DNA from: Candidatus Limiplasma pullicola | GTDB lineage: Bacteria > Bacillota > Clostridia > Christensenellales > Aristaeellaceae | Assembly: GCA_018710985.1 (NCBI GenBank) | Contig: DVIV01000031.1 | Coordinates: 1-50,061 of the forward strand | Direction of reading: 5' to 3' | Length of the DNA stretch: 50,061 bases | Translations under genes and position numbers: made by a program | Notes under the pieces: generated by a model | Databases searched by the model: none | The model's input: only the letters and a program-made list of their open reading frames with translations | What the model was told of the DNA's origin: nothing | In this document: one piece after another, positions 1 through 50,061 of the stretch | Layout of the letters: each line of letters opens with the position of its first letter | Position numbering within the stretch: position 1 is the first letter of the stretch

Positions 1-70
1 GCATGACTGCTTCTACAACCTGTTGCTTAAACTCCGGCGTGTAGCGTTTGTTTGCTATTCCTTTTGGCAT
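1..70 (-). CDS. IS3-family transposase orfA, N-terminal fragment (continues beyond window)
   Basis: The minus strand from the ATG at 70 encodes MPKGIANKRYTPEFKQQVV and then runs off the window. The pattern KRYTPEFKQQVVE is the start of the helix-turn-helix (HTH_Tnp_1) domain found in orfA proteins of IS3-family elements. OrfA binds the terminal repeats, and the full transposase is usually made by a programmed frameshift into orfB, which is not visible here. Only 23 codons are present, so integrity of the gene cannot be judged. Confidence 0.75.
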   Translation of the reverse strand, partial: MPKGIANKRYTPEFKQQVVEAVM

Positions 71-79
71 AATAAAGCA

Positions 80-124
80 CCCCCACTTGTTATCCAGTAT
101 ATTATACTGTCTAACAAATGGGGG
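80..124. repeat. Inverted repeat in the IS leader (22-bp arms, 3 mismatches)
   Basis: Positions 80-101 (CCCCCACTTGTTATCCAGTATA) pair with 103-124 around a single central T, with mismatches at 86/118, 93/111 and 94/110. The repeat lies between the IS end and the orfA start. It could be a binding site for transposase, or a structure that limits readthrough transcription into the transposase gene from outside. Confidence 0.75.
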
Positions 125-283
125 CAGTTCAATTGTGTGTACCTGCTTTCTTATGTATTTTATATTCCTCTGTCCCTCACTCGCATTCTCGGCTTTATCA
201 GGGCTTTCCGCTCCGCACCCCGCGCCCCTCAATGCATATCCTGTGAGCGTGAACCTTTTTCTTGCCTGTAAGGAGGGAACCGC

Positions 284-646
284 ATGACCCATCGCGTATC
301 GCCATTCGCTGCCCTGACAGGGGCCGAAAAGCAGATCAAATGGCTGGAGTACCAAAGCGTGCGCCTGCCCTACATCCAAAGCGGCATGGAGGATGCTCCG
401 GAGAATTCCATGCCCGGCGTTCCGGCCGCAGCCGCCTCTTCCCCTGCAAAGCGTGAGCCGCCCGCTCCGCCCCGGATGGAAACGGCTTCCCGGCAGTCTC
501 CCCCCGTGCCGCCACCGGAAGTTCCGCGTGGCCCCGTGCCCCAGCGCGGCGACTTTCAGCGCACGCGACACAGTCAGTATGACGCGGTGATTGCGCGTCT
601 GAAGCAGGCCGAGCTGCAGGCCGGCAGCTATCGCACCATGTCATAA
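284..646 (+). CDS. Hypothetical 120-residue protein, proline-rich middle
   Basis: I do not recognise this protein. The start at 284 is chosen because AAGGAGGG lies at 269-276, an ideal distance upstream; the overlapping frame from 262 has no such site. The N-terminal third (MTHRVSPFAALTGAEKQIKW) looks helical. Residues about 45-90 are rich in Pro, Ala and Arg and probably disordered. The C-terminal 30 residues again look helical (QYDAVIARLKQAELQAG). There is no signal peptide or membrane segment. The gene stands alone between the IS end and a convergent glycosyltransferase gene, whose stop codon overlaps its own last codons by 6 bases. It could be a small cytosolic scaffold, but no function is claimed. 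Confidence 0.65.
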   Translation: MTHRVSPFAALTGAEKQIKWLEYQSVRLPYIQSGMEDAPENSMPGVPAAAASSPAKREPPAPPRMETASRQSPPVPPPEVPRGPVPQRGDFQRTRHSQYDAVIARLKQAELQAGSYRTMS

Positions 647-1846
647 GCCCCGCAGAAAGGCCGTCAGGCGGCGGCATTGGACCTCGGGCGTTTTGTTGGT
701 GAGCACAAATGCCCGCGCCCTTTGTCCCAGCAAAAGGCGTTCCTCGCGCGGCAGGCTCAGCGCCGCCCGCACGGCGCGCTTGATCGCGTCCGCCCCTTCT
801 CCCTCGATGTATCGCAGATAGGGATCGTATTCCTGTGGAATCCCCTCAAGCCGGTAACACACCACCGGCTTGCCGGAGCGCATGTATTCCAGCGTCTTGC
901 TGGGGAAGGAATAGCGCGTAAAAACGCCTCTGGGGGACCGCGGGTTGACCAGTGCAGCGGCCTGCGCCTGCAGCGCGAGCGCCTGTTCGTGGGGGACAAA
1001 GCCGAAATAACGGATATTCCCATGCTTTTCTGCCGCTTGCGCCACTGCTTCGGCCAGGCTTCCCTGCCCGCAGACCCACAAATCATATTCCGGCATGGCG
1101 GCGAAGGCTTCCACCAGCTCATGAACGCCCAGATCCGGTTCCAACGTTCCGCTGTAGAGCACAGCAGGGCGCTCCGGCTCCCCCGCCGCCTCACATGCCG
1201 CATCCGCTCCGCGCTGTATCAGTCCCTCGATGACAAGGCAGGGCTTGTCGCCTACACCCAGCGCATCCGCCATGGGACGGGTGAGCAGCACGAAGGCATC
1301 CATGCCGCGGCAAAGCACCATGCTCCTGCGCCCGCGCGCATACTCAACGCGCTTGAGCAGCCCCTTCCTGCCGGATGCCAGGCCCAGCTCGTTGGGCAGA
1401 TCGGTCACGATCACGCAGGCTTTCAGATCGGGAAAGCGGCGCCGGACCTGCGCCACGGCCTGCAAATAGGGCAGATACATCGTGTACATCAGCACAACGC
1501 GATTGGCGCCATCCTGCGCACACCAGGCGGCCAGCCGGCGCGCGGCCCTTCGGGCGCGCCCTCGCTGCTTGATTCCGGGAACATTCAGGCAGCCGAGCTC
1601 GTAAACCGTATGCCCGTCATGCCAGCCGGCGGGAATTCTCGCCCGGCGGTATTGCAGGGGAAAGATGCCCACCGGCAGCGAATTGACGATATCCAGCCGC
1701 TCGTCTTCTTCCAGATTGGCCCGTATGCCTTCCACAAAAGCGCGCTGGTAGCTGTTGATCTGGTTTTGCAGTTTGTCCTTGACATCGCAGGCTACCTGGT
1801 TTTTCGTGTCCTCCGGATACATCAGCGACAGCATCAGCACGTTCAT
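641..1846 (-). CDS. Glycosyltransferase family 4 (GT-B fold), 401 aa
   Basis: Likely a retaining GT-B glycosyltransferase that adds a sugar from a nucleotide-sugar donor to a lipid-linked or surface polysaccharide intermediate at the inner face of the membrane. The C-terminal half carries the GT4 donor domain: the strand AVLYSGTLEPDLGVHEL, then VCGQGSL, IRYFGFVPHEQ and FPSKTLEYMRSGKPVV, the donor-binding E loop. The N-terminal acceptor domain starts MNVLMLSLMYPED. I start at the ATG at 1846, which overlaps the previous stop as ATGA and sits 8 bases after AAGGAG; a TTG two codons upstream is too close to that site. It is the last gene of a four-gene operon with mtaD and two more glycosyltransferases. 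Substrates cannot be told from sequence. Confidence 0.85.
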   Translation of the reverse strand: MNVLMLSLMYPEDTKNQVACDVKDKLQNQINSYQRAFVEGIRANLEEDERLDIVNSLPVGIFPLQYRRARIPAGWHDGHTVYELGCLNVPGIKQRGRARRAARRLAAWCAQDGANRVVLMYTMYLPYLQAVAQVRRRFPDLKACVIVTDLPNELGLASGRKGLLKRVEYARGRRSMVLCRGMDAFVLLTRPMADALGVGDKPCLVIEGLIQRGADAACEAAGEPERPAVLYSGTLEPDLGVHELVEAFAAMPEYDLWVCGQGSLAEAVAQAAEKHGNIRYFGFVPHEQALALQAQAAALVNPRSPRGVFTRYSFPSKTLEYMRSGKPVVCYRLEGIPQEYDPYLRYIEGEGADAIKRAVRAALSLPREERLLLGQRARAFVLTNKTPEVQCRRLTAFLRGL

Positions 1847-3048
1847 GAACAAAGCTCCTTATACAGGGAAAGATAAGCCTGAAACGTTTTTTGCGCATCA
1901 AATCGTTTCGCGCGCCGAAGGCAGGCCTCCGTCAGCGCGGGCTTACTGCCGCACAGGCATGTGATTGCCTCGCACAGCCCTTCCACGTCGCCCTTGTCAA
2001 TCACACGTCCGCAGCTTTCGTCCACTGCCTCCGGGCATCCGCCCGTGCGGAACACGGCCACCGGCGTACCGCAGGCCAGCGCTTCCAGATTGACCATGGG
2101 CATGTTGTCCTCCAATGTGGGGTTCGCCAGGCAATCGGCTGCGGTATACCAGGCAGCCAGCTCGGCGGCATCCCGCGTGCGCTTCAGGCCCAGCATGCCC
2201 TTCGGCAGCGCGTCGATCTGCGCCTGCTCCAGCCCGATCACCACAAACCGGTATTTCTCCCCCAGCTTCCCTGCGGCCTGCGTCAGATAGCGCAGGCCCT
2301 TTCGTTCGTCCCATTCGGAGGCCACAGCCAGCACCACACGCGCATCGCCCAGGCCGTAGCGGCTGCGAACGTCGCCGGGCGTGGGCCGAAACACCTCCCG
2401 ATTCACTCCATTGGGGATGACCCGCACGGGATATTGTCCCAAAAACGAATCGCGCAGGGGCCCTGTCATCCACTCACAGGGCGCTGCGAAGGTAAGGCGC
2501 TCCAGCCGGGTAAACATCCGTTTTTTCATGCGGTAGTTGCGCCGGGAGCCGTCCAGCCCGATGCACACGGGATAGGCGCGCTGCTGGGGGCAATCGTGGC
2601 ATCCGCCGCGCCAGCGCTCACAGCCGCAGTAATCAAAATACGCGCAGTGGCCGGTAAAGGGCCAGCAGTCGTGCAGCGTCCACAGGACGGGCCGGTCCAT
2701 CCGCTGCAACGCCCGAAAGAGCATCGGCAGATTCAGATAGCACCCGTGCAGGTTATGCAGGTGGATCACATCGGGGCGGAAGCGCTCCATTTCCCGGATG
2801 AGTCCCATCGTTCCCAGTACACTTCCGTAGCCCTCCGCATCCAGCAGCTTTCGCGCGGCGCCGTGCAGCTTGCGCTCCCAGGGAAAGCCTACGCGATACG
2901 CGTAGGGCTGCGCCTCTGGCGGGATACCGGGCACGCCGTAGCCGATTCTGCACGCGCCGCCATCCGCCTCCACCAGCCGGGCGATTTCCAGCGCGATGCG
3001 GCCCGTGCTTTTGACCCCGCAATAGGTGTTGAGCTGAAAGACCCGCAC
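1843..3048 (-). CDS. Glycosyltransferase family 4, WcaC-like, 401 aa
   Basis: GT-B glycosyltransferase for surface polysaccharide synthesis. The N-terminus VRVFQLNTYCGVKSTGRI and the middle HLHNLHGCYLNLP and TLHDCWPFTGHCAYF are typical of the WcaC-like group. A cysteine-rich stretch near residues 130-150 (GHCAYFDYCGCERWRGGCHD) may bind a metal. The donor domain has VIPNGVNREVF and the E loop MVNLEALACGTPVAVF. The longer open frame to 3273 only overlaps the preceding gene; the GTG at 3048, with GGGAGG about 8 bases upstream and starting just next to the upstream stop, is the sensible start. It overlaps the next gene by ATGA, so the three transferases are translationally coupled. Confidence 0.85.
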   Translation of the reverse strand: MRVFQLNTYCGVKSTGRIALEIARLVEADGGACRIGYGVPGIPPEAQPYAYRVGFPWERKLHGAARKLLDAEGYGSVLGTMGLIREMERFRPDVIHLHNLHGCYLNLPMLFRALQRMDRPVLWTLHDCWPFTGHCAYFDYCGCERWRGGCHDCPQQRAYPVCIGLDGSRRNYRMKKRMFTRLERLTFAAPCEWMTGPLRDSFLGQYPVRVIPNGVNREVFRPTPGDVRSRYGLGDARVVLAVASEWDERKGLRYLTQAAGKLGEKYRFVVIGLEQAQIDALPKGMLGLKRTRDAAELAAWYTAADCLANPTLEDNMPMVNLEALACGTPVAVFRTGGCPEAVDESCGRVIDKGDVEGLCEAITCLCGSKPALTEACLRRAKRFDAQKTFQAYLSLYKELCS

Positions 3049-3049
3049 C

Positions 3050-4246
3050 CTATTTCCCTCCCGCAAGCGAAGTGAGCAGCGCTTCCAGCCTGTCCATATG
3101 GTCGCGCTTGGTGAAGTGCGCATCATAATATGCGCGGCCGCGCTCCCCCATGGCCTCGCGGTCCGTGCAGGACAGGAAACGACGCACCACCTGCGCAAAG
3201 GCCTCCGGGTCATCGGGCGGGGCGCAGAAGCCGCATCCGGCCTGCTCGACCACATAGGCCGTCTCTCCGGCAATGCTGCCCAGCACGGGCTTTCCCGCGG
3301 CCATATAGCTTTGCACCTTGCCGGGCAAAGTGTCGTTGACGCTGATGTCGTCCCGCATGCTCACCAGCATGGCGTCAGCCATGGCGTAAAAAGCGGGCAT
3401 GTCCTCAAGCGGCCTGCGACCGTAAAATACGACGGTGTCCCCCAAATCCAGAGAGGCAGCCAGCTCGCGGCAGGCGGCCTCATTGGAGCCGTCGCCCACG
3501 ATATGCCAGCGGATAGGCAGGTCGCCAAGCAGCGCTGCCGCGCGAATCAGCACCCCGACGGCCTGTACCTTGCCGATGTTGCCCGCAAAGACCAGATGGA
3601 CCGTGTCTGACGCGGGCTTGGGCGGTAGGGGCGCACGAAACACGTCGTCGGCAAACTGGGGCATATACTGCGCATCATCCACCTCGATGCCGTGCACATC
3701 GCGCAGATAGCCCTGAAAGCGCTTGGACGAATAAATCAGCATATCGGCCCGGCGGTACACCCAGCGGCTGACGCGCTTCATGAAGCGGTAGAGAAGCGCG
3801 TCCTCGCCCACGTTCATGGCGGCCAGGCAAGCCGGCCAGATATCCAGCACATAGATCATGAATTTTTTGGAGGTGAAACAGCGAAGCACCGCGGCAGGCA
3901 AACTCATGAGCACCGGCGAGGTGGAAAAGGCATAGATCACGTCGTAATCGCGCCTGAGCAGCAGCGCCTTGACCGTCGCGGAGGTCATGTAGCTGACGTA
4001 ATTCACCGCCAGCCCCAGCTTCCCCGGCCTGCGGCCGATCTCGAAGCAGCGTCGGATCTCCACGCCGTTGCGCGTTTGGCGGCGGTTGCGAAAATGGCGG
4101 TATTCGGCGGGAATCACACCGCTTGGGTAATTGGGCAGACCCACGAGCGCCGTCACCCGATGACCCCTTGCGGCCAACGCCTCGCAGATTTCCGTAACGC
4201 GGAAATTTTCCGGCCAGTAATGCTGGCATACGACCAGGATATTCAT
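3050..4246 (-). CDS. Glycosyltransferase family 4, WbuB-like, 398 aa
   Basis: GT-B transferase resembling WbuB-type enzymes, which pass an N-acetylated amino sugar to a growing repeat unit. The N-terminus MNILVVCQHYWPENFRVTEI, followed by a GLPNYPSG loop, is the hallmark of this group; the C-terminal domain has LVFAGNIGKVQAVGVLIRA, VFYGRRPLEDMPAFYA and the donor loop PGKVQSYMAAGKPVLGSI. Its length is normal for the family. The ATG at 4246 overlaps the mtaD stop as ATGA. With the two downstream transferases it gives three sequential sugar additions but no polymerase, flippase or priming enzyme, so the rest of the pathway must be encoded elsewhere. Confidence 0.87.
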   Translation of the reverse strand: MNILVVCQHYWPENFRVTEICEALAARGHRVTALVGLPNYPSGVIPAEYRHFRNRRQTRNGVEIRRCFEIGRRPGKLGLAVNYVSYMTSATVKALLLRRDYDVIYAFSTSPVLMSLPAAVLRCFTSKKFMIYVLDIWPACLAAMNVGEDALLYRFMKRVSRWVYRRADMLIYSSKRFQGYLRDVHGIEVDDAQYMPQFADDVFRAPLPPKPASDTVHLVFAGNIGKVQAVGVLIRAAALLGDLPIRWHIVGDGSNEAACRELAASLDLGDTVVFYGRRPLEDMPAFYAMADAMLVSMRDDISVNDTLPGKVQSYMAAGKPVLGSIAGETAYVVEQAGCGFCAPPDDPEAFAQVVRRFLSCTDREAMGERGRAYYDAHFTKRDHMDRLEALLTSLAGGK

Positions 4247-5559
4247 TTGGCGGCCTGCGCAGCCCGCTCCAGCAGCGATTCCGCCTGCTTCCTGGCGCGT
4301 TCAAGCACCAGCCTTGGCACGAGGGTGGTGTAGACGCCGTTTCGGTACAGAACCTTGCCGTTGACCATGGTGAGCGCTACGTCGCTACCCTGCACGGAGT
4401 AAACCAGGTTGCTCTCCAGATCGTTGCAGGGGCACATATGCGCGCCGGACAGATCCAGCAGAATCAGGTCCGCGAGATATCCGGGCTTGAGCTGGCCAAG
4501 ATCCTCATACCCCATGGCTTTCGCCCCGGCGCTGGTCGCTGCCGCGATGGTCTGAGCGGGTGATACCACCGTGGGGTCCAGCGTATTGCCCTTTTGCAGC
4601 ATGGGCATGAGCTTGATTTCCTCCCACAGGTTCAGGTTGTTGTTGCTGGCGACGCCGTCGGTACCCAGCGTGATGCGGCAGCCCGCCTTGAGCATTTTGG
4701 CGATGGGCGCGATACCGCTTGCCAGCTTGAGGTTGCTCATGGGGTTATGCAGGACCGTAACGCCCCGGCGCGCAAAGAGTTCGATATCCTCGTCCGTCAT
4801 CCATACGCAGTGGGCGGCCAGCACGGGATGCGCAGTCAAGCCCAGCTTTTCCAGATATTGCGGGGGCGTAAGGCCGCGCCGATTAAGACTTCCGTCATAG
4901 TCCAGCCTGGTTTCGCTCACGTGGATATGAATGGGCACGCGGTAGGTTTCCGCGGCCTCGCGGATCTTCAGCAGCACCTTTTCCGTGGTGGCGCCCTCGC
5001 TGTGCGGCGCCAGGCTAATGCGGATGCGGTCGTCCGCGGCATGGTTCCACTTTTCGATCAGGGCGATATTGGGCGCAAGGTCCGCGCAGCTTTCGTCGAA
5101 ATCCACTACGCCATGGCCCAGCAAGGCGCGCATGCCGCTGTCGCGCACGGCTTCGGCCTCCATGTCCATATGCATATACATGTCGTTGAAGGACGTGGTG
5201 CCAAAGCGCAGCATCTCCATGATGCCAAGGTCGCTGCCCGCGCGCACGGCTTCGTCGGTGAGATGCTTTTCCACGGGGAAAATAGCCTCGTTGAGCCAGC
5301 GGTCCAGCGTAAGGTCGCTGCCGATGCTGCGAAGCAACGTCATGGGGGTATGGGTGTGCATGTTGCACAGGCCCGGCATGGCCAGCATGCCGCAGCCGTC
5401 GATCACCTCATCCGCCTCAAAGGCCGGGGCGCCGGCTTTCGGACCCGCGTAAGCGATGCGGCTTCCGTCCACCAGCACCTCCGCGTCAGGGATGAAGGGA
5501 ATATGCGCCTCGTTGGTTACGCCGGGCATGAGCAGGACATTGGTGATTCGAATTCTCAT
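4243..5559 (-). CDS. mtaD: 5-methylthioadenosine/S-adenosylhomocysteine deaminase
   Basis: Zinc-dependent amidohydrolase that deaminates SAH, MTA and often adenosine to the inosyl forms, helping to recycle the by-products of methylation. Visible family features are the metal motif HTHTP after AMPGLCNM, RFGTTSFNDMY, HIHVSETRLD, HCVWM, and LGTDGVASNNNLNLWEE carrying the catalytic Asp. The length of 438 aa matches MtaD. The start at 5559 is preceded by AAAGGAGG at about 11 bases; the frame extends 11 codons upstream without a site. It leads an operon with three glycosyltransferases and has its own promoter between it and the hslU terminator. The pairing with glycan genes is odd; a metabolic link is not obvious. 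Confidence 0.9.
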   Translation of the reverse strand: MRIRITNVLLMPGVTNEAHIPFIPDAEVLVDGSRIAYAGPKAGAPAFEADEVIDGCGMLAMPGLCNMHTHTPMTLLRSIGSDLTLDRWLNEAIFPVEKHLTDEAVRAGSDLGIMEMLRFGTTSFNDMYMHMDMEAEAVRDSGMRALLGHGVVDFDESCADLAPNIALIEKWNHAADDRIRISLAPHSEGATTEKVLLKIREAAETYRVPIHIHVSETRLDYDGSLNRRGLTPPQYLEKLGLTAHPVLAAHCVWMTDEDIELFARRGVTVLHNPMSNLKLASGIAPIAKMLKAGCRITLGTDGVASNNNLNLWEEIKLMPMLQKGNTLDPTVVSPAQTIAAATSAGAKAMGYEDLGQLKPGYLADLILLDLSGAHMCPCNDLESNLVYSVQGSDVALTMVNGKVLYRNGVYTTLVPRLVLERARKQAESLLERAAQAAK

Positions 5560-5590
5560 GGAACCATCTTCCTCCTTTGTCGGTGGCCTC

Positions 5591-5619
5591 ATTATAGCAT
5601 AGCGCGTTGCATTTGAAAA
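5591..5619 (-). promoter_or_regulatory. Probable promoter of the mtaD-glycosyltransferase operon
   Basis: On the minus strand a perfect -10 TATAAT lies at 5596-5591, about 30 bases upstream of the mtaD start, with a weak -35 (TTTTCA at 5619-5614, 17 bases away). The upper part overlaps the T-run of the hslU terminator, so this start would make the operon independent of the upstream one. Confidence 0.5.
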
Positions 5620-5642
5620 GGGAACGGCGTCATGCCGTTCCC
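5616..5642 (-). terminator. Intrinsic terminator after hslU
   Basis: On the minus strand, GGGAACGGC (5642-5634) pairs perfectly with GCCGTTCCC (5628-5620) across a 5-base loop and is followed by TTTTC. It lies 9 bases after the hslU stop and closes the long rbgA-to-hslU operon. Confidence 0.85.
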
Positions 5643-5650
5643 CTCCCCGC

Positions 5651-7018
5651 TCAAAGAATATAGCGCTTGAGGTCCATGGTCACCTCGTCCTTGCCCAGGT
5701 GCTCGATGACGTAATCCCCGTTGATGTTGAGGTATACGTTGGGCATTTCCTCACCGCCGGCGTTGAAGCTGATGTCCTCCAGCAGCTTTTCGAATACTGC
5801 GAACAAGCGGCGCGCGCCGATGTCCTCCTTGGTTTCGTTCATGACGTACGCCGCGTGGGCGATGGCTTCGATAGCGCTGTCCTCAAAGGAAAGGAATACC
5901 TTGTCCACCGCCAGAAGCGCCTCGTACTGACGGGTGAGCGCGTTTTCGGGCTGGGTCAGGATGGCCTTGAAGTCCTCCTGGGTCAGGCTCTTGAGCGTCA
6001 CGTGCACGGGGAAGCGGCCCTGAAGCTCGGGAATCAGATCCGTCACCTTGGCGACATGGAACGCGCCCGCCGCGATAAAGAGCATGAAGTCCGTACGCAC
6101 CGCGCCGTACTTGGTATTGACGGTGCTTCCCTCCACGATGGGCAGGATATCCCGCTGCACGCCCTCGCGGCTGACATCGGGGCCATGCCCTCCGGAAGAA
6201 CGGCCCGCCACCTTGTCGATTTCGTCGATAAAGACGATGCCCTGCTGCTCAGCCCGGCGGATGGCTTCCTCGCGCACTTCGTCCTCGTCAATGAGCTTGT
6301 CGGACTCTTCCTCCAGAAGAATCCGGCGCGCCTCCTTGACCTTGACGCGACGAATCTTCGTTTTCTTGGGCATCATGCCGCCCATCATATCTCCGATGTT
6401 GATGGAGTTGCCGCCTACTTCCAGCTGAGGCAGCGTGTCCTCGACTTCGATTTCAATTTCGCGGTCCTCCAGCTGGCCGCTGCGCAGCTGGGCGAGCACG
6501 TCCTCACGCCGGAGGGCCAGCTTGTCCTGCTCCTCCTTGGGAAGCTCCGGCTCCTTCTTGCCGCCCAAGAGAAACTCAAACGGGTTGCCCGTGCTTTTTT
6601 TGGGCGGATTGACCAGCAGTGTGGCCAGACGGTCCTCCGCCAGAACGGAGGCGCGAGTCTCCACCCGCTTGGAAAACTCGCTTCGTACCATGCGGATGGC
6701 GTTTTCCATCAGGTCGCGGATGATGCTTTCCACATCGCGGCCCACATAGCCCACCTCGGTGAACTTGGTAGCCTCCACCTTGACGAATGGCGCATTGACC
6801 AGCTTGGCGAGCCTGCGGGCGATCTCCGTTTTGCCCACGCCCGTGGGGCCGATCATCAGAATGTTCTTGGGGCTGATTTCATTGCGGATATCCTCATCCA
6901 GCTGAGCGCGGCGGTAGCGGTTGCGCAGCGCGATGGCCACGGCCCGCTTGGCCTCGTCTTGACCGATGATGTAGCGGTTGAGCTCCCGCATGATCTCCCT
7001 GGGTGTCAATTCCTTCAT
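5651..7018 (-). CDS. hslU: ATP-dependent protease ATPase subunit HslU (ClpY)
   Basis: AAA+ unfoldase that caps the HslV peptidase and feeds unfolded proteins into it in the cytosol. The N-terminus KELTPREIMRELNRYIIGQD is typical. Walker A is GPTGVGKTEIARRL, followed by the pore motif region FVKVEATKFTEVGYVGRD; Walker B is VFIDEIDKVA, and sensor-type residues follow. The middle (about 110-240) is the I domain, here with an acidic and methionine-rich piece (GDMMGGMMPKKTK). Length is 455 aa, normal for the family. The start at 7018 has TAGGAGG nine bases upstream; the frame extends further without a site. It follows hslV by 10 bases. In Bacillus the next gene is codY, which is absent here; a terminator comes directly after. 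Confidence 0.97.
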   Translation of the reverse strand: MKELTPREIMRELNRYIIGQDEAKRAVAIALRNRYRRAQLDEDIRNEISPKNILMIGPTGVGKTEIARRLAKLVNAPFVKVEATKFTEVGYVGRDVESIIRDLMENAIRMVRSEFSKRVETRASVLAEDRLATLLVNPPKKSTGNPFEFLLGGKKEPELPKEEQDKLALRREDVLAQLRSGQLEDREIEIEVEDTLPQLEVGGNSINIGDMMGGMMPKKTKIRRVKVKEARRILLEEESDKLIDEDEVREEAIRRAEQQGIVFIDEIDKVAGRSSGGHGPDVSREGVQRDILPIVEGSTVNTKYGAVRTDFMLFIAAGAFHVAKVTDLIPELQGRFPVHVTLKSLTQEDFKAILTQPENALTRQYEALLAVDKVFLSFEDSAIEAIAHAAYVMNETKEDIGARRLFAVFEKLLEDISFNAGGEEMPNVYLNINGDYVIEHLGKDEVTMDLKRYIL

Positions 7019-7028
7019 GCGCTGCCTC

Positions 7029-7562
7029 CTAGAGCGTCTCAACGGTGATATGGTCGTTGGTAAACACGCAGATGGACGCGGCTACCTCCAGCGCCTTGAC
7101 GGCGATTTCCTCGGCCGAAAGGCTGGTGTTATGAACCAGAGCGCGCGCGGCGGCCAGCGCGAAATTGCCCCCGGAGCCAATGGCGCACACGCCGTCGTCC
7201 GGGTCGATGACCTCGCCGTTGCCGCTTAAAACCAGCAACGCGTTTTTATCTGCCACAATCAGCATGCTTTCCAGCTTGCGGATGGCGCTGTCGCCGCGCC
7301 ATTCCTGCGCCAGGTTGACCGCGGCGCGCTCCAGGTTGCCGCCGCATTGGGTCAGCTTTTCCTCAAAGCGCTCGCACAGCGTAAAGGCGTCGGCCACCGC
7401 GCCCGCAAAACCAGCGATCACCTTTCCCTCATAGAGGCGGCGAACCTTTTTTGCGCTGGACTTGAAAACGGTGTTTTCCCCCATGGTCACCTGTCCGTCG
7501 CCGGCGATGGCCACCTGATCGCCCCGCTTGACGGCGCAGATGGTGGTTCCCTTCATGGTCAT
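7029..7562 (-). CDS. hslV: ATP-dependent protease peptidase subunit HslV (ClpQ)
   Basis: Proteasome-related threonine peptidase that forms a double hexamer degraded-substrate chamber with HslU. The catalytic threonine is in GTTICAV and the motif AGDGQVTMG follows, then [12 protein letters not shown] and the sodium/structural loop [16 protein letters not shown]. The predicted N-terminus is MTMKG before the TT pair, so the catalytic Thr would be residue 6, exposed only after removal of a five-residue propeptide; Escherichia HslV needs only Met removal. The GAGGAGG site is inside the end of the upstream hydrolase gene, 11 bases before the ATG at 7562; a second ATG at 7556 is farther from it. Confidence 0.96.
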
Positions 7563-7568
7563 TTGGGA

Positions 7569-8966
7569 TCATTCCTCCTCGGTCATAAACAGATTCAGCA
7601 CCCACTGAGCCAGCGTGCGGCCCGCCTGGGTATCGATGTGGGTAGCGACGGCATATTCCGGCAGGCCGTTTTCATTTACCGTCAGGTCGTTCATCAGGAT
7701 ATGGTTGAGGCCGCGGAACGCCTTGAAGCTCATAAAGGTCATGTTGTCGCCGATGGCGTCGGCATAGGCGATGCGCCCCTCGTCCTCAGACACGATGGGG
7801 TCACGCCTGCCCTGACCGATGTAGGTGGGCACCTTGAGCTCCTTGATCAGATCCACGGCATTATAGTGCAGGTCCTCCCAGAAATAATAGCCGTTCCGGC
7901 CGAACAAGGTCAGCGCGCGGGCCTCCTCCTCGCTCACGTTGGACACCTTTTTGATCATCTTTTCAACGGTTTCCTGCGTTTCCTCGCTCAGAGCGGCATA
8001 GGCCTCCGGCTGCGTATCGCGGTACCACTCGATCAGCGTCTTGGGGGTGCTGCCCAGAATGATCATGGCCTTGAAGCTGCCCTCGGACTGGGAGACGATG
8101 CGCGGCGCGATCATCCCGCCAAAGCCCAGGCCCACCAGCACGATGCGCTCCTGATCCACCAGCGGGTTGTCCTTGAGCAGCTGGCAGGCGGCCAGGGCAT
8201 CCTCTATGGCCTCATCGTAGACGGTTTCCGCCTGCGCGTCCGGGTAGGCGTAGGCGCGGCTGTCATAGCGCAGGGAGGCGACGCCCATTTCGCCCAGGGC
8301 GTCTGCCAGATCCTTAAAGAACGTGGTCTGGCCCATGGTGAGGTCATGATCATACGCGCCGAAATCATGCACAAACACGCATACGGGAACAGGCGATTCC
8401 TCGCTGGCCTCCTTGGGCATGGTCAGCACCCCTTCCAGGGCATAGGGCGCCTGCCCCACCGTCACGTCGGTTTCCTCATAGTCCGGCTCCGCGGTCACCT
8501 CGCCGCCCACCAGCATATCGCTGCCGTCGCTGAGCGCCTCTTTTTCCGCGGGCACGAATTCGATGGCCATGATTTCCCAATCGTCCTCTTTGTCCTTATG
8601 GGTAAAATACAGGTCCAGGTCCTGCTTCTCCATGATCAGATGCAGCACGTGTGTTTTGAGCTGGTTTTCCGGTTCCTCAAAGCAGCGATAACTGCCCAGC
8701 TCCACAAAGGCGCCCGTCATCCATTCCAGATCCGTCAACAGGGCTTCGTAGGTTTCCATGGGCATGTAGCGACGAATCTGAAGATCGTAATACCCCCACA
8801 GGCGGCTCATGGACTTGCCTTCGATATAGTCCAGCGCATATTGGCGGACCGTTTCTTCGTTCCATACGGGCACACCGTCCTCCATCTGCTTGGCAGCCAG
8901 TGAACCAGCGGGCAGGCAGGCGAGGATGATCGTGAGCATCAGCGTCAGGGCGATTGCACGTTTCAT
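7569..8966 (-). CDS. Secreted DUF3887/alpha-beta hydrolase-like protein, nucleophile Ser replaced by Gly
   Basis: An exported protein of 465 aa. Residues 1-25 are a signal peptide (KRAIALTLMLTIILA...GSLAAKQ); the Cys at 17 is in a poor lipobox, so either soluble export or a lipoprotein is possible. About 30-135 is a DUF3887-like domain, and about 165-465 is a dienelactone/esterase-type alpha/beta hydrolase with VCVFVHDFGAYDHD, SLRYDSRAY, the acid site GQGRRDPIV and the histidine FRGLNHILM. At the nucleophile elbow, where GxSxGG is expected, the protein reads VGLGFGGM: the codon at 8126-8124 is GGC, so residue 281 is Gly. It is therefore probably not a normal serine hydrolase. It occupies the place where Bacillus has xerC/codV, between trmFO and hslV. 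Confidence 0.8.
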   Translation of the reverse strand: MKRAIALTLMLTIILACLPAGSLAAKQMEDGVPVWNEETVRQYALDYIEGKSMSRLWGYYDLQIRRYMPMETYEALLTDLEWMTGAFVELGSYRCFEEPENQLKTHVLHLIMEKQDLDLYFTHKDKEDDWEIMAIEFVPAEKEALSDGSDMLVGGEVTAEPDYEETDVTVGQAPYALEGVLTMPKEASEESPVPVCVFVHDFGAYDHDLTMGQTTFFKDLADALGEMGVASLRYDSRAYAYPDAQAETVYDEAIEDALAACQLLKDNPLVDQERIVLVGLGFGGMIAPRIVSQSEGSFKAMIILGSTPKTLIEWYRDTQPEAYAALSEETQETVEKMIKKVSNVSEEEARALTLFGRNGYYFWEDLHYNAVDLIKELKVPTYIGQGRRDPIVSEDEGRIAYADAIGDNMTFMSFKAFRGLNHILMNDLTVNENGLPEYAVATHIDTQAGRTLAQWVLNLFMTEEE

Positions 8967-9018
8967 GGTTGTTTCCTCCTCATCGGTGGTGCGTTTAGGA
9001 TAGCATATAAAAGGGGAA

Positions 9019-10347
9019 TCAGGAAAGTGTTTCTTGCTCCATCTGTCCCAAAACCAGGTCCAATTCCAGCAACGCGCGTTCGGAAATCTTCTCGTATCGC
9101 TGCTGCTTGTTTCGAATGCGCTTTTCTCCGGGTCTTGTCTCCAGTGGATCAATCAGGCCGAAGGCGCAGTTCATGGGCTGAAAGCGCTTGTTAGGCGTGG
9201 ACACATAGCGCGCCATGGCGCCGATGGCGGTGCGGCCGCTGAAATGCGGGGGCTCCTTCCCCATCTCGCGATACGCGGCGCAAAGGCCGCACAAAAGGCC
9301 GCTTGCGGCGCTTTCCACATATCCTTCCACGCCGGTGATCTGCCCGGCAAAGGCCAGGCGCGGCTCGCGGATGACGCGGTAGGTATCATCCAAAAAGCCG
9401 GGGCTGCTCAAAAAGGTATTGCGGTGCATCACACCCAGGCGCGCAAACTCGGCATTCTCAAGGCCGGGGATCATGCCGAACACACGCCGCTGCTCGGGAT
9501 AGGTCAGCCGGGTCTGGAAACCCACCAGGTTGTACAACGTGCCGGAGAAGTTGTCCCGGCGAAGCTGTACCACCGCAAACGGCTCGCGGCCCGTGCGCGG
9601 GTCGCGCAGGCCCACGGGTTTGAGCGGGCCGAAGGCCACAGCCATGTCGCCGCGTTTGGCCATGCTCTCGATGGGCATGCAGCCCTCGAACACGGCGCTT
9701 TCCTCAAAGCCGCGCACCGGAACGGTTTCCGCGGTCTGCAGCGCGTGGACAAAGGCCATGTATTCCTCGCGGTTCATGGGGCAGTTGAGGTAATCCGCTC
9801 CGCGATCATACCGCGACATGCAGAACACCTTGTCCATATCCAGGCTTTCGGCGGTAACGATGGGGGCGGCGGCATCGTAGAAGTGCAGCGTTTCCAATCC
9901 TTCCATCCGGCCGATGGCCTCGGAAAGCGCGTCGCTGGTCAGCGGACCGGAGGCGATGATCACCGTGCCCGTCGGCGGGATTTCGGTGACTTCTTCCTCA
10001 TGCACGGTGATGAGCGGATGCTCGCGGATGGCTTTGTCCACCGCCGCGGAAAAGCCGACGCGGTCCACCGCCAGCGCGCCGCCGGCGGGAACGGCATTTT
10101 CGTCTGCCGCGCGCATGATGAGGGAATCCAGCATGCGCATCTCGGCCTTGAGCAGCCCTACGGCGTTTGAGAGGCGGTCGCTGCGCAGGCTGTTGCTGCA
10201 CACCAGCTCGGCCATGGTGTCCAGATGCTGGGCCGGGGTCTTTTGGCGGGGCTTCATCTCGTAAAGATCGACGGGCACGCCGCGCCTGGCGATCTGCCAG
10301 GCGGCTTCACACCCGGCGAGTCCCCCGCCGACAACCTGTATGCTCAT
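9019..10347 (-). CDS. trmFO: Folate-dependent tRNA (uracil-54-C5)-methyltransferase TrmFO
   Basis: Flavoenzyme that makes ribothymidine at position 54 in the T loop of tRNA, using methylene-tetrahydrofolate as carbon donor and FAD for reduction. The FAD-binding start is [18 protein letters not shown], followed by YEMKP, the motif CSNSLRSD (with its conserved Cys) and [14 protein letters not shown], which holds the second conserved Cys. Length 442 aa is normal. The start overlaps the topA stop (TGATG), so translation is coupled. Its position between topA and the hslVU pair is the standard Firmicutes order. Confidence 0.97.
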
Positions 10348-12470
10348 CAGTCCTCATCCTCCTCGGGCCTGGGGACGGACGTTTTGTAGCGGCAGGTTTC
10401 GTTGGCGCACAGGTGCACCACCTCGCCCCGCTTTCCCGGCTTTTCCACCATGTAGCTTCCGCACTTGGGGCAGCGGTCCACGATGGGCTTTTCCCAGCTG
10501 ACGAAATCGCAGTCCGGATACTTTTCGCAGCCGTAGAACCTGCGGTTTTTCTTGCTGGTCTTTTCCATCAGGCGCGCGCCACATTTGGGACAGGGCGCGT
10601 CGATGTAATGGACGATGGGCTTGGCGTTGCGGCAGGCGGGGAAATTGGGGCAGGCCAGGAACTTGCCAAAGCGGCCCATCTTGTAGACCATCATGGCGCC
10701 GCACTTTTCACAGGGCACGTTGCTGACCTCGTCCTTGACCTCCACCTTTTCGATCTGTTCCTCAGCCACGCCGAGCATCTTCTCAAAGGGCGGGTAAAAG
10801 TCGCGCAGGATCTGCCGCCATTCGGTCTTGCCCTCCTCCACGGCATCCAGCTTATCCTCCAGCATGGCGGTAAACTGAGTATCCACGACCGGGCCGAAGT
10901 ATTCCGTCATCATGCTGGTGACCATACGGCCAAGCTCCGTGGGATACAGACGCTTTTTCTCCCGGCTCACATAGCCGCGGGAAATGATCGTGGTAATGGT
11001 GGGGGCATAGGTGCTGGGGCGCCCGATGCCCTTTTCCTCCAGCGTTTTGACCAGGCTGGCCTCGGTGTAGCGGGCGGGCGGCTGGGTGAAATGCTGCACC
11101 GCGTCCACCTCCGTAAAGGCCATGTCGCTGCCATCCTTCAAAACCGGCAGAACGCTTTCGGGCGTCTCCTGCTCATCGTCCGTGCCTTCGACATAGACGG
11201 CGCGATAGCCGCTGAAAACCATGTGTTCGCCATAATAGCGCATGTCCACGCCGTCGCCCGTGATATCTGACGCCAAGGTCTGGAACACGGCGGGCTTCAT
11301 CTGGCTGGCGAGGAAGCGGGTATAGATCAGGCGGTAGAGGTTGTGCTGCTCCCGGCTCAAAAAGGGCTTGACGCTGTCGGGCGTATGCTCCATGTAGGTG
11401 GGACGAATGGCTTCGTGGGCGTCCTGCGCATTTTTACGGCCCTTGTACTGGTTGGGCACCTCGGGGCAGTACTCCTCGCCGTACTGGTTAAGAATGAAGC
11501 CGCGCGCCGCCTCGACCGCCTCGGCGGATACACGCACGCTGTCGGTACGGATGTAGGTGACCAGGCCAACGGTGCCCGCCTTTCCCAAGTCAATGCCCTC
11601 ATAGAGCTGCTGCACCACCTGCATGGTTTTGGCGGTGGAGAAGTTAAGCTTGCGGCTGGCCTCCTGCTGCAGGCTGGAGGTGGTAAAGGGCGGCTGCGCC
11701 TTTCTGAGCTTTTCGCCGATCTTGACGGACTGAACCCGGAAGGCCGTTTTTAGGATGCGTTCCTTGGCGGCCAACGCGTCCTTTTCATTTCCGATCTGCG
11801 CCTTCTGCCCGTCGAGGGAAACGAGCCGGGCTTCACAGGTCATCTTTTTTCCCTTGGCGTTCAGCGCCTCAAAACGGGCGTTAACATCCCAGTACTCCTC
11901 GGGAATGAACGCCTCGATCTCCTGCTCGCGTTCCACCACCAGGCGTGTGGCCACGCTCTGCACCCGGCCCGCGGACAGGCCTTTTTTCACCTTGGCCCAC
12001 AGCAGAGGGCTGATCTTGTAGCCCACCAGCCGGTCCAGCGCGCGGCGCGCCTGCTGCGCGTCCACGCGCGCCATGTCGATGGGACGCGGGTGCTCCAGCG
12101 CGTCCTTGACCGCCTTCTTGGTAATTTCGTGGAACTCGATGCGGCAGGGCTTGGCGGGGTCCAGATTGAGCGTATGGGCCAGATGCCAGGAAATGGCCTC
12201 TCCCTCGCGGTCAGGGTCGGTTGCGAGATAAACGCGGGATGCATTTTTGGCTTCCTTTTTGATGCGGGCCAAAATGTTGCCCCGGCCGCGGATGGTGATG
12301 TATTTCATTTCAAAATCATGATCCGCGTCCACACCCAGCTGCGATTTGGGCAGATCGCGCACATGGCCCTGCGAGGCCTCCACGTGATAGCCCTTGCCCA
12401 GGAATTTCTCAATCGTCTTGGCCTTCGCGGGTGATTCCACGATTACCAGTTTTTGTGCAGTCGTCGCCAT
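10347..12470 (-). CDS. topA: DNA topoisomerase I
   Basis: Type IA topoisomerase that relaxes negative supercoils. The TOPRIM domain is at the N-terminus ([18 protein letters not shown], then [14 protein letters not shown]); the active-site tyrosine is in [11 protein letters not shown] in the middle, preceded by [15 protein letters not shown]. The C-terminus carries three four-cysteine zinc-ribbon modules ([13 protein letters not shown]..., [15 protein letters not shown]..., [14 protein letters not shown]...), as in many Firmicutes enzymes. Length is 707 aa. The ATG at 12470 follows the dprA stop directly, with GAGGAG inside the last dprA codons. Confidence 0.98.
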
Positions 12471-13583
12471 CTAACTCCTCCTCTGATTGACCGCCTGCAG
12501 CGTGCGGCGGAAACGGTTGCCGCTTTCCCGGCAAATCAGCCCCAGGACCTCCAGCGTTCCCAGCTCGGCCAGCAGGTCGGCGCTGTCCAGCCCGAGCCGC
12601 TGACCCAGCTCCTGCGCGCTGAGCGGTTCCACCGCGAGCGCGTCAAGCAGGCGCTGCTGAAGCTCCGTAAGGCATTCCTGATCGTCTGATGCAGATGCAG
12701 GGGGTCTGGGACCAAGGCCCAGATCCTCCAGAATGTCATCGGCGCAGGTCACGATACGCCCACCCTCCCGGAGAATGTGGTTCGGACCTTCCGCGCCCGC
12801 CATGCCCACACAGCCGGGCACCGCGAATACCTCGCGTCCCTGCGAAAGCGCGGCATCGACGGTGATGATGCCGCCGCTTCTGATGCGCCCCTCCACAAAC
12901 ACCACGCCCAGGCTCAGGCCCGAAATGATGCGGTTGCGGTGCGGAAAATGATAGGGCAGCGGTTGTGCGTCCAACGGATATTCGCTGAGAACCAAGCCGA
13001 TTCCTCCCGCGATTTTTCGCAGAAGCGATCTGTGCTCGGCCGGATAGGGCACGTTGATGCCGCTGCCCAGCACGCCGGCGGTATATCCTCCCGCCTCCAG
13101 CGCGCTCTCATGCACCGCCAGATCAATGCCGCGCGCAAGGCCGCTGACCACGCATACGCCCGCTTCGCAAAGGCCGCGGGCAAGTGCGCGCGCCATCTCC
13201 CTTCCGTAGGCGCTGGGCTGACGCGTACCTACAAGCGCAACCATGGGCCTGTTGAGGCTTTCGAGCGAACCTGCATAATACAGCAAATAGGGAGCGCCGT
13301 CAAGCTCGCCCAGCTGCCGGGGATAGCGCTCGTCCTGCCGAAAGAGCAGATGAACGTTCTTGCGCTCCAGGCGGGCGATGAGATCATCCATGGCTCCGCG
13401 GGCATGAAGCGCGGAAAGCGCCTTCTCCGCCTGCGGCGGAAACGCCGGGCCGCCAGGGCTGCCATACGCGTCCCAGATGCCCTGTGCGCCGCCGTATGTC
13501 CCAGCCAGCGCCGTCACGTGGTCGGGCGTGATCTTCGCTGCCGACAGCCACAGCAGGCACCTCTGTTCCTCGGTCAGATGCAT
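12471..13583 (-). CDS. dprA: DNA-processing protein DprA (Smf)
   Basis: Loads RecA on incoming single-stranded DNA during natural transformation. An N-terminal helix-hairpin-helix/SAM-like part is followed by the Rossmann domain (about 70-280) with VALVGTRQPSAYG, VVSGLARGIDLAVHESAL, GSGINVPYPAEHR, SEYPLDAQP and FPHRNRIISGLS, which are the classical DprA signatures. The C-terminal 65 residues form a winged-helix domain (LDALAVEPLSAQELGQRLGL). Length 370 aa is full. Together with comM just upstream it suggests that the organism is, or was, naturally transformable; other competence genes are outside the window. Confidence 0.97.
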   Translation of the reverse strand: MHLTEEQRCLLWLSAAKITPDHVTALAGTYGGAQGIWDAYGSPGGPAFPPQAEKALSALHARGAMDDLIARLERKNVHLLFRQDERYPRQLGELDGAPYLLYYAGSLESLNRPMVALVGTRQPSAYGREMARALARGLCEAGVCVVSGLARGIDLAVHESALEAGGYTAGVLGSGINVPYPAEHRSLLRKIAGGIGLVLSEYPLDAQPLPYHFPHRNRIISGLSLGVVFVEGRIRSGGIITVDAALSQGREVFAVPGCVGMAGAEGPNHILREGGRIVTCADDILEDLGLGPRPPASASDDQECLTELQQRLLDALAVEPLSAQELGQRLGLDSADLLAELGTLEVLGLICRESGNRFRRTLQAVNQRRS

Positions 13584-13586
13584 GTT

Positions 13587-15119
13587 CTACCCCCAATAGG
13601 CCCCGTCCAGCGTCCGGTACTGGAGGGCCAGCGCCACATCCTGCGCCTGGATAGCCTCATGGCCCGCCAGATCCGCCGCGGTGCGCGCCACCTTGCGGAT
13701 GCGTCCATAGCCGCGCATGGAAAGCCGGAACCGCTCCACCGCCTGGCGAAGCAGCTTGGCGGCCGCCGTGTCCAGCGTGCAGAAGCGCTCCACGCCCGGC
13801 TGATCCAGCTGCGCGTTGCAGTGGAAGGGAAGCCCCGCGTAGCGCAGGGTCTGCCGCCTGCGCGCCTCCAGCACGCGGGCACGGACATCGGCGCTGCTTT
13901 CCTCCATTCCGGAGCTTTCGATCTCTTCGACGGATACGGCGTCCATCTCCACCCGCAGGTCAATGCGGTCCAGCAGCGGGCCGCTGATGCGTCCCAGGTA
14001 GCGCCGGATCTCCGAGGGCGTACAGCGGCATGGGCGCGTCTTGCTGCCGTAGTTGCCACAGGGACAGGGATTCATGGCCGCAACCAGCATGGCGCGGCTC
14101 TGATAGCGGTTCTGGCCGTTCACCCGCGTCACGTTGACAAATCCGTCCTCCAGCGGCTGGCGCAGCGCTTCAAGCGTTTCGCGCCGGAATTCGGGCAGCT
14201 CGTCAAGAAACAGCACGCCGTTGTGCGCCAGCGATACCTCGCCGGGGCGCGCCTTCGCGCCCCCGCCGATCATGGCCGGCATGGAAACGTTGTGGTGCGG
14301 CGTGCGGAAAGGCCGCTGCGTCATCAGGCCGCAATCCTCGCCCAGCTCTCCGGCGGCGGAATGAATCAGCGTGGTTTCCAGCGCCTCCTCATAGGTCATG
14401 GGCGGCAGAATGCCGGGCAGACAACGGGCCAGCATGGTCTTGCCGCTGCCGGGGATGCCCGTCATCAGCAGGTTGTGCCCGCCTGCCGCGGCGATTTCCA
14501 GCGCCTTGCGCCCGGCCGGCTGGCCCTTGACATATTTCAGGTCAAAGGCAACCGGCGCATCCGGCGAAAGCGCCTCATAACGCGCATTGGGGTGTGCGGC
14601 CAGCGGGGCCTTGCCCGACAGATGCCCGCATACTTGCAGAAGCGTCTCCGCCGGATAAAGGGCCAGCCCCTCCACGCATTCGCATTCCTTCGCGTTGGCT
14701 TTGGGCAGGATCAACGACTTCACACCCTGTCCGGCAGCCGTGATCGCCATGCCCAGCGCGCCGCGCACCGGCATCAGGCGCCCGTCCAGCGCCAGCTCAC
14801 CCAGCAGCATGGTATCCCCCAAACCGTGATACGCCTCCGGCGATTTGGCGGCCAGCAGCGCCACGGCAATGGCCAGTTCAAACGCCGTTCCCTCTTTTTT
14901 GACATCCGCGGGCGACAGGTTGACCGTCACCTTGCCGAAGGGGAACGGCAGGCCGCTCACCGCGATGGCCGCGCGCACGCGGTCGCGGCTCTCCTTGACG
15001 GCCGCGCTGGGCAAGCCGACGATTTCAAAGCCGATCATCCCGTTGGAGATGAATGCCTCCACCTCCACGGGATAGCCGTATACGCCGCTTAAGCCGCAGG
15101 ACAATGTCTTTGCCAGCAT
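13587..15119 (-). CDS. comM: YifB/ComM family Mg-chelatase-like AAA+ ATPase
   Basis: Hexameric helicase-like ATPase that promotes branch migration during integration of foreign DNA. The N-terminal Lon-protease-like fold starts LAKTLSCGLSGVYGYPV and includes VNLSPADVKKEGTAFELAIA. Walker A is GIPGSGKTMLARCLPGILP; Walker B is NGVLFLDELPEF, preceded by FRTPHHNVSMPAMIGGG. The cysteine motif MNPCPCGNYG, with CRCTP, and the C-terminal helical domain are present. Length is 510 aa. I choose the ATG at 15119, with GGAGGGGG about 7-10 bases upstream, over the GTG two codons earlier, which is too close to the site. It is 3 bases from dprA. Confidence 0.95.
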   Translation of the reverse strand: MLAKTLSCGLSGVYGYPVEVEAFISNGMIGFEIVGLPSAAVKESRDRVRAAIAVSGLPFPFGKVTVNLSPADVKKEGTAFELAIAVALLAAKSPEAYHGLGDTMLLGELALDGRLMPVRGALGMAITAAGQGVKSLILPKANAKECECVEGLALYPAETLLQVCGHLSGKAPLAAHPNARYEALSPDAPVAFDLKYVKGQPAGRKALEIAAAGGHNLLMTGIPGSGKTMLARCLPGILPPMTYEEALETTLIHSAAGELGEDCGLMTQRPFRTPHHNVSMPAMIGGGAKARPGEVSLAHNGVLFLDELPEFRRETLEALRQPLEDGFVNVTRVNGQNRYQSRAMLVAAMNPCPCGNYGSKTRPCRCTPSEIRRYLGRISGPLLDRIDLRVEMDAVSVEEIESSGMEESSADVRARVLEARRRQTLRYAGLPFHCNAQLDQPGVERFCTLDTAAAKLLRQAVERFRLSMRGYGRIRKVARTAADLAGHEAIQAQDVALALQYRTLDGAYWG

Positions 15120-15150
15120 GGGCACACCCCCTCCACAGCAACGGGGATCA

Positions 15151-18100
15151 TCAGTAGTACAGCTTTGAGAACCACTTCATCGCATCCAGCCAGTCCGTGC
15201 TGGTCAGCCATCCTGATGCGTAGGGGGAGAACATCACGAAGAACACCAGCGCGCCCACCAGGTACAGCGCCATGACACCCGTGCGGAGCCTTGGGCGGGA
15301 GTTCGGCAGGCGGTCCATCCACCAGGCCGTGGCCATGATGATGAAGGGTACGCTAGCGAAATAGTGGTACATATACATGCTTCTGGGCACGAGCACCCAG
15401 GGCAGGTACTGCGCAAGGAATCCCACGGCCAGCACCGGCAGCGTCAGGTCGCCGTCGCCCTGTCTCAGGGACACGCCGCTTCGCAGGTTCAGATACTTGG
15501 CCGCACAGGCCGCCAGCGCGCCCAGCATGGCAATGGCGCCGATATAGAAAATCCACGGATTTCCCAAGCACATGATGGTACTCTCGTATCCGGCGGGCTC
15601 ATAGTGGTCCTGCGCGAACCACATGGGCTTGAGGATGAACGGCCACTGCCACCATGGCGACTGGAAGGGATGATCCATCCCCAGGCCCGGTGTGCTGTGA
15701 TAATTGAGCATGCCGATCTGGGCGTCGATCACACGTTTGAGCGTGACCGGGCCTGTCGGGGAAAGGTACGGGATATAGCACAGATAGTAGATGACGCAGG
15801 GCACCAGCACAAAGAAGATCACGCAGAAGCCGCAGGTGATGAGAATGCGCTTGAGCGTAAAGTCCTGTGCGGCACGCACGCGCGCTTTCTGCCCATCGTC
15901 CAGCCCTGTGCGCTCCACATCCAGCCCGCAGGCCACGTTGCTGACCCGGTACTGGCGGTAGACGGCCACGAAGAACAATAGCGCCAAGCCCACCGCGGAA
16001 TACAGACCGATCCACTTGCTGGCGATGGCCAGGCCCATGAACAGCCCGCTCAGCGCCAGAGGAATCAGGCTCCGGCGCAGGCAACGGTCAAACAGCCGGG
16101 GCTTTTCACCATCCGCGGCAAAGAGGTCGGTTTGCAGGTAACGCACCATGCACAGATAGCTCAGCAGGATGAAAAACACCGGGAAGGAGTCGATGGTTGC
16201 AATGCGCGTCTGCGTATAGTGCATCAGATCCAGCGAGAACGCCAGCATGGACACCGTGGCAACCGAGCGCTTGTGCGTGAGCTGCAGGGCCAGCAGGTAC
16301 AGCGCCGGCAGCATCAAAACGCCGATGAGCGCCCCCGCGAACCGCCATCCAAACGGCGTCATGCCAAAGATGGCGATGCCCACGCTCATCAAAAGCTTTC
16401 CCAGCGGCGGATGCGTGGTCTCATAAGGCGCCTGGCCGTGAAGGTGCTCATAGGCGGTGCGGGCGTGGTAGATTTCATCAAAGTAGGTGCCGTTGTACCA
16501 CCCCGGCTCGCCCACGCAGGTATCCTGCTCGTCGATCAGGTTTTCCACGGGCTTTTCGCTTTCCAGCACGCCCTCGCGCGCGCCCGTGTGACTTACGATG
16601 GTCAGGGGCAGCGTCTGTCCGTTTTCATCCCGCGCCACGATTTCCCACAGGTTGAGCCCCGCCTCACAGGCATTCAGCCGCAGATAGCGTCCCGTAAACC
16701 ATACCACGCTGGTGGGCGAATCGCTCATGTAGGTGACTTCGCCATTGCTCTGGGTGGACTGAAGCGCGTACAGCCAGCGGTAGCACAGGCCCTCCTGCAT
16801 GCGGCAGGGGGTTTCCGCCGACCAGGTGACGCCGTCGTCGCTGGTGGAGACGGAAAAATCGTTGTAGCTGACCCCGGCATAGTACAGGAGGCTAAAGCGC
16901 GTGCTCTCGCCCAGGTCAAAGACGATCTGCTCGTCAGGCGAGGTGGAGACCCAACCTGTCTGCGGCGCGACCGTGCTGCCCAGGTTCGTAAAGGCCAGCA
17001 CGCCATAAACCACGCAGGTGATGCCCATCACAAGATAGTCCCGCAGCGTCAGGTGCAGCCGTGCGTCGCGGGGCGACAGCAGCATCCGCTCATACGACGG
17101 CGGCACGGCCGGCCCCGCTTCCTGCGGCTGCGGCGCCGCGCTGGGCCGCAGGCCCGTATAGGCCACCCAGATGGAGAACCCGCACAGCAGGAGGTTCAGC
17201 ACGCACAGCACATCGTTGAGGACAAGGGTATCGTCGTTGAGGTGCCCCATCTCCGCACCAAAGAGGATGGCATTGTCCAGCACGATCGCCGTATTGATGA
17301 ACGTGGTGATGGAAAAGCCAACGCAAAGGGCCAGAAGCCGCCGGTCGCGCGTGAGCACATAGGCGATCAGAAGCAGCGGCAGCGCGGGAAGCAGATAGCG
17401 CTCATGCACCTTGAGGCCCAGCACGTAAATCAGGATCAGCGACAGCGCCAGATAGAAGGGCAGGTGGCTGGCCTGGCGGTCGAACGCCAGGCAGACGGCC
17501 GCAAGCAAAAAGGCGAACGCCATCATGCCATAGCCATAAGCGGTATAGTTGCCGCCGAAAAAGGTCAGGCCGAACTGATACAGCGCCAGCAGCAGGCAAA
17601 GGGCTCCCAGCGCGGAGCGGCGCGGCTGGCTGCGCAGGGACGGCGTCTCGCCGCTCAGCAGCAGCCACAGGCCCCCGCTCATGGCGGCCAGCGCCGTGAC
17701 CAGCGGCAGCGCCGTGGGAATATGGGCCTCAAGGCTCGTCCAGTTGGCGCCGATCAGGTAATAGAGGTTGGCGGTGTTCAGCGTCGCGTAGGCATAGGAA
17801 GAAAGCGTCTCCGCATAGAGGCGGATCAGCCAGCCCGGCGACTGCCTGATGGAAAACGGCACGATGATGGCCACCGCCACCAGCACTGCCAGCCCCAGAC
17901 CCAGCCCGGCCGATTTCCACTGGCGCGTGCGGTCCGCCCGTTCCTGCTTTTCCAGCAGGCACACGAGCAGCCATACGCCGCCAACCGGCGCAAACAGAAG
18001 GGCCTGCGGCTTGACCAGCACCGCCGCCGCAAACAGCGGGAACGCTGCCCGCCAGTCCCGGCGGATGGCCTCCAGACAGGTGAGCATCAACAGCAGCGCC

Positions 18101-19245
18101 AGCACGCTGTCGGCCTGCCCCCATGCCGCACCGTTGACCAGCACCACGGGGTTAAGCGCATAGAGCCCGGCTACCAGGGCCGCCGCCGCATCGCCAAGGC
18201 GCTTGCGGGCGAAGGCAAACAGCAAAACCGCTCCTGCCATATCGCACAGGATGGGCAGGCTCTTGACCACCAGCAGCGTGGCTCCCGCACCCTTCACAGC
18301 GCTCAGCAGCAGGCCGACGGGCCAGAGCAGAAGCATATATCCCGGCGGATAGTCGCAGAAATAATCCTCGGCGTAAAAGCCCGCCGGTCCGCGCTCGGCC
18401 ATGCGCAGGCTCCAGGCGGTGAAGCAGTTGATATCCACCGAATACCCCGGCACCTGTACCGCCAGCACGATGCGCACCACCAGCGCCATGGCCATCAGGC
18501 AGACAAAGGCATACGCGGCACGCCGGTTTGCGCCTCCCCGCTCCAGAAGCGGGCGGGCCAGGAGGTAAGCAAAGCCGAATATGAGGCCCAGCGCCACAAA
18601 GAGCGCCGTGCTCTTCTGCCCCGTCTGCTGCGAGGTTTGCGTATCATAGGAAACATAGCTCTGCGTATCGTACCAGATGGAGGCAAACACCCCGGTGGGC
18701 AGCGAGTCCACCTTCTCCAGAACCACGTCGTCAAAATAGGCCTTGCCGGTGCTCTCCGCGCCATAGCCTCCCACGCGTACGCCGAAGGTGAGCTCATGCT
18801 GATCCTCGCCCGTTTCGCCGTACCACTCCAGGTATTGCCATTCTCCATCCGTATCAAACAGGCAGTCGGAATAGGAATAAATGTCCTCAATACCGAGGTT
18901 TGCGCCGTTGCCGGTATCCTCCATGGAATCCACCAGCACATAGGCGCTCAGGCGATAGAGCGAGGACGGCTCCACCGAAACCGTGCAGGTATAGCGCGCA
19001 TCGTTGGCGCTGGCGTTCTCCACCACGGCGCTGTACTGGCCGCTGTGCGCCTTTTCGGACGTGACGGCAATACGCGAGTATCCCTCCAGCGTGCGATAGG
19101 CCACGGGATACCAGTCCACCGGGTCTCCGGACGCATCCAGCGTCTCAAAGCCGCCGTTGGCAATCAGGTTGGTCTCCTCCGCAGCGGCGGTCAGGCATAC
19201 AAGCAGCGTCAACGCCAGGCAAAAAAAGGCGCAAATGCGTTTCAT
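15151..19245 (-). CDS. Giant two-module GT-C membrane glycosyltransferase with two extracytoplasmic sugar-binding-like domains
   Basis: A 1364-residue protein. Residues 1-23 are a signal peptide. About 25-185 resembles a carbohydrate-binding jelly roll (LIANGGFET at its start, GKAYFDDVVLEKV at its end). About 208-690 is a first polytopic GT-C module (DINCFTAWSLRM, then DYPPGYMLLLWPVG; many helices). About 725-890 is a discoidin-like extracytoplasmic domain (VSYNDFSVSTSDDGVTW, YLRLNA). About 905-1364 is a second GT-C module of the PMT/GT39 type, with YFDEIYHARTAYEH (the DE motif), THPPLGKLLM and a C-terminal multi-helix part. Such proteins use polyprenyl-phosphate sugars outside the membrane. 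It is translationally coupled to rnhB (ATGA) inside a housekeeping operon, which is unusual. Whether both modules are catalytic is not known. Confidence 0.88.
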   Translation of the reverse strand: MKRICAFFCLALTLLVCLTAAAEETNLIANGGFETLDASGDPVDWYPVAYRTLEGYSRIAVTSEKAHSGQYSAVVENASANDARYTCTVSVEPSSLYRLSAYVLVDSMEDTGNGANLGIEDIYSYSDCLFDTDGEWQYLEWYGETGEDQHELTFGVRVGGYGAESTGKAYFDDVVLEKVDSLPTGVFASIWYDTQSYVSYDTQTSQQTGQKSTALFVALGLIFGFAYLLARPLLERGGANRRAAYAFVCLMAMALVVRIVLAVQVPGYSVDINCFTAWSLRMAERGPAGFYAEDYFCDYPPGYMLLLWPVGLLLSAVKGAGATLLVVKSLPILCDMAGAVLLFAFARKRLGDAAAALVAGLYALNPVVLVNGAAWGQADSVLALLLMLTCLEAIRRDWRAAFPLFAAAVLVKPQALLFAPVGGVWLLVCLLEKQERADRTRQWKSAGLGLGLAVLVAVAIIVPFSIRQSPGWLIRLYAETLSSYAYATLNTANLYYLIGANWTSLEAHIPTALPLVTALAAMSGGLWLLLSGETPSLRSQPRRSALGALCLLLALYQFGLTFFGGNYTAYGYGMMAFAFLLAAVCLAFDRQASHLPFYLALSLILIYVLGLKVHERYLLPALPLLLIAYVLTRDRRLLALCVGFSITTFINTAIVLDNAILFGAEMGHLNDDTLVLNDVLCVLNLLLCGFSIWVAYTGLRPSAAPQPQEAGPAVPPSYERMLLSPRDARLHLTLRDYLVMGITCVVYGVLAFTNLGSTVAPQTGWVSTSPDEQIVFDLGESTRFSLLYYAGVSYNDFSVSTSDDGVTWSAETPCRMQEGLCYRWLYALQSTQSNGEVTYMSDSPTSVVWFTGRYLRLNACEAGLNLWEIVARDENGQTLPLTIVSHTGAREGVLESEKPVENLIDEQDTCVGEPGWYNGTYFDEIYHARTAYEHLHGQAPYETTHPPLGKLLMSVGIAIFGMTPFGWRFAGALIGVLMLPALYLLALQLTHKRSVATVSMLAFSLDLMHYTQTRIATIDSFPVFFILLSYLCMVRYLQTDLFAADGEKPRLFDRCLRRSLIPLALSGLFMGLAIASKWIGLYSAVGLALLFFVAVYRQYRVSNVACGLDVERTGLDDGQKARVRAAQDFTLKRILITCGFCVIFFVLVPCVIYYLCYIPYLSPTGPVTLKRVIDAQIGMLNYHSTPGLGMDHPFQSPWWQWPFILKPMWFAQDHYEPAGYESTIMCLGNPWIFYIGAIAMLGALAACAAKYLNLRSGVSLRQGDGDLTLPVLAVGFLAQYLPWVLVPRSMYMYHYFASVPFIIMATAWWMDRLPNSRPRLRTGVMALYLVGALVFFVMFSPYASGWLTSTDWLDAMKWFSKLYY

Positions 19246-19880
19246 TCGGCTGTTTCCTCCCCGACAAAATGGCGTATAAAGGTGCGGCGGTGCGCCGGCG
19301 TGGGGCCATAGGCACGCAGCGCCGCAATGTGCTGGGCGGTTCCATAGCCCATGTTGCGGTCAAATCCATACTGCGGGTATAGCGCGGCATAGTCCCGCAT
19401 CTGCCGGTCCCGCGTCACCTTGGCCACGATGCTGGCCGCCGCCACATGATAGCTGGTGGCGTCGCCACGGATGACGGACCGGACGGGAAAAGGCAGGTCG
19501 AGTCCCTGGACCGCGTCCACCACGCACAGCGTAGCAGGTGCCTGCTCCGCAGCCCGACGCATGGCCAGGCGCGTGGCGTTAAGAATATTCAGCCGGTCGA
19601 TCTCCTCCGGACTGGCCTCACCCACGCCCGCAAACAGCGCCGTCTCCATGATGCGCTCATACATCTCCTCTCGGCGCTTGGGGCTGAGGCGCTTGCTGTC
19701 GTCAATCCATTCATGCAGCGGCTGCGCGGGTAAAATCACACAGGCGGCCACCACATTGCCCACCAGCGGGCCGCGCCCGGCCTCGTCCATGCCGGCCAGC
19801 GAAGTACCGAAGCCCGGTAAGGCGCGGTCATAGGCGACCAGCTCATGAAAGTGCGCCAGGCGCTTTTCAGAGGGTTTCAC
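19242..19880 (-). CDS. rnhB: Ribonuclease HII
   Basis: Cuts the RNA strand of RNA-DNA hybrids and removes single ribonucleotides from DNA. The active-site motif GMDEAGRGPLVGNVVAA gives the first Asp-Glu pair; DDSKRLSPKRREEMYE and VVDAVQGL follow, then AAASIVAKVTRDRQM and YGFDRNMGYGTAQH. The open frame runs back to 19955, but the GTG at 19880 (protein KPSEKRLAHFHELVAYDR) has GAGGAGG nine bases upstream and gives a normal length of 212 aa; it overlaps the rbgA end by 14 bases. This order rbgA-rnhB is standard in Firmicutes. Confidence 0.95.
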   Translation of the reverse strand: MKPSEKRLAHFHELVAYDRALPGFGTSLAGMDEAGRGPLVGNVVAACVILPAQPLHEWIDDSKRLSPKRREEMYERIMETALFAGVGEASPEEIDRLNILNATRLAMRRAAEQAPATLCVVDAVQGLDLPFPVRSVIRGDATSYHVAAASIVAKVTRDRQMRDYAALYPQYGFDRNMGYGTAQHIAALRAYGPTPAHRRTFIRHFVGEETAE

Positions 19881-20742
19881 CGTTGCGCGCCTCCTCCCCG
19901 GCCTGTGGCGCATCCTCCAGGGTGAGCTTCCCCACCTTGCCCTCGCGGAATTCATCCAGAATCACGGCGCAGGCACGGTCCAGATCGCTCACGCCTCCGC
20001 GCATGAGAAAGCCGCGGCCCCGGCACACCTCGTCCAGCAGGGCGTAGCCCTGGGCGGAGGGGTCCTTGATTTTGTAGCGCTCTGCGGTCTGCTTGGGCAT
20101 CACGGCCATCAGATCGGCCAGCAGGCAGGCGCACAGCTCATACTGGTCGTACACGGCATCCTTGATGGTGCCGATATAGGCCAGACGCGTAGCCGCGCGC
20201 TGGTCGTTGAGCTTGGGCCAGAGCATGCCCGGTGTATCCAGCACCTCCAGATAGGGCGACACCTTGACCCACTGGTTGCTCTTTGTCACGCCGGGGCGGT
20301 CGCCCGTTTTGGCGATCGTTCCGCCATAGAGACGGTTGATGAAGGTGCTCTTGCCCACGTTGGGTACGCCCACCACCATGGCGCGCAGCGTCTTTTGAAT
20401 GCCGCGGCGCTCGTTTCGATCCAGCACGTCTTTGGCGGCCAGCTCAATGAGCCCGCGCGCCTGTTTGGTCTTTTGCGGGCTCTTGTCATAGGCCATGCAC
20501 TCCAGGCCCTGCCGCCGGAAATAGGCCAGCCAGCGCTGGGTTTTCGCAGGCTCGGCCAGATCCGCCTTGCACAGGAGCAGCACGCGCCGCTTGTGGCGGA
20601 TCAGCTCGTCCAGCGCCGGGTTGCGGCTGGACAGCGGCAGGCGCGCGTCGCACAGCTCGACCACCAGATCCACCTTGCTCAGTTGCGCGCTGAGCAGCCG
20701 TTTGGCCTTGGCCATATGGCCCGGATACCACTGAATCTCCAA
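19867..20742 (-). CDS. rbgA: Ribosome biogenesis GTPase RbgA (YlqF)
   Basis: Circularly permuted GTPase needed for late assembly of the 50S subunit. The N-terminus EIQWYPGHMAKAKRL is diagnostic. The motifs occur in permuted order: G4 first (LLLCKADL, about 54-61), then G1 VVGVPNVGKSTFINRL, the switch region KTGDRPGVTKSNQWV and G3 VLDTPGMLWPKL. The G4 motif has Cys at 58 in place of the usual Asn of NKxD. I choose the TTG at 20742, eight bases after GGAAGGGG; an ATG 36 bases upstream is in frame but lacks a site. First gene of the long operon, directly after a clear promoter. Confidence 0.93.
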   Translation of the reverse strand: MEIQWYPGHMAKAKRLLSAQLSKVDLVVELCDARLPLSSRNPALDELIRHKRRVLLLCKADLAEPAKTQRWLAYFRRQGLECMAYDKSPQKTKQARGLIELAAKDVLDRNERRGIQKTLRAMVVGVPNVGKSTFINRLYGGTIAKTGDRPGVTKSNQWVKVSPYLEVLDTPGMLWPKLNDQRAATRLAYIGTIKDAVYDQYELCACLLADLMAVMPKQTAERYKIKDPSAQGYALLDEVCRGRGFLMRGGVSDLDRACAVILDEFREGKVGKLTLEDAPQAGEEARNGETL

Positions 20743-20797
20743 ACGCAAAACCCCTTCCGGCCGCCTTGGCGGCTGCATCGGCAAAAACGCTCAACCT

Positions 20798-20826
20798 ATT
20801 AAAGCATTCTTTCCCAAAAAGCGCAA
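20798..20826 (-). promoter_or_regulatory. Promoter of the rbgA-hslU operon
   Basis: On the minus strand, -35 TTGCGC (20826-20821), a 17-base spacer, and -10 TTTAAT (20803-20798) with an extended TGC just before it. Transcription would start near 20791, about 50 bases upstream of the rbgA TTG start. Confidence 0.7.
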
Positions 20827-20831
20827 GGGGA

Positions 20832-20886
20832 AATCCGCCGCCCCTGCCGGAAAAAACCGTGATTTTTCAAGGGTTGGCGGCGGATT
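20832..20886. repeat. Inverted repeat, 11-bp arms with long loop, upstream of rbgA promoter
   Basis: AATCCGCCGCC at 20832-20842 and GGCGGCGGATT at 20876-20886 are perfectly complementary, with a 33-base A/T-rich loop. It lies between the hndD hairpin and the rbgA promoter. It may be a remnant terminator or a protein site; nothing coding was found between 20787 and 21011. Confidence 0.6.
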
Positions 20887-20968
20887 GTAAAGCTTTTATG
20901 AACGAATGGGCGAAACGTGTTTTCTTTAAGGAATTTACTTTGACGCCTTCTACTCTGCGTCCACGCAA

Positions 20969-20999
20969 TCGCGGCGGCGGGATCAACCCGCCGCCGCGA
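20969..20999 (-). terminator. Strong hairpin after hndD, no T-run
   Basis: Perfect 13-bp stem (20969-20981 with 20987-20999) and a 5-base loop, 12 bases after the hndD stop. On the minus strand it is followed by GATTGCG and not a T-run, so it may stabilise the 3' end of the hydrogenase mRNA or act with Rho instead of being a classical intrinsic terminator. Confidence 0.6.
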
Positions 21000-21011
21000 A
21001 AGGGAATTTTC

Positions 21012-22757
21012 TTAGAGGTAGATGTCGCGCTGCTCGTAGGTGGTGTGCAGCAGCATATGCGCCTTGTGGCTGTTGGGCTTGCCGAGGAACTCCTCATAAA
21101 TCTGCTTGATTTCGGGGTTCTCGTGGCTCTTGCGAAGGGTCTTGGCCTCATCCTCGCCATAGAGCGCCTTGGCGCGGATGGCGGGCACGTTGGTCCAGTT
21201 GCGCACGGAGGCGGGCACGATGGGCTGGCCGCCGCCGTTGACGCAGCCGCCGGGGCAGCCCATGACCTCGATGAAGTGATACTGCTTTTCGCCGCGCTTG
21301 ATGGCATCCAGCAGCTCGCTGGCCTTGCCGGTGCTGGAGCACACGGCCACGTTCACGTCCAGATCGCCGATCTTGACGGTGGCTTCCTTGATGCCCTCCA
21401 TGCCGCGCACGGCGGTGAAGTTCACGTTCTCCAGCGTCTTGCCGGTGATGAGCTCGTAGGCGGTGCGCAGCGCAGCCTCCATCACGCCGCCGGTGACGCC
21501 GAAGATGACGCTGGCGCCGGTGCTTTCGCCCATCAGGCTGTCGAAGTCCTCGTCCGGCAGGTTGACAAAGTCGATGCCGGCTTCCTTGATCATGCGGGCC
21601 AGCTCGCGCGTGGTGATGACCGCGTCCACGTCGGCCATGCCGTTGCGGCCCAGCTCGGGGCGGCGCGCCTCGAACTTCTTGGCCGTGCAGGGCATCACGG
21701 ACACGACCACGATGTTCTGCGGATCGATGCCGGCCTTGTCGGCGTAGTAGGTCTTGACCATCGCGCCGGTCATCTCGTGAGGCGACTTGCAGGAGCTCAA
21801 ATTGGGGATAAATTCGGGATAGTAGTGCTCGCAGTACTTGATCCAGCCCGGCGAGCAGCTGGTGATCATGGGCAGCACGCCGCCGTTGTTGAGGCGGTCG
21901 ATCAGCTCCGTGCCTTCCTCCATGATGGTCAGGTCGGCGCCGAAGTCGGTATCGAACACCTTGTCAAAGCCCAGGCGGCGAAGCGCGGCGGCCATTTTGC
22001 CGGTCACGCTGGTGCCCATGGGCATGCCGAATTCCTCGCCCAGCGCCGCGCGCACGGCGGGAGCGGGCTGAACCACCACATGCTTGGTGGGATCGGCCAG
22101 GGCCTTCCATACGTCCTTGGTGCCGTCGGTTTCGGTCAGCGCGCCCACGGGGCAGGCGGTAATGCACTGGCCGCAGTTGATGCACGCCATCTCCGCCAGC
22201 TTCATCTCCCAGGGGCTTTCGATGGCGGTTTTGAAGCCGCGGCGCACCGGGCCGATCACGCCCACCTTCTGCACGTTGGCGCACGCGCCCACGCAGCGGC
22301 GGCAGAGGATGCACTTGTTGTTGTTGCGCACGATGGAGGCGGAGGTCGTGTCCGGCTCGTACTCGTTCTGCGTTCCGGCAAATCGCTCGCCGCTTTCCAC
22401 GCCCAGATCCAGGCACAGCTTTTGCAGTTCGCAGTTCTGGCTGCGCACGCAGCTGAGGCACTTTCTTTCATGGTTGCTCAAAATCAGTTCCAGGTTGATG
22501 CGGCGGGCCTGGCGCACGGCAGGCGTATTGGTTTTGACCACCATGTTGGGCGCGACCGGCAGCACACAGGCGGCCTGCAGCGCGCGACCGCCGCAATCCA
22601 CCACGCACAGGCGGCAGTTGGCGGTTTCGTTGATATCCTTTAAGTAGCAGAGCGTGGGGATGTTCACCTTGGCGATACGCGCCGCCTCAAGCACCGTCGT
22701 ACCCGCGGGAACCTCCACATGCACGCCGTCGATGGTAAGCGGAATCATCTGTTCCAT
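21012..22757 (-). CDS. hndD: [FeFe] hydrogenase catalytic subunit HndD (trimeric/tetrameric NAD(P)-linked)
   Basis: Catalytic subunit of a soluble, probably electron-bifurcating or NAD(P)-dependent [FeFe] hydrogenase. It has a 2Fe-2S plant-ferredoxin-like domain (LCYLKDINETANCRLCVV, then QAAC), the HxxxCxxC cluster site in NHERKCLSCVRSQNCELQ, two 4Fe-4S sites (CILCRRCVGAC, CINCGQCITACPVGA), then the H-cluster domain with TSCSPGWIK, VMPCTAKKFEARRPE and EVMGCPGGCVNGGGQP, and a C-terminal small-subunit-like domain (KAHMLLHTTY). Length is 581 aa, full for HndD. AGGAGG precedes the ATG at 22757. It ends the operon hndA-(ATPase)-hndB-hndC-hndD. H-cluster maturases HydEFG are not in this window. Confidence 0.96.
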   Translation of the reverse strand: MEQMIPLTIDGVHVEVPAGTTVLEAARIAKVNIPTLCYLKDINETANCRLCVVDCGGRALQAACVLPVAPNMVVKTNTPAVRQARRINLELILSNHERKCLSCVRSQNCELQKLCLDLGVESGERFAGTQNEYEPDTTSASIVRNNNKCILCRRCVGACANVQKVGVIGPVRRGFKTAIESPWEMKLAEMACINCGQCITACPVGALTETDGTKDVWKALADPTKHVVVQPAPAVRAALGEEFGMPMGTSVTGKMAAALRRLGFDKVFDTDFGADLTIMEEGTELIDRLNNGGVLPMITSCSPGWIKYCEHYYPEFIPNLSSCKSPHEMTGAMVKTYYADKAGIDPQNIVVVSVMPCTAKKFEARRPELGRNGMADVDAVITTRELARMIKEAGIDFVNLPDEDFDSLMGESTGASVIFGVTGGVMEAALRTAYELITGKTLENVNFTAVRGMEGIKEATVKIGDLDVNVAVCSSTGKASELLDAIKRGEKQYHFIEVMGCPGGCVNGGGQPIVPASVRNWTNVPAIRAKALYGEDEAKTLRKSHENPEIKQIYEEFLGKPNSHKAHMLLHTTYEQRDIYL

Positions 22758-22780
22758 GTCTGTTCCTCCTCATGCGGACA

Positions 22781-24571
22781 TTAGTTCTTGACGATGGCGC
22801 CGAAACGGCACTTCTCCATGCAGGAACCGCACTTGATGCACTTGGCGCGGTCGATGTGGTGCATCTCCTTGACCTTGCCGGTGATGGCGTTGACCGGACA
22901 GACGCGCGCGCAGGCCGTGCAGCCGCGGCACTTGTCTGTAATTTCGTAGTTGAGCAGCTTCTGGCAGTGGTGCGCGGGGCAGCGCTTCTCCTTGATATGC
23001 GCCTCATACTCGTCTCGGAAATACTTGAGGGTGGACAAAACCGGGTTGGGCGCGGTCTGACCCAAGCCGCACAGCGCGGTGGCCTTGATGTTTTCGGCCA
23101 GGGCCTCCAGCTTCTCGATGTCGCCCTCCTCGCCCTTGCCTTCCACGATGCGCTCCAGGATCTCCAGCATGCGGCGGGTGCCAATGCGGCAGGGGGTGCA
23201 CTTGCCGCAGCTTTCATCCACGGTGAAGTCCAGGAAGAAGCGGGCGATATCCACCATGCAGTTGTCCTCGTCCATGACGATCATGCCGCCGGAGCCCATC
23301 ATGGAGCCGATGGCCGTGAGGGAGTCATAGTCGATGGCGATATCGAGGTAATCCGCCGGGATGCAGCCGCCGGAGGGGCCGCCGGTCTGCACGGCCTTGA
23401 ACTTCTTGCCGCCGGGAATGCCGCCGCCGATCTTGTAGATGATGTCGCGCAAGGGGGTGCCCATGGGGACTTCGACCAGGCCGGTGTTGTTGATCTTGCC
23501 GCCCAGGGCAAAGACCTTGGTGCCCTTGCTCTTTTCGGTGCCGATGGAGGCGAACCACTCCGAGCCCTTGAGGATAATCTGCGGGATGTTGGCCAGCGTT
23601 TCAACGTTGTTGATGTTGGTGGGCTTGTCGAACAGACCGCGCACCGCGGGGAACGGGGGCTTGGGCTTGGGCTCGCCGCGGCCGCCCTCGATGGAGTGCA
23701 TCAGCGCGGTTTCCTCGCCGCAGACGAACGCGCCCGCGCCCAGGCGGATAAAGATGTCAAAATCAAAGCCGGAGCCGAAGATGTTCTTGCCCAGCAGCCC
23801 GTACTCACGCGCCTGATTGATGGCGATTTCCAGGCGCTTGACGGCGATGGGATACTCCGCGCGCACATAGATATAGCCCTCGCTGGCGCCGATGGCATAG
23901 CCGCCGATGGCCATGGCCTCCAGCACAGAATGCGGGTCGCCCTCCAGCACGGAACGGTCCATGAAAGCGCCGGGGTCGCCCTCGTCTGCGTTGCAGACCA
24001 TGTACTTCTGATCGGCCTTGGAGGCGGCGGCAAACTGCCATTTCTTGCCCGTGGGGAAGCCCGCGCCGCCGCGGCCGCGCAGGCCGGACTTGAGCACCTC
24101 GTCGATAACCTGCTCGGGGGTCATCTCGGTGAGGACCTTGGCCAGCGCCTTGTAGCCGTCAAAGGCGATGTACTCGTCGATATTTTCAGGGTCAATCACG
24201 CCGCAGTTGCGCAGCGCCAGGCGCATCTGGGGCCGGTAGAAGTCGATGTTGTCCAGCGTGACGTGCTGCTCCTCATCGGCCTTTTCCTTATAGACCAGAT
24301 GCTGCACCACGCGGCCCTTGAGCAGGTGCTCGGAAACGATCTCATCCACGTCCTCGGGACGGATGCGGCTATAGAAGGTGCCCTCCGGGTAGACGATGAC
24401 CACGGGGCCCGCCTCGCACAGGCCGAAGCAGCCCGTGCGGACCACCTTGACCTCCCTGTCCAGACCGTTTTTGGCGATCTGCTCCTCAAAACGCTTGATC
24501 AGTTCGGCAGAGCCGCTCGAAGAACAGCCTGTACCGCCGCAGACCAGCACATGTGCGCGAAAAAGATCCAT
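22781..24571 (-). CDS. hndC: Hydrogenase diaphorase subunit HndC (NuoF-like)
   Basis: Flavin-containing subunit that exchanges electrons with NAD(P) in the Hnd complex. The first 110 residues are a thioredoxin-like 2Fe-2S domain (HVLVCGGTGCSSSGS, then VVRTGCFGLCEAGPVV). The NuoF core has the FMN/NADH motifs SGLRGRGGAGFPTGKKW and VCNADEGDPGAFMDR, then GAGAFVCGEETAL; the 4Fe-4S site is ESCGKCTPCRIG plus a later Cys. The C-terminus adds two 4Fe-4S sites (CRGCTACARVCPV, CIKCGSCMEKCRFGA). Length 596 aa matches HndC. AAGGAGG precedes the ATG at 24571, 21 bases from hndB. Confidence 0.96.
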   Translation of the reverse strand: MDLFRAHVLVCGGTGCSSSGSAELIKRFEEQIAKNGLDREVKVVRTGCFGLCEAGPVVIVYPEGTFYSRIRPEDVDEIVSEHLLKGRVVQHLVYKEKADEEQHVTLDNIDFYRPQMRLALRNCGVIDPENIDEYIAFDGYKALAKVLTEMTPEQVIDEVLKSGLRGRGGAGFPTGKKWQFAAASKADQKYMVCNADEGDPGAFMDRSVLEGDPHSVLEAMAIGGYAIGASEGYIYVRAEYPIAVKRLEIAINQAREYGLLGKNIFGSGFDFDIFIRLGAGAFVCGEETALMHSIEGGRGEPKPKPPFPAVRGLFDKPTNINNVETLANIPQIILKGSEWFASIGTEKSKGTKVFALGGKINNTGLVEVPMGTPLRDIIYKIGGGIPGGKKFKAVQTGGPSGGCIPADYLDIAIDYDSLTAIGSMMGSGGMIVMDEDNCMVDIARFFLDFTVDESCGKCTPCRIGTRRMLEILERIVEGKGEEGDIEKLEALAENIKATALCGLGQTAPNPVLSTLKYFRDEYEAHIKEKRCPAHHCQKLLNYEITDKCRGCTACARVCPVNAITGKVKEMHHIDRAKCIKCGSCMEKCRFGAIVKN

Positions 24572-24592
24572 GTTCGTTCCTCCTTAGCGTTC

Positions 24593-24967
24593 TCATTCGC
24601 CTTCCGCGGCGCCGATGGTATATTCCTGTACGGGACGGCCGTTGACGATATGCTCCGCCACGATGCGCGGCACCATATCCGGGTTCACGCGCACGTAGGT
24701 CACCTTTTCCTTGCCGGGCATGATGACGTCCAGCATGGGCTCCAGGCGGCACATGCCGATGCAGCCGGTCTGGGATACGGTCACGTTCTGCAGGTTGCGC
24801 TTTTGGATCTCCTCAAGGAATTTGAGCATCACGGGGCGCGCGCCGGCCGCGATGCCGCAGGTGGCCATGCCGACCACCACGCGCACGGCATCGTCGCCCT
24901 CTTTGCGCATGGCTACTTTTTCAAGAGTCCTTTGACGGATCGCTTCAAGTTCAGCCAGGGATTTCAT
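24593..24967 (-). CDS. hndB: Hydrogenase 2Fe-2S subunit HndB
   Basis: Small thioredoxin-like 2Fe-2S ferredoxin subunit of the Hnd complex. The cluster cysteines are in VVVGMATCGIAAGAR and VSQTGCIGMCRLEPM, the spacing of the family. An N-terminal helical extension of about 25 residues precedes the fold. Length is 124 aa. The gene is 3 bases after the ATPase gene, with GGAGGTG inside the end of that gene. It probably passes electrons between HndC and HndA or regulates the complex. Confidence 0.9.
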   Translation of the reverse strand: MKSLAELEAIRQRTLEKVAMRKEGDDAVRVVVGMATCGIAAGARPVMLKFLEEIQKRNLQNVTVSQTGCIGMCRLEPMLDVIMPGKEKVTYVRVNPDMVPRIVAEHIVNGRPVQEYTIGAAEGE

Positions 24968-24970
24968 AAG

Positions 24971-25519
24971 TCAGGACACCTCCAAAATCGGTTTGAATTC
25001 TTCGTCGATGCTTTCCTTCATCCAGGCGGCCACCTCCGGCTCGGCAAGGCTTACGCCGCCGAGCGCCTCGCGCACCTGCCGCGTGTCGAAAAGGGCCTCT
25101 TTGCCGGGAGCCGTTGCCCGGAACACAAAATCAGGGGTTTCGGGATTGAGCACGATCAGCGTCATCAGCGAATCGCAAATATCCCCCATGGGGATGCAGT
25201 CGATGTTATTGAGATCAAAGGACGCATGAATGAAGGTTCCCTTTCCGACCTCGCTTTCGATACCGAAGGTCCCGCCCGCCATCTCCGCGCTCTGCTTGAG
25301 CATGGGAATACCCAGCCCTACCCTGCGCGTGGTGCGCGTGGTGGTGAAGGGGTCGGTCACGCGGGCTAAAAAATCGGGCGTCATACCGCAGCCATCATCG
25401 CGGACGGAAAAGGTGAGCAGGCGGCTTTCATCTGCCGTAAAGGCGACCGTCACCAGCGACGCGCCCGCCTTGATACTGTTCTGGGCGATATCCAGAACGT
25501 GCATGCTCAAATCGCGCAT
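24971..25519 (-). CDS. Stand-alone GHKL (histidine-kinase-type) ATPase within the hydrogenase operon
   Basis: A 182-residue protein made mainly of a HATPase_c fold with no histidine phosphoacceptor domain. The N box is MHVLDIAQNSIKAGAS, the G1 box VRDDGCGM, the G2 box VGLGIPMLKQSAEMAGG, and GKGTF completes the lid. The last 60 residues after the fold (PETPDFVFRATAP...LEVS) are unassigned. It has no clear ribosome site and is likely coupled to hndA, 7 bases upstream. Similar ATPases occur in other anaerobes between the hydrogenase subunit genes; the role is not settled and could be regulation of expression or of a partner by ATP. What it phosphorylates or binds is unknown. Confidence 0.82.
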   Translation of the reverse strand: MRDLSMHVLDIAQNSIKAGASLVTVAFTADESRLLTFSVRDDGCGMTPDFLARVTDPFTTTRTTRRVGLGIPMLKQSAEMAGGTFGIESEVGKGTFIHASFDLNNIDCIPMGDICDSLMTLIVLNPETPDFVFRATAPGKEALFDTRQVREALGGVSLAEPEVAAWMKESIDEEFKPILEVS

Positions 25520-25526
25520 AGCCGGA

Positions 25527-26000
25527 TCACGAGGCGCGGTACTTGGCCAGAATGTCGGGGATATCCTCCGGCGTCAGGCGTCCGAATACCTCGTCGTTGA
25601 TCATCATGACGGGAGCCAGGCCGCATGCGCCCAGGCAGCGGGTGGCCTGTACGGTGAAGCGGCCGTCCTTGGTAGTCTGTCCCACCTCGACGCCCAGCTC
25701 GCTGCACAGCTTATCCAGCACCTTCTGCGAGCCCTTGACATAGCACGCAGTACCCAGGCATACGCCACACACATATTCACCCTTGGGTTGCAGGGAGAAC
25801 TGGGAATAGAACGTGGCCACGCCGTAGACCTCGCTCAGCGTAACCCCCAGGCCGTCCGCGATGATCTCCTGCACGTCAAGCGGGACGCAGCCAAAGATGT
25901 TCTGCGCCGCCTGCAGCACAGGCATGAGCGCGCCCTTTTGCTCGCGGTGCTCACGAATGACCTCCGCCAGCTTCTCGTATTTTTCGTTGTGATTGGACAT
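25527..26000 (-). CDS. hndA: Hydrogenase 2Fe-2S subunit HndA (NuoE-like)
   Basis: NuoE-type thioredoxin-fold subunit that carries a 2Fe-2S cluster and pairs with HndC. The N-terminal helical part (AEVIREHREQKGALMPVLQAAQ) is typical of NuoE. Cluster cysteines lie in VCLGTACYVKGS and CLGACGLAPVMM. Length is 157 aa. First gene of the hydrogenase operon; GGAGGTC precedes the ATG at a somewhat long distance. Confidence 0.94.
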   Translation of the reverse strand: MSNHNEKYEKLAEVIREHREQKGALMPVLQAAQNIFGCVPLDVQEIIADGLGVTLSEVYGVATFYSQFSLQPKGEYVCGVCLGTACYVKGSQKVLDKLCSELGVEVGQTTKDGRFTVQATRCLGACGLAPVMMINDEVFGRLTPEDIPDILAKYRAS

Positions 26001-26069
26001 GGCAGCCTAAGACCTCCTCCGTTTTGGTTGCGGGCAAAAGGGGATGCCCGCTACATACGCAACGGATAT

Positions 26070-26098
26070 AGTTTACCATATCACAAACCGAATTGCAT
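26070..26098 (-). promoter_or_regulatory. Possible promoter of the hnd operon
   Basis: In the 250-base gap upstream of hndA, the minus strand has TAAACT at 26075-26070 preceded by TGG (extended -10) and a poor -35 ATGCAA at 26098-26093, spacer 17. It lies about 70 bases upstream of the hndA ATG and downstream of an AT-rich stretch (26096-26160). Confidence 0.35.
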
Positions 26099-26178
26099 CA
26101 CGTTTTTCGAAAATTGATAAATTTTTATTCATCCATTTAATTCCAGAATTATCTGCCAGCGCAAAGTCACAAAAGTAC

Positions 26179-26211
26179 AAAAAAAGCCGCCTCTGACAGA
26201 GCAGAGGCGGC
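26179..26211 (-). terminator. Intrinsic terminator after the small membrane protein gene
   Basis: On the minus strand, GCCGCCTCTG (26211-26202) pairs with CAGAGGCGGC (26195-26186) across a 6-base loop and is followed by TTTTTTT (26185-26179). It ends the Nudix-membrane protein transcript before the hnd promoter region. Confidence 0.9.
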
Positions 26212-26251
26212 CCCCGCGGGATAAGCCGCTCGAACAATTTGGTACAGCCGC

Positions 26252-26680
26252 TTATCTGTTTGCCGATTTACGGCGACGCAGCCAGAAATAAACCGCCCAG
26301 GATACCGCCATACCAACAATCGTGGGGGAAAGCGTATAGAGGCATACCAACTGAAGAGCAAGCATGCGAATCTCTCCCTCCAGCTCAAGCCAGACAAACA
26401 GAATGCAGATCACAACGTACACGGGAAAAAAGGAATATCCCCAGGGAACCAGGCGGAGGCGAGAACCCACCGCGCCGAAAGCCAGGCAGCCCAGCAACGT
26501 GCCGACAAGAGACAGGAGGAGCAAATGCACCGCGTTACACAGCCAGGCCGGTTCAATCGGTAGCCACCGGTACAGGGGCTCCACCAGCAAGGTGAAGACC
26601 ATCCAATCAATGAGCACAAATACCAGGCTCAATCCGAAGGCGTAAAGAACCTGCGGACGCTCCTGCCTTGACGTATTCAT
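26252..26680 (-). CDS. Small integral membrane protein, about four helices, unknown function
   Basis: I do not recognise a family. The 142-residue protein has hydrophobic segments at about 12-33 (LYAFGLSLVFVLIDWMVFTL), 47-67, 81-99 (SFFPVYVVICILFVWLEL) and 106-131, ending in a basic tail (WLRRRKSANR). GGGAGG sits 7 bases before the ATG at 26680. It follows the Nudix gene by 17 bases and precedes a terminator, so the two are probably co-transcribed. There is no visible catalytic motif. Confidence 0.7.
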   Translation of the reverse strand: MNTSRQERPQVLYAFGLSLVFVLIDWMVFTLLVEPLYRWLPIEPAWLCNAVHLLLLSLVGTLLGCLAFGAVGSRLRLVPWGYSFFPVYVVICILFVWLELEGEIRMLALQLVCLYTLSPTIVGMAVSWAVYFWLRRRKSANR

Positions 26681-26697
26681 AGCGCCGCCTCCCAGCC

Positions 26698-27267
26698 TTA
26701 CAGCAGCTTGCGCATCTTTGCACGGAATATTGCGCAGAGTGCCTTGACATCATTGACCGTTCCATCCGCCAGCTGGCTTTCCAACTGTGCCACATTCATC
26801 CATTCCACATGGATGAATTCATCTTCATCCAGTTCCTGTGCGGCCTTTTGAAGGCCATGCGCCAGGAAAAGATGCAGCACCTCGTCCAGAAGGCCGGGCG
26901 AGGGATAGACCTGTCCCAGCGGGATCATATGCTGCGCCACATATCCCGTTTCCTCGCGCAGTTCCCGGTGAGCCGCATGCACCGGGGTTTCATTGGGCAG
27001 CTTATCCAGCTTGCCCGCCGGTATCTCCAGCGTGACCTGCTCGATGGGATGGCGATATTGGCGTACCATGGCACACCGGCCGTGCTCATCCACGGCCAGT
27101 ATGGCTACGCCGCCCGGATGGTGCAGATGTTCGCGCATCGTCTGCACACCGTTGGGAAGCAGCAGCTGGTCCAGCCACAGCTGATAGGACATTCCCTGAT
27201 AGATCACCTTCCGGTCCAGGCATTTTTCCACAAGGTCCAGATTTTGCAGCTGTTCCATGGCCAGCAT
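26698..27267 (-). CDS. Nudix hydrolase, ADP-ribose pyrophosphatase-like
   Basis: Likely hydrolyses ADP-ribose or a similar nucleoside diphosphate derivative to a sugar phosphate and AMP. Upstream of the box are VAILAVDEHGRCAMVRQYRHP and EIPAGK, which match the NudF/ADPRase group; RELREETGY is the core of the Nudix box. The box reads G-x7-E-x7-REUxEExGU, two residues longer than the standard G-x5-E spacing, in KLDKLPNE. Start choice is uncertain: ATG 27267 has AAAGGA four bases upstream; ATG 27258 and TTG 27285 are alternatives. Confidence 0.88.
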   Translation of the reverse strand: MLAMEQLQNLDLVEKCLDRKVIYQGMSYQLWLDQLLLPNGVQTMREHLHHPGGVAILAVDEHGRCAMVRQYRHPIEQVTLEIPAGKLDKLPNETPVHAAHRELREETGYVAQHMIPLGQVYPSPGLLDEVLHLFLAHGLQKAAQELDEDEFIHVEWMNVAQLESQLADGTVNDVKALCAIFRAKMRKLL

Positions 27268-27288
27268 CCCGTCCTTTTGAAGCAAATC

Positions 27289-27315
27289 GGGCGGCAGGGC
27301 AATGCCCCGCCGCCC
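27289..27315 (-). terminator. GC-rich hairpin between the binding-protein gene and the Nudix gene
   Basis: 12-bp stem (27289-27300 with 27304-27315, one G-T pair) and a 3-base loop, 16 bases after the stop of the upstream binding-protein gene. The following minus-strand bases (GATTTGCTTC) are only weakly T-rich, so termination may be partial. Confidence 0.6.
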
Positions 27316-27331
27316 CTGTGTTCACAAACCG

Positions 27332-28498
27332 TTACGGCTGCACGGAGATCCAGTAATCGTACACGTCGTAATAGTTGTCATAGTAGTAGGTCAGATCCAG
27401 CGGGAAGGTGGGCACATCCTCCAGCGCAGGCTGATCGGCATCCACTTCCGGCGCGTCGGGGAACACGGGGTAAGAGCCAGCCGTCAGGAAGGGCTCCAGA
27501 CCTTCGCCGGTGTGATCGGCCTCGCCGCAGATCCAGCGGATGAACAGCTTGGCGGCATTGGGATGCTCGCAATTATCGGCAATCTGCGCAATCATGAAGC
27601 TGATGGCCGTAGTGGGGGTCTCATCCTCAAAGGCACCGGGATCAACGCCCAGCAGATAGCCCTGCAGGTCACGTTCACGCAGCTTGGAGGAAACGCCGTA
27701 GCCGATGGGCGGATCTACCATGCCCGCGGCACCGCCGACGTTTTTAACGATATTGGTGTTGGAGCTTTCGATGATAACGCCGTTCTTGGCCACGCGGTTA
27801 ATCCAGGCATGTGCCGCCGTGGGTTCGTTGTCCGCCAGTACGATCGGCTCGCCAAAAACGCGCTCGTAGTCGGCAGCCATCTGATCGGCATGCTGAATCA
27901 TGGCGGTGAAGAGCACGATGAGGTCCGGCTCGCCCGTGGGATCCAGGAAGATAAACTTGCCATTCCACTCCTCCTTGGTCAGGTCCCACCAGGAGGTGAT
28001 GGGCATTTCATCGTACACTTCGGTATTGTAGTTCCACCAGTCGATCTCAATCACGAAGGGGGTGACGGAGAGGTAGCTGGGGTCCACACCATCGAAAATG
28101 TCTTCGGGATGGTAGTTGTGCAGCAGACCCTGCTGGATGTAATCCATGTAGACGCTGCCGTTTTGTTCCTTGAGCTGAAGCACGTCAGCGGTGTAGATTC
28201 CCGCTTCATACTCACGGCTGAATTTTTCCAGCATTTCGTTGATGCCCAGGTCGTAGAAATTCACGGTGATGCCGGGGTACGCTTCCTCAAAGGATTTTCC
28301 GACGGTTTCATCGCGTCCGGTGCAGCCATACAGGTTCAGCACGCCGCCTTCGGCAAGTGCCGCCTCATACAGTTCCTCCACGGTTTCGGTCTTGTTCAGG
28401 CCGTTTTCTTCAGCCCACTGGGCGTCAGCAAGTGCCGCCCCGCTCGCCGCCAGCAGGCACAGGGTCAGTAGCCAGGCAATCCATGTTTTCCCTTTCAT
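27332..28498 (-). CDS. ABC transporter substrate-binding protein, iron/polyamine (FbpA-PotD) type
   Basis: Exported binding protein, 388 aa. Residues 1-24 are a signal peptide ending ASGAALADA, a type I peptidase site with no lipobox at the cleavage point. The mature part has the class II binding fold: GVLNLYGCTGRDETVGKSFEEAYPG, TADVLQLKEQN, ITSWWDLTKEEWNGKFIFLDP, and GGAAGMVDPPIG, close to ferric-iron and related binding proteins. The tail is rich in Tyr and Asp (LTYYYDNYYDVYDYW). The start at 28498 has AAAGGAGGA 9 bases upstream; the frame extends further without support. Downstream of the ATPase and permease of the same system. The true ligand is unknown: iron, phosphonate, spermidine or a small carboxylate are all possible. 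Confidence 0.85.
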   Translation of the reverse strand: MKGKTWIAWLLTLCLLAASGAALADAQWAEENGLNKTETVEELYEAALAEGGVLNLYGCTGRDETVGKSFEEAYPGITVNFYDLGINEMLEKFSREYEAGIYTADVLQLKEQNGSVYMDYIQQGLLHNYHPEDIFDGVDPSYLSVTPFVIEIDWWNYNTEVYDEMPITSWWDLTKEEWNGKFIFLDPTGEPDLIVLFTAMIQHADQMAADYERVFGEPIVLADNEPTAAHAWINRVAKNGVIIESSNTNIVKNVGGAAGMVDPPIGYGVSSKLRERDLQGYLLGVDPGAFEDETPTTAISFMIAQIADNCEHPNAAKLFIRWICGEADHTGEGLEPFLTAGSYPVFPDAPEVDADQPALEDVPTFPLDLTYYYDNYYDVYDYWISVQP

Positions 28499-28551
28499 GT
28501 TTCGATGTCCTCCTTTGCTATTCACTAAGGCTTCTGCCTTTGGATCCGGAA

Positions 28552-29679
28552 TCAGTCCGGCACGGCCATCTTAATCAGCCGCCCGGTGGTTTTGTCAAAT
28601 ACGTTGATCTTGTCGGGATCAATGCGCAGGCCGACCTGACGGTCCACCTGATAGTTGCGAATGCCCATTTCCTTTGCCAGGACATCCGTCTGCCCCATCT
28701 TGAGGTGGATGGTTGTTTCCGAACCTGCGGGCTGTACGGAGTATACCGCGGCAGGAATCAGACCTTCGCCCGCCTCAGCGCTGAGAATGATCTTCTCCGG
28801 GCGCACCCCCAGCACCACCGGGAAGCGTGCCGAACCGGGACGGTCGCCGGTGAGGAGTTTTTGGGGGAATACGGTGCGGCCCATGGCGCTGTCTACCACC
28901 AGCGCACCGTCCGCAGCAAAGCTGCCTTCCCCATCAATGAAATTGATTCGTGGATTTCCGATGAAATCCGCCACCCGCAGAGAAATCGGATTTTGATACA
29001 AATCCATGGGCGGAGCAACCTGTTCCAGCTCTCCCTCAAAGAAAATGGCGATTCGGGTGGACATGGTGAGCGCTTCCACCTGGTCGTGCGTTACGTAGAG
29101 AATGGTGGTGCCCAGCTCATGGTGCAGCCGCTTGATTTCCGAACGCATGTCCACACGCAGCTTTGCATCCAGGTTGGACAGCGGCTCGTCAAGCAGAAGC
29201 ACCTTCGGCTGAGACACAATGGCTCTCGCAATAGCCACGCGCTGCTGCTGTCCGCCAGAGAGCTCCGAAGGATAACGGCCAGCATATTCATCAATGCGCA
29301 TGCGGGCCAGCGCGTCCATCACCCGGCGTTTCACCTCGGCCTTCTGAACCTTTTTGACCGTCAAAGGAAAAGCCACGTTGTCAAACACGGTCATGTGCGG
29401 CCACAGCGCATAAGACTGGAACACCAGGTTCATGCCACGTTTGCCGGGGTCCTCAAAAAACAGTTCCGCTGCGTTAACCACCATGCGACCATCCATCTCA
29501 ATGGTGCCGTTCTGAGGCTTTTCCAGGCCCGCCACAACACGAAGGGTCGTGGTTTTGCCGCAGCCGGATGGCCCCAGCAAAGTCATGAATTCGCCGTCTT
29601 CCACCACCAGGTTGAGGTTTTTCAGCACATGGTTACTGCCGTAGAACTTATCAATTCCCTTTAAAACGATCTGGCTCAT
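28552..29679 (-). CDS. ABC transporter ATP-binding protein, iron/polyamine type
   Basis: Drives the importer by ATP hydrolysis at the inner face of the membrane. Walker A is GPSGCGKTTTLRVVAGLE, Q loop FQSYALWPHMTVF, signature LSGGQQQRVAIARAI, Walker B VLLLDEPLSNLDA, and the switch His is in YVTHDQVEA. The C-terminal 130 residues are a TOBE-type regulatory domain (VLGVRPEKI). Length is 375 aa. GGAGGAG precedes the ATG at 29679; the frame extends 20 codons upstream without support. It lies between the permease and the binding protein. Confidence 0.93.
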   Translation of the reverse strand: MSQIVLKGIDKFYGSNHVLKNLNLVVEDGEFMTLLGPSGCGKTTTLRVVAGLEKPQNGTIEMDGRMVVNAAELFFEDPGKRGMNLVFQSYALWPHMTVFDNVAFPLTVKKVQKAEVKRRVMDALARMRIDEYAGRYPSELSGGQQQRVAIARAIVSQPKVLLLDEPLSNLDAKLRVDMRSEIKRLHHELGTTILYVTHDQVEALTMSTRIAIFFEGELEQVAPPMDLYQNPISLRVADFIGNPRINFIDGEGSFAADGALVVDSAMGRTVFPQKLLTGDRPGSARFPVVLGVRPEKIILSAEAGEGLIPAAVYSVQPAGSETTIHLKMGQTDVLAKEMGIRNYQVDRQVGLRIDPDKINVFDKTTGRLIKMAVPD

Positions 29680-29695
29680 GATGACTCCTCCTGCC

Positions 29696-31546
29696 TTAGA
29701 AGCCTTGGCTGATATCGGCGTTGAAGAAACGGTTCGCAATCCAGTAAATCAGGAACACCACCAAAAACATCAGGATGGCAACCACGTTGGAATACTGTTC
29801 CATGCCGCCCGACATGTAGGAATATGCCATGTACGGCATGGTCTGGGTGGACGGAGAGATCAGAATGACCAGCAGGTCCAGTTCCTTCATGATCGCCATA
29901 AAGATCAGCATGAACCCGCTCATGAATCCCTTTTTGGACAGCGGCAGTACAATGCGCCCAAACCGCTTGAAGAATCCGGCGCCCTGAACATGAGCTGCTT
30001 CCTCCAGCTCCACGCTGATTTGCAACATGTTGGCAGTACCGGCGCGACTGGAAAAGGGAAGGTTCTTCACCACCGTAACCAGCACCAACAGGGCGAAGGT
30101 GCCGTACAGAGAAGGCATAAGGGTGATGGTTTGACCAAAGATCGTCACGGTTTTGGCGGTAGAGAACATGGACAGGTACATCGCGCCAAAGGCGATGGAG
30201 GGAATCAGGTACGGAATGAACACCAGCTGTTCCACCAGCCGGCCGGACCTGAGATGGCGTCCTCTGGAATTGACGTATCCGATGAGCTGACCGAAGATGG
30301 TGGCGATAAACGAGGCAACCACCACCAGCTTGAGGCTGTTGCCCAACACCTGATAGAACTGCGGATTGACCAGCACGCCCGGTTCGCTGTTGAAGATTTC
30401 CTTCACACCCTCGCCGGTCCAATAATGCAAGGTGAGATTGGAGAGGCTGAAATCGCCCAGCTTGAGCATGAGGCTTTGCAGGACCAGAATACCTATGGGC
30501 AGGAGCACCGCGCAGCCCAGGAACACAAACAGCGCAATGGTGATCGGTACCTTCCATTTTCTCAAGGAAAGCACGTTGGAACGCCCGCCCTTGCCGCCGA
30601 TGGTCGCATAGGATTTTCGCGTACCCAATGCGCGCTGGTTAATGAAGATCACGACAGCTGCGATGGCGATCAGAATGAGGCTGATGGTGTAGGCAACGGC
30701 GGTTTGCTGCTGCTTGATGCTGCTGTAGAGCATGGTGGAAATGGTGTAATAGCTCACTTTCATACCCAGGAAGGCGGGTACGCCGAAAGTGCCCATCGCC
30801 TTGGAAAAAATCAGGATGAAGGAGGAAAGAATGGCCGGCAGCACCAGGGGGAACGTGATACGGCGGAGCATCATCGACCGGGGCGCACCTACGATTTCGC
30901 CCATCTCCTCCAGCTCGGAATTGATGGAGCTGAGTGCGGCGGACATCAGCAGGTAGGCATAGGCATAATAATGGATGATCAGCACACAGATGATGGCCAC
31001 GGGGCCGTAGGCCAGCCACTCCGGCACAGCCACGCCCAGGAAGGACAAAAAGCCCGCCGAGCCTCCGATTCTGGGGGTCTTGAACACACTGATCCATGCC
31101 ATGGACTTGCACCACGACGGGATCATGTAGGGGATGATAACTGCCAGAGAAAAGAATTTTTTACATGGGAGATCGCTGCGTACCATCAGCCAGGCGATGA
31201 TCCCGCCCAGCAGAATGCTGCCTACCGAAACGCACAGCGCGATCATCAAAGAGTGAAGCAGCGGACGGTAAAGCATGTTGGAGGATACGGTACTGTTGAG
31301 AATGCGCTGCCAATAATACAGCGTCCACTCCCCTGCCGTACCGCGCGTGCGCCTGGCTTCAGCGGGCGCAAGCTGAAATGTGGTTACGATCATCTGTAAA
31401 AGCGGCCAAACCACCAGCAGCGCCAGGGCTACCACCGAGATGATCACCAGCAGATTATAGGGATTGGAAAAAGCGTTTTTAAGCCAATTGCCCACACGAA
31501 CCCATGAAAAAGGCCTGGCATTTTCCCTGCGTTGCTTCGTACCCAT
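29696..31546 (-). CDS. ABC transporter permease, fused two-module (FbpB type)
   Basis: 616-residue permease with two homologous halves, each with about six membrane helices, as in FbpB/ThiP-type ferric and thiamine importers, so it replaces a permease dimer. The two coupling EAA loops are EEMGEIVGAPRSMMLRRITF (about 215) and EEAAHVQGAGFFKRFGRIVL (about 525). The first half starts at YNLLVIISVVALALLVVWPL, the second at VPITIALFVFLGCAVLLPIG. First gene of the importer operon, divergent from the AraC regulator. Confidence 0.92.
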   Translation of the reverse strand: MGTKQRRENARPFSWVRVGNWLKNAFSNPYNLLVIISVVALALLVVWPLLQMIVTTFQLAPAEARRTRGTAGEWTLYYWQRILNSTVSSNMLYRPLLHSLMIALCVSVGSILLGGIIAWLMVRSDLPCKKFFSLAVIIPYMIPSWCKSMAWISVFKTPRIGGSAGFLSFLGVAVPEWLAYGPVAIICVLIIHYYAYAYLLMSAALSSINSELEEMGEIVGAPRSMMLRRITFPLVLPAILSSFILIFSKAMGTFGVPAFLGMKVSYYTISTMLYSSIKQQQTAVAYTISLILIAIAAVVIFINQRALGTRKSYATIGGKGGRSNVLSLRKWKVPITIALFVFLGCAVLLPIGILVLQSLMLKLGDFSLSNLTLHYWTGEGVKEIFNSEPGVLVNPQFYQVLGNSLKLVVVASFIATIFGQLIGYVNSRGRHLRSGRLVEQLVFIPYLIPSIAFGAMYLSMFSTAKTVTIFGQTITLMPSLYGTFALLVLVTVVKNLPFSSRAGTANMLQISVELEEAAHVQGAGFFKRFGRIVLPLSKKGFMSGFMLIFMAIMKELDLLVILISPSTQTMPYMAYSYMSGGMEQYSNVVAILMFLVVFLIYWIANRFFNADISQGF

Positions 31547-31584
31547 GGCTTTCGCTCCCGTATTAGATTCAGTTTGTTTTTATC

Positions 31585-31593
31585 AATATAGCA
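31585..31593 (-). promoter_or_regulatory. Extended -10 element of the iron/polyamine-type importer operon
   Basis: On the minus strand TGC (31593-31591) followed by TATATT (31590-31585), 39 bases upstream of the permease ATG. No good -35 is visible, which fits activator-dependent transcription, for example by the divergent AraC protein. Confidence 0.4.
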
Positions 31594-31640
31594 TTACAAA
31601 CCAGCAGGAGACCATGCCGTCAGGTTGAATTCGTATATAA

Positions 31641-31790
31641 AAATGTTGCATTTATCCGTTCCTGTATCTGTTTTGCCTCGCTTTCCTGTTTTATCAGGGA
31701 ATTTGATAGCTGATTATTACATTTTTCACAAATGAAATATCATTTGTTTAATAAAAAGTGCAACATTTATCTATATAATATTCAACATTT
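31641..31790. promoter_or_regulatory. Candidate AraC-family operator boxes in the divergent intergenic region (31547-31862)
   Basis: Three related 10-base boxes: TGCAACATTT at 31759-31768, TTCAACATTT at 31781-31790 (22 bases apart, the same helix face), and the inverted copy AAATGTTGCA at 31641-31650 near the importer promoter. Paired direct boxes two turns apart are how many AraC proteins bind. The rest of the 316-base gap is AT-rich and holds no credible gene. Confidence 0.5.
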
Positions 31791-31825
31791 CCAAATGTCG
31801 TGTAACTTCTCTCACATCATTTTTC

Positions 31826-31834
31826 TGATATAAT
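31826..31834 (+). promoter_or_regulatory. Extended -10 element of the AraC regulator gene
   Basis: TGA followed by TATAAT (31829-31834), 29 bases upstream of the ATG. There is no clear -35 at 17 bases, but the TTCAACATTT box lies just upstream, so autoregulation is possible. Confidence 0.55.
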
Positions 31835-31862
31835 AAATCCGGCATATAAAGGAGGCCTGGAC

Positions 31863-32726
31863 ATGCCCTATCAGGAATACAAGCATTCATTCAAAAACCA
31901 GTTCCGCACCATGGCCTCGCTTACAGTCTATCGAACCGGTCGGCAGCAATACGGAGCCGGCGCCAGCCGCGGGCAGGAGGTACGCGATTTTTATCTGATC
32001 CATTATGTCATCAAGGGAGCCGGGGTCTACACGCTCAATGGGATTTCCTATCCCGTAAAGAGCGGAGAAACCTTTTTGATCTACCCCAATATGCCCATCA
32101 ACTACGTCGCCGACGAGCAGGACCCCTGGGAGTACTGCTGGGTGGGCTTTAACGGTACGGATGCACGCATTCTGCTCAATGCCACGCGCTTTTCCCCACA
32201 GACTCCCGTTATCTCTCCTTCCAATCCCGACCGTATGCTGGAACTTCTGCTGGATATTTACGTGGCTCGAGGCAATCTGCCTCACGAGATCATCACCATG
32301 ACCGCAAGGTTGTACTCGCTGCTTGCCTTTCTGATTGAGGACAGCGCCGGCGTGCTGCCCAGGCGGGCCCGTTCTGGCGCGGAACACGTCCAGCGCGCAT
32401 GCGACTATATCGCCGCACATTATGCCACCCCCATCTCCGTTGAAGATGTGGCGCTTCATTTGGGCGTCTGTCGCAGCCAGCTCTACCGCATCTTCAAGCA
32501 GCATACGGCCATGTCGCTCCAAAAGTATCTCACCGAATTTCGCATGCGGCAGGCCTGCAATCTGATGGCCAAGCGCCCGCTATCGGTCAAGGAAGTGGCC
32601 TATTCCGTCGGTTTTGACGATCCATTGTATTTTTCCACCGTGTTTAAGGCATCCATGGGACAGACGCCTACGCAGTATATGGACTGGCTGCTGAGCGAAA
32701 AGCAGAAGGATGGTTTACAGAAATGA
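31863..32726 (+). CDS. AraC-family transcriptional regulator with cupin sensor domain
   Basis: 287 aa. The N-terminal half is the AraC arabinose-binding cupin fold: HYVIKGAGVYTLNG, VKSGETFLIYPNMPINYVAD and YCWVGFNG, where a small ligand would bind. The C-terminal 100 residues hold two helix-turn-helix motifs: ISVEDVALHLGVCRSQLYRI and LSVKEVAYSVGFDDPLYFSTVFK, ending in GQTPTQYMDW. AAAGGAGG is 7 bases before the ATG. It is divergent from the FbpB-type importer operon and the obvious candidate regulator of it. Such sensors often bind sugars, so the importer's ligand may not be iron. Confidence 0.92.
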   Translation: MPYQEYKHSFKNQFRTMASLTVYRTGRQQYGAGASRGQEVRDFYLIHYVIKGAGVYTLNGISYPVKSGETFLIYPNMPINYVADEQDPWEYCWVGFNGTDARILLNATRFSPQTPVISPSNPDRMLELLLDIYVARGNLPHEIITMTARLYSLLAFLIEDSAGVLPRRARSGAEHVQRACDYIAAHYATPISVEDVALHLGVCRSQLYRIFKQHTAMSLQKYLTEFRMRQACNLMAKRPLSVKEVAYSVGFDDPLYFSTVFKASMGQTPTQYMDWLLSEKQKDGLQK

Positions 32727-32733
32727 TAAGAAA

Positions 32734-32760
32734 AAGCGGGTGCATTCAACCCGCTTTTTT
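32734..32760. terminator. Bidirectional terminator between the AraC gene and btuD
   Basis: AAGCGGGT (32734-32741) and ACCCGCTT (32749-32756) form an 8-bp stem with a 7-base loop; TTTTTT follows on the plus strand and TTTTT on the minus strand. The hairpin overlaps the last codons of btuD. Confidence 0.9.
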
Positions 32761-33552
32761 GTCTTTGTCATGGCTTCGCGCAGCACGGTTCTTCACTTCG
32801 CCCCATTGCTCCGCCGTCTGCGCCATCCAGTCGGCCACATCCATCCCGTAGGCGCGGCGCAGAGCGTCCGAGGCCAGCGTATCCCTCGCCGGCCCGTCCG
32901 CGGTCAGGCAGCCGCGATCCAGCAGCAGCACGCGCGTTCCGTAGCGCAGGGCGAGGCTTAAATCATGGACCACGGAGATCACGCAGCGGTCCCCGTCGCG
33001 CATCCACCTGCCGATCAGCTCAAACAGCTGTTTTTGATATACGAGGTCCAGATGATTGGCCGGCTCGTCCAGCAGCAGTACGCGCGGCTCCTGGGCCAGC
33101 GCCTGCGCCAGATACGCGCGCTGAAGCTCGCCTCCGGAGAGGGTCCTCACATTGCGCAAACGCATATCCCACAGCCCGGCCATATCCAGAGCGCGGCGCA
33201 CCGCCTCCCGTCCGTTCGGGTCCTGTGAGCGGAAAAAGCCCCGCGTATGCGCATAGCGGCCCATGGATACCAGCTCCCCGACGGTGAAGGCATACTCCGC
33301 CGCATGCGTCTGCGCCAGCACCCCAACGCTGCGCGCAAAAGCCCTGGGTTTCCATTGCCGGGCATCATGCCCGTCCAGAAGCACGCTGCCGCGATAGGCC
33401 GCACATTGGGCCACGGCCGCCAGCAAAGTGGATTTGCCCGCGCCGTTGGGGCCGATCAGCATGACCCATTCGCCGGGAGCCGCCGTAAAAGATACGTTTT
33501 GCACGGCATCGCCGCCCTCATAGGACACGGTGAGTCCTCTTATCTCCAGCAC
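32746..33552 (-). CDS. btuD: Corrinoid (BtuD/FecE-type) ABC transporter ATP-binding protein
   Basis: ATPase of a vitamin B12/siderophore-type importer, 268 aa. Walker A is GPNGAGKSTLLAAV, the signature LSGGELQRAYLAQAL, Walker B VLLLDEPANHLDL and the switch His is in SVVHDLSLAL. The GTG start at 33552 has CAGGAGG 8 bases upstream and overlaps the permease end by 13 bases. Sequence alone cannot tell B12 from iron chelate, but the operon sits under a cobalamin riboswitch, so corrinoid uptake is the best reading. Confidence 0.9.
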   Translation of the reverse strand: MLEIRGLTVSYEGGDAVQNVSFTAAPGEWVMLIGPNGAGKSTLLAAVAQCAAYRGSVLLDGHDARQWKPRAFARSVGVLAQTHAAEYAFTVGELVSMGRYAHTRGFFRSQDPNGREAVRRALDMAGLWDMRLRNVRTLSGGELQRAYLAQALAQEPRVLLLDEPANHLDLVYQKQLFELIGRWMRDGDRCVISVVHDLSLALRYGTRVLLLDRGCLTADGPARDTLASDALRRAYGMDVADWMAQTAEQWGEVKNRAARSHDKDKKAG

Positions 33553-34586
33553 TGCCTGCGCCTCCTGAAAAAGATCACCACAAACACCACCGCACCTACC
33601 AGCGAGGTGACCACGCCGATGGGCAGTTCAATGGGACTGACCACCGTGCGCGCAAGCAGGTCCGCAAGCATGAGAAAGATGGCTCCCATGAACAGTGACA
33701 GCGGCAGCACCCGCCGGTGGTTGGCCCCGGTGAACAGGCGCGCCGCATGCGGAACAATCAGCCCCACAAAGCCGATGCTGCCGCCCACGGAAACGCATAC
33801 GCCGATCAGCGAGGCCACGCATACCAGCACGGTCAGCTTGACCGGCCTCACCGCAACGCCCATGTGGCGGGCCGCATCCTCGCCCAGGGAGAAGGCGTTG
33901 AGCTCATCCGCGCGCGAAAGCAGCACGCCGCCGAACACCGCCAGCGCGCCCAGCAGCACCAGCGTCTCCGTATAGCCCGCGCCCGACAGCGAACCCATGG
34001 TCCAGAAGGTGATGGAGCGCAGCTTGTCTCCCGAAAAGGCGGTAAGCAGGCTGATGATGCTGGTGACGAACATGCTCAACACCACGCCCATGAGGATGAT
34101 GGTCTGCGTGCTCATCCCCCGGTCCGCCGCGTAGGACAGCGAAAGAATCAAAATCAGCGATCCCAGCGCAAAAAGCATGGCGGTAATCATGGTGCCCGCA
34201 AAGGGCAGGCCGGGAAAGGAGATTCCCAGCAGCAGCGCCGTCACCGCGCCCAGCGACGCGCAGGCGCTGACACCCAAAGTGGACCCGTCCGCCAGCGGAT
34301 TTCGCAAAAGCCCCTGCATGGCTGCGCCGCACAGCGCCAGCGAAGCGCCGCAAAGCGCCGTGGCCAATACGCGCGGCAGACGAACATTCAAGATGATGGT
34401 CCGGGAAATGCCCTGCGGCAGCTCAAGCCCCCACATGGCCTTCCAAATGGCCGCCGCCGTGTCCCCGAAGGGGACGGCCACGCTGCCCAGCGATACGCAC
34501 AGGCAAAGCGTAGCCGCCGTCAGCAGACACAGCGCGGCGTATCCGTACCAGGGAAGGCCTCCGGCCGGACGGTCCGCGCGCCTCAT
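33540..34586 (-). CDS. btuC: Corrinoid (BtuC/FecD-type) ABC transporter permease
   Basis: 348-residue permease of the BtuC/FecCD family, about 9-10 helices. Diagnostic stretches are LNVRLPRVLATALCGASLAL, GAAMQGLLRNPLADGSTLGV and IGFVGLIVPHAARLFTGANH, with PIELPIGVVTSLVGA near the end. The ATG at 34586 overlaps the btuF stop as ATGA; the open frame runs to 34733 only because it crosses btuF. It forms a homodimer in the membrane as the channel. Confidence 0.93.
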   Translation of the reverse strand: MRRADRPAGGLPWYGYAALCLLTAATLCLCVSLGSVAVPFGDTAAAIWKAMWGLELPQGISRTIILNVRLPRVLATALCGASLALCGAAMQGLLRNPLADGSTLGVSACASLGAVTALLLGISFPGLPFAGTMITAMLFALGSLILILSLSYAADRGMSTQTIILMGVVLSMFVTSIISLLTAFSGDKLRSITFWTMGSLSGAGYTETLVLLGALAVFGGVLLSRADELNAFSLGEDAARHMGVAVRPVKLTVLVCVASLIGVCVSVGGSIGFVGLIVPHAARLFTGANHRRVLPLSLFMGAIFLMLADLLARTVVSPIELPIGVVTSLVGAVVFVVIFFRRRRQCWR

Positions 34587-35500
34587 GCCGCAGGCTGTGC
34601 GGCCTCGTCCGTGCCGTAGACGAAGTCGAACAGATCCTGCGCAGCGTCCAGCAGGCGCGGGCCGGGACGAGAGGTCATGTCCGCATCCGCGTTGTAGACG
34701 GCCCCGTTCCTGACAGCCTTGAGATCCTGCCATCCCTCGCGGGATACGATCTCATCCGCCGGCAGTTCGCCCTCGCCATAATAGGCCGCGGTGGTCACGA
34801 TGTAGTCGGGGTCGCGCGCGAGCACCTGTTCCTGCGAGATCTCGGCCCATCCGGTTACGTCGGAGAAGGCGTTGGTGAGGCCCACGATCTGCGCAAGCTC
34901 ATCCAGAAAGGTATCCGCGCCGCTGGTCCACAGGCCCCATTCCAGCGGAGAAACCTCAAAATAGACGGTTTTCCCGGTCGCTTCCGCCCGTGCGCTGAGC
35001 ACCTCAAAACCGGCGCGCATCTCGGCCGACAGGTCCGCGGCCTTCTCAAGGTACCCGGTAAGCTCGCCCAGCATCTCGATGGCGTCATACACGCCTGCCA
35101 GATTCTGCGCGTCGGAAATGACCACGCGCACGCCGGCGGCCTCCAGCGCCTCCACCTGCTCGACCGTCTGAGCCATTTTGCTCATGACGATCACCTGTGG
35201 CTCCAGCGCCAGAATCTGCTCGATGTTGGTCTCCGCGCCGCTGTTGACGCTGGGCAGTTCCGTCACGTCGCCGGGATAGTTGCAGTATTCGCCGCGGCCT
35301 ACCAGCACCTCTTCCGCGCCAAGGGCGTAGAGGATTTCGCAATCGGCGGGATTGAGCGCGATCACGCGGGTTGCGGGCGCGTCCAGCACGACCTGGCGGC
35401 CTGCCATGTCGGTCAGCACAAGCCCGTCGGCCACGGCGGCCGGGGCAGCCAGCGCAAGCGCGAGCACGATCATCAGTGACAGGATGTTTCGGGTTTTCAT
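34583..35500 (-). CDS. btuF: Corrinoid-type substrate-binding protein (BtuF-like)
   Basis: 305-residue exported binding protein of the class III helical-backbone type. Residues 1-23 are a signal peptide ending AAPAAVADG, without a lipobox. The mature protein starts VLTDMAGRQVVLDAPATRVI and has ALNPADCEILYALGAEEVLVG and NIEQILALEPQVIVM, normal for BtuF/FepB proteins. CAAAGGAGG precedes the ATG at 35500; the frame extends 47 codons upstream without support and would be within the riboswitch region. First gene of the riboswitch-controlled operon. Confidence 0.9.
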   Translation of the reverse strand: MKTRNILSLMIVLALALAAPAAVADGLVLTDMAGRQVVLDAPATRVIALNPADCEILYALGAEEVLVGRGEYCNYPGDVTELPSVNSGAETNIEQILALEPQVIVMSKMAQTVEQVEALEAAGVRVVISDAQNLAGVYDAIEMLGELTGYLEKAADLSAEMRAGFEVLSARAEATGKTVYFEVSPLEWGLWTSGADTFLDELAQIVGLTNAFSDVTGWAEISQEQVLARDPDYIVTTAAYYGEGELPADEIVSREGWQDLKAVRNGAVYNADADMTSRPGPRLLDAAQDLFDFVYGTDEAAQPAA

Positions 35501-35543
35501 GGGTCGATTCCTCCTTTGTGTTTTTGCACAAATGAATCGCAGG

Positions 35544-35586
35544 AAAACGCAAAAACCGCGCCGTTCCGTTTGCAGGATGGCGCGAT
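35544..35586 (-). terminator. Riboswitch expression-platform terminator upstream of btuF
   Basis: On the minus strand ATCGCGCC (35586-35579) pairs with GGCGCGGT (35562-35555) and is followed by TTTTTGCGTTTT. The sequence CCGCGTC just upstream (complement of 35592-35598) can pair with GGCGCGG instead, a plausible antiterminator. Cobalamin binding would favour the terminator. Confidence 0.75.
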
Positions 35587-35640
35587 CAAAAGACGCGGCG
35601 TATCGCCAGGCTTTCATAGCATGTTCCATCCCGGGGATCA

Positions 35641-35850
35641 CGGTGTAAACAGGTCTCCCGACTTGACTTCATCCTACTTGGACGCCTTCCCGCTCGCGCA
35701 GTGGCCGGAAACTGCCGGTAGGGCCGTAAGCCCGCGGCGCTTCCCCGTCCGTTCGTCCGTTTCACGGTTCCCGGGTGAGTCTGGAAATCGCATCCAGTTC
35801 CCATGACGGAGGCTTGCGCCCCCGCCGCGTGTTTCCACGCAGATACACCG
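35641..35850 (-). ncRNA. Cobalamin riboswitch
   Basis: On the minus strand the aptamer is closed by P1, CGGTGTA (35850-35844) with TACACCG (35647-35641). In order it holds GGGAACTGG, the GCCACTG element, GGGAAGGC and the B12 box AAGTCGGGAGACCTG near 35664-35650. This is the known layout of the AdoCbl/cobalamin class. It lies between a strong promoter and the attenuator before btuFCD, so corrinoid import is probably switched off when the cell has enough B12. The 394-base gap between btuF and the PHP gene is fully explained by promoter, aptamer and attenuator. Confidence 0.92.
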
Positions 35851-35869
35851 GCTATTCACTTGTAAGAGT

Positions 35870-35898
35870 ATTATACGGCATACGGCGCTCCGCGTCAA
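35870..35898 (-). promoter_or_regulatory. Promoter of the btuFCD operon
   Basis: On the minus strand TTGACG (35898-35893), a 17-base spacer and TATAAT (35875-35870), close to consensus. It overlaps the last codons of the PHP gene. Transcription would start near 35863, just before the riboswitch. Confidence 0.87.
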
Positions 35899-36611
35899 AT
35901 GCCCGATTTCCGGCCGTCCATCGCCCTCAAAAGGCGCATCACATCCCCCGCCGTGGGCAGCGCGTCGAGCGTAAAGGTGCGCTCCTGCAGGTCCTCCAGC
36001 CGGTGCGCGTCGCTGGAATGGAGCACAAAGCGGCCCTTAACCGCATACGCCGGGCAGGCGACGCCGGGATAGACCTCCACCACCGGATACTCCGGCAGAA
36101 AGGGCATCAGGCCCAGCGCGCCGATCATGCCGTTGCTGCCGCGGTTGATGTGCGCGGGCACGGGCACGCCTCCATGGGCGCGGATGAGGTCGCAGACCTC
36201 TCCCACGCTCAGGTCCGTGGCGTTGATGAGCAGCTTTTCCAGCGCGCCGGAGGGCGTGTCCTCCGCGCCCATGATGATCTGGTTTCCAAACAAGGCCGGC
36301 TGGTTTTTCACATCAGGCAGGTGCGCGTAGACCTCCTCCCCGGCCGCCAGCGCCTCCCGCACGGAGGGAAAGTAGCCCAGCATATGCACTTCCTCCCGGC
36401 TGGTGACCTCCATGCCGGGAATGACCTGCACGCCGTAGGCCTCGCCCGCCGCAGCGGCTTCGGGGGTGTTGAGGGCGGTGTTGTGGTCGGTGAGGGCGAT
36501 CACGTCCAGCCCCTTCACCCGCGCCATGCCCACGAGGTTCCATGGGGTCATGTCGTCGTCGGCGCAGGGCGACAGGCAGCTGTGGATGTGCAGGTCGCAG
36601 TAGGCGGCCAT
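35895..36611 (-). CDS. PHP-domain phosphoesterase
   Basis: 238-residue metal-dependent phosphoesterase of the PHP superfamily. Metal ligands lie in DLHIHSCLSPCADDD (HxH), LTDHN, GMEVTSREEVHMLGYF, VPAHINR and SSDAHR. Proteins of this type hydrolyse histidinol phosphate, nucleoside bisphosphates or DNA ends; the stand-alone short form here resembles the RNase/3',5'-nucleotide phosphatase group. The ATG at 36611 is one base after the stop of the DRTGG gene with GGAGTGAG at the junction. As last gene of the sensory hydrogenase unit it may act on a signalling nucleotide; this is inference. Confidence 0.88.
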   Translation of the reverse strand: MAAYCDLHIHSCLSPCADDDMTPWNLVGMARVKGLDVIALTDHNTALNTPEAAAAGEAYGVQVIPGMEVTSREEVHMLGYFPSVREALAAGEEVYAHLPDVKNQPALFGNQIIMGAEDTPSGALEKLLINATDLSVGEVCDLIRAHGGVPVPAHINRGSNGMIGALGLMPFLPEYPVVEVYPGVACPAYAVKGRFVLHSSDAHRLEDLQERTFTLDALPTAGDVMRLLRAMDGRKSGI

Positions 36612-36612
36612 C

Positions 36613-36960
36613 TCACTCCGCGGGCGGCAGCACGCCTGCCTGTCCCATGAGCACGCTCACCTCATAGGCCGTTTTGGACGTAGCCAGCACGGGCATGTCC
36701 TCATCCTGCGCCTTTTTGAGCGAGGCGGGCTCGGCTTCCACACCCTCCACCAGAATCACGCAGGCCATTTCCATCAGCACCGCCACGGCGATCACGTTCA
36801 CATGCGTCTGCACCGTGCACCAGGCCATGCCCTGCTTGCCGTGTGCAAGGACCCAGCTGAGCAGGTCGCAGCTGTAGCCGCAGGTGATTTCCGCATCCAG
36901 CGGGGCGGTATCATTGAGATTTTCGGCGCCGATCAGCTCCATCAGTTCCCGCACGGTCAT
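36613..36960 (-). CDS. DRTGG-domain protein A
   Basis: 115 residues. The fold matches the DRTGG domain found next to CBS and HPr-kinase domains: VRELMELIGAENLN, DAEITCGYSCDLLSWVLAHG and MPVLATSKTAYEVSVLM. It is a paralogue of the protein at 38748-39113, with the same MTVREL/MTIREL start and a G-CGS/YSCDLL-like centre. No catalytic residues are visible, so a ligand-binding or partner-binding role is likely. It has only a weak ribosome site and is 12 bases from the hydrogenase gene. Confidence 0.75.
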   Translation of the reverse strand: MTVRELMELIGAENLNDTAPLDAEITCGYSCDLLSWVLAHGKQGMAWCTVQTHVNVIAVAVLMEMACVILVEGVEAEPASLKKAQDEDMPVLATSKTAYEVSVLMGQAGVLPPAE

Positions 36961-36972
36961 ACGTTCATTCCC

Positions 36973-38280
36973 CTATTCTCTGGTTGTTTTGGCCAGCTCC
37001 ACCATCTTCTGAGCCATGATCTTGAGCTGCTCCTTGAGGATGTGGATGCAGTCCATCTCGTTGCAGTAGCCGCGAACGATGTCCTCGGCAAAGGTGCGGC
37101 AGGTGGGACTTCCGCAGCTTCCGCAGTCGTAGCCGGGCAGCCTGCGCACGATTTCTTCCATCTGCTCCATCTTGCGCATGGCTTCCACGATATCGTCATC
37201 CAGGCGCATGGCGCTGTTGGCGGAAATGTTCTTGTCGGCCAGGAGGTTGTACTTGGTCAGGTAGGAGGCGCGCACGCGCTCGTCGGGATGGGTGATGTCG
37301 CATCCGCGCATCAGCGCACGCACCGCGCCGCGCGCCACATAGGTGTTTTCAAAGGTGAGCGGGCCGCCCACGCAGCCGCCCGTGCAGGCCGCTCCCTCAA
37401 AAAAGACCAGATCCGGCAGCTTGTCGTTTTCGATTTCCTCCAGCACGCGGATGACGTTTTCGATGCCGTCCACGCTCATGCTGTGCTCCGGGCATACGGC
37501 CGCCGCCTCGCCGCCGCTGCTGGCCCAGCCCACCCCATAAGCCGTGGCATGGGCTGGATGCGCCGCATCCACGGGGCTGGACTTGATGTGGCTGGAAAGC
37601 AGGCCGTAGATCTCCAGCATGGAAATCGCGCCATCCACGGCGGAGGTCTCATGCCCGATAGGGTTGCGGATGGCCGTTACCTTAGCCGCGCAGGGCGTGA
37701 TAAAAAAGCACCCGACCTCCTCCGGCTTGGCGTCGTGCTCACGGCAGAACTCGCGCCGCGCCACCATCGCGGCCACCTCCATGGGCTGGCGCACGTCGAT
37801 GATGTGCGGAATCAGGTCCGGAAAGCGCACACGGATCAGGCGCACGATGGCCGGACAGGCCGAGGAGATGACGGGATAGCGGTCGCGGCCCATGCCCCGC
37901 ATGCGTTCGCGGATGGCACGGGTGACGATATCCGCTCCCTCGGCCACCTCAAACACGTCGTCAAAACCCATTTTAAGCAGCCCCTCCAGCACCTGCGAGG
38001 CGCTGACGAGGTGCTTGAACTGCCCGTAGAGCGAGGGCGCGGGGAGCGCGATCTTATACTTGAAGCGATTGATGCTGGCCAGGGGATCGGTCTGGGCGTA
38101 TTTGGCGTGATAATCGCACACGCGGATGCACTCGCCGCAGTCGATGCAGCGTTCATTGATGATATGGGCCCGCCCGCCGCGCACGCGGATGGCCTCCGTG
38201 GGGCAGCGCTTTAAGCAGTTGGTGCAGCCCTTGCATTTTTCCTTGTCCAGGCGCACGGAATGGAAAAACTTCTGGTCCAT
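36973..38280 (-). CDS. Sensory-type [FeFe] hydrogenase (HydS/HsfB-like)
   Basis: 435 aa. The N-terminus has two 4Fe-4S sites with Cys 16, 19, 22, 26 and Cys 45, 48, 51, 55 (CKGCTNCLKRCP, CIDCGECIRVCD). The H-cluster domain follows with SSACPAIVR, TPCAAKVTAIRNP and GAACTGGCVGGPL. Compared with HndD, TSCSPGW becomes SSACPAI, with no Trp, and the GGGQ after the last Cys pair is GGPL. The C-terminus carries a further Fe-S domain, YDCGSCGSPTCRTFAEDI with GYC. This matches the group C/D hydrogenases that are thought to sense H2 or redox state. Unlike longer HydS proteins it has no PAS domain; the partner signalling domains are separate genes here. Confidence 0.9.
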   Translation of the reverse strand: MDQKFFHSVRLDKEKCKGCTNCLKRCPTEAIRVRGGRAHIINERCIDCGECIRVCDYHAKYAQTDPLASINRFKYKIALPAPSLYGQFKHLVSASQVLEGLLKMGFDDVFEVAEGADIVTRAIRERMRGMGRDRYPVISSACPAIVRLIRVRFPDLIPHIIDVRQPMEVAAMVARREFCREHDAKPEEVGCFFITPCAAKVTAIRNPIGHETSAVDGAISMLEIYGLLSSHIKSSPVDAAHPAHATAYGVGWASSGGEAAAVCPEHSMSVDGIENVIRVLEEIENDKLPDLVFFEGAACTGGCVGGPLTFENTYVARGAVRALMRGCDITHPDERVRASYLTKYNLLADKNISANSAMRLDDDIVEAMRKMEQMEEIVRRLPGYDCGSCGSPTCRTFAEDIVRGYCNEMDCIHILKEQLKIMAQKMVELAKTTRE

Positions 38281-38310
38281 GGCTCATTCCTCCGAATCAG
38301 GCCGTGCGCG

Positions 38311-38733
38311 CTATTTCAGCCTGAATTCCATCTGTATGGTGGTGCCTATGCCCGGCTGGCTTTCAATGGCGAAGCCGTCGGCGTTGCGGCGCATGTTTGG
38401 CAGGCCCATGCCCGCCCCGAAGCCCAGAACGCGTGCTTCTTCACTGGCGGTGGAAAAACCCTCCTGCATGGCCTTGTCAATATCCGCGATACCCGGGCCG
38501 ACGTCTTTGGAAATCAGTACGATGTGCTCCGGGTTCATCTCCATGGTGAGCTGTCCGCCCAGGCTATGGATGATCAGGTTGAGCTCAGCCTCATAGCTGG
38601 CGACCGCCACGCGTCTCAGCACCGCGCTGTCCACGCCGAGCTGCTTGAGCTTGCGTTTGATGCTGGCGGAAGCGTCGCCGGCGGTTTCAAACTCGCCTTT
38701 ATGCACGTCGTAGGTATTGGTCAGTAAGCTCAT
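38311..38733 (-). CDS. Anti-sigma-factor-type ATP-binding protein (RsbW/SpoIIAB-like)
   Basis: 140 residues. A GHKL ATPase with N box ASYEAELNLIIHS, G1 box DVGPGIADID and G2 box GFGAGMGLPNMRRNAD, then GIGTTIQMEF. These are typical of serine kinases of the RsbW/SpoIIAB class that control sigma factors or an anti-anti-sigma factor. There is no sigma factor or STAS protein gene nearby. The start at 38733 has AAGGGAAGGG 5 bases upstream; a GTG at 38751 overlaps the upstream stop and is less likely. It lies between DRTGG protein B and the hydrogenase, suggesting direct coupling with the redox sensor. Confidence 0.87.
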   Translation of the reverse strand: MSLLTNTYDVHKGEFETAGDASASIKRKLKQLGVDSAVLRRVAVASYEAELNLIIHSLGGQLTMEMNPEHIVLISKDVGPGIADIDKAMQEGFSTASEEARVLGFGAGMGLPNMRRNADGFAIESQPGIGTTIQMEFRLK

Positions 38734-38747
38734 TCGTACCCTTCCCT

Positions 38748-39113
38748 TCACGCATGGGCGCCGGAGCGCTCATTGGTGCCGCGGATGCCCGCCACGTACA
38801 TCAGCCCGCAGGCGGTGTAGGTGGTGTGCTCCGTAGCCAGCACCACGATGCCCAGCTCCCTTGCTTCCTCCAGGATCTCCTCCGAGGGCACCTTGCCCCG
38901 CGCAAAGACAACGCAGTGAATGTCCAGCATTTCGGCTGTGCGCATCACGTGCACGTTGGTCAGCCCCGTGATCAGCACCGTCTTGTCCTTGACGAAGGCC
39001 AGCACGTCGCTCATCAGGTCGCTTCCGCACGCGGTTTTAACCTCCTGGTCCAGTTTGTCATCCCCGCAAAGCACCCGCGCATCCAGCACAGGAATCAGCT
39101 CCCGGATCGTCAT
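38748..39113 (-). CDS. DRTGG-domain protein B
   Basis: 121 residues. Starts VRELIPVLDAR-like (TIRELIPVLDARVLCG), then EVKTACGSDLMSDVLAF, VLITGLTNVHVMRTAEML, and IVVLATEHTTYTACGLMYVAG. The same domain as DRTGG protein A, with stronger Asp/Glu content. AGGAGG precedes the ATG at 39113. Its stop overlaps the region just before the anti-sigma gene, so these genes are coupled. Confidence 0.77.
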   Translation of the reverse strand: MTIRELIPVLDARVLCGDDKLDQEVKTACGSDLMSDVLAFVKDKTVLITGLTNVHVMRTAEMLDIHCVVFARGKVPSEEILEEARELGIVVLATEHTTYTACGLMYVAGIRGTNERSGAHA

Positions 39114-39127
39114 GTGTGATCGACCTC

Positions 39128-39952
39128 CTATGTATTGCCGAGCGCATCGTATACGCTCTTGAGATGGTCCAGGGTGGAAAGGGTCTGGCGTTTGAGCTTC
39201 ATGCCGAAAGTGGCATCGCTGTCGGCATCGTCCAGCGTTTCCAGAAACGCCCCGTAGTCCTCAAAGCAGGCGATCAGCCCCTCCACGGTCTGATGGCGCG
39301 GTACGGAAAAGCGCTGCCGGAGCCTGAGCGTCACCGTCTCCACCTGTTCGCCCAGACCGATGAGCAGCTGCGACGCCTCCTCTCCGGACATCTCCTGCCG
39401 GTCCATGGCCACGCTGGCCGCCTGCAGCTGGGCCACCAGATCGTTGGCATGGGCAAATGCCGCCTCCAGAATATCCAGCTGCCCCTTCATTCCCTTCATC
39501 AGAAGGTGCAGGGCGGGCAGATCAATCTGGTAGAGGTAGGAATCCACGGAATGCGCGTCGCTGAGCTGCTCGCGCACAGCCTGCGCATCCTCGCGCGTGG
39601 GATAGACCGCCGCGAGCGTGCGGTAGCGCCCGTCATGCCACACATAGCCCGCCGCGCCGCGCCTGATGAACTGCTGCGCCAGCTCCTCGGCTGCCGTTTC
39701 GCTCTCAAACGCGCCCAGCTGCAGGGCGTACCACGTCGCGGAAGGAAGCGTGATCTCCCGCTCTTCCACGGTTTCGTCAAAATAGGCATCCGTGGGAATG
39801 GGGGTTGCGGTGGGGACAGGCTGGATGGTCAGATCCCCGCCGCGCGATACCAACCCGGAGAGAACCACCACCGCCGATAAAAACAACAGCAGGTAACTCA
39901 CCCACTTGCCCGGTTCCCGCTGACGGGGATAGACGCGCTTGCCTGTCTGCAT
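39128..39952 (-). CDS. SPOR-domain single-pass membrane protein
   Basis: 274 residues. A cytoplasmic basic N-terminus (TGKRVYPRQREPGK) and one membrane helix (WVSYLLLFLSAVVVLSGLVS, about 16-35), then a Pro/Thr linker and a SPOR-like domain (WYALQLGAFESETAAEELAQ, YRTLAAVYPTREDAQAV). The last 120 residues are helical. SPOR domains bind peptidoglycan stripped of stem peptides. The start at 39952 has GGGAGG 8 bases upstream; the frame reaches 40045 without support. It leads the sensory hydrogenase operon, an odd partner; it may only share transcription, or anchor the system to the division site. Confidence 0.85.
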   Translation of the reverse strand: MQTGKRVYPRQREPGKWVSYLLLFLSAVVVLSGLVSRGGDLTIQPVPTATPIPTDAYFDETVEEREITLPSATWYALQLGAFESETAAEELAQQFIRRGAAGYVWHDGRYRTLAAVYPTREDAQAVREQLSDAHSVDSYLYQIDLPALHLLMKGMKGQLDILEAAFAHANDLVAQLQAASVAMDRQEMSGEEASQLLIGLGEQVETVTLRLRQRFSVPRHQTVEGLIACFEDYGAFLETLDDADSDATFGMKLKRQTLSTLDHLKSVYDALGNT

Positions 39953-39966
39953 ATTCCCAACCTCCC

Positions 39967-40002
39967 GCATACCGTATCGCAATACGATATGCCCCCGGGG
40001 GC
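39967..40002. promoter_or_regulatory. Palindromes upstream of the SPOR-sensory hydrogenase operon
   Basis: GCATACCGTA (39967-39976) and TACGATATGC (39983-39992) form an inverted repeat with one mismatch around a 6-base centre, followed directly by the perfect 12-base palindrome GCCCCCGGGGGC (39991-40002). It lies 15-50 bases before the SPOR start, where a repressor or activator would bind. No good -35/-10 pair was seen. Confidence 0.45.
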
Positions 40003-40080
40003 GCGGATATGAGAGGTTGCGCTTGAGGCCGGATTCTGTTACCATGAGCGTGTCCCTATTATACCGAACGGAGGCCGAAT

Positions 40081-40821
40081 ATGCAATATCATCTGGATAC
40101 CATTCCCGTTTGGGAGGCGATGGAGCAAAATACCGCCTGTCCGCTGTGCGCGCTGTATCGCCGCGTGGAAGCGGCGGAGATCGAGCGCAGCCTGGGCGGC
40201 AGCGTCATGGAGCCGGATGCGCGCATCCGCGTCAATGACAAGGGTATCTGCGCGCGCCATCACGGGCAGCTGTTCGCCATGCAAAACCGGCTGGGGCATG
40301 CGCTGCTGGTGGATTCGCACACCAGGGAGCTGCTCAAAAAGCTGGATGGGTTGGAAAAGCGGGCCGCTTCCTGCGAAAAGCGCGGTCTTTTCGGCGGCGG
40401 CGACGGTCTGGAGGGCGTCGCGCGCGAGCTGGAGGCGCTGTGCCGCTCGTGCGTCATCTGCGATGATATCCAGAGCCACATGGAGCGCTACTTTTATACC
40501 TTCCTGCATCTGTGGAAGAATGATTCGGCGTTCCGTGAGAAATGGCAGGCCTCGCGCGGCGTCTGCCTGCCCCATGCGGCGGATCTGCTTGCCCGCGCAC
40601 AAAAGCACCTGGGTGGTTCCGCGCGGCGCGCGTTTGCCGCAGACCTGCTTTCAATGGTCAAAGCAAATCTGGCGCAGGACGAAAAGGATCTGGAATGGTT
40701 CACCCTCAAATTTGACTACCGCAACCAGCAAAAGCCCTGGGGCAACAGCCGGGACGCGCTGGAGCGCACCGTAAACCGCCTGCGCGGCTTTTGCGTGGGA
40801 TCAGGCGAAAAACAGGAATAG
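40081..40821 (+). CDS. DUF6062-family protein
   Basis: 246 aa, cytosolic. It starts MQYHLDTIPVWEAMEQNTAC and has a CPLCALYRRVEAAEIE motif, CARHHGQLFAMQNRLG, RSCVICDDIQSHMERY and RGVCLPHAADLL: several Cys-x2-Cys and Cys-x2-His groups suggest zinc or other metal binding, as in the DUF6062 family, whose function is unknown. GGAGG is 6 bases before the ATG. Alone, with its own terminator. Divergent from the SPOR operon. Confidence 0.85.
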   Translation: MQYHLDTIPVWEAMEQNTACPLCALYRRVEAAEIERSLGGSVMEPDARIRVNDKGICARHHGQLFAMQNRLGHALLVDSHTRELLKKLDGLEKRAASCEKRGLFGGGDGLEGVARELEALCRSCVICDDIQSHMERYFYTFLHLWKNDSAFREKWQASRGVCLPHAADLLARAQKHLGGSARRAFAADLLSMVKANLAQDEKDLEWFTLKFDYRNQQKPWGNSRDALERTVNRLRGFCVGSGEKQE

Positions 40822-40846
40822 AGGGACTTTGCCGATCACGGCATAT

Positions 40847-40885
40847 AAAAAATCCGCGCTTTTCCAAAAAAAGTGCGGATTTTTT
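40847..40885 (+). terminator. Intrinsic terminator after the DUF6062 gene
   Basis: A 17-bp stem (40847-40863 with 40869-40885, one G-T pair) and a 5-base loop; the 3' arm ends in TTTTTT. It separates the DUF6062 gene from the next promoter by about 20 bases. Confidence 0.9.
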
Positions 40886-40906
40886 AATGGTTTATTTGTT
40901 TAACTA

Positions 40907-40935
40907 TTGACATGCGCCGACACGTTTGTTACAAT
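40907..40935 (+). promoter_or_regulatory. Near-consensus promoter of the AtuA-ADP-ribosylglycohydrolase operon
   Basis: Perfect -35 TTGACA (40907-40912), a 17-base spacer and -10 TACAAT (40930-40935). Transcription would start near 40942, about 50 bases before the AtuA start. Confidence 0.9.
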
Positions 40936-40952
40936 GGTCACAGAGAAAAAAA

Positions 40953-40962
40953 TGGTTGACCT
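40953..40962 (+). promoter_or_regulatory. Candidate GntR/FadR-type operator
   Basis: TGGTTGACCT just after the predicted transcription start resembles the TNGT(N)ACNA sites of FadR-family regulators (one mismatch). A regulator of that family is the last gene of the operon. A wider pair GGTCA (40936-40940) and TGACC (40957-40961) also brackets the site. Confidence 0.4.
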
Positions 40963-40994
40963 GATTTGAACATCGCAAGGACCGAGGTGCATTT

Positions 40995-42344
40995 ATGCGT
41001 ACTTGTATCTGTTCCCCCTGCGGCATTCTTGGGTACGGTTTTCCGGAAGAATCCTTCCGGCGGGCGATGGCGGAGAAGCCGGATGCCATTGTGGTGGACG
41101 CGGGTTCGACAGATGCCGGGCCGCACAAGCTGGGTGCAGGCGTAGCCATTGTAAGCCGCATGGCGGCGAAAAAGGACCTGCGGCTGCTGATGCAGGGAGC
41201 GCGGGAGCTCGAAATTCCGCTGGTGATCGGTTCGGCGGGCGGCTCCGGTGCCCGCACCCATACGGAGTGGACCCTGTCCATCATCCGTGAACTGTGTGCT
41301 GAGCTGGACTGGCATCCCAAAACCGCAGTGATCTGGGCCGATATTTCAAACGATGTGATTTTGGATGCGCTGGCACACGGCGCCCTCGAAAAGATGAGTG
41401 AAAACGTGCCGGACCTGACGCCCGAAACGCTGGCCCTGACCAATGGCGTGGTGGCGCAGATGGGCATGGAACCCGTTTTGGATGCGCTGGATGTGGCGCA
41501 GATCATCATCTGCGGACGTGCCTATGATCCGGCGCCCTTTGCGGCCGTGGGCGTAAAGCGCGGCCATGATGCGGGGCTTGCCTACCACCTGGGCAAAATT
41601 CTGGAATGCGGCGCGCTGTGCTGCGAGCCCGGCACCACGAAGGACTGCATGCTGGGCATTTTGGAGGATGACGGCTTTGTGGTCTATCCCGCTGCTCCTT
41701 CGCGCCGCTGCACCAGCGTAAGCGTAGCCGCGCATACCTTCTATGAGAAGGATCATCCCTATCTGCTGCACGGTCCGGGCCTGCTGCTGGATTTAAGCGC
41801 ATGTACCTTTACCGAGCTTGGTGGCGGACGGGTACGGGTGACGGGCAGCCGGCTGATTCCGCAGCCCTATACGCTGAAGCTGGAGGGTGCTAGGCCGGTG
41901 GCATACCGTACCTTTGTGCTGGCGGGCATCCGGGACCCGCTGCTCATCTCCCGTCTGGAGGAGGTGGAACGCGAAGTGGTGCGGGGCGTACACGCCTATT
42001 ATGCGGATGTGCCGCCTGAAAGTTACCAGATTCATTTCTACCACTATGGTATCGACGCGGTCATGGGCACGTGTGAACCCTTTCATGACCTGCCGCATGA
42101 AGTGGGGTTGATGTTTGAGGTGATTGCGCCCGATCAGGAGCTGGCAAATGCCATCTGCGCCACGGTGCGGTCATCTTACCTGCACTTCGGCTACGAGGGG
42201 CGCAAGTCCACCGCCGGCAATCTGGCCTTTCCCTTCGCGCCAAGCGATGTGCTCTTCGGGCCGGTATACGCGTTTTCCGTCTATCACCTGCTGAAGGTTG
42301 AAAACGGCCGGGACCTGTTCCCCATCGAGCTTGCGGAGGTGTGA
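40995..42344 (+). CDS. AtuA-like DUF1446 family protein
   Basis: 449 aa, cytosolic, related to AtuA of acyclic terpene utilisation (DUF1446). Key stretches: GYGFPEESFRRAMAEKPDAI, VVDAGSTDAGPHKLG, GSAGGSGARTHTEWTLSII, ALTNGVVAQMGMEP and CGRAYDPAPFAAVG; the end is typical as well (GRKSTAGNLAFPFAPSDV). The biochemical role of the family is unclear; members are found with DUF4387 in carboxylate and sugar-acid clusters. GAGGTG precedes the ATG at 40995. First gene of the operon and next to a DUF4387 gene. Confidence 0.9.
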   Translation: MRTCICSPCGILGYGFPEESFRRAMAEKPDAIVVDAGSTDAGPHKLGAGVAIVSRMAAKKDLRLLMQGARELEIPLVIGSAGGSGARTHTEWTLSIIRELCAELDWHPKTAVIWADISNDVILDALAHGALEKMSENVPDLTPETLALTNGVVAQMGMEPVLDALDVAQIIICGRAYDPAPFAAVGVKRGHDAGLAYHLGKILECGALCCEPGTTKDCMLGILEDDGFVVYPAAPSRRCTSVSVAAHTFYEKDHPYLLHGPGLLLDLSACTFTELGGGRVRVTGSRLIPQPYTLKLEGARPVAYRTFVLAGIRDPLLISRLEEVEREVVRGVHAYYADVPPESYQIHFYHYGIDAVMGTCEPFHDLPHEVGLMFEVIAPDQELANAICATVRSSYLHFGYEGRKSTAGNLAFPFAPSDVLFGPVYAFSVYHLLKVENGRDLFPIELAEV

Positions 42345-42348
42345 GGGC

Positions 42349-42657
42349 ATGCGGCTATATGAACTGGCGAAGGTGCTTCGCAGCAAGAACAGTGGGCCCT
42401 ATGAAATTACGCTGGACATTCTCTTTGACGACCCTGAAAAGTACCGCCGGGTGGTGGACAGCGGCCGCGTCACGCGCGAAAGCGTAGCGCAGCTCTACCA
42501 CCTTTCGCCGGAGCGCATTTTGGAATTTGTCCGCTATGACGCAGCGCTGGGCATCAAAATCACCTACCTGCGCGACGTGCCCTCCGGCACCGTGGGCGAC
42601 CGAGACGTGTACGGCGCGCAGCAGCATGCGCCGCTGATGGATATTGACATTCCATAA
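42349..42657 (+). CDS. DUF4387 family protein
   Basis: 102 aa. LYELAKVLRSKNSGPYEITL and DILFDDPEKYRRVVDSG are the hallmark of DUF4387, which almost always accompanies AtuA/DUF1446 proteins and is likely its partner. The start at 42349 follows GGAGGTGTG and is 4 bases after the AtuA stop; the frame upstream overlaps AtuA and is not used. No known function. Confidence 0.88.
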   Translation: MRLYELAKVLRSKNSGPYEITLDILFDDPEKYRRVVDSGRVTRESVAQLYHLSPERILEFVRYDAALGIKITYLRDVPSGTVGDRDVYGAQQHAPLMDIDIP

Positions 42658-42673
42658 ACAGGGAGGAATCGGG

Positions 42674-43591
42674 ATGCAACGCACAAACCCCTCGCGCCTG
42701 CAAACCGGCCTGCGCCGTCTTCGGCTGGACTGGGTGCTTTACGCGCTGCTTTTGCCAACGCTGGTCTACTTTATCATCTTCCGGGTCATTCCCATCTGGA
42801 ATATGCGGCTGGCCTTCTACAACTTCAGCGGCCGCAGCGCCTGGACATGGGCAGGGCTCAAGTATTTTGAGATGATGTTCGGTTCGCCCCTGATGAAGGA
42901 GATTCTGCTCAACACACTCATCATCAGCCTGATGAAGTATGTGCTGCTGTTTCCCTTCTTTCCTCTGTTTGCCATCCTGCTGTCCGAAATGCGCCTCAAC
43001 CGCCTGCGCAAATTCACGCAGGTCGTCAGCTACCTGCCGCACTTCCTTTCCTGGGTGGTGATTGCGGGCATCTGGATCAGCTTCCTTTCCAAAACCGGCG
43101 CGGTGAACCAGATTCGTGGTCTCTTTGGCCTTACGCCCATCGACTACATGACCGACAAGGGGTCCATCCGCTGGGTGCTGTTCTTCTCCGAGGGCTGGCG
43201 TTCGCTGGGATGGGATTCCATCATCTACTTTACCACCATTCTCAGCATCAGCCCGTCCCTCTACGAGGCGGCGGACATTGACGGTGCCTCGCGCTTTCAG
43301 ATGGTGCGCTACATCGTGCTGCCCGCGCTGGTCACGCCGATGGTCACGATGTTCATTCTCAACCTGGGCTTTTTCCTCAACGCGGGCTTTGACCAGGTGC
43401 TCAACTTCACCAATGCGGCCGTCAACAGCTCCATTGAGATTCTGGATACCTATATCTACAGCATCGGCATCGGACAGGGCCAGTACTCGCTGGCCACGGC
43501 GGTGGGACTGGTCAAGGGCGTCTTTGGCGTGATGCTGGTGCTCCTCACCCACGTGACCAGCAAGCGCCTCACAGGTACGGGTGTTTGGTAA
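42674..43591 (+). CDS. ABC transporter permease, LplB-type
   Basis: 305-residue permease with six helices, of the LplB/YtcP group of carbohydrate (CUT1-like) importers. WVLYALLLPTLVYFIIFRVI is the first helix; the coupling loop is SPSLYEAADIDGASRFQMVR. GGAGG is 7 bases before the ATG at 42674. Works as a pair with the next permease. Confidence 0.93.
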   Translation: MQRTNPSRLQTGLRRLRLDWVLYALLLPTLVYFIIFRVIPIWNMRLAFYNFSGRSAWTWAGLKYFEMMFGSPLMKEILLNTLIISLMKYVLLFPFFPLFAILLSEMRLNRLRKFTQVVSYLPHFLSWVVIAGIWISFLSKTGAVNQIRGLFGLTPIDYMTDKGSIRWVLFFSEGWRSLGWDSIIYFTTILSISPSLYEAADIDGASRFQMVRYIVLPALVTPMVTMFILNLGFFLNAGFDQVLNFTNAAVNSSIEILDTYIYSIGIGQGQYSLATAVGLVKGVFGVMLVLLTHVTSKRLTGTGVW

Positions 43592-43605
43592 GGGGGGCGG
43601 CAAAG

Positions 43606-44490
43606 ATGAAAAGAAGACGCTTTACCCTCAGCCAGTTGCTTCTGAGCCTCGTGATGATCCTGCTGGCGCTGACCATGGTGATTCCGCTGCTCAACATTCT
43701 GGCCAAGTCCTTCTCTGACCCGGCGCTCTCTCCTTCCATGAGCGGCCTTCAGGTGATTCCGGCGGGCTTTAGCACCGTGAATTACGACATCGTATTTTCC
43801 AACAAAGTCATCCTTCCCACGCTGTGGAATTCGGTGTTCATCACCGTGGTGGGCACGGCCATCAACATTTTGCTGACCACCACTGCCGCCTATGTGCTCA
43901 TTCAACCGGGGCTGATGTTCAAAAAAATCATCATGACTTTCCTGATTGTGATGATGCTCTTTGATCCCGGCCTGGTGCCGGAATATCTGCTGGTCAAGCA
44001 GCTGGGTCTGATTGGCAGCCAGTGGTCGGTCATTCTGGTCACGTCGGTGAACGTGTATTACCTGATCATCATGATGCGCTACTTCCAGGCCGTCCCCACG
44101 GATATCTACGAGGCTGCGCGCATTGACGGCGCGGGACATGTGCGCATGATCTTTTCCATGGTGTTTCCGCTGGCCAAAAGCGGCATCGCCACCATTACCA
44201 TGTTCTACGCCGTGGTGCGCTGGAACGAGTATTTCAAGGCCAGCATCTACCTGACCGAAAAGGCCAAGACCACCCTGCAGGTGATTCTGCGTCAGTTTGT
44301 CGTGCTGGGCGATACCGTATCGCTCATCGGTGCGCAGAACATCATGGACTACAACGAACTGGCCCGCATCGACTATGGTGCGCTGAAGGCGGCCACCATC
44401 GTGATTGCCATTGTGCCCATTCTGCTGCTGTACCCCGTCGTACTCAAGTTCTATACCCGCGACGTGATGGCCGGCAGCGTCAAGGAATGA
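43606..44490 (+). CDS. ABC transporter permease, YtcP/LplC-type
   Basis: 294-residue permease, six helices; coupling loop VPTDIYEAARIDGAGHVRMI. It starts RRRFTLSQLLLSLVMILLAL. AGGGGGG is upstream of the ATG at 43606, 14 bases after the first permease. There is no ATPase gene in this operon, so it must use a shared ATPase encoded elsewhere, as many LplBC-type importers do. Confidence 0.93.
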   Translation: MKRRRFTLSQLLLSLVMILLALTMVIPLLNILAKSFSDPALSPSMSGLQVIPAGFSTVNYDIVFSNKVILPTLWNSVFITVVGTAINILLTTTAAYVLIQPGLMFKKIIMTFLIVMMLFDPGLVPEYLLVKQLGLIGSQWSVILVTSVNVYYLIIMMRYFQAVPTDIYEAARIDGAGHVRMIFSMVFPLAKSGIATITMFYAVVRWNEYFKASIYLTEKAKTTLQVILRQFVVLGDTVSLIGAQNIMDYNELARIDYGALKAATIVIAIVPILLLYPVVLKFYTRDVMAGSVKE

Positions 44491-44560
44491 CACTCCCTCT
44501 GTACCCAATGGCTGCGGATTCAGCCAAACCCATAAATCTATCTTCAAGGAGGAACCCCGA

Positions 44561-46006
44561 ATGAAAAAATGGCTCGCGTTTCTTCTGGCCGCTACCCTGG
44601 TGCTGATGAGCACCGCCGCCGTTGCCGAAATCGGCACTGCGGATGCGCCCGTTCCCGTATCCATTCTCATCAAGGACGTAGCGCCCGATGACGCCGACAC
44701 CATCGCTGTGGTGGATGCGATCGAAAAGGGCATGGCGGCGCAGGGCAACTATGTGGACATCACCATTCTGGAAGCACCTGCCGGCACCTACGTGGAAGTG
44801 GTTCCGCTGGCGTTCCGCACGGGCGAGATCAACCCCGACATCATTTTCTTCCAGGGCAACACTGACACCCCTGTGGTGGCCGAGGGTCTTCTGGAGGACC
44901 TGACCCCCTACGTGGAAGGCAGCACCTACGTGAAGGATCTGCTGGGCGAACATTCCAAGGCGCGTCTGGCCAGCTCTCCCTATCTGCTGTGGCTGGCGCC
45001 GGCCAAGTTCTCTGCTCCCGTCATTCGCGGCGACTTCCTTGACCAGGCTCCCTCCAAGGACGCCTTCCTGGCCGATCCCACCCCCGAAGCCTATGCCACG
45101 ATGCTTAAGGAGCTCATGGACGCCGGCGTGGTCAAGTTTGGCACCACGGTGGACGGCGGCCTGGCCCGTCTGGACAGCATCTTCAACCACGCCTTCGGCG
45201 TCACCGGTACCCTGATGCAGCAGGAAGACGGCACGTACATCTACTCCATGGTCACCGAGCAGGAGAAGAACAAGCTGGCTTTCTATGCCCAGCTCTACGC
45301 TGACGGCATCCTGGACGCCGACTACATCACCAAGGCGTGGGATACCATGGAGCAGGCCTTCTACGAGGGCGACTGCGCGCTGATCGCGGGCACCGCAGGC
45401 GACGTGATTCAGGTCTACAACACCAAGATGGTGCAGACCATGGGCGAGGACGCCGAGCTGGTGGCCCTGCCTCCGGCCAAGGGCATCGGCCAGGCGTTCC
45501 AGTCCATCGACGTGACCAAGGAAGAGCGCGGCTTTGCCATCAACGCCACCATTGAGCAGAACGTGAAGGACGCCGCCTTTGCCATTCTGGACTACATGGC
45601 CAGCCCCGAAGGCCGCATGATCGACAAGCTGGGCGTGGAGGGCGTGCACTACACCGTGGAAGACGGCGTCATCACCTTTACCGACGCCTGGGGCGGCTAC
45701 TGGGCTCGCTTCTTCCCCACCGTGGACGGTCTGCCGGAGGATCTCCAGCTGGCTACCCCCGTACTCAGCACCCCCGCCGCCGACAGCCTTGCGCTGGGCG
45801 CTCAGTACTATTATAATGACGTGAACGTGATCATTCCCGACGAACTGCAGCCCCAGCTGGCCGCCGTCACCTCCATCTACACCGAATACGCCAACGAAAT
45901 CGTGCGCGGTGTGCGCCCCGTGGATGACTTTGCCGAGATGGTGGAGAAGTTCAACGCCGCCGGCGGCGATGCGCTGACCGAATACATCAACTCCGTGCTG
46001 CAATAA
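44561..46006 (+). CDS. ABC transporter solute-binding protein (carbohydrate-like)
   Basis: 481-residue exported binding protein with signal peptide KKWLAFLLAATLVLMSTAAVAE and no lipobox Cys. The mature part resembles LplA/extracellular solute-binding family 1 proteins: VDITILEAPAGTYVEVV, INPDIIFFQGNTDT, LLEDLTPYVEGST, ALIAGTAGDVIQVYNTKM and AFAILDYMASPEGRMI. AAGGAGG is 8 bases before the ATG. A strong terminator follows directly, so it should be the most abundant product of the operon. The ligand is not known; the neighbouring hydrolases suggest a glycoside or nucleoside-like compound. Confidence 0.92.
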   Translation: MKKWLAFLLAATLVLMSTAAVAEIGTADAPVPVSILIKDVAPDDADTIAVVDAIEKGMAAQGNYVDITILEAPAGTYVEVVPLAFRTGEINPDIIFFQGNTDTPVVAEGLLEDLTPYVEGSTYVKDLLGEHSKARLASSPYLLWLAPAKFSAPVIRGDFLDQAPSKDAFLADPTPEAYATMLKELMDAGVVKFGTTVDGGLARLDSIFNHAFGVTGTLMQQEDGTYIYSMVTEQEKNKLAFYAQLYADGILDADYITKAWDTMEQAFYEGDCALIAGTAGDVIQVYNTKMVQTMGEDAELVALPPAKGIGQAFQSIDVTKEERGFAINATIEQNVKDAAFAILDYMASPEGRMIDKLGVEGVHYTVEDGVITFTDAWGGYWARFFPTVDGLPEDLQLATPVLSTPAADSLALGAQYYYNDVNVIIPDELQPQLAAVTSIYTEYANEIVRGVRPVDDFAEMVEKFNAAGGDALTEYINSVLQ

Positions 46007-46022
46007 CCCCTGATGCACCCGA

Positions 46023-46055
46023 GGGGGAACGGGGCCTTCCCCGTTCCCCCTTTTT
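46023..46055 (+). terminator. Strong terminator inside the operon, between binding protein and hydrolase genes
   Basis: Perfect 12-bp stem GGGGGAACGGGG (46023-46034) with 46039-46050, a 4-base loop, then TTTTT (46051-46055). It is followed in only 9 bases by AAGGAGG of the next gene, so it likely causes partial termination and sets a lower level for the hydrolases than for the binding protein. Confidence 0.9.
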
Positions 46056-46071
46056 CAGCAAAGGAGGCTGT

Positions 46072-48168
46072 ATGGCCTTGGAACTCATGGCCTATGTACA
46101 AAAAATCTACGCGGGCTTTCTGGGCATGAATATCGGCATCCGGCTGGGCGCGCCGGTGGAGCCCGCCCTGTGGAGCTACGAACGCATCCGCGACACCTAC
46201 GGCGACATCCGCGGCTATGTGAAGGACTACAAGCACTTTGCCGCCGATGACGACGCCAACGGCCCGGTGTTTTTTCTGCGCGCGCTGGACGATCATGCCG
46301 GTGAGCCTACGCCGCAGGCCGTGGCGGAGGCCTGGCTCAACTATGCGCGCGAGGGCGTGGGGCTGTATTGGTGGGGCGGCTATGGTATCAGCACCGAGCA
46401 CACGGCCTACCTCAATTTGAAAAACGGCGTGCCTGCGCCCCAGTCCGGCAGCATCCGTCAAAACGGCAAAACCCTGGCCGAGCAGATCGGCGGGCAAATT
46501 TTCATCGATACCTGGGGGCTGGTGGCGCCTGCCGACCCGGCGCGGGCAGCCCGTTACGCCGTAGCTGCCGCTTCTGTCAGCCATGACGGCGAAGGCCTCA
46601 ACGGCGCAGCCTTTATCGCTGCATGCATCTCCAGGGCGTTTGAAACGGCCGATATTGACGTGATCATAGATGCCGGCCTTGCACAGATTCCGCAGGAGAG
46701 TCTTTATGCCGCCGTGGTGGAGGCCGTGCGTGCCTTCCATCGCGCCAATCCCGACGACTGGCGCGCCTGCCGTGCGATGCTGGAGGCCGAGTGGGGCTGT
46801 GACCGCTACGGCGGCGTATGCCACATCATACCCAATGCAGGCGTGTGCGCGCTGGCACTGTGCTACGGCGCGGGCGATTTTGCGCGCACTGTGGAGATCG
46901 CCACCATGTGCTCGTGGGATACGGACTGCAACGCGGGCAACGTGGGCACCATTCTGGGCGTGGCGTGCGGCCTGGAAGGCCTGCCCGCGCATTACCGCGC
47001 CCCCATCAACGATGAAATCGTCCTCTCCGGCATTTCCGGCTACCTGAACATACTGGATATTCCCAGCTATGCCTGGGAGCTGGCCCGCTGGGGCTGCCGC
47101 CTGCGCGGCGAGCCCGTGCCGGAGGAGGTTTCCGCTCGCGTGCGCGAGGGCGAGGTGTACTTTGACTTTTCCCTGCCGGGAAGCACGCATGGCCTGCGTT
47201 TTGCCTGTGACGTTCCCACCTGCGCGAGGCTCGAAAGCGGAGCGGTGCTTCTGGACCGCATGGTGCGCGGACAGAAGGCAAAGCTGTTCTACAAGCCTTT
47301 CTGGCGGCGTGCCGATTTCAGCGACGAGCGGTACATGCCTGTGTTTTCGCCCAGGGCCTATCCGGGCCAGCAGGTGGAAATGCATCTGTGCTACGATAAG
47401 CTCGCGGGCGAGATGCTGATTCTCACCCCCTATGTGCGAAACAGCCTGTCGGGTGCGGAGATCGCTCTCTCTCCCACGCTTTTGGATTCGTCCGACGCGG
47501 ATGTGGCGCTGCGCTTCACCCTGCCGCAGGTGGACGGCGGGCTGATCGACGAAATCGGCGTGCGGATCGAATCCGCCGCGCCCGGCAAGTTCGCGCTTTC
47601 CGGCACGCTTCGTCCCACGCTTCTGCGCATCTGGGGTCCGGCCGACTACACCCTTCGTCCCGCGTTGCTGAAAAAGGAATTTGGCAGCGTGATTCCCTTT
47701 TCCCACAACCATGGCGCGTGGGACCTCGAAAGCGGCCGAATGACCCTTCTGTGCGAAAAGGAGGCGCAGGCCTTCACCGGCAGCTACTTCATGCGCGACT
47801 GCCAGCTGGAAGCGCATATCACGCCGCGGAACGGCACGCAGGTGCTGGTCGCCGTGCGCGCCCAGGGTGCGCGCCGGGGATACTATGCGGGCTTTTACGG
47901 CGCCGGGCGCGCTGTCATCGCGGTCATGCACGAGGGCGAAATGCATCTGCTGGCGGAAATGCCGCTGGACTGGGCGTTTGACAGGGAATACACGCTTGCC
48001 CTGCGTGCCCGGGGCCACCGGCTGACCCTGACCGTAGAGGGGAAAACCCTGGAGACCACCGACGCTTCCCTGGCCTACGGCATGGCAGGCTACGCCATGT
48101 TTGCCATGGGCCGAGCCGATTTTGGCGACCTGACCATACGCGAGTTCACATCCGACGAGGAGGAATAA
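46072..48168 (+). CDS. ADP-ribosylglycohydrolase-family protein fused to a C-terminal beta-sandwich region
   Basis: 698 aa. Residues 1-330 are an ADP-ribosylglycohydrolase (ARH) fold: the metal motif DDDAN at 59-63 and WDTDCNAGNVG with Asp283, Asp285 and Asn287. The entry motif reads GFLGMNIGIRLGAPVEP in place of the GLAIGDxxG seen in the next gene. Residues about 350-698 look like beta-rich domains, the last third (WDLESGRMTLLCEK..., GYYAGFYGAGRAVI, LALRARGHRLTLTVEGKTLE) resembling a laminin G/3-keto-disaccharide hydrolase-like sugar-binding fold. There is no signal peptide. AAGGAGG is 4-5 bases before the ATG. Probably cleaves an N- or O-glycosidic bond of the imported compound; true substrate unknown. 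Confidence 0.87.
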   Translation: MALELMAYVQKIYAGFLGMNIGIRLGAPVEPALWSYERIRDTYGDIRGYVKDYKHFAADDDANGPVFFLRALDDHAGEPTPQAVAEAWLNYAREGVGLYWWGGYGISTEHTAYLNLKNGVPAPQSGSIRQNGKTLAEQIGGQIFIDTWGLVAPADPARAARYAVAAASVSHDGEGLNGAAFIAACISRAFETADIDVIIDAGLAQIPQESLYAAVVEAVRAFHRANPDDWRACRAMLEAEWGCDRYGGVCHIIPNAGVCALALCYGAGDFARTVEIATMCSWDTDCNAGNVGTILGVACGLEGLPAHYRAPINDEIVLSGISGYLNILDIPSYAWELARWGCRLRGEPVPEEVSARVREGEVYFDFSLPGSTHGLRFACDVPTCARLESGAVLLDRMVRGQKAKLFYKPFWRRADFSDERYMPVFSPRAYPGQQVEMHLCYDKLAGEMLILTPYVRNSLSGAEIALSPTLLDSSDADVALRFTLPQVDGGLIDEIGVRIESAAPGKFALSGTLRPTLLRIWGPADYTLRPALLKKEFGSVIPFSHNHGAWDLESGRMTLLCEKEAQAFTGSYFMRDCQLEAHITPRNGTQVLVAVRAQGARRGYYAGFYGAGRAVIAVMHEGEMHLLAEMPLDWAFDREYTLALRARGHRLTLTVEGKTLETTDASLAYGMAGYAMFAMGRADFGDLTIREFTSDEEE

Positions 48169-48171
48169 GGC

Positions 48172-49167
48172 ATGCTGACCCGACAGGAGCTATTGCAAAA
48201 CCCGGACCTTTACCGGGACAAGGCGCGCGGCGCGCTGATCGGCCTGGCCATTGGCGACAGCTTCGGCGACGCTTCGCGCAAACCAGAAAACCAGATGGCT
48301 TACGGCTTTACCACGGATTTCAACAAGGGCGCCAGCTGGTCCACGGACGATACGGAATTTGCCATGCTGACTGCGCAGATTCTGATTGAGTCCGGCGGAA
48401 AGCCCACCAGCGACTGCGTGGTGGACGCATGGCTCAAGCATGTGGCCACGCAGGATGAGCTCAAGCGTGGCGGTGCGAGCGAATTTGAAGCCTCCCGAAA
48501 TTTGCGAAAGGGCTTGCGTCCCCCGCTGTCGGGCAGGTACAATGCATATGGGCATTCGGACGGCGCAGCCATGCGCATCAGCCCCGTGGGCGTGCTGTGC
48601 GCGGGCGATATCGACCGCGCCATCGCCATGGCGGAAATTGACGCTTCCATCAGCCACGACCGCGAGGGCATCTGGGGCGCGCAGTCCGTGGCCGCCGCCG
48701 TAGCCGCCGCCATGGCGGATGCGGAGATTGGCGAGATTCTTGCCGCCGCCATGAAGCCCATACCCCAGGATACCTGGTTTGCCTATGCCATGCAACGTGC
48801 GCTGGACATTGTGGACGAGGCGGAGGGGAATCTCCTGCAAGCCTGGATGCCCCTGCACGACGAGCTGTGGACCAGCTACAAGGCGGCCGTAAGCGAAGCT
48901 GTCGCCGAGGCGTTCGGCGTGCTGAAGCTGATGCACGGCGATTTCCGCACGGGCGTAACCTGCGCCGGCAATTTCGGGCGCGACGCCGACACCATCGGCG
49001 CCATCTGCGGCGCGATTCTGGGCGCCAAATACGGCTATCACACCATTCCGCCCGTCTGGGCGGAAAAACCCCGCTACCCCACCGGTACCTGCCTTCTGTT
49101 TACCAAAGGCATGGATATCCGGGCGGTTGCCGACCGGCTGACGGATGTGGCCATCGCCCTGGGGTGA
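48172..49167 (+). CDS. ADP-ribosylglycohydrolase-family protein, single domain
   Basis: 331 aa, cytosolic. GALIGLAIGDSFGDA starts the fold; metal ligands are STDDT with Asp59 and Asp60, and GRDADTIGAICGAILG with Asp271 and Asp273. ISHDREGIWGAQSVAAAVAA is also typical. GAGGAGG lies in the end of the preceding gene, whose stop is 3 bases before the ATG. It is a clearly different ARH subfamily from the protein upstream, so the two are not a recent duplication but probably act on related steps. Confidence 0.92.
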   Translation: MLTRQELLQNPDLYRDKARGALIGLAIGDSFGDASRKPENQMAYGFTTDFNKGASWSTDDTEFAMLTAQILIESGGKPTSDCVVDAWLKHVATQDELKRGGASEFEASRNLRKGLRPPLSGRYNAYGHSDGAAMRISPVGVLCAGDIDRAIAMAEIDASISHDREGIWGAQSVAAAVAAAMADAEIGEILAAAMKPIPQDTWFAYAMQRALDIVDEAEGNLLQAWMPLHDELWTSYKAAVSEAVAEAFGVLKLMHGDFRTGVTCAGNFGRDADTIGAICGAILGAKYGYHTIPPVWAEKPRYPTGTCLLFTKGMDIRAVADRLTDVAIALG

Positions 49168-49198
49168 GCGCGCAAGCACGTTGAGGAGGAACGGTTTG

Positions 49199-49882
49199 AT
49201 GATGAACTTCCACCCCATTCAGGATCAACGCCTGTCCGACAGAATTGCACAGCAGTTTACCCAGGCCATGCAGGACGGCGAGCTTACCGTGGGCACGCGG
49301 CTTCCGCCGGAGGCCCAGCTGGCCGACCAGCTGGGCGTAAGCCGGGGCATCCTGCGTGAGGCGCTGACCATTCTGGAGGCGCGAGGATACCTGACCCGCA
49401 CGCCAAAGGGCGGCACGTTCATCAAATCGGTGGTGGGCGATTCCTTCGCCCGTTCCCTTTCCGAAGAGCTGCGCCATGCCACCTACCGCGATCTGCTGGA
49501 ATTTCGGGAGGTCATGGAATGCCGCGCTGTGCAGAACATCATTCGCACGGCCAGTGATGCGCAGATTGACGCGCTCTACGGCCTGCTTGACGAGCCGCCG
49601 GAGGAACCGGAAGCTGCTTCCCAGCTGGACCGGTATTTTCATTTCCAGCTGGCAAAGCTGAGCGGAAATCGCCTGTTCAGCTCCTTCATCGATACCTACT
49701 ACGAGCTGATCCGCGAGATCAAGATGCGCAGCATGCGCACCGAAAGCCGTCGCGCCGCCGTAATCCGCGAACACCGCGCCATTCTGGACGCCCTGCGTGC
49801 GCGCGACGAAAAAGCGGCGCAGGACAGGGTGCGCAGCCATCTGGACGCGGTGCGCGCCTCGCTGGAAAAAAGTGACCGGTAA
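49199..49882 (+). CDS. GntR-family transcriptional regulator, FadR subgroup (FCD domain)
   Basis: 227 aa. The N-terminal winged helix has LPPEAQLADQLGVSRGILRE and LTILEARGYLTRTPKGGTF, the GntR recognition region. The C-terminal FCD domain (about 90-220) is all helical with FREVMECRAV, FHFQLAKLSGNRLF and EHRAILDALRARDEKAA, including the His residues that often bind a metal. AGGAGG precedes the ATG at 49199. Last gene of the operon; likely autorepressor acting at the promoter at 40907. Confidence 0.92.
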   Translation: MMNFHPIQDQRLSDRIAQQFTQAMQDGELTVGTRLPPEAQLADQLGVSRGILREALTILEARGYLTRTPKGGTFIKSVVGDSFARSLSEELRHATYRDLLEFREVMECRAVQNIIRTASDAQIDALYGLLDEPPEEPEAASQLDRYFHFQLAKLSGNRLFSSFIDTYYELIREIKMRSMRTESRRAAVIREHRAILDALRARDEKAAQDRVRSHLDAVRASLEKSDR

Positions 49883-49893
49883 ACTGCCGCAGC

Positions 49894-49930
49894 AAAAACG
49901 CGGGCCATGCATAAACAGCATGGCCCGCGT
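49894..49930 (-). terminator. Perfect hairpin after the GntR gene, with T-run on the minus strand
   Basis: ACGCGGGCCATGC (49898-49910) pairs perfectly with 49918-49930 over a 7-base loop. On the minus strand it is followed by TTTTTGC, so it is a proper terminator for a gene beyond the right edge; on the plus strand it lacks a T-run but still ends the GntR transcript region. Confidence 0.75.
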
Positions 49931-49942
49931 CAGACTGTCAAA

Positions 49943-50044
49943 AAACCTTTCGGGAGGTTTGGAGGGCCCGCAAGCCCTCCAAAGTGAATTCGTATCGCCC
50001 GGCTTTGCCGGGCGGGCGGGGAGTTTGCGCCCCTGGGCGCAAAC
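49943..50044. repeat. Cluster of four perfect hairpins
   Basis: In order: AAACCT/AGGTTT (49943-49960), TTTGGAGGGC/GCCCTCCAAA (49958-49983), CGCCCGGC/GCCGGGCG (49996-50014) and GTTTGCGCCC/GGGCGCAAAC (50023-50044). The first two share three T residues and so compete. No coding frame is credible here. It looks like a dispersed intergenic repeat or a multi-hairpin terminator. Confidence 0.75.
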
Positions 50045-50061
50045 ATTTCTTAAGCATCTGG

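Follow-up and report, generated by a model that had tools for sequence, protein, structure and literature searches.

A widespread gene cluster of a citramalate lyase-like pair, an ABC importer and two ADP-ribosylglycohydrolase-family proteins may break down a ribosylated hydroxy acid

The window analysed, a stretch of 50,061 nucleotides that is the whole contig and ends 179 bases past the regulator gene, carries eight tightly packed plus-strand genes at 40995–49882 by profile search (Table 1), with intergenic gaps of 4, 16, 14, 70, 65, 3 and 31 bases in order along the operon and a GGAGG-like site before most starts. The initial annotation had described seven metabolic genes and one regulator under a near-consensus promoter, and all eight genes were recovered in place on the plus strand. 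The promoter is likewise present at 40907–40935, downstream of the terminator-like hairpin at 40846–40886; promoter-like sites matching at 9 or more of 12 positions numbered 3 in the scan against 2.9 in shuffles, so what speaks for this one is solely the quality of its match (11 of 12) and its position. Within the operon, the profile search found no match to kinase, CoA ligase or dehydrogenase families, as had been claimed, and none to glutamate mutase, ammonia-lyase, mesaconase, a citrate carrier, an ADP-ribosyltransferase family or acyl-CoA genes. The two permeases and the binding protein of a CUT1-type importer (LplABC kind) are present and the operon itself has no ATPase gene; importers of this type use a shared ATPase encoded elsewhere.

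Table 1. Features of the operon and its flanks, in window coordinates.
Feature	Position	Strand	Evidence or remark
DUF6062 gene upstream of operon	40081-40821		PF19538
Terminator-like hairpin, 5' of operon, after DUF6062 gene	40846..40886	+	scan
Sigma-70-like promoter, TTGACA-17-TACAAT	40907..40935	+	consensus match only: 11/12, TG before second hexamer
AtuA, homologue of citramalate lyase subunit A (CmlA)	40995..42344	+	PF07287, E 1.4e-21
DUF4387, homologue of citramalate lyase subunit B (CmlB)	42349..42657	+	PF14330, E 2e-37
LplB-like ABC permease	42674..43591	+	PF00528 (BPD_transp_1)
LplC-like ABC permease	43606..44490	+	PF00528 (BPD_transp_1)
Solute-binding protein (SBP_bac_1)	44561..46006	+	weakly like AlgQ1/AlgQ2, best E 0.00056
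ARH1, ADP-ribosylglycohydrolase-family, 698 aa	46072..48168	+	ADP_ribosyl_GH PF03747, E 6.5e-54
ARH2, ADP-ribosylglycohydrolase-family, 331 aa	48172..49167	+	ADP_ribosyl_GH PF03747, E 2.7e-49
GntR/FCD regulator	49199..49882	+	GntR + FCD domains
Terminator-like hairpin, 3' of regulator	50023..50044	+	scan

The view that AtuA and DUF4387 lack a clear reaction is out of date, as the molecule names of PDB entries 9erq and 9evf identify such proteins as citramalate lyase subunits A and B. The window's AtuA matches 9erq_A at 441 bits and its DUF4387 matches 9erq_B at 100 bits, such that the operon has both CmlA and CmlB counterparts, and the two are encoded side by side, which is the arrangement expected of a CmlAB-type pair. 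Literature searches returned nothing for DUF4387 by name and, judging by title and abstract, nothing on the subject among the matches listed for 9erq, 9evf and CmlAB. In a tree of AtuA ORFs of 430–480 aa (63 of 91 rows, 31 of the 59 ARH-linked ones), the window's protein groups with other ARH-linked AtuA in a clade that is starred (99) and not in the same clade as the solved citramalate lyase, since 9erq_A sits unstarred on a long branch grouped with ammonia-lyase AtuA at 92. In a comparison that included all 59 ARH-linked rows, the window's AtuA differs from the ammonia-lyase group at 20 positions; a separate AtuA alignment used 40 hand-chosen rows of 90. Given this separate clade and these differences, the acid handled by the ARH-linked clade, the window's AtuA included, may be other than citramalate; lysines K45 and K216, present in 59 of 59 ARH-linked rows, would suit a substrate of greater acidity, for example citrate.

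The known setting of AtuA-type genes differs from the one seen here. In the available text of PMC4682846, some species with the methylaspartate pathway have DUF1446 encoded downstream of their methylaspartate ammonia-lyase, and others carry citrate-lyase-type genes as the putative citramalate lyase. Compared with the clusters described there, the window's operon has no glutamate mutase, ammonia-lyase or mesaconase, and we rejected glutamate breakdown via methylaspartate on these grounds. AtuA matches at 62–100% identity, the window's own family, had ARH1 and ARH2 nearby in 14 of 14 cases; at 48–50% identity, methylaspartate ammonia-lyase was found in 8 of 8 and ARH1 in none. A class search matched 33 of 391 genomes, and 20 of its regions divided into those with ammonia-lyase (7), a fumarase-family gene (10), ARH1 (1) and none of these (2). 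Within the window's own genus, AtuA was found in 1 of the 17 genomes listed.

To evaluate neighbourhood conservation, we surveyed the best 80 of at least 554 ARH1 relatives in named genomes, revealing a cluster that is widespread in many soil and gut bacteria. AtuA and DUF4387 are each found in 55 of these 80 loci, LplB and LplC each in 69, the binding protein in 75 and some ARH2-type gene in 71 (30 close to the window's, 41 with a distant ARH only), and 52 of the 55 AtuA loci, from Bacillota and Spirochaetota, combine LplB, LplC, the binding protein and some ARH2. In a phylum sample of six regions, the best two ARH1 matches besides the window's own also adjoin AtuA, DUF4387, LplB and LplC. 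The initial annotation had proposed a shared catabolic role, namely import, cleavage of a glycosidic or N-ribosyl bond and further metabolism by AtuA/DUF4387 of what is released, a proposal that depended on the neighbourhood being conserved and that is strengthened by co-occurrence at this depth.

What was observed is the set of genes, their conservation, the family of the kinase, the exchange of the lyase and the separate AtuA clade. From these, by homology and context, we infer which compound is used, which reactions this organism carries out and in what sequence, and consider it somewhat probable that the operon breaks down a conjugate of ribose with a citramalate-, citrate- or malate-type acid, a 3-hydroxy acid carrying two or three carboxyl groups. 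LplB, LplC and the binding protein would take up the conjugate, powered by a shared ATPase encoded elsewhere; ARH1 and ARH2 would free the ribose by hydrolysis at its anomeric carbon; the ribose would be phosphorylated by a ribokinase, which many relatives encode close to ARH1 and this genome at another site; and AtuA with DUF4387, as a two-subunit CmlAB-type lyase, would cleave the acid to acetate and a 2-oxoacid. Were these the lyase products, no CoA ligase or dehydrogenase would be necessary. Control would fall to the FCD regulator, with LacI in some relatives. We know of no ribosyl-citrate, ribosyl-citramalate or ribosyl-malate compound, and the names of compounds of this type gave no match in a literature search. 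Also counting against this reading are the loci with neither kind of lyase or with no kinase near ARH1, the lack of a kinase in the window's operon, the changed motif residues of ARH1 and the finding of AtuA in a single listed genome of the genus.

The nature of the sugar is addressed by the kinase. The window's operon is indeed without a ribokinase-family kinase, though its genome has one elsewhere, and of the best 80 (of at least 554) loci, 53 have the supposedly missing kinase no more than 9 kb from ARH1, while the other 27, 14 of them with AtuA, do not. TIGR02152 ribokinase was the best NCBIfam family for all 16 of the ARH1-linked kinases scanned, with its cut-off passed by 10 and missed by 6. 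Those 6 leave some room for a different sugar, in which case a non-ribosyl glycoside or furanoside (e.g., fructosyl, other pentofuranosyl) would be degraded with the kinase acting on that sugar and the lyase on the aglycone. The weak match of the C-terminal part of ARH1 to a levanase module, the faint resemblance of the binding protein to alginate-binding AlgQ, and esterase-like (two seed types, 7 and 2 loci) and HAD (5 loci) matches among the best 80 of at least 554 would agree with such a compound, but we regard it as unlikely given the 10 kinases above the ribokinase cut-off, a locus (L081) in which a LacI part with RbsR as best match is fused to ribokinase, and the chemistry of characterised ARH enzymes, which hydrolyse at the ribose anomeric carbon and for which the recorded chemistry is ribosyl. 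Transporter, ARH and kinase also meet in E. coli yegTUV, which, in the available text of PMC10819704, pairs a transporter, an ARH-family protein and a sugar kinase under a GntR regulator, with gene functions unsettled. Unlike the window's operon, yegTUV as described in that text has an MFS transporter and no lyase, and the window's operon has no kinase to complete a module of that type.

The ribosyl-acid reading is further informed by exchange of the lyase. Because mechanical ORF calling left some wrong-strand calls in G+C-rich loci, all 80 loci were searched again by tblastn for AtuA, DUF4387, CitE-type, CitF, CoA-transferase III and MmgE genes alone. Citrate-lyase or CoA-transferase/CitE-like genes occur in 11 of the 25 loci without AtuA among the best 80 (of at least 554), as CitE plus CitF in 7 and as CoA-transferase III with or without a CitE-like lyase in 4, and none of the 80 loci has AtuA together with replacement lyase genes (probability of zero overlap 4e-7, relatedness among loci ignored). 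Five or more changes are required to place the exchange on the ARH1 tree (91 rows, ORFs of 640–760 aa). Elsewhere the two lyase kinds can coexist, as in L054, an AtuA locus that lacks ARH1 and also has an HpcH match. Neither lyase was found in 14 of the best 80 loci (of at least 554), 8 of them cut by contig ends and 6 uncut (L090, L097, L129, L130, L132 and L136, out of 66 whose sequence extends 6.5 kb or more ahead of ARH1 and 1.5 kb or more past it). L090 is counted here because its 514-aa gene, a candidate CitF, matches DNA polymerase IV and was rejected; an AraC-family gene and a spore photoproduct lyase in L097 were also rejected as replacements. One neighbour in L136 is an alginate-lyase-family gene.

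These 6 loci, with two more (L042, L276) that have ARH1 and ribokinase and no lyase seen, would be expected if the lyase had nothing to do with the sugar compound and served a separate nutrient, free citrate or citramalate, that is co-transported or co-regulated. Set against at least 5 exchanges for unrelated lyases near ARH1, and an operon without a citrate carrier, this uncoupled role for the lyase seems to us quite improbable.

Both ARH proteins share PF03747 with DraG, ARH3 and MJ1187, exceeding its cut-off of 26.2 bits (ARH1 184, ARH2 168.8). The metal-site motifs TDD and DxDT are the canonical form in DraG and ARH3. ARH1 departs from this with D for T and C for T (D59 D60 D61; D283 T284 D285 C286), forms present in 69 of 69 aligned rows, and with its long C-terminal part, whereas ARH2 has canonical-looking motifs (T58 D59 D60; D271 D273 T274) kept in 21 of 21; rows for both alignments were hand-chosen (69 of 102 and 21 of 95). 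As ARH2 also matches MJ1187, DraG and ARH3 chains, one or both proteins might reverse protein ADP-ribosylation like DraG and so regulate the lyase, with no catabolic part. We hold this to be very unlikely: the operon has no ADP-ribosyltransferase family gene, the ARH genes keep company with ribokinase and a sugar importer, and three of the loci in which no lyase was found (L129, L130 and L132) have genes for a nucleoside hydrolase and a nucleoside importer along with ARH1. This context argues for small molecules over ADP-ribosylated proteins as the putative substrates. Acyclic terpene use, which the Pfam name of AtuA would suggest, is highly improbable given the closeness of the window's AtuA to citramalate lyase A and an operon without acyl-CoA genes.

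Breakdown of a ribosylated acid would link two puzzles, that of ARH-family proteins travelling with sugar importers and that of the AtuA/DUF4387 pair outside glutamate fermentation, and the repeated swap to citrate-lyase-type enzymes within one conserved cluster narrows the chemistry, the compound itself aside. Cultured relatives such as Paenibacillus or Clostridium could supply the binding protein and the two enzymes with which the substrate can be tested directly. More tentatively, acids resembling citrate, citramalate or malate may be consumed in ribosylated form by a widespread undescribed pathway. A common natural ribosyl-acid would then have gone unrecognised, and many 'ADP-ribosylglycohydrolases' would serve catabolism as ribosidases instead of removing modifications from proteins. 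The operon thus points to a yet unnamed food source, a compound that would be imported, have a ribose-like sugar clipped off and have its remaining acid split.

Evaluating the operon for gene content, we found the eight genes of the initial annotation all present as it had described them (table), with only 3–70 bases between genes. Ahead of the first gene, a sequence scan revealed a terminator-like hairpin and then an 11-of-12 promoter (such sites being about as frequent in shuffles, 2.9, as in real sequence, 3, in the same scan); the short gaps, hairpin and promoter are consistent with a single operon. The genome holds one DUF4387 gene and three genes of the ADP-ribosylglycohydrolase (ARH) family.

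Coordinates of the operon and other features (local to each locus; G000, the window's own genome)
Feature	Locus	Coordinates	Strand	Details
Operon: AtuA, DUF4387, two ABC permeases, solute-binding protein, two ARH domains, GntR/FCD regulator	window	40995-49882	+	Pfam families
DUF6062 gene immediately 5' of operon	window	40081-40821		E 1.7e-73
Second ARH1-type gene	L049 (G000:C14)	3335-5314		35% identical; different neighbours; without AtuA
Ribokinase-like frame	G000:C41	7050-7909		TAG stop; two pieces
ARH-clade AtuA, no ARH genes nearby	L207	9176-12622		adjoins RraA-like aldolase and DUF1932 dehydrogenase-like protein
SBP_bac_5 binding protein	L207	7571-9157		
Two phage-integrase-family genes	L201	6238-9373		directly adjoin AtuA/DUF4387
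AtuA split over two ORFs	L100	3939-5302		Sphaerochaeta MAG
LacI part fused to ribokinase	L081	738-2693		best regulator match RbsR; upstream of AtuA
Kinase-matching ORF	L080	923-2839		similar length and same place as L081 fusion

DUF1446 (the AtuA family, PF07287) and DUF4387 had been annotated as without a clear reaction outside terpene use, which solved structures contradict: a profile of nine AtuA proteins found citramalate lyase subunit A (cmlA; PDB 9erq/9evf) at E 7e-191, the window AtuA alone matched this subunit at 441 bits, and DUF4387 matched subunit B at 100 bits. Because both match solved citramalate lyase subunits, the pair has an assigned reaction. An earlier paper places a DUF1446 gene, of then unknown function, downstream of methylaspartate ammonia-lyase (PMC4682846). 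A quick tree built from 63 rows of AtuA put the ARH-linked proteins into one starred clade (99), with L207 as a member lacking an ARH neighbour; the long-branched 9erq_A joined the ammonia-lyase set, at 92 and without a star, such that the window's clade is separate from that of the solved CmlA. When 59 rows linked to ARH were compared with 16 linked to ammonia-lyase, 20 positions differed, each at least 90% conserved within either group; the distinguishing residues include K45, S54 and K216 in the ARH-linked rows versus Y, D and S. The neighbours of AtuA in L207 may point to the nature of the acid. Another AtuA/DUF4387 cluster type (L205, L209–L212) carries genes of the M20 and class I fumarase families, together with a weakly matched AraC-like gene.

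An unconserved neighbourhood, which the initial annotation had named as counting against a shared catabolic role, is not what we found, because the neighbourhood is conserved across the window's family, named genomes and a phylum sample. In the family, AtuA matched in 24 of 300 genomes at 25 places. All 14 places at 62–100% identity (12 fetched regions, L040 and the window) had ARH1 (the long ARH-family gene), ARH2 (the short one) and importer genes nearby; all 8 at 48–50% had methylaspartate ammonia-lyase nearby and no ARH1, with an ARH-family gene several kilobases off in one (L226); and the one region examined of three weaker places (L054) had TctA/TctC without ARH1. Across the order, DUF4387 occurred in 8 and an ARH1 match in 37 of 297 genomes, and AtuA was seen in just 1 of 17 listed genomes of the genus; the distribution is patchy. 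Among the best 80 of at least 554 ARH1 relatives in named genomes, AtuA and DUF4387 occurred in the same 55 (tblastn), LplB in 69, LplC likewise in 69, the gene for the binding protein in 75, and some ARH2-type gene in 71 (at least 45% identical to the window's in only 30, solely distant in 41). Of the 55 AtuA loci, 52 combined some ARH2 with LplB, LplC and the binding protein. Among the carriers are Paenibacillus, Cohnella, Bacillus, Clostridium, Alkaliphilus, Lacrimispora, Sphaerochaeta and further spirochaetes. In the phylum sample, ARH1 matched at E <= 1e-50 in 29 of 348 genomes; setting aside the window's own match, the two strongest, at 1119 and 996 bits, each had AtuA, DUF4387, LplB and LplC nearby, and the next five (503–643 bits, among them the window genome's second copy) lacked AtuA within the stretch read, which for two of them lay near a contig end. 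The clusters are mosaic, since L040 and five kin (L215, L216, L217, L219, L220) join AtuA at 69–73% to ARH1 at just 39–42%.

Of the two hydrolases, ARH2 keeps T58-D59-D60 and D271/D273/T274 in 21/21 aligned rows; ARH1 has D59-D60-D61 and D283-T284-D285-C286, a variant of the standard ARH motifs, in 69/69 rows. A levanase module is a weak match (E 1.2e-4) to the C-terminal part of ARH1. Accessory genes in the best 80 of at least 554 ARH1 relatives included esterase-like genes (two seed types, 7 and 2 loci) and HAD (5 loci), and L040 has a metallo-beta-lactamase-fold protein whose sole NCBIfam match, PhnP, falls below cut-off.

Within the same best 80, another lyase system occupied 11 of the 25 ARH1 loci without AtuA. 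Seven carry CitE and CitF (L068, L069, L073, L077, L093, L110, L133; NCBIfam for some, tblastn for the rest), with CitF above cut-off in L077, L093 and L110, CitE in L077 only, and a CitD-CitE fusion below cut-offs in L133. Three have CoA-transferase III plus a CitE-like lyase (L117, L131, L134) and L138 the transferase alone; the nearest solved relatives in L117 are malyl-CoA/beta-methylmalyl-CoA lyase for the lyase and CaiB/BaiF and succinate-hydroxymethylglutarate CoA-transferase for the transferase. Neither lyase kind was seen in 14 loci, 8 cut by contig ends and 6 uncut (L090, L097, L129, L130, L132, L136). None of the 80 combined AtuA with an alternative lyase (tblastn for all), yet L054, with AtuA and DUF4387 but no ARH1, has an HpcH-type match in the same region, and therefore the two kinds are not mutually exclusive everywhere. 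Lyase type requires a minimum of five changes on the ARH1 tree, and the L273 cluster's AtuA, 43% identical to the ammonia-lyase type versus 38% to the ARH type, looks like a further recruitment. Because unrelated, chemically similar lyases repeatedly take the place of one lyase in a single gene cluster, the pathway would include cleavage of a citramalate/citrate/malate-type acid, for which this replacement is the strongest argument.

For the sugar, a ribokinase-family kinase lay within 9 kb of ARH1 in 53 of the best 80 of at least 554 loci and in none of the other 27, 14 of them AtuA-bearing. TIGR02152 ribokinase was the top NCBIfam family for all 16 ARH1-linked kinases scanned (10 above cut-off), of which 10 came from AtuA clusters, three from other-lyase clusters (L073, L093, L117) and three from clusters without a lyase seen (L042, L129, L276). 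In L129, L130 and L132, ARH1 sits beside a nucleoside hydrolase, Bmp/PnrA binding protein and ribokinase (families scanned in L129, assigned by blastp in the others); these closely alike clusters, which belong to Lacrimispora, Hungatella and a MAG labelled Paenibacillaceae, suggest recent transfer or a misnamed MAG. The kinase reported missing is indeed absent from the window's operon, and ribokinases lie elsewhere in its genome, above cut-off on contig C53 and below cut-off on C42, the latter sharing 51% identity with the kinase of L093. ARH enzymes characterised so far cleave at the anomeric carbon of ribose, and because of this and the ribokinase-type kinases, ribose is the likeliest sugar.

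We infer a coherent route in which the importer would bring the compound into the cell, the ARH enzymes would cleave it, ribokinase would convert the freed sugar to ribose 5-phosphate, and the lyase would split the acid into acetate and a 2-oxoacid. To our knowledge there is no natural ribosyl-citrate, ribosyl-citramalate or ribosyl-malate, and the literature searched contains none of six such names. The analysis establishes the genes present, their conservation and the exchange of lyases; the reactions and the compound are proposals. We therefore set aside citramalate lyase operon as a class and consider the operon a new combination within a known kind of pathway, one that imports and cleaves a glycoside and uses an acid lyase.
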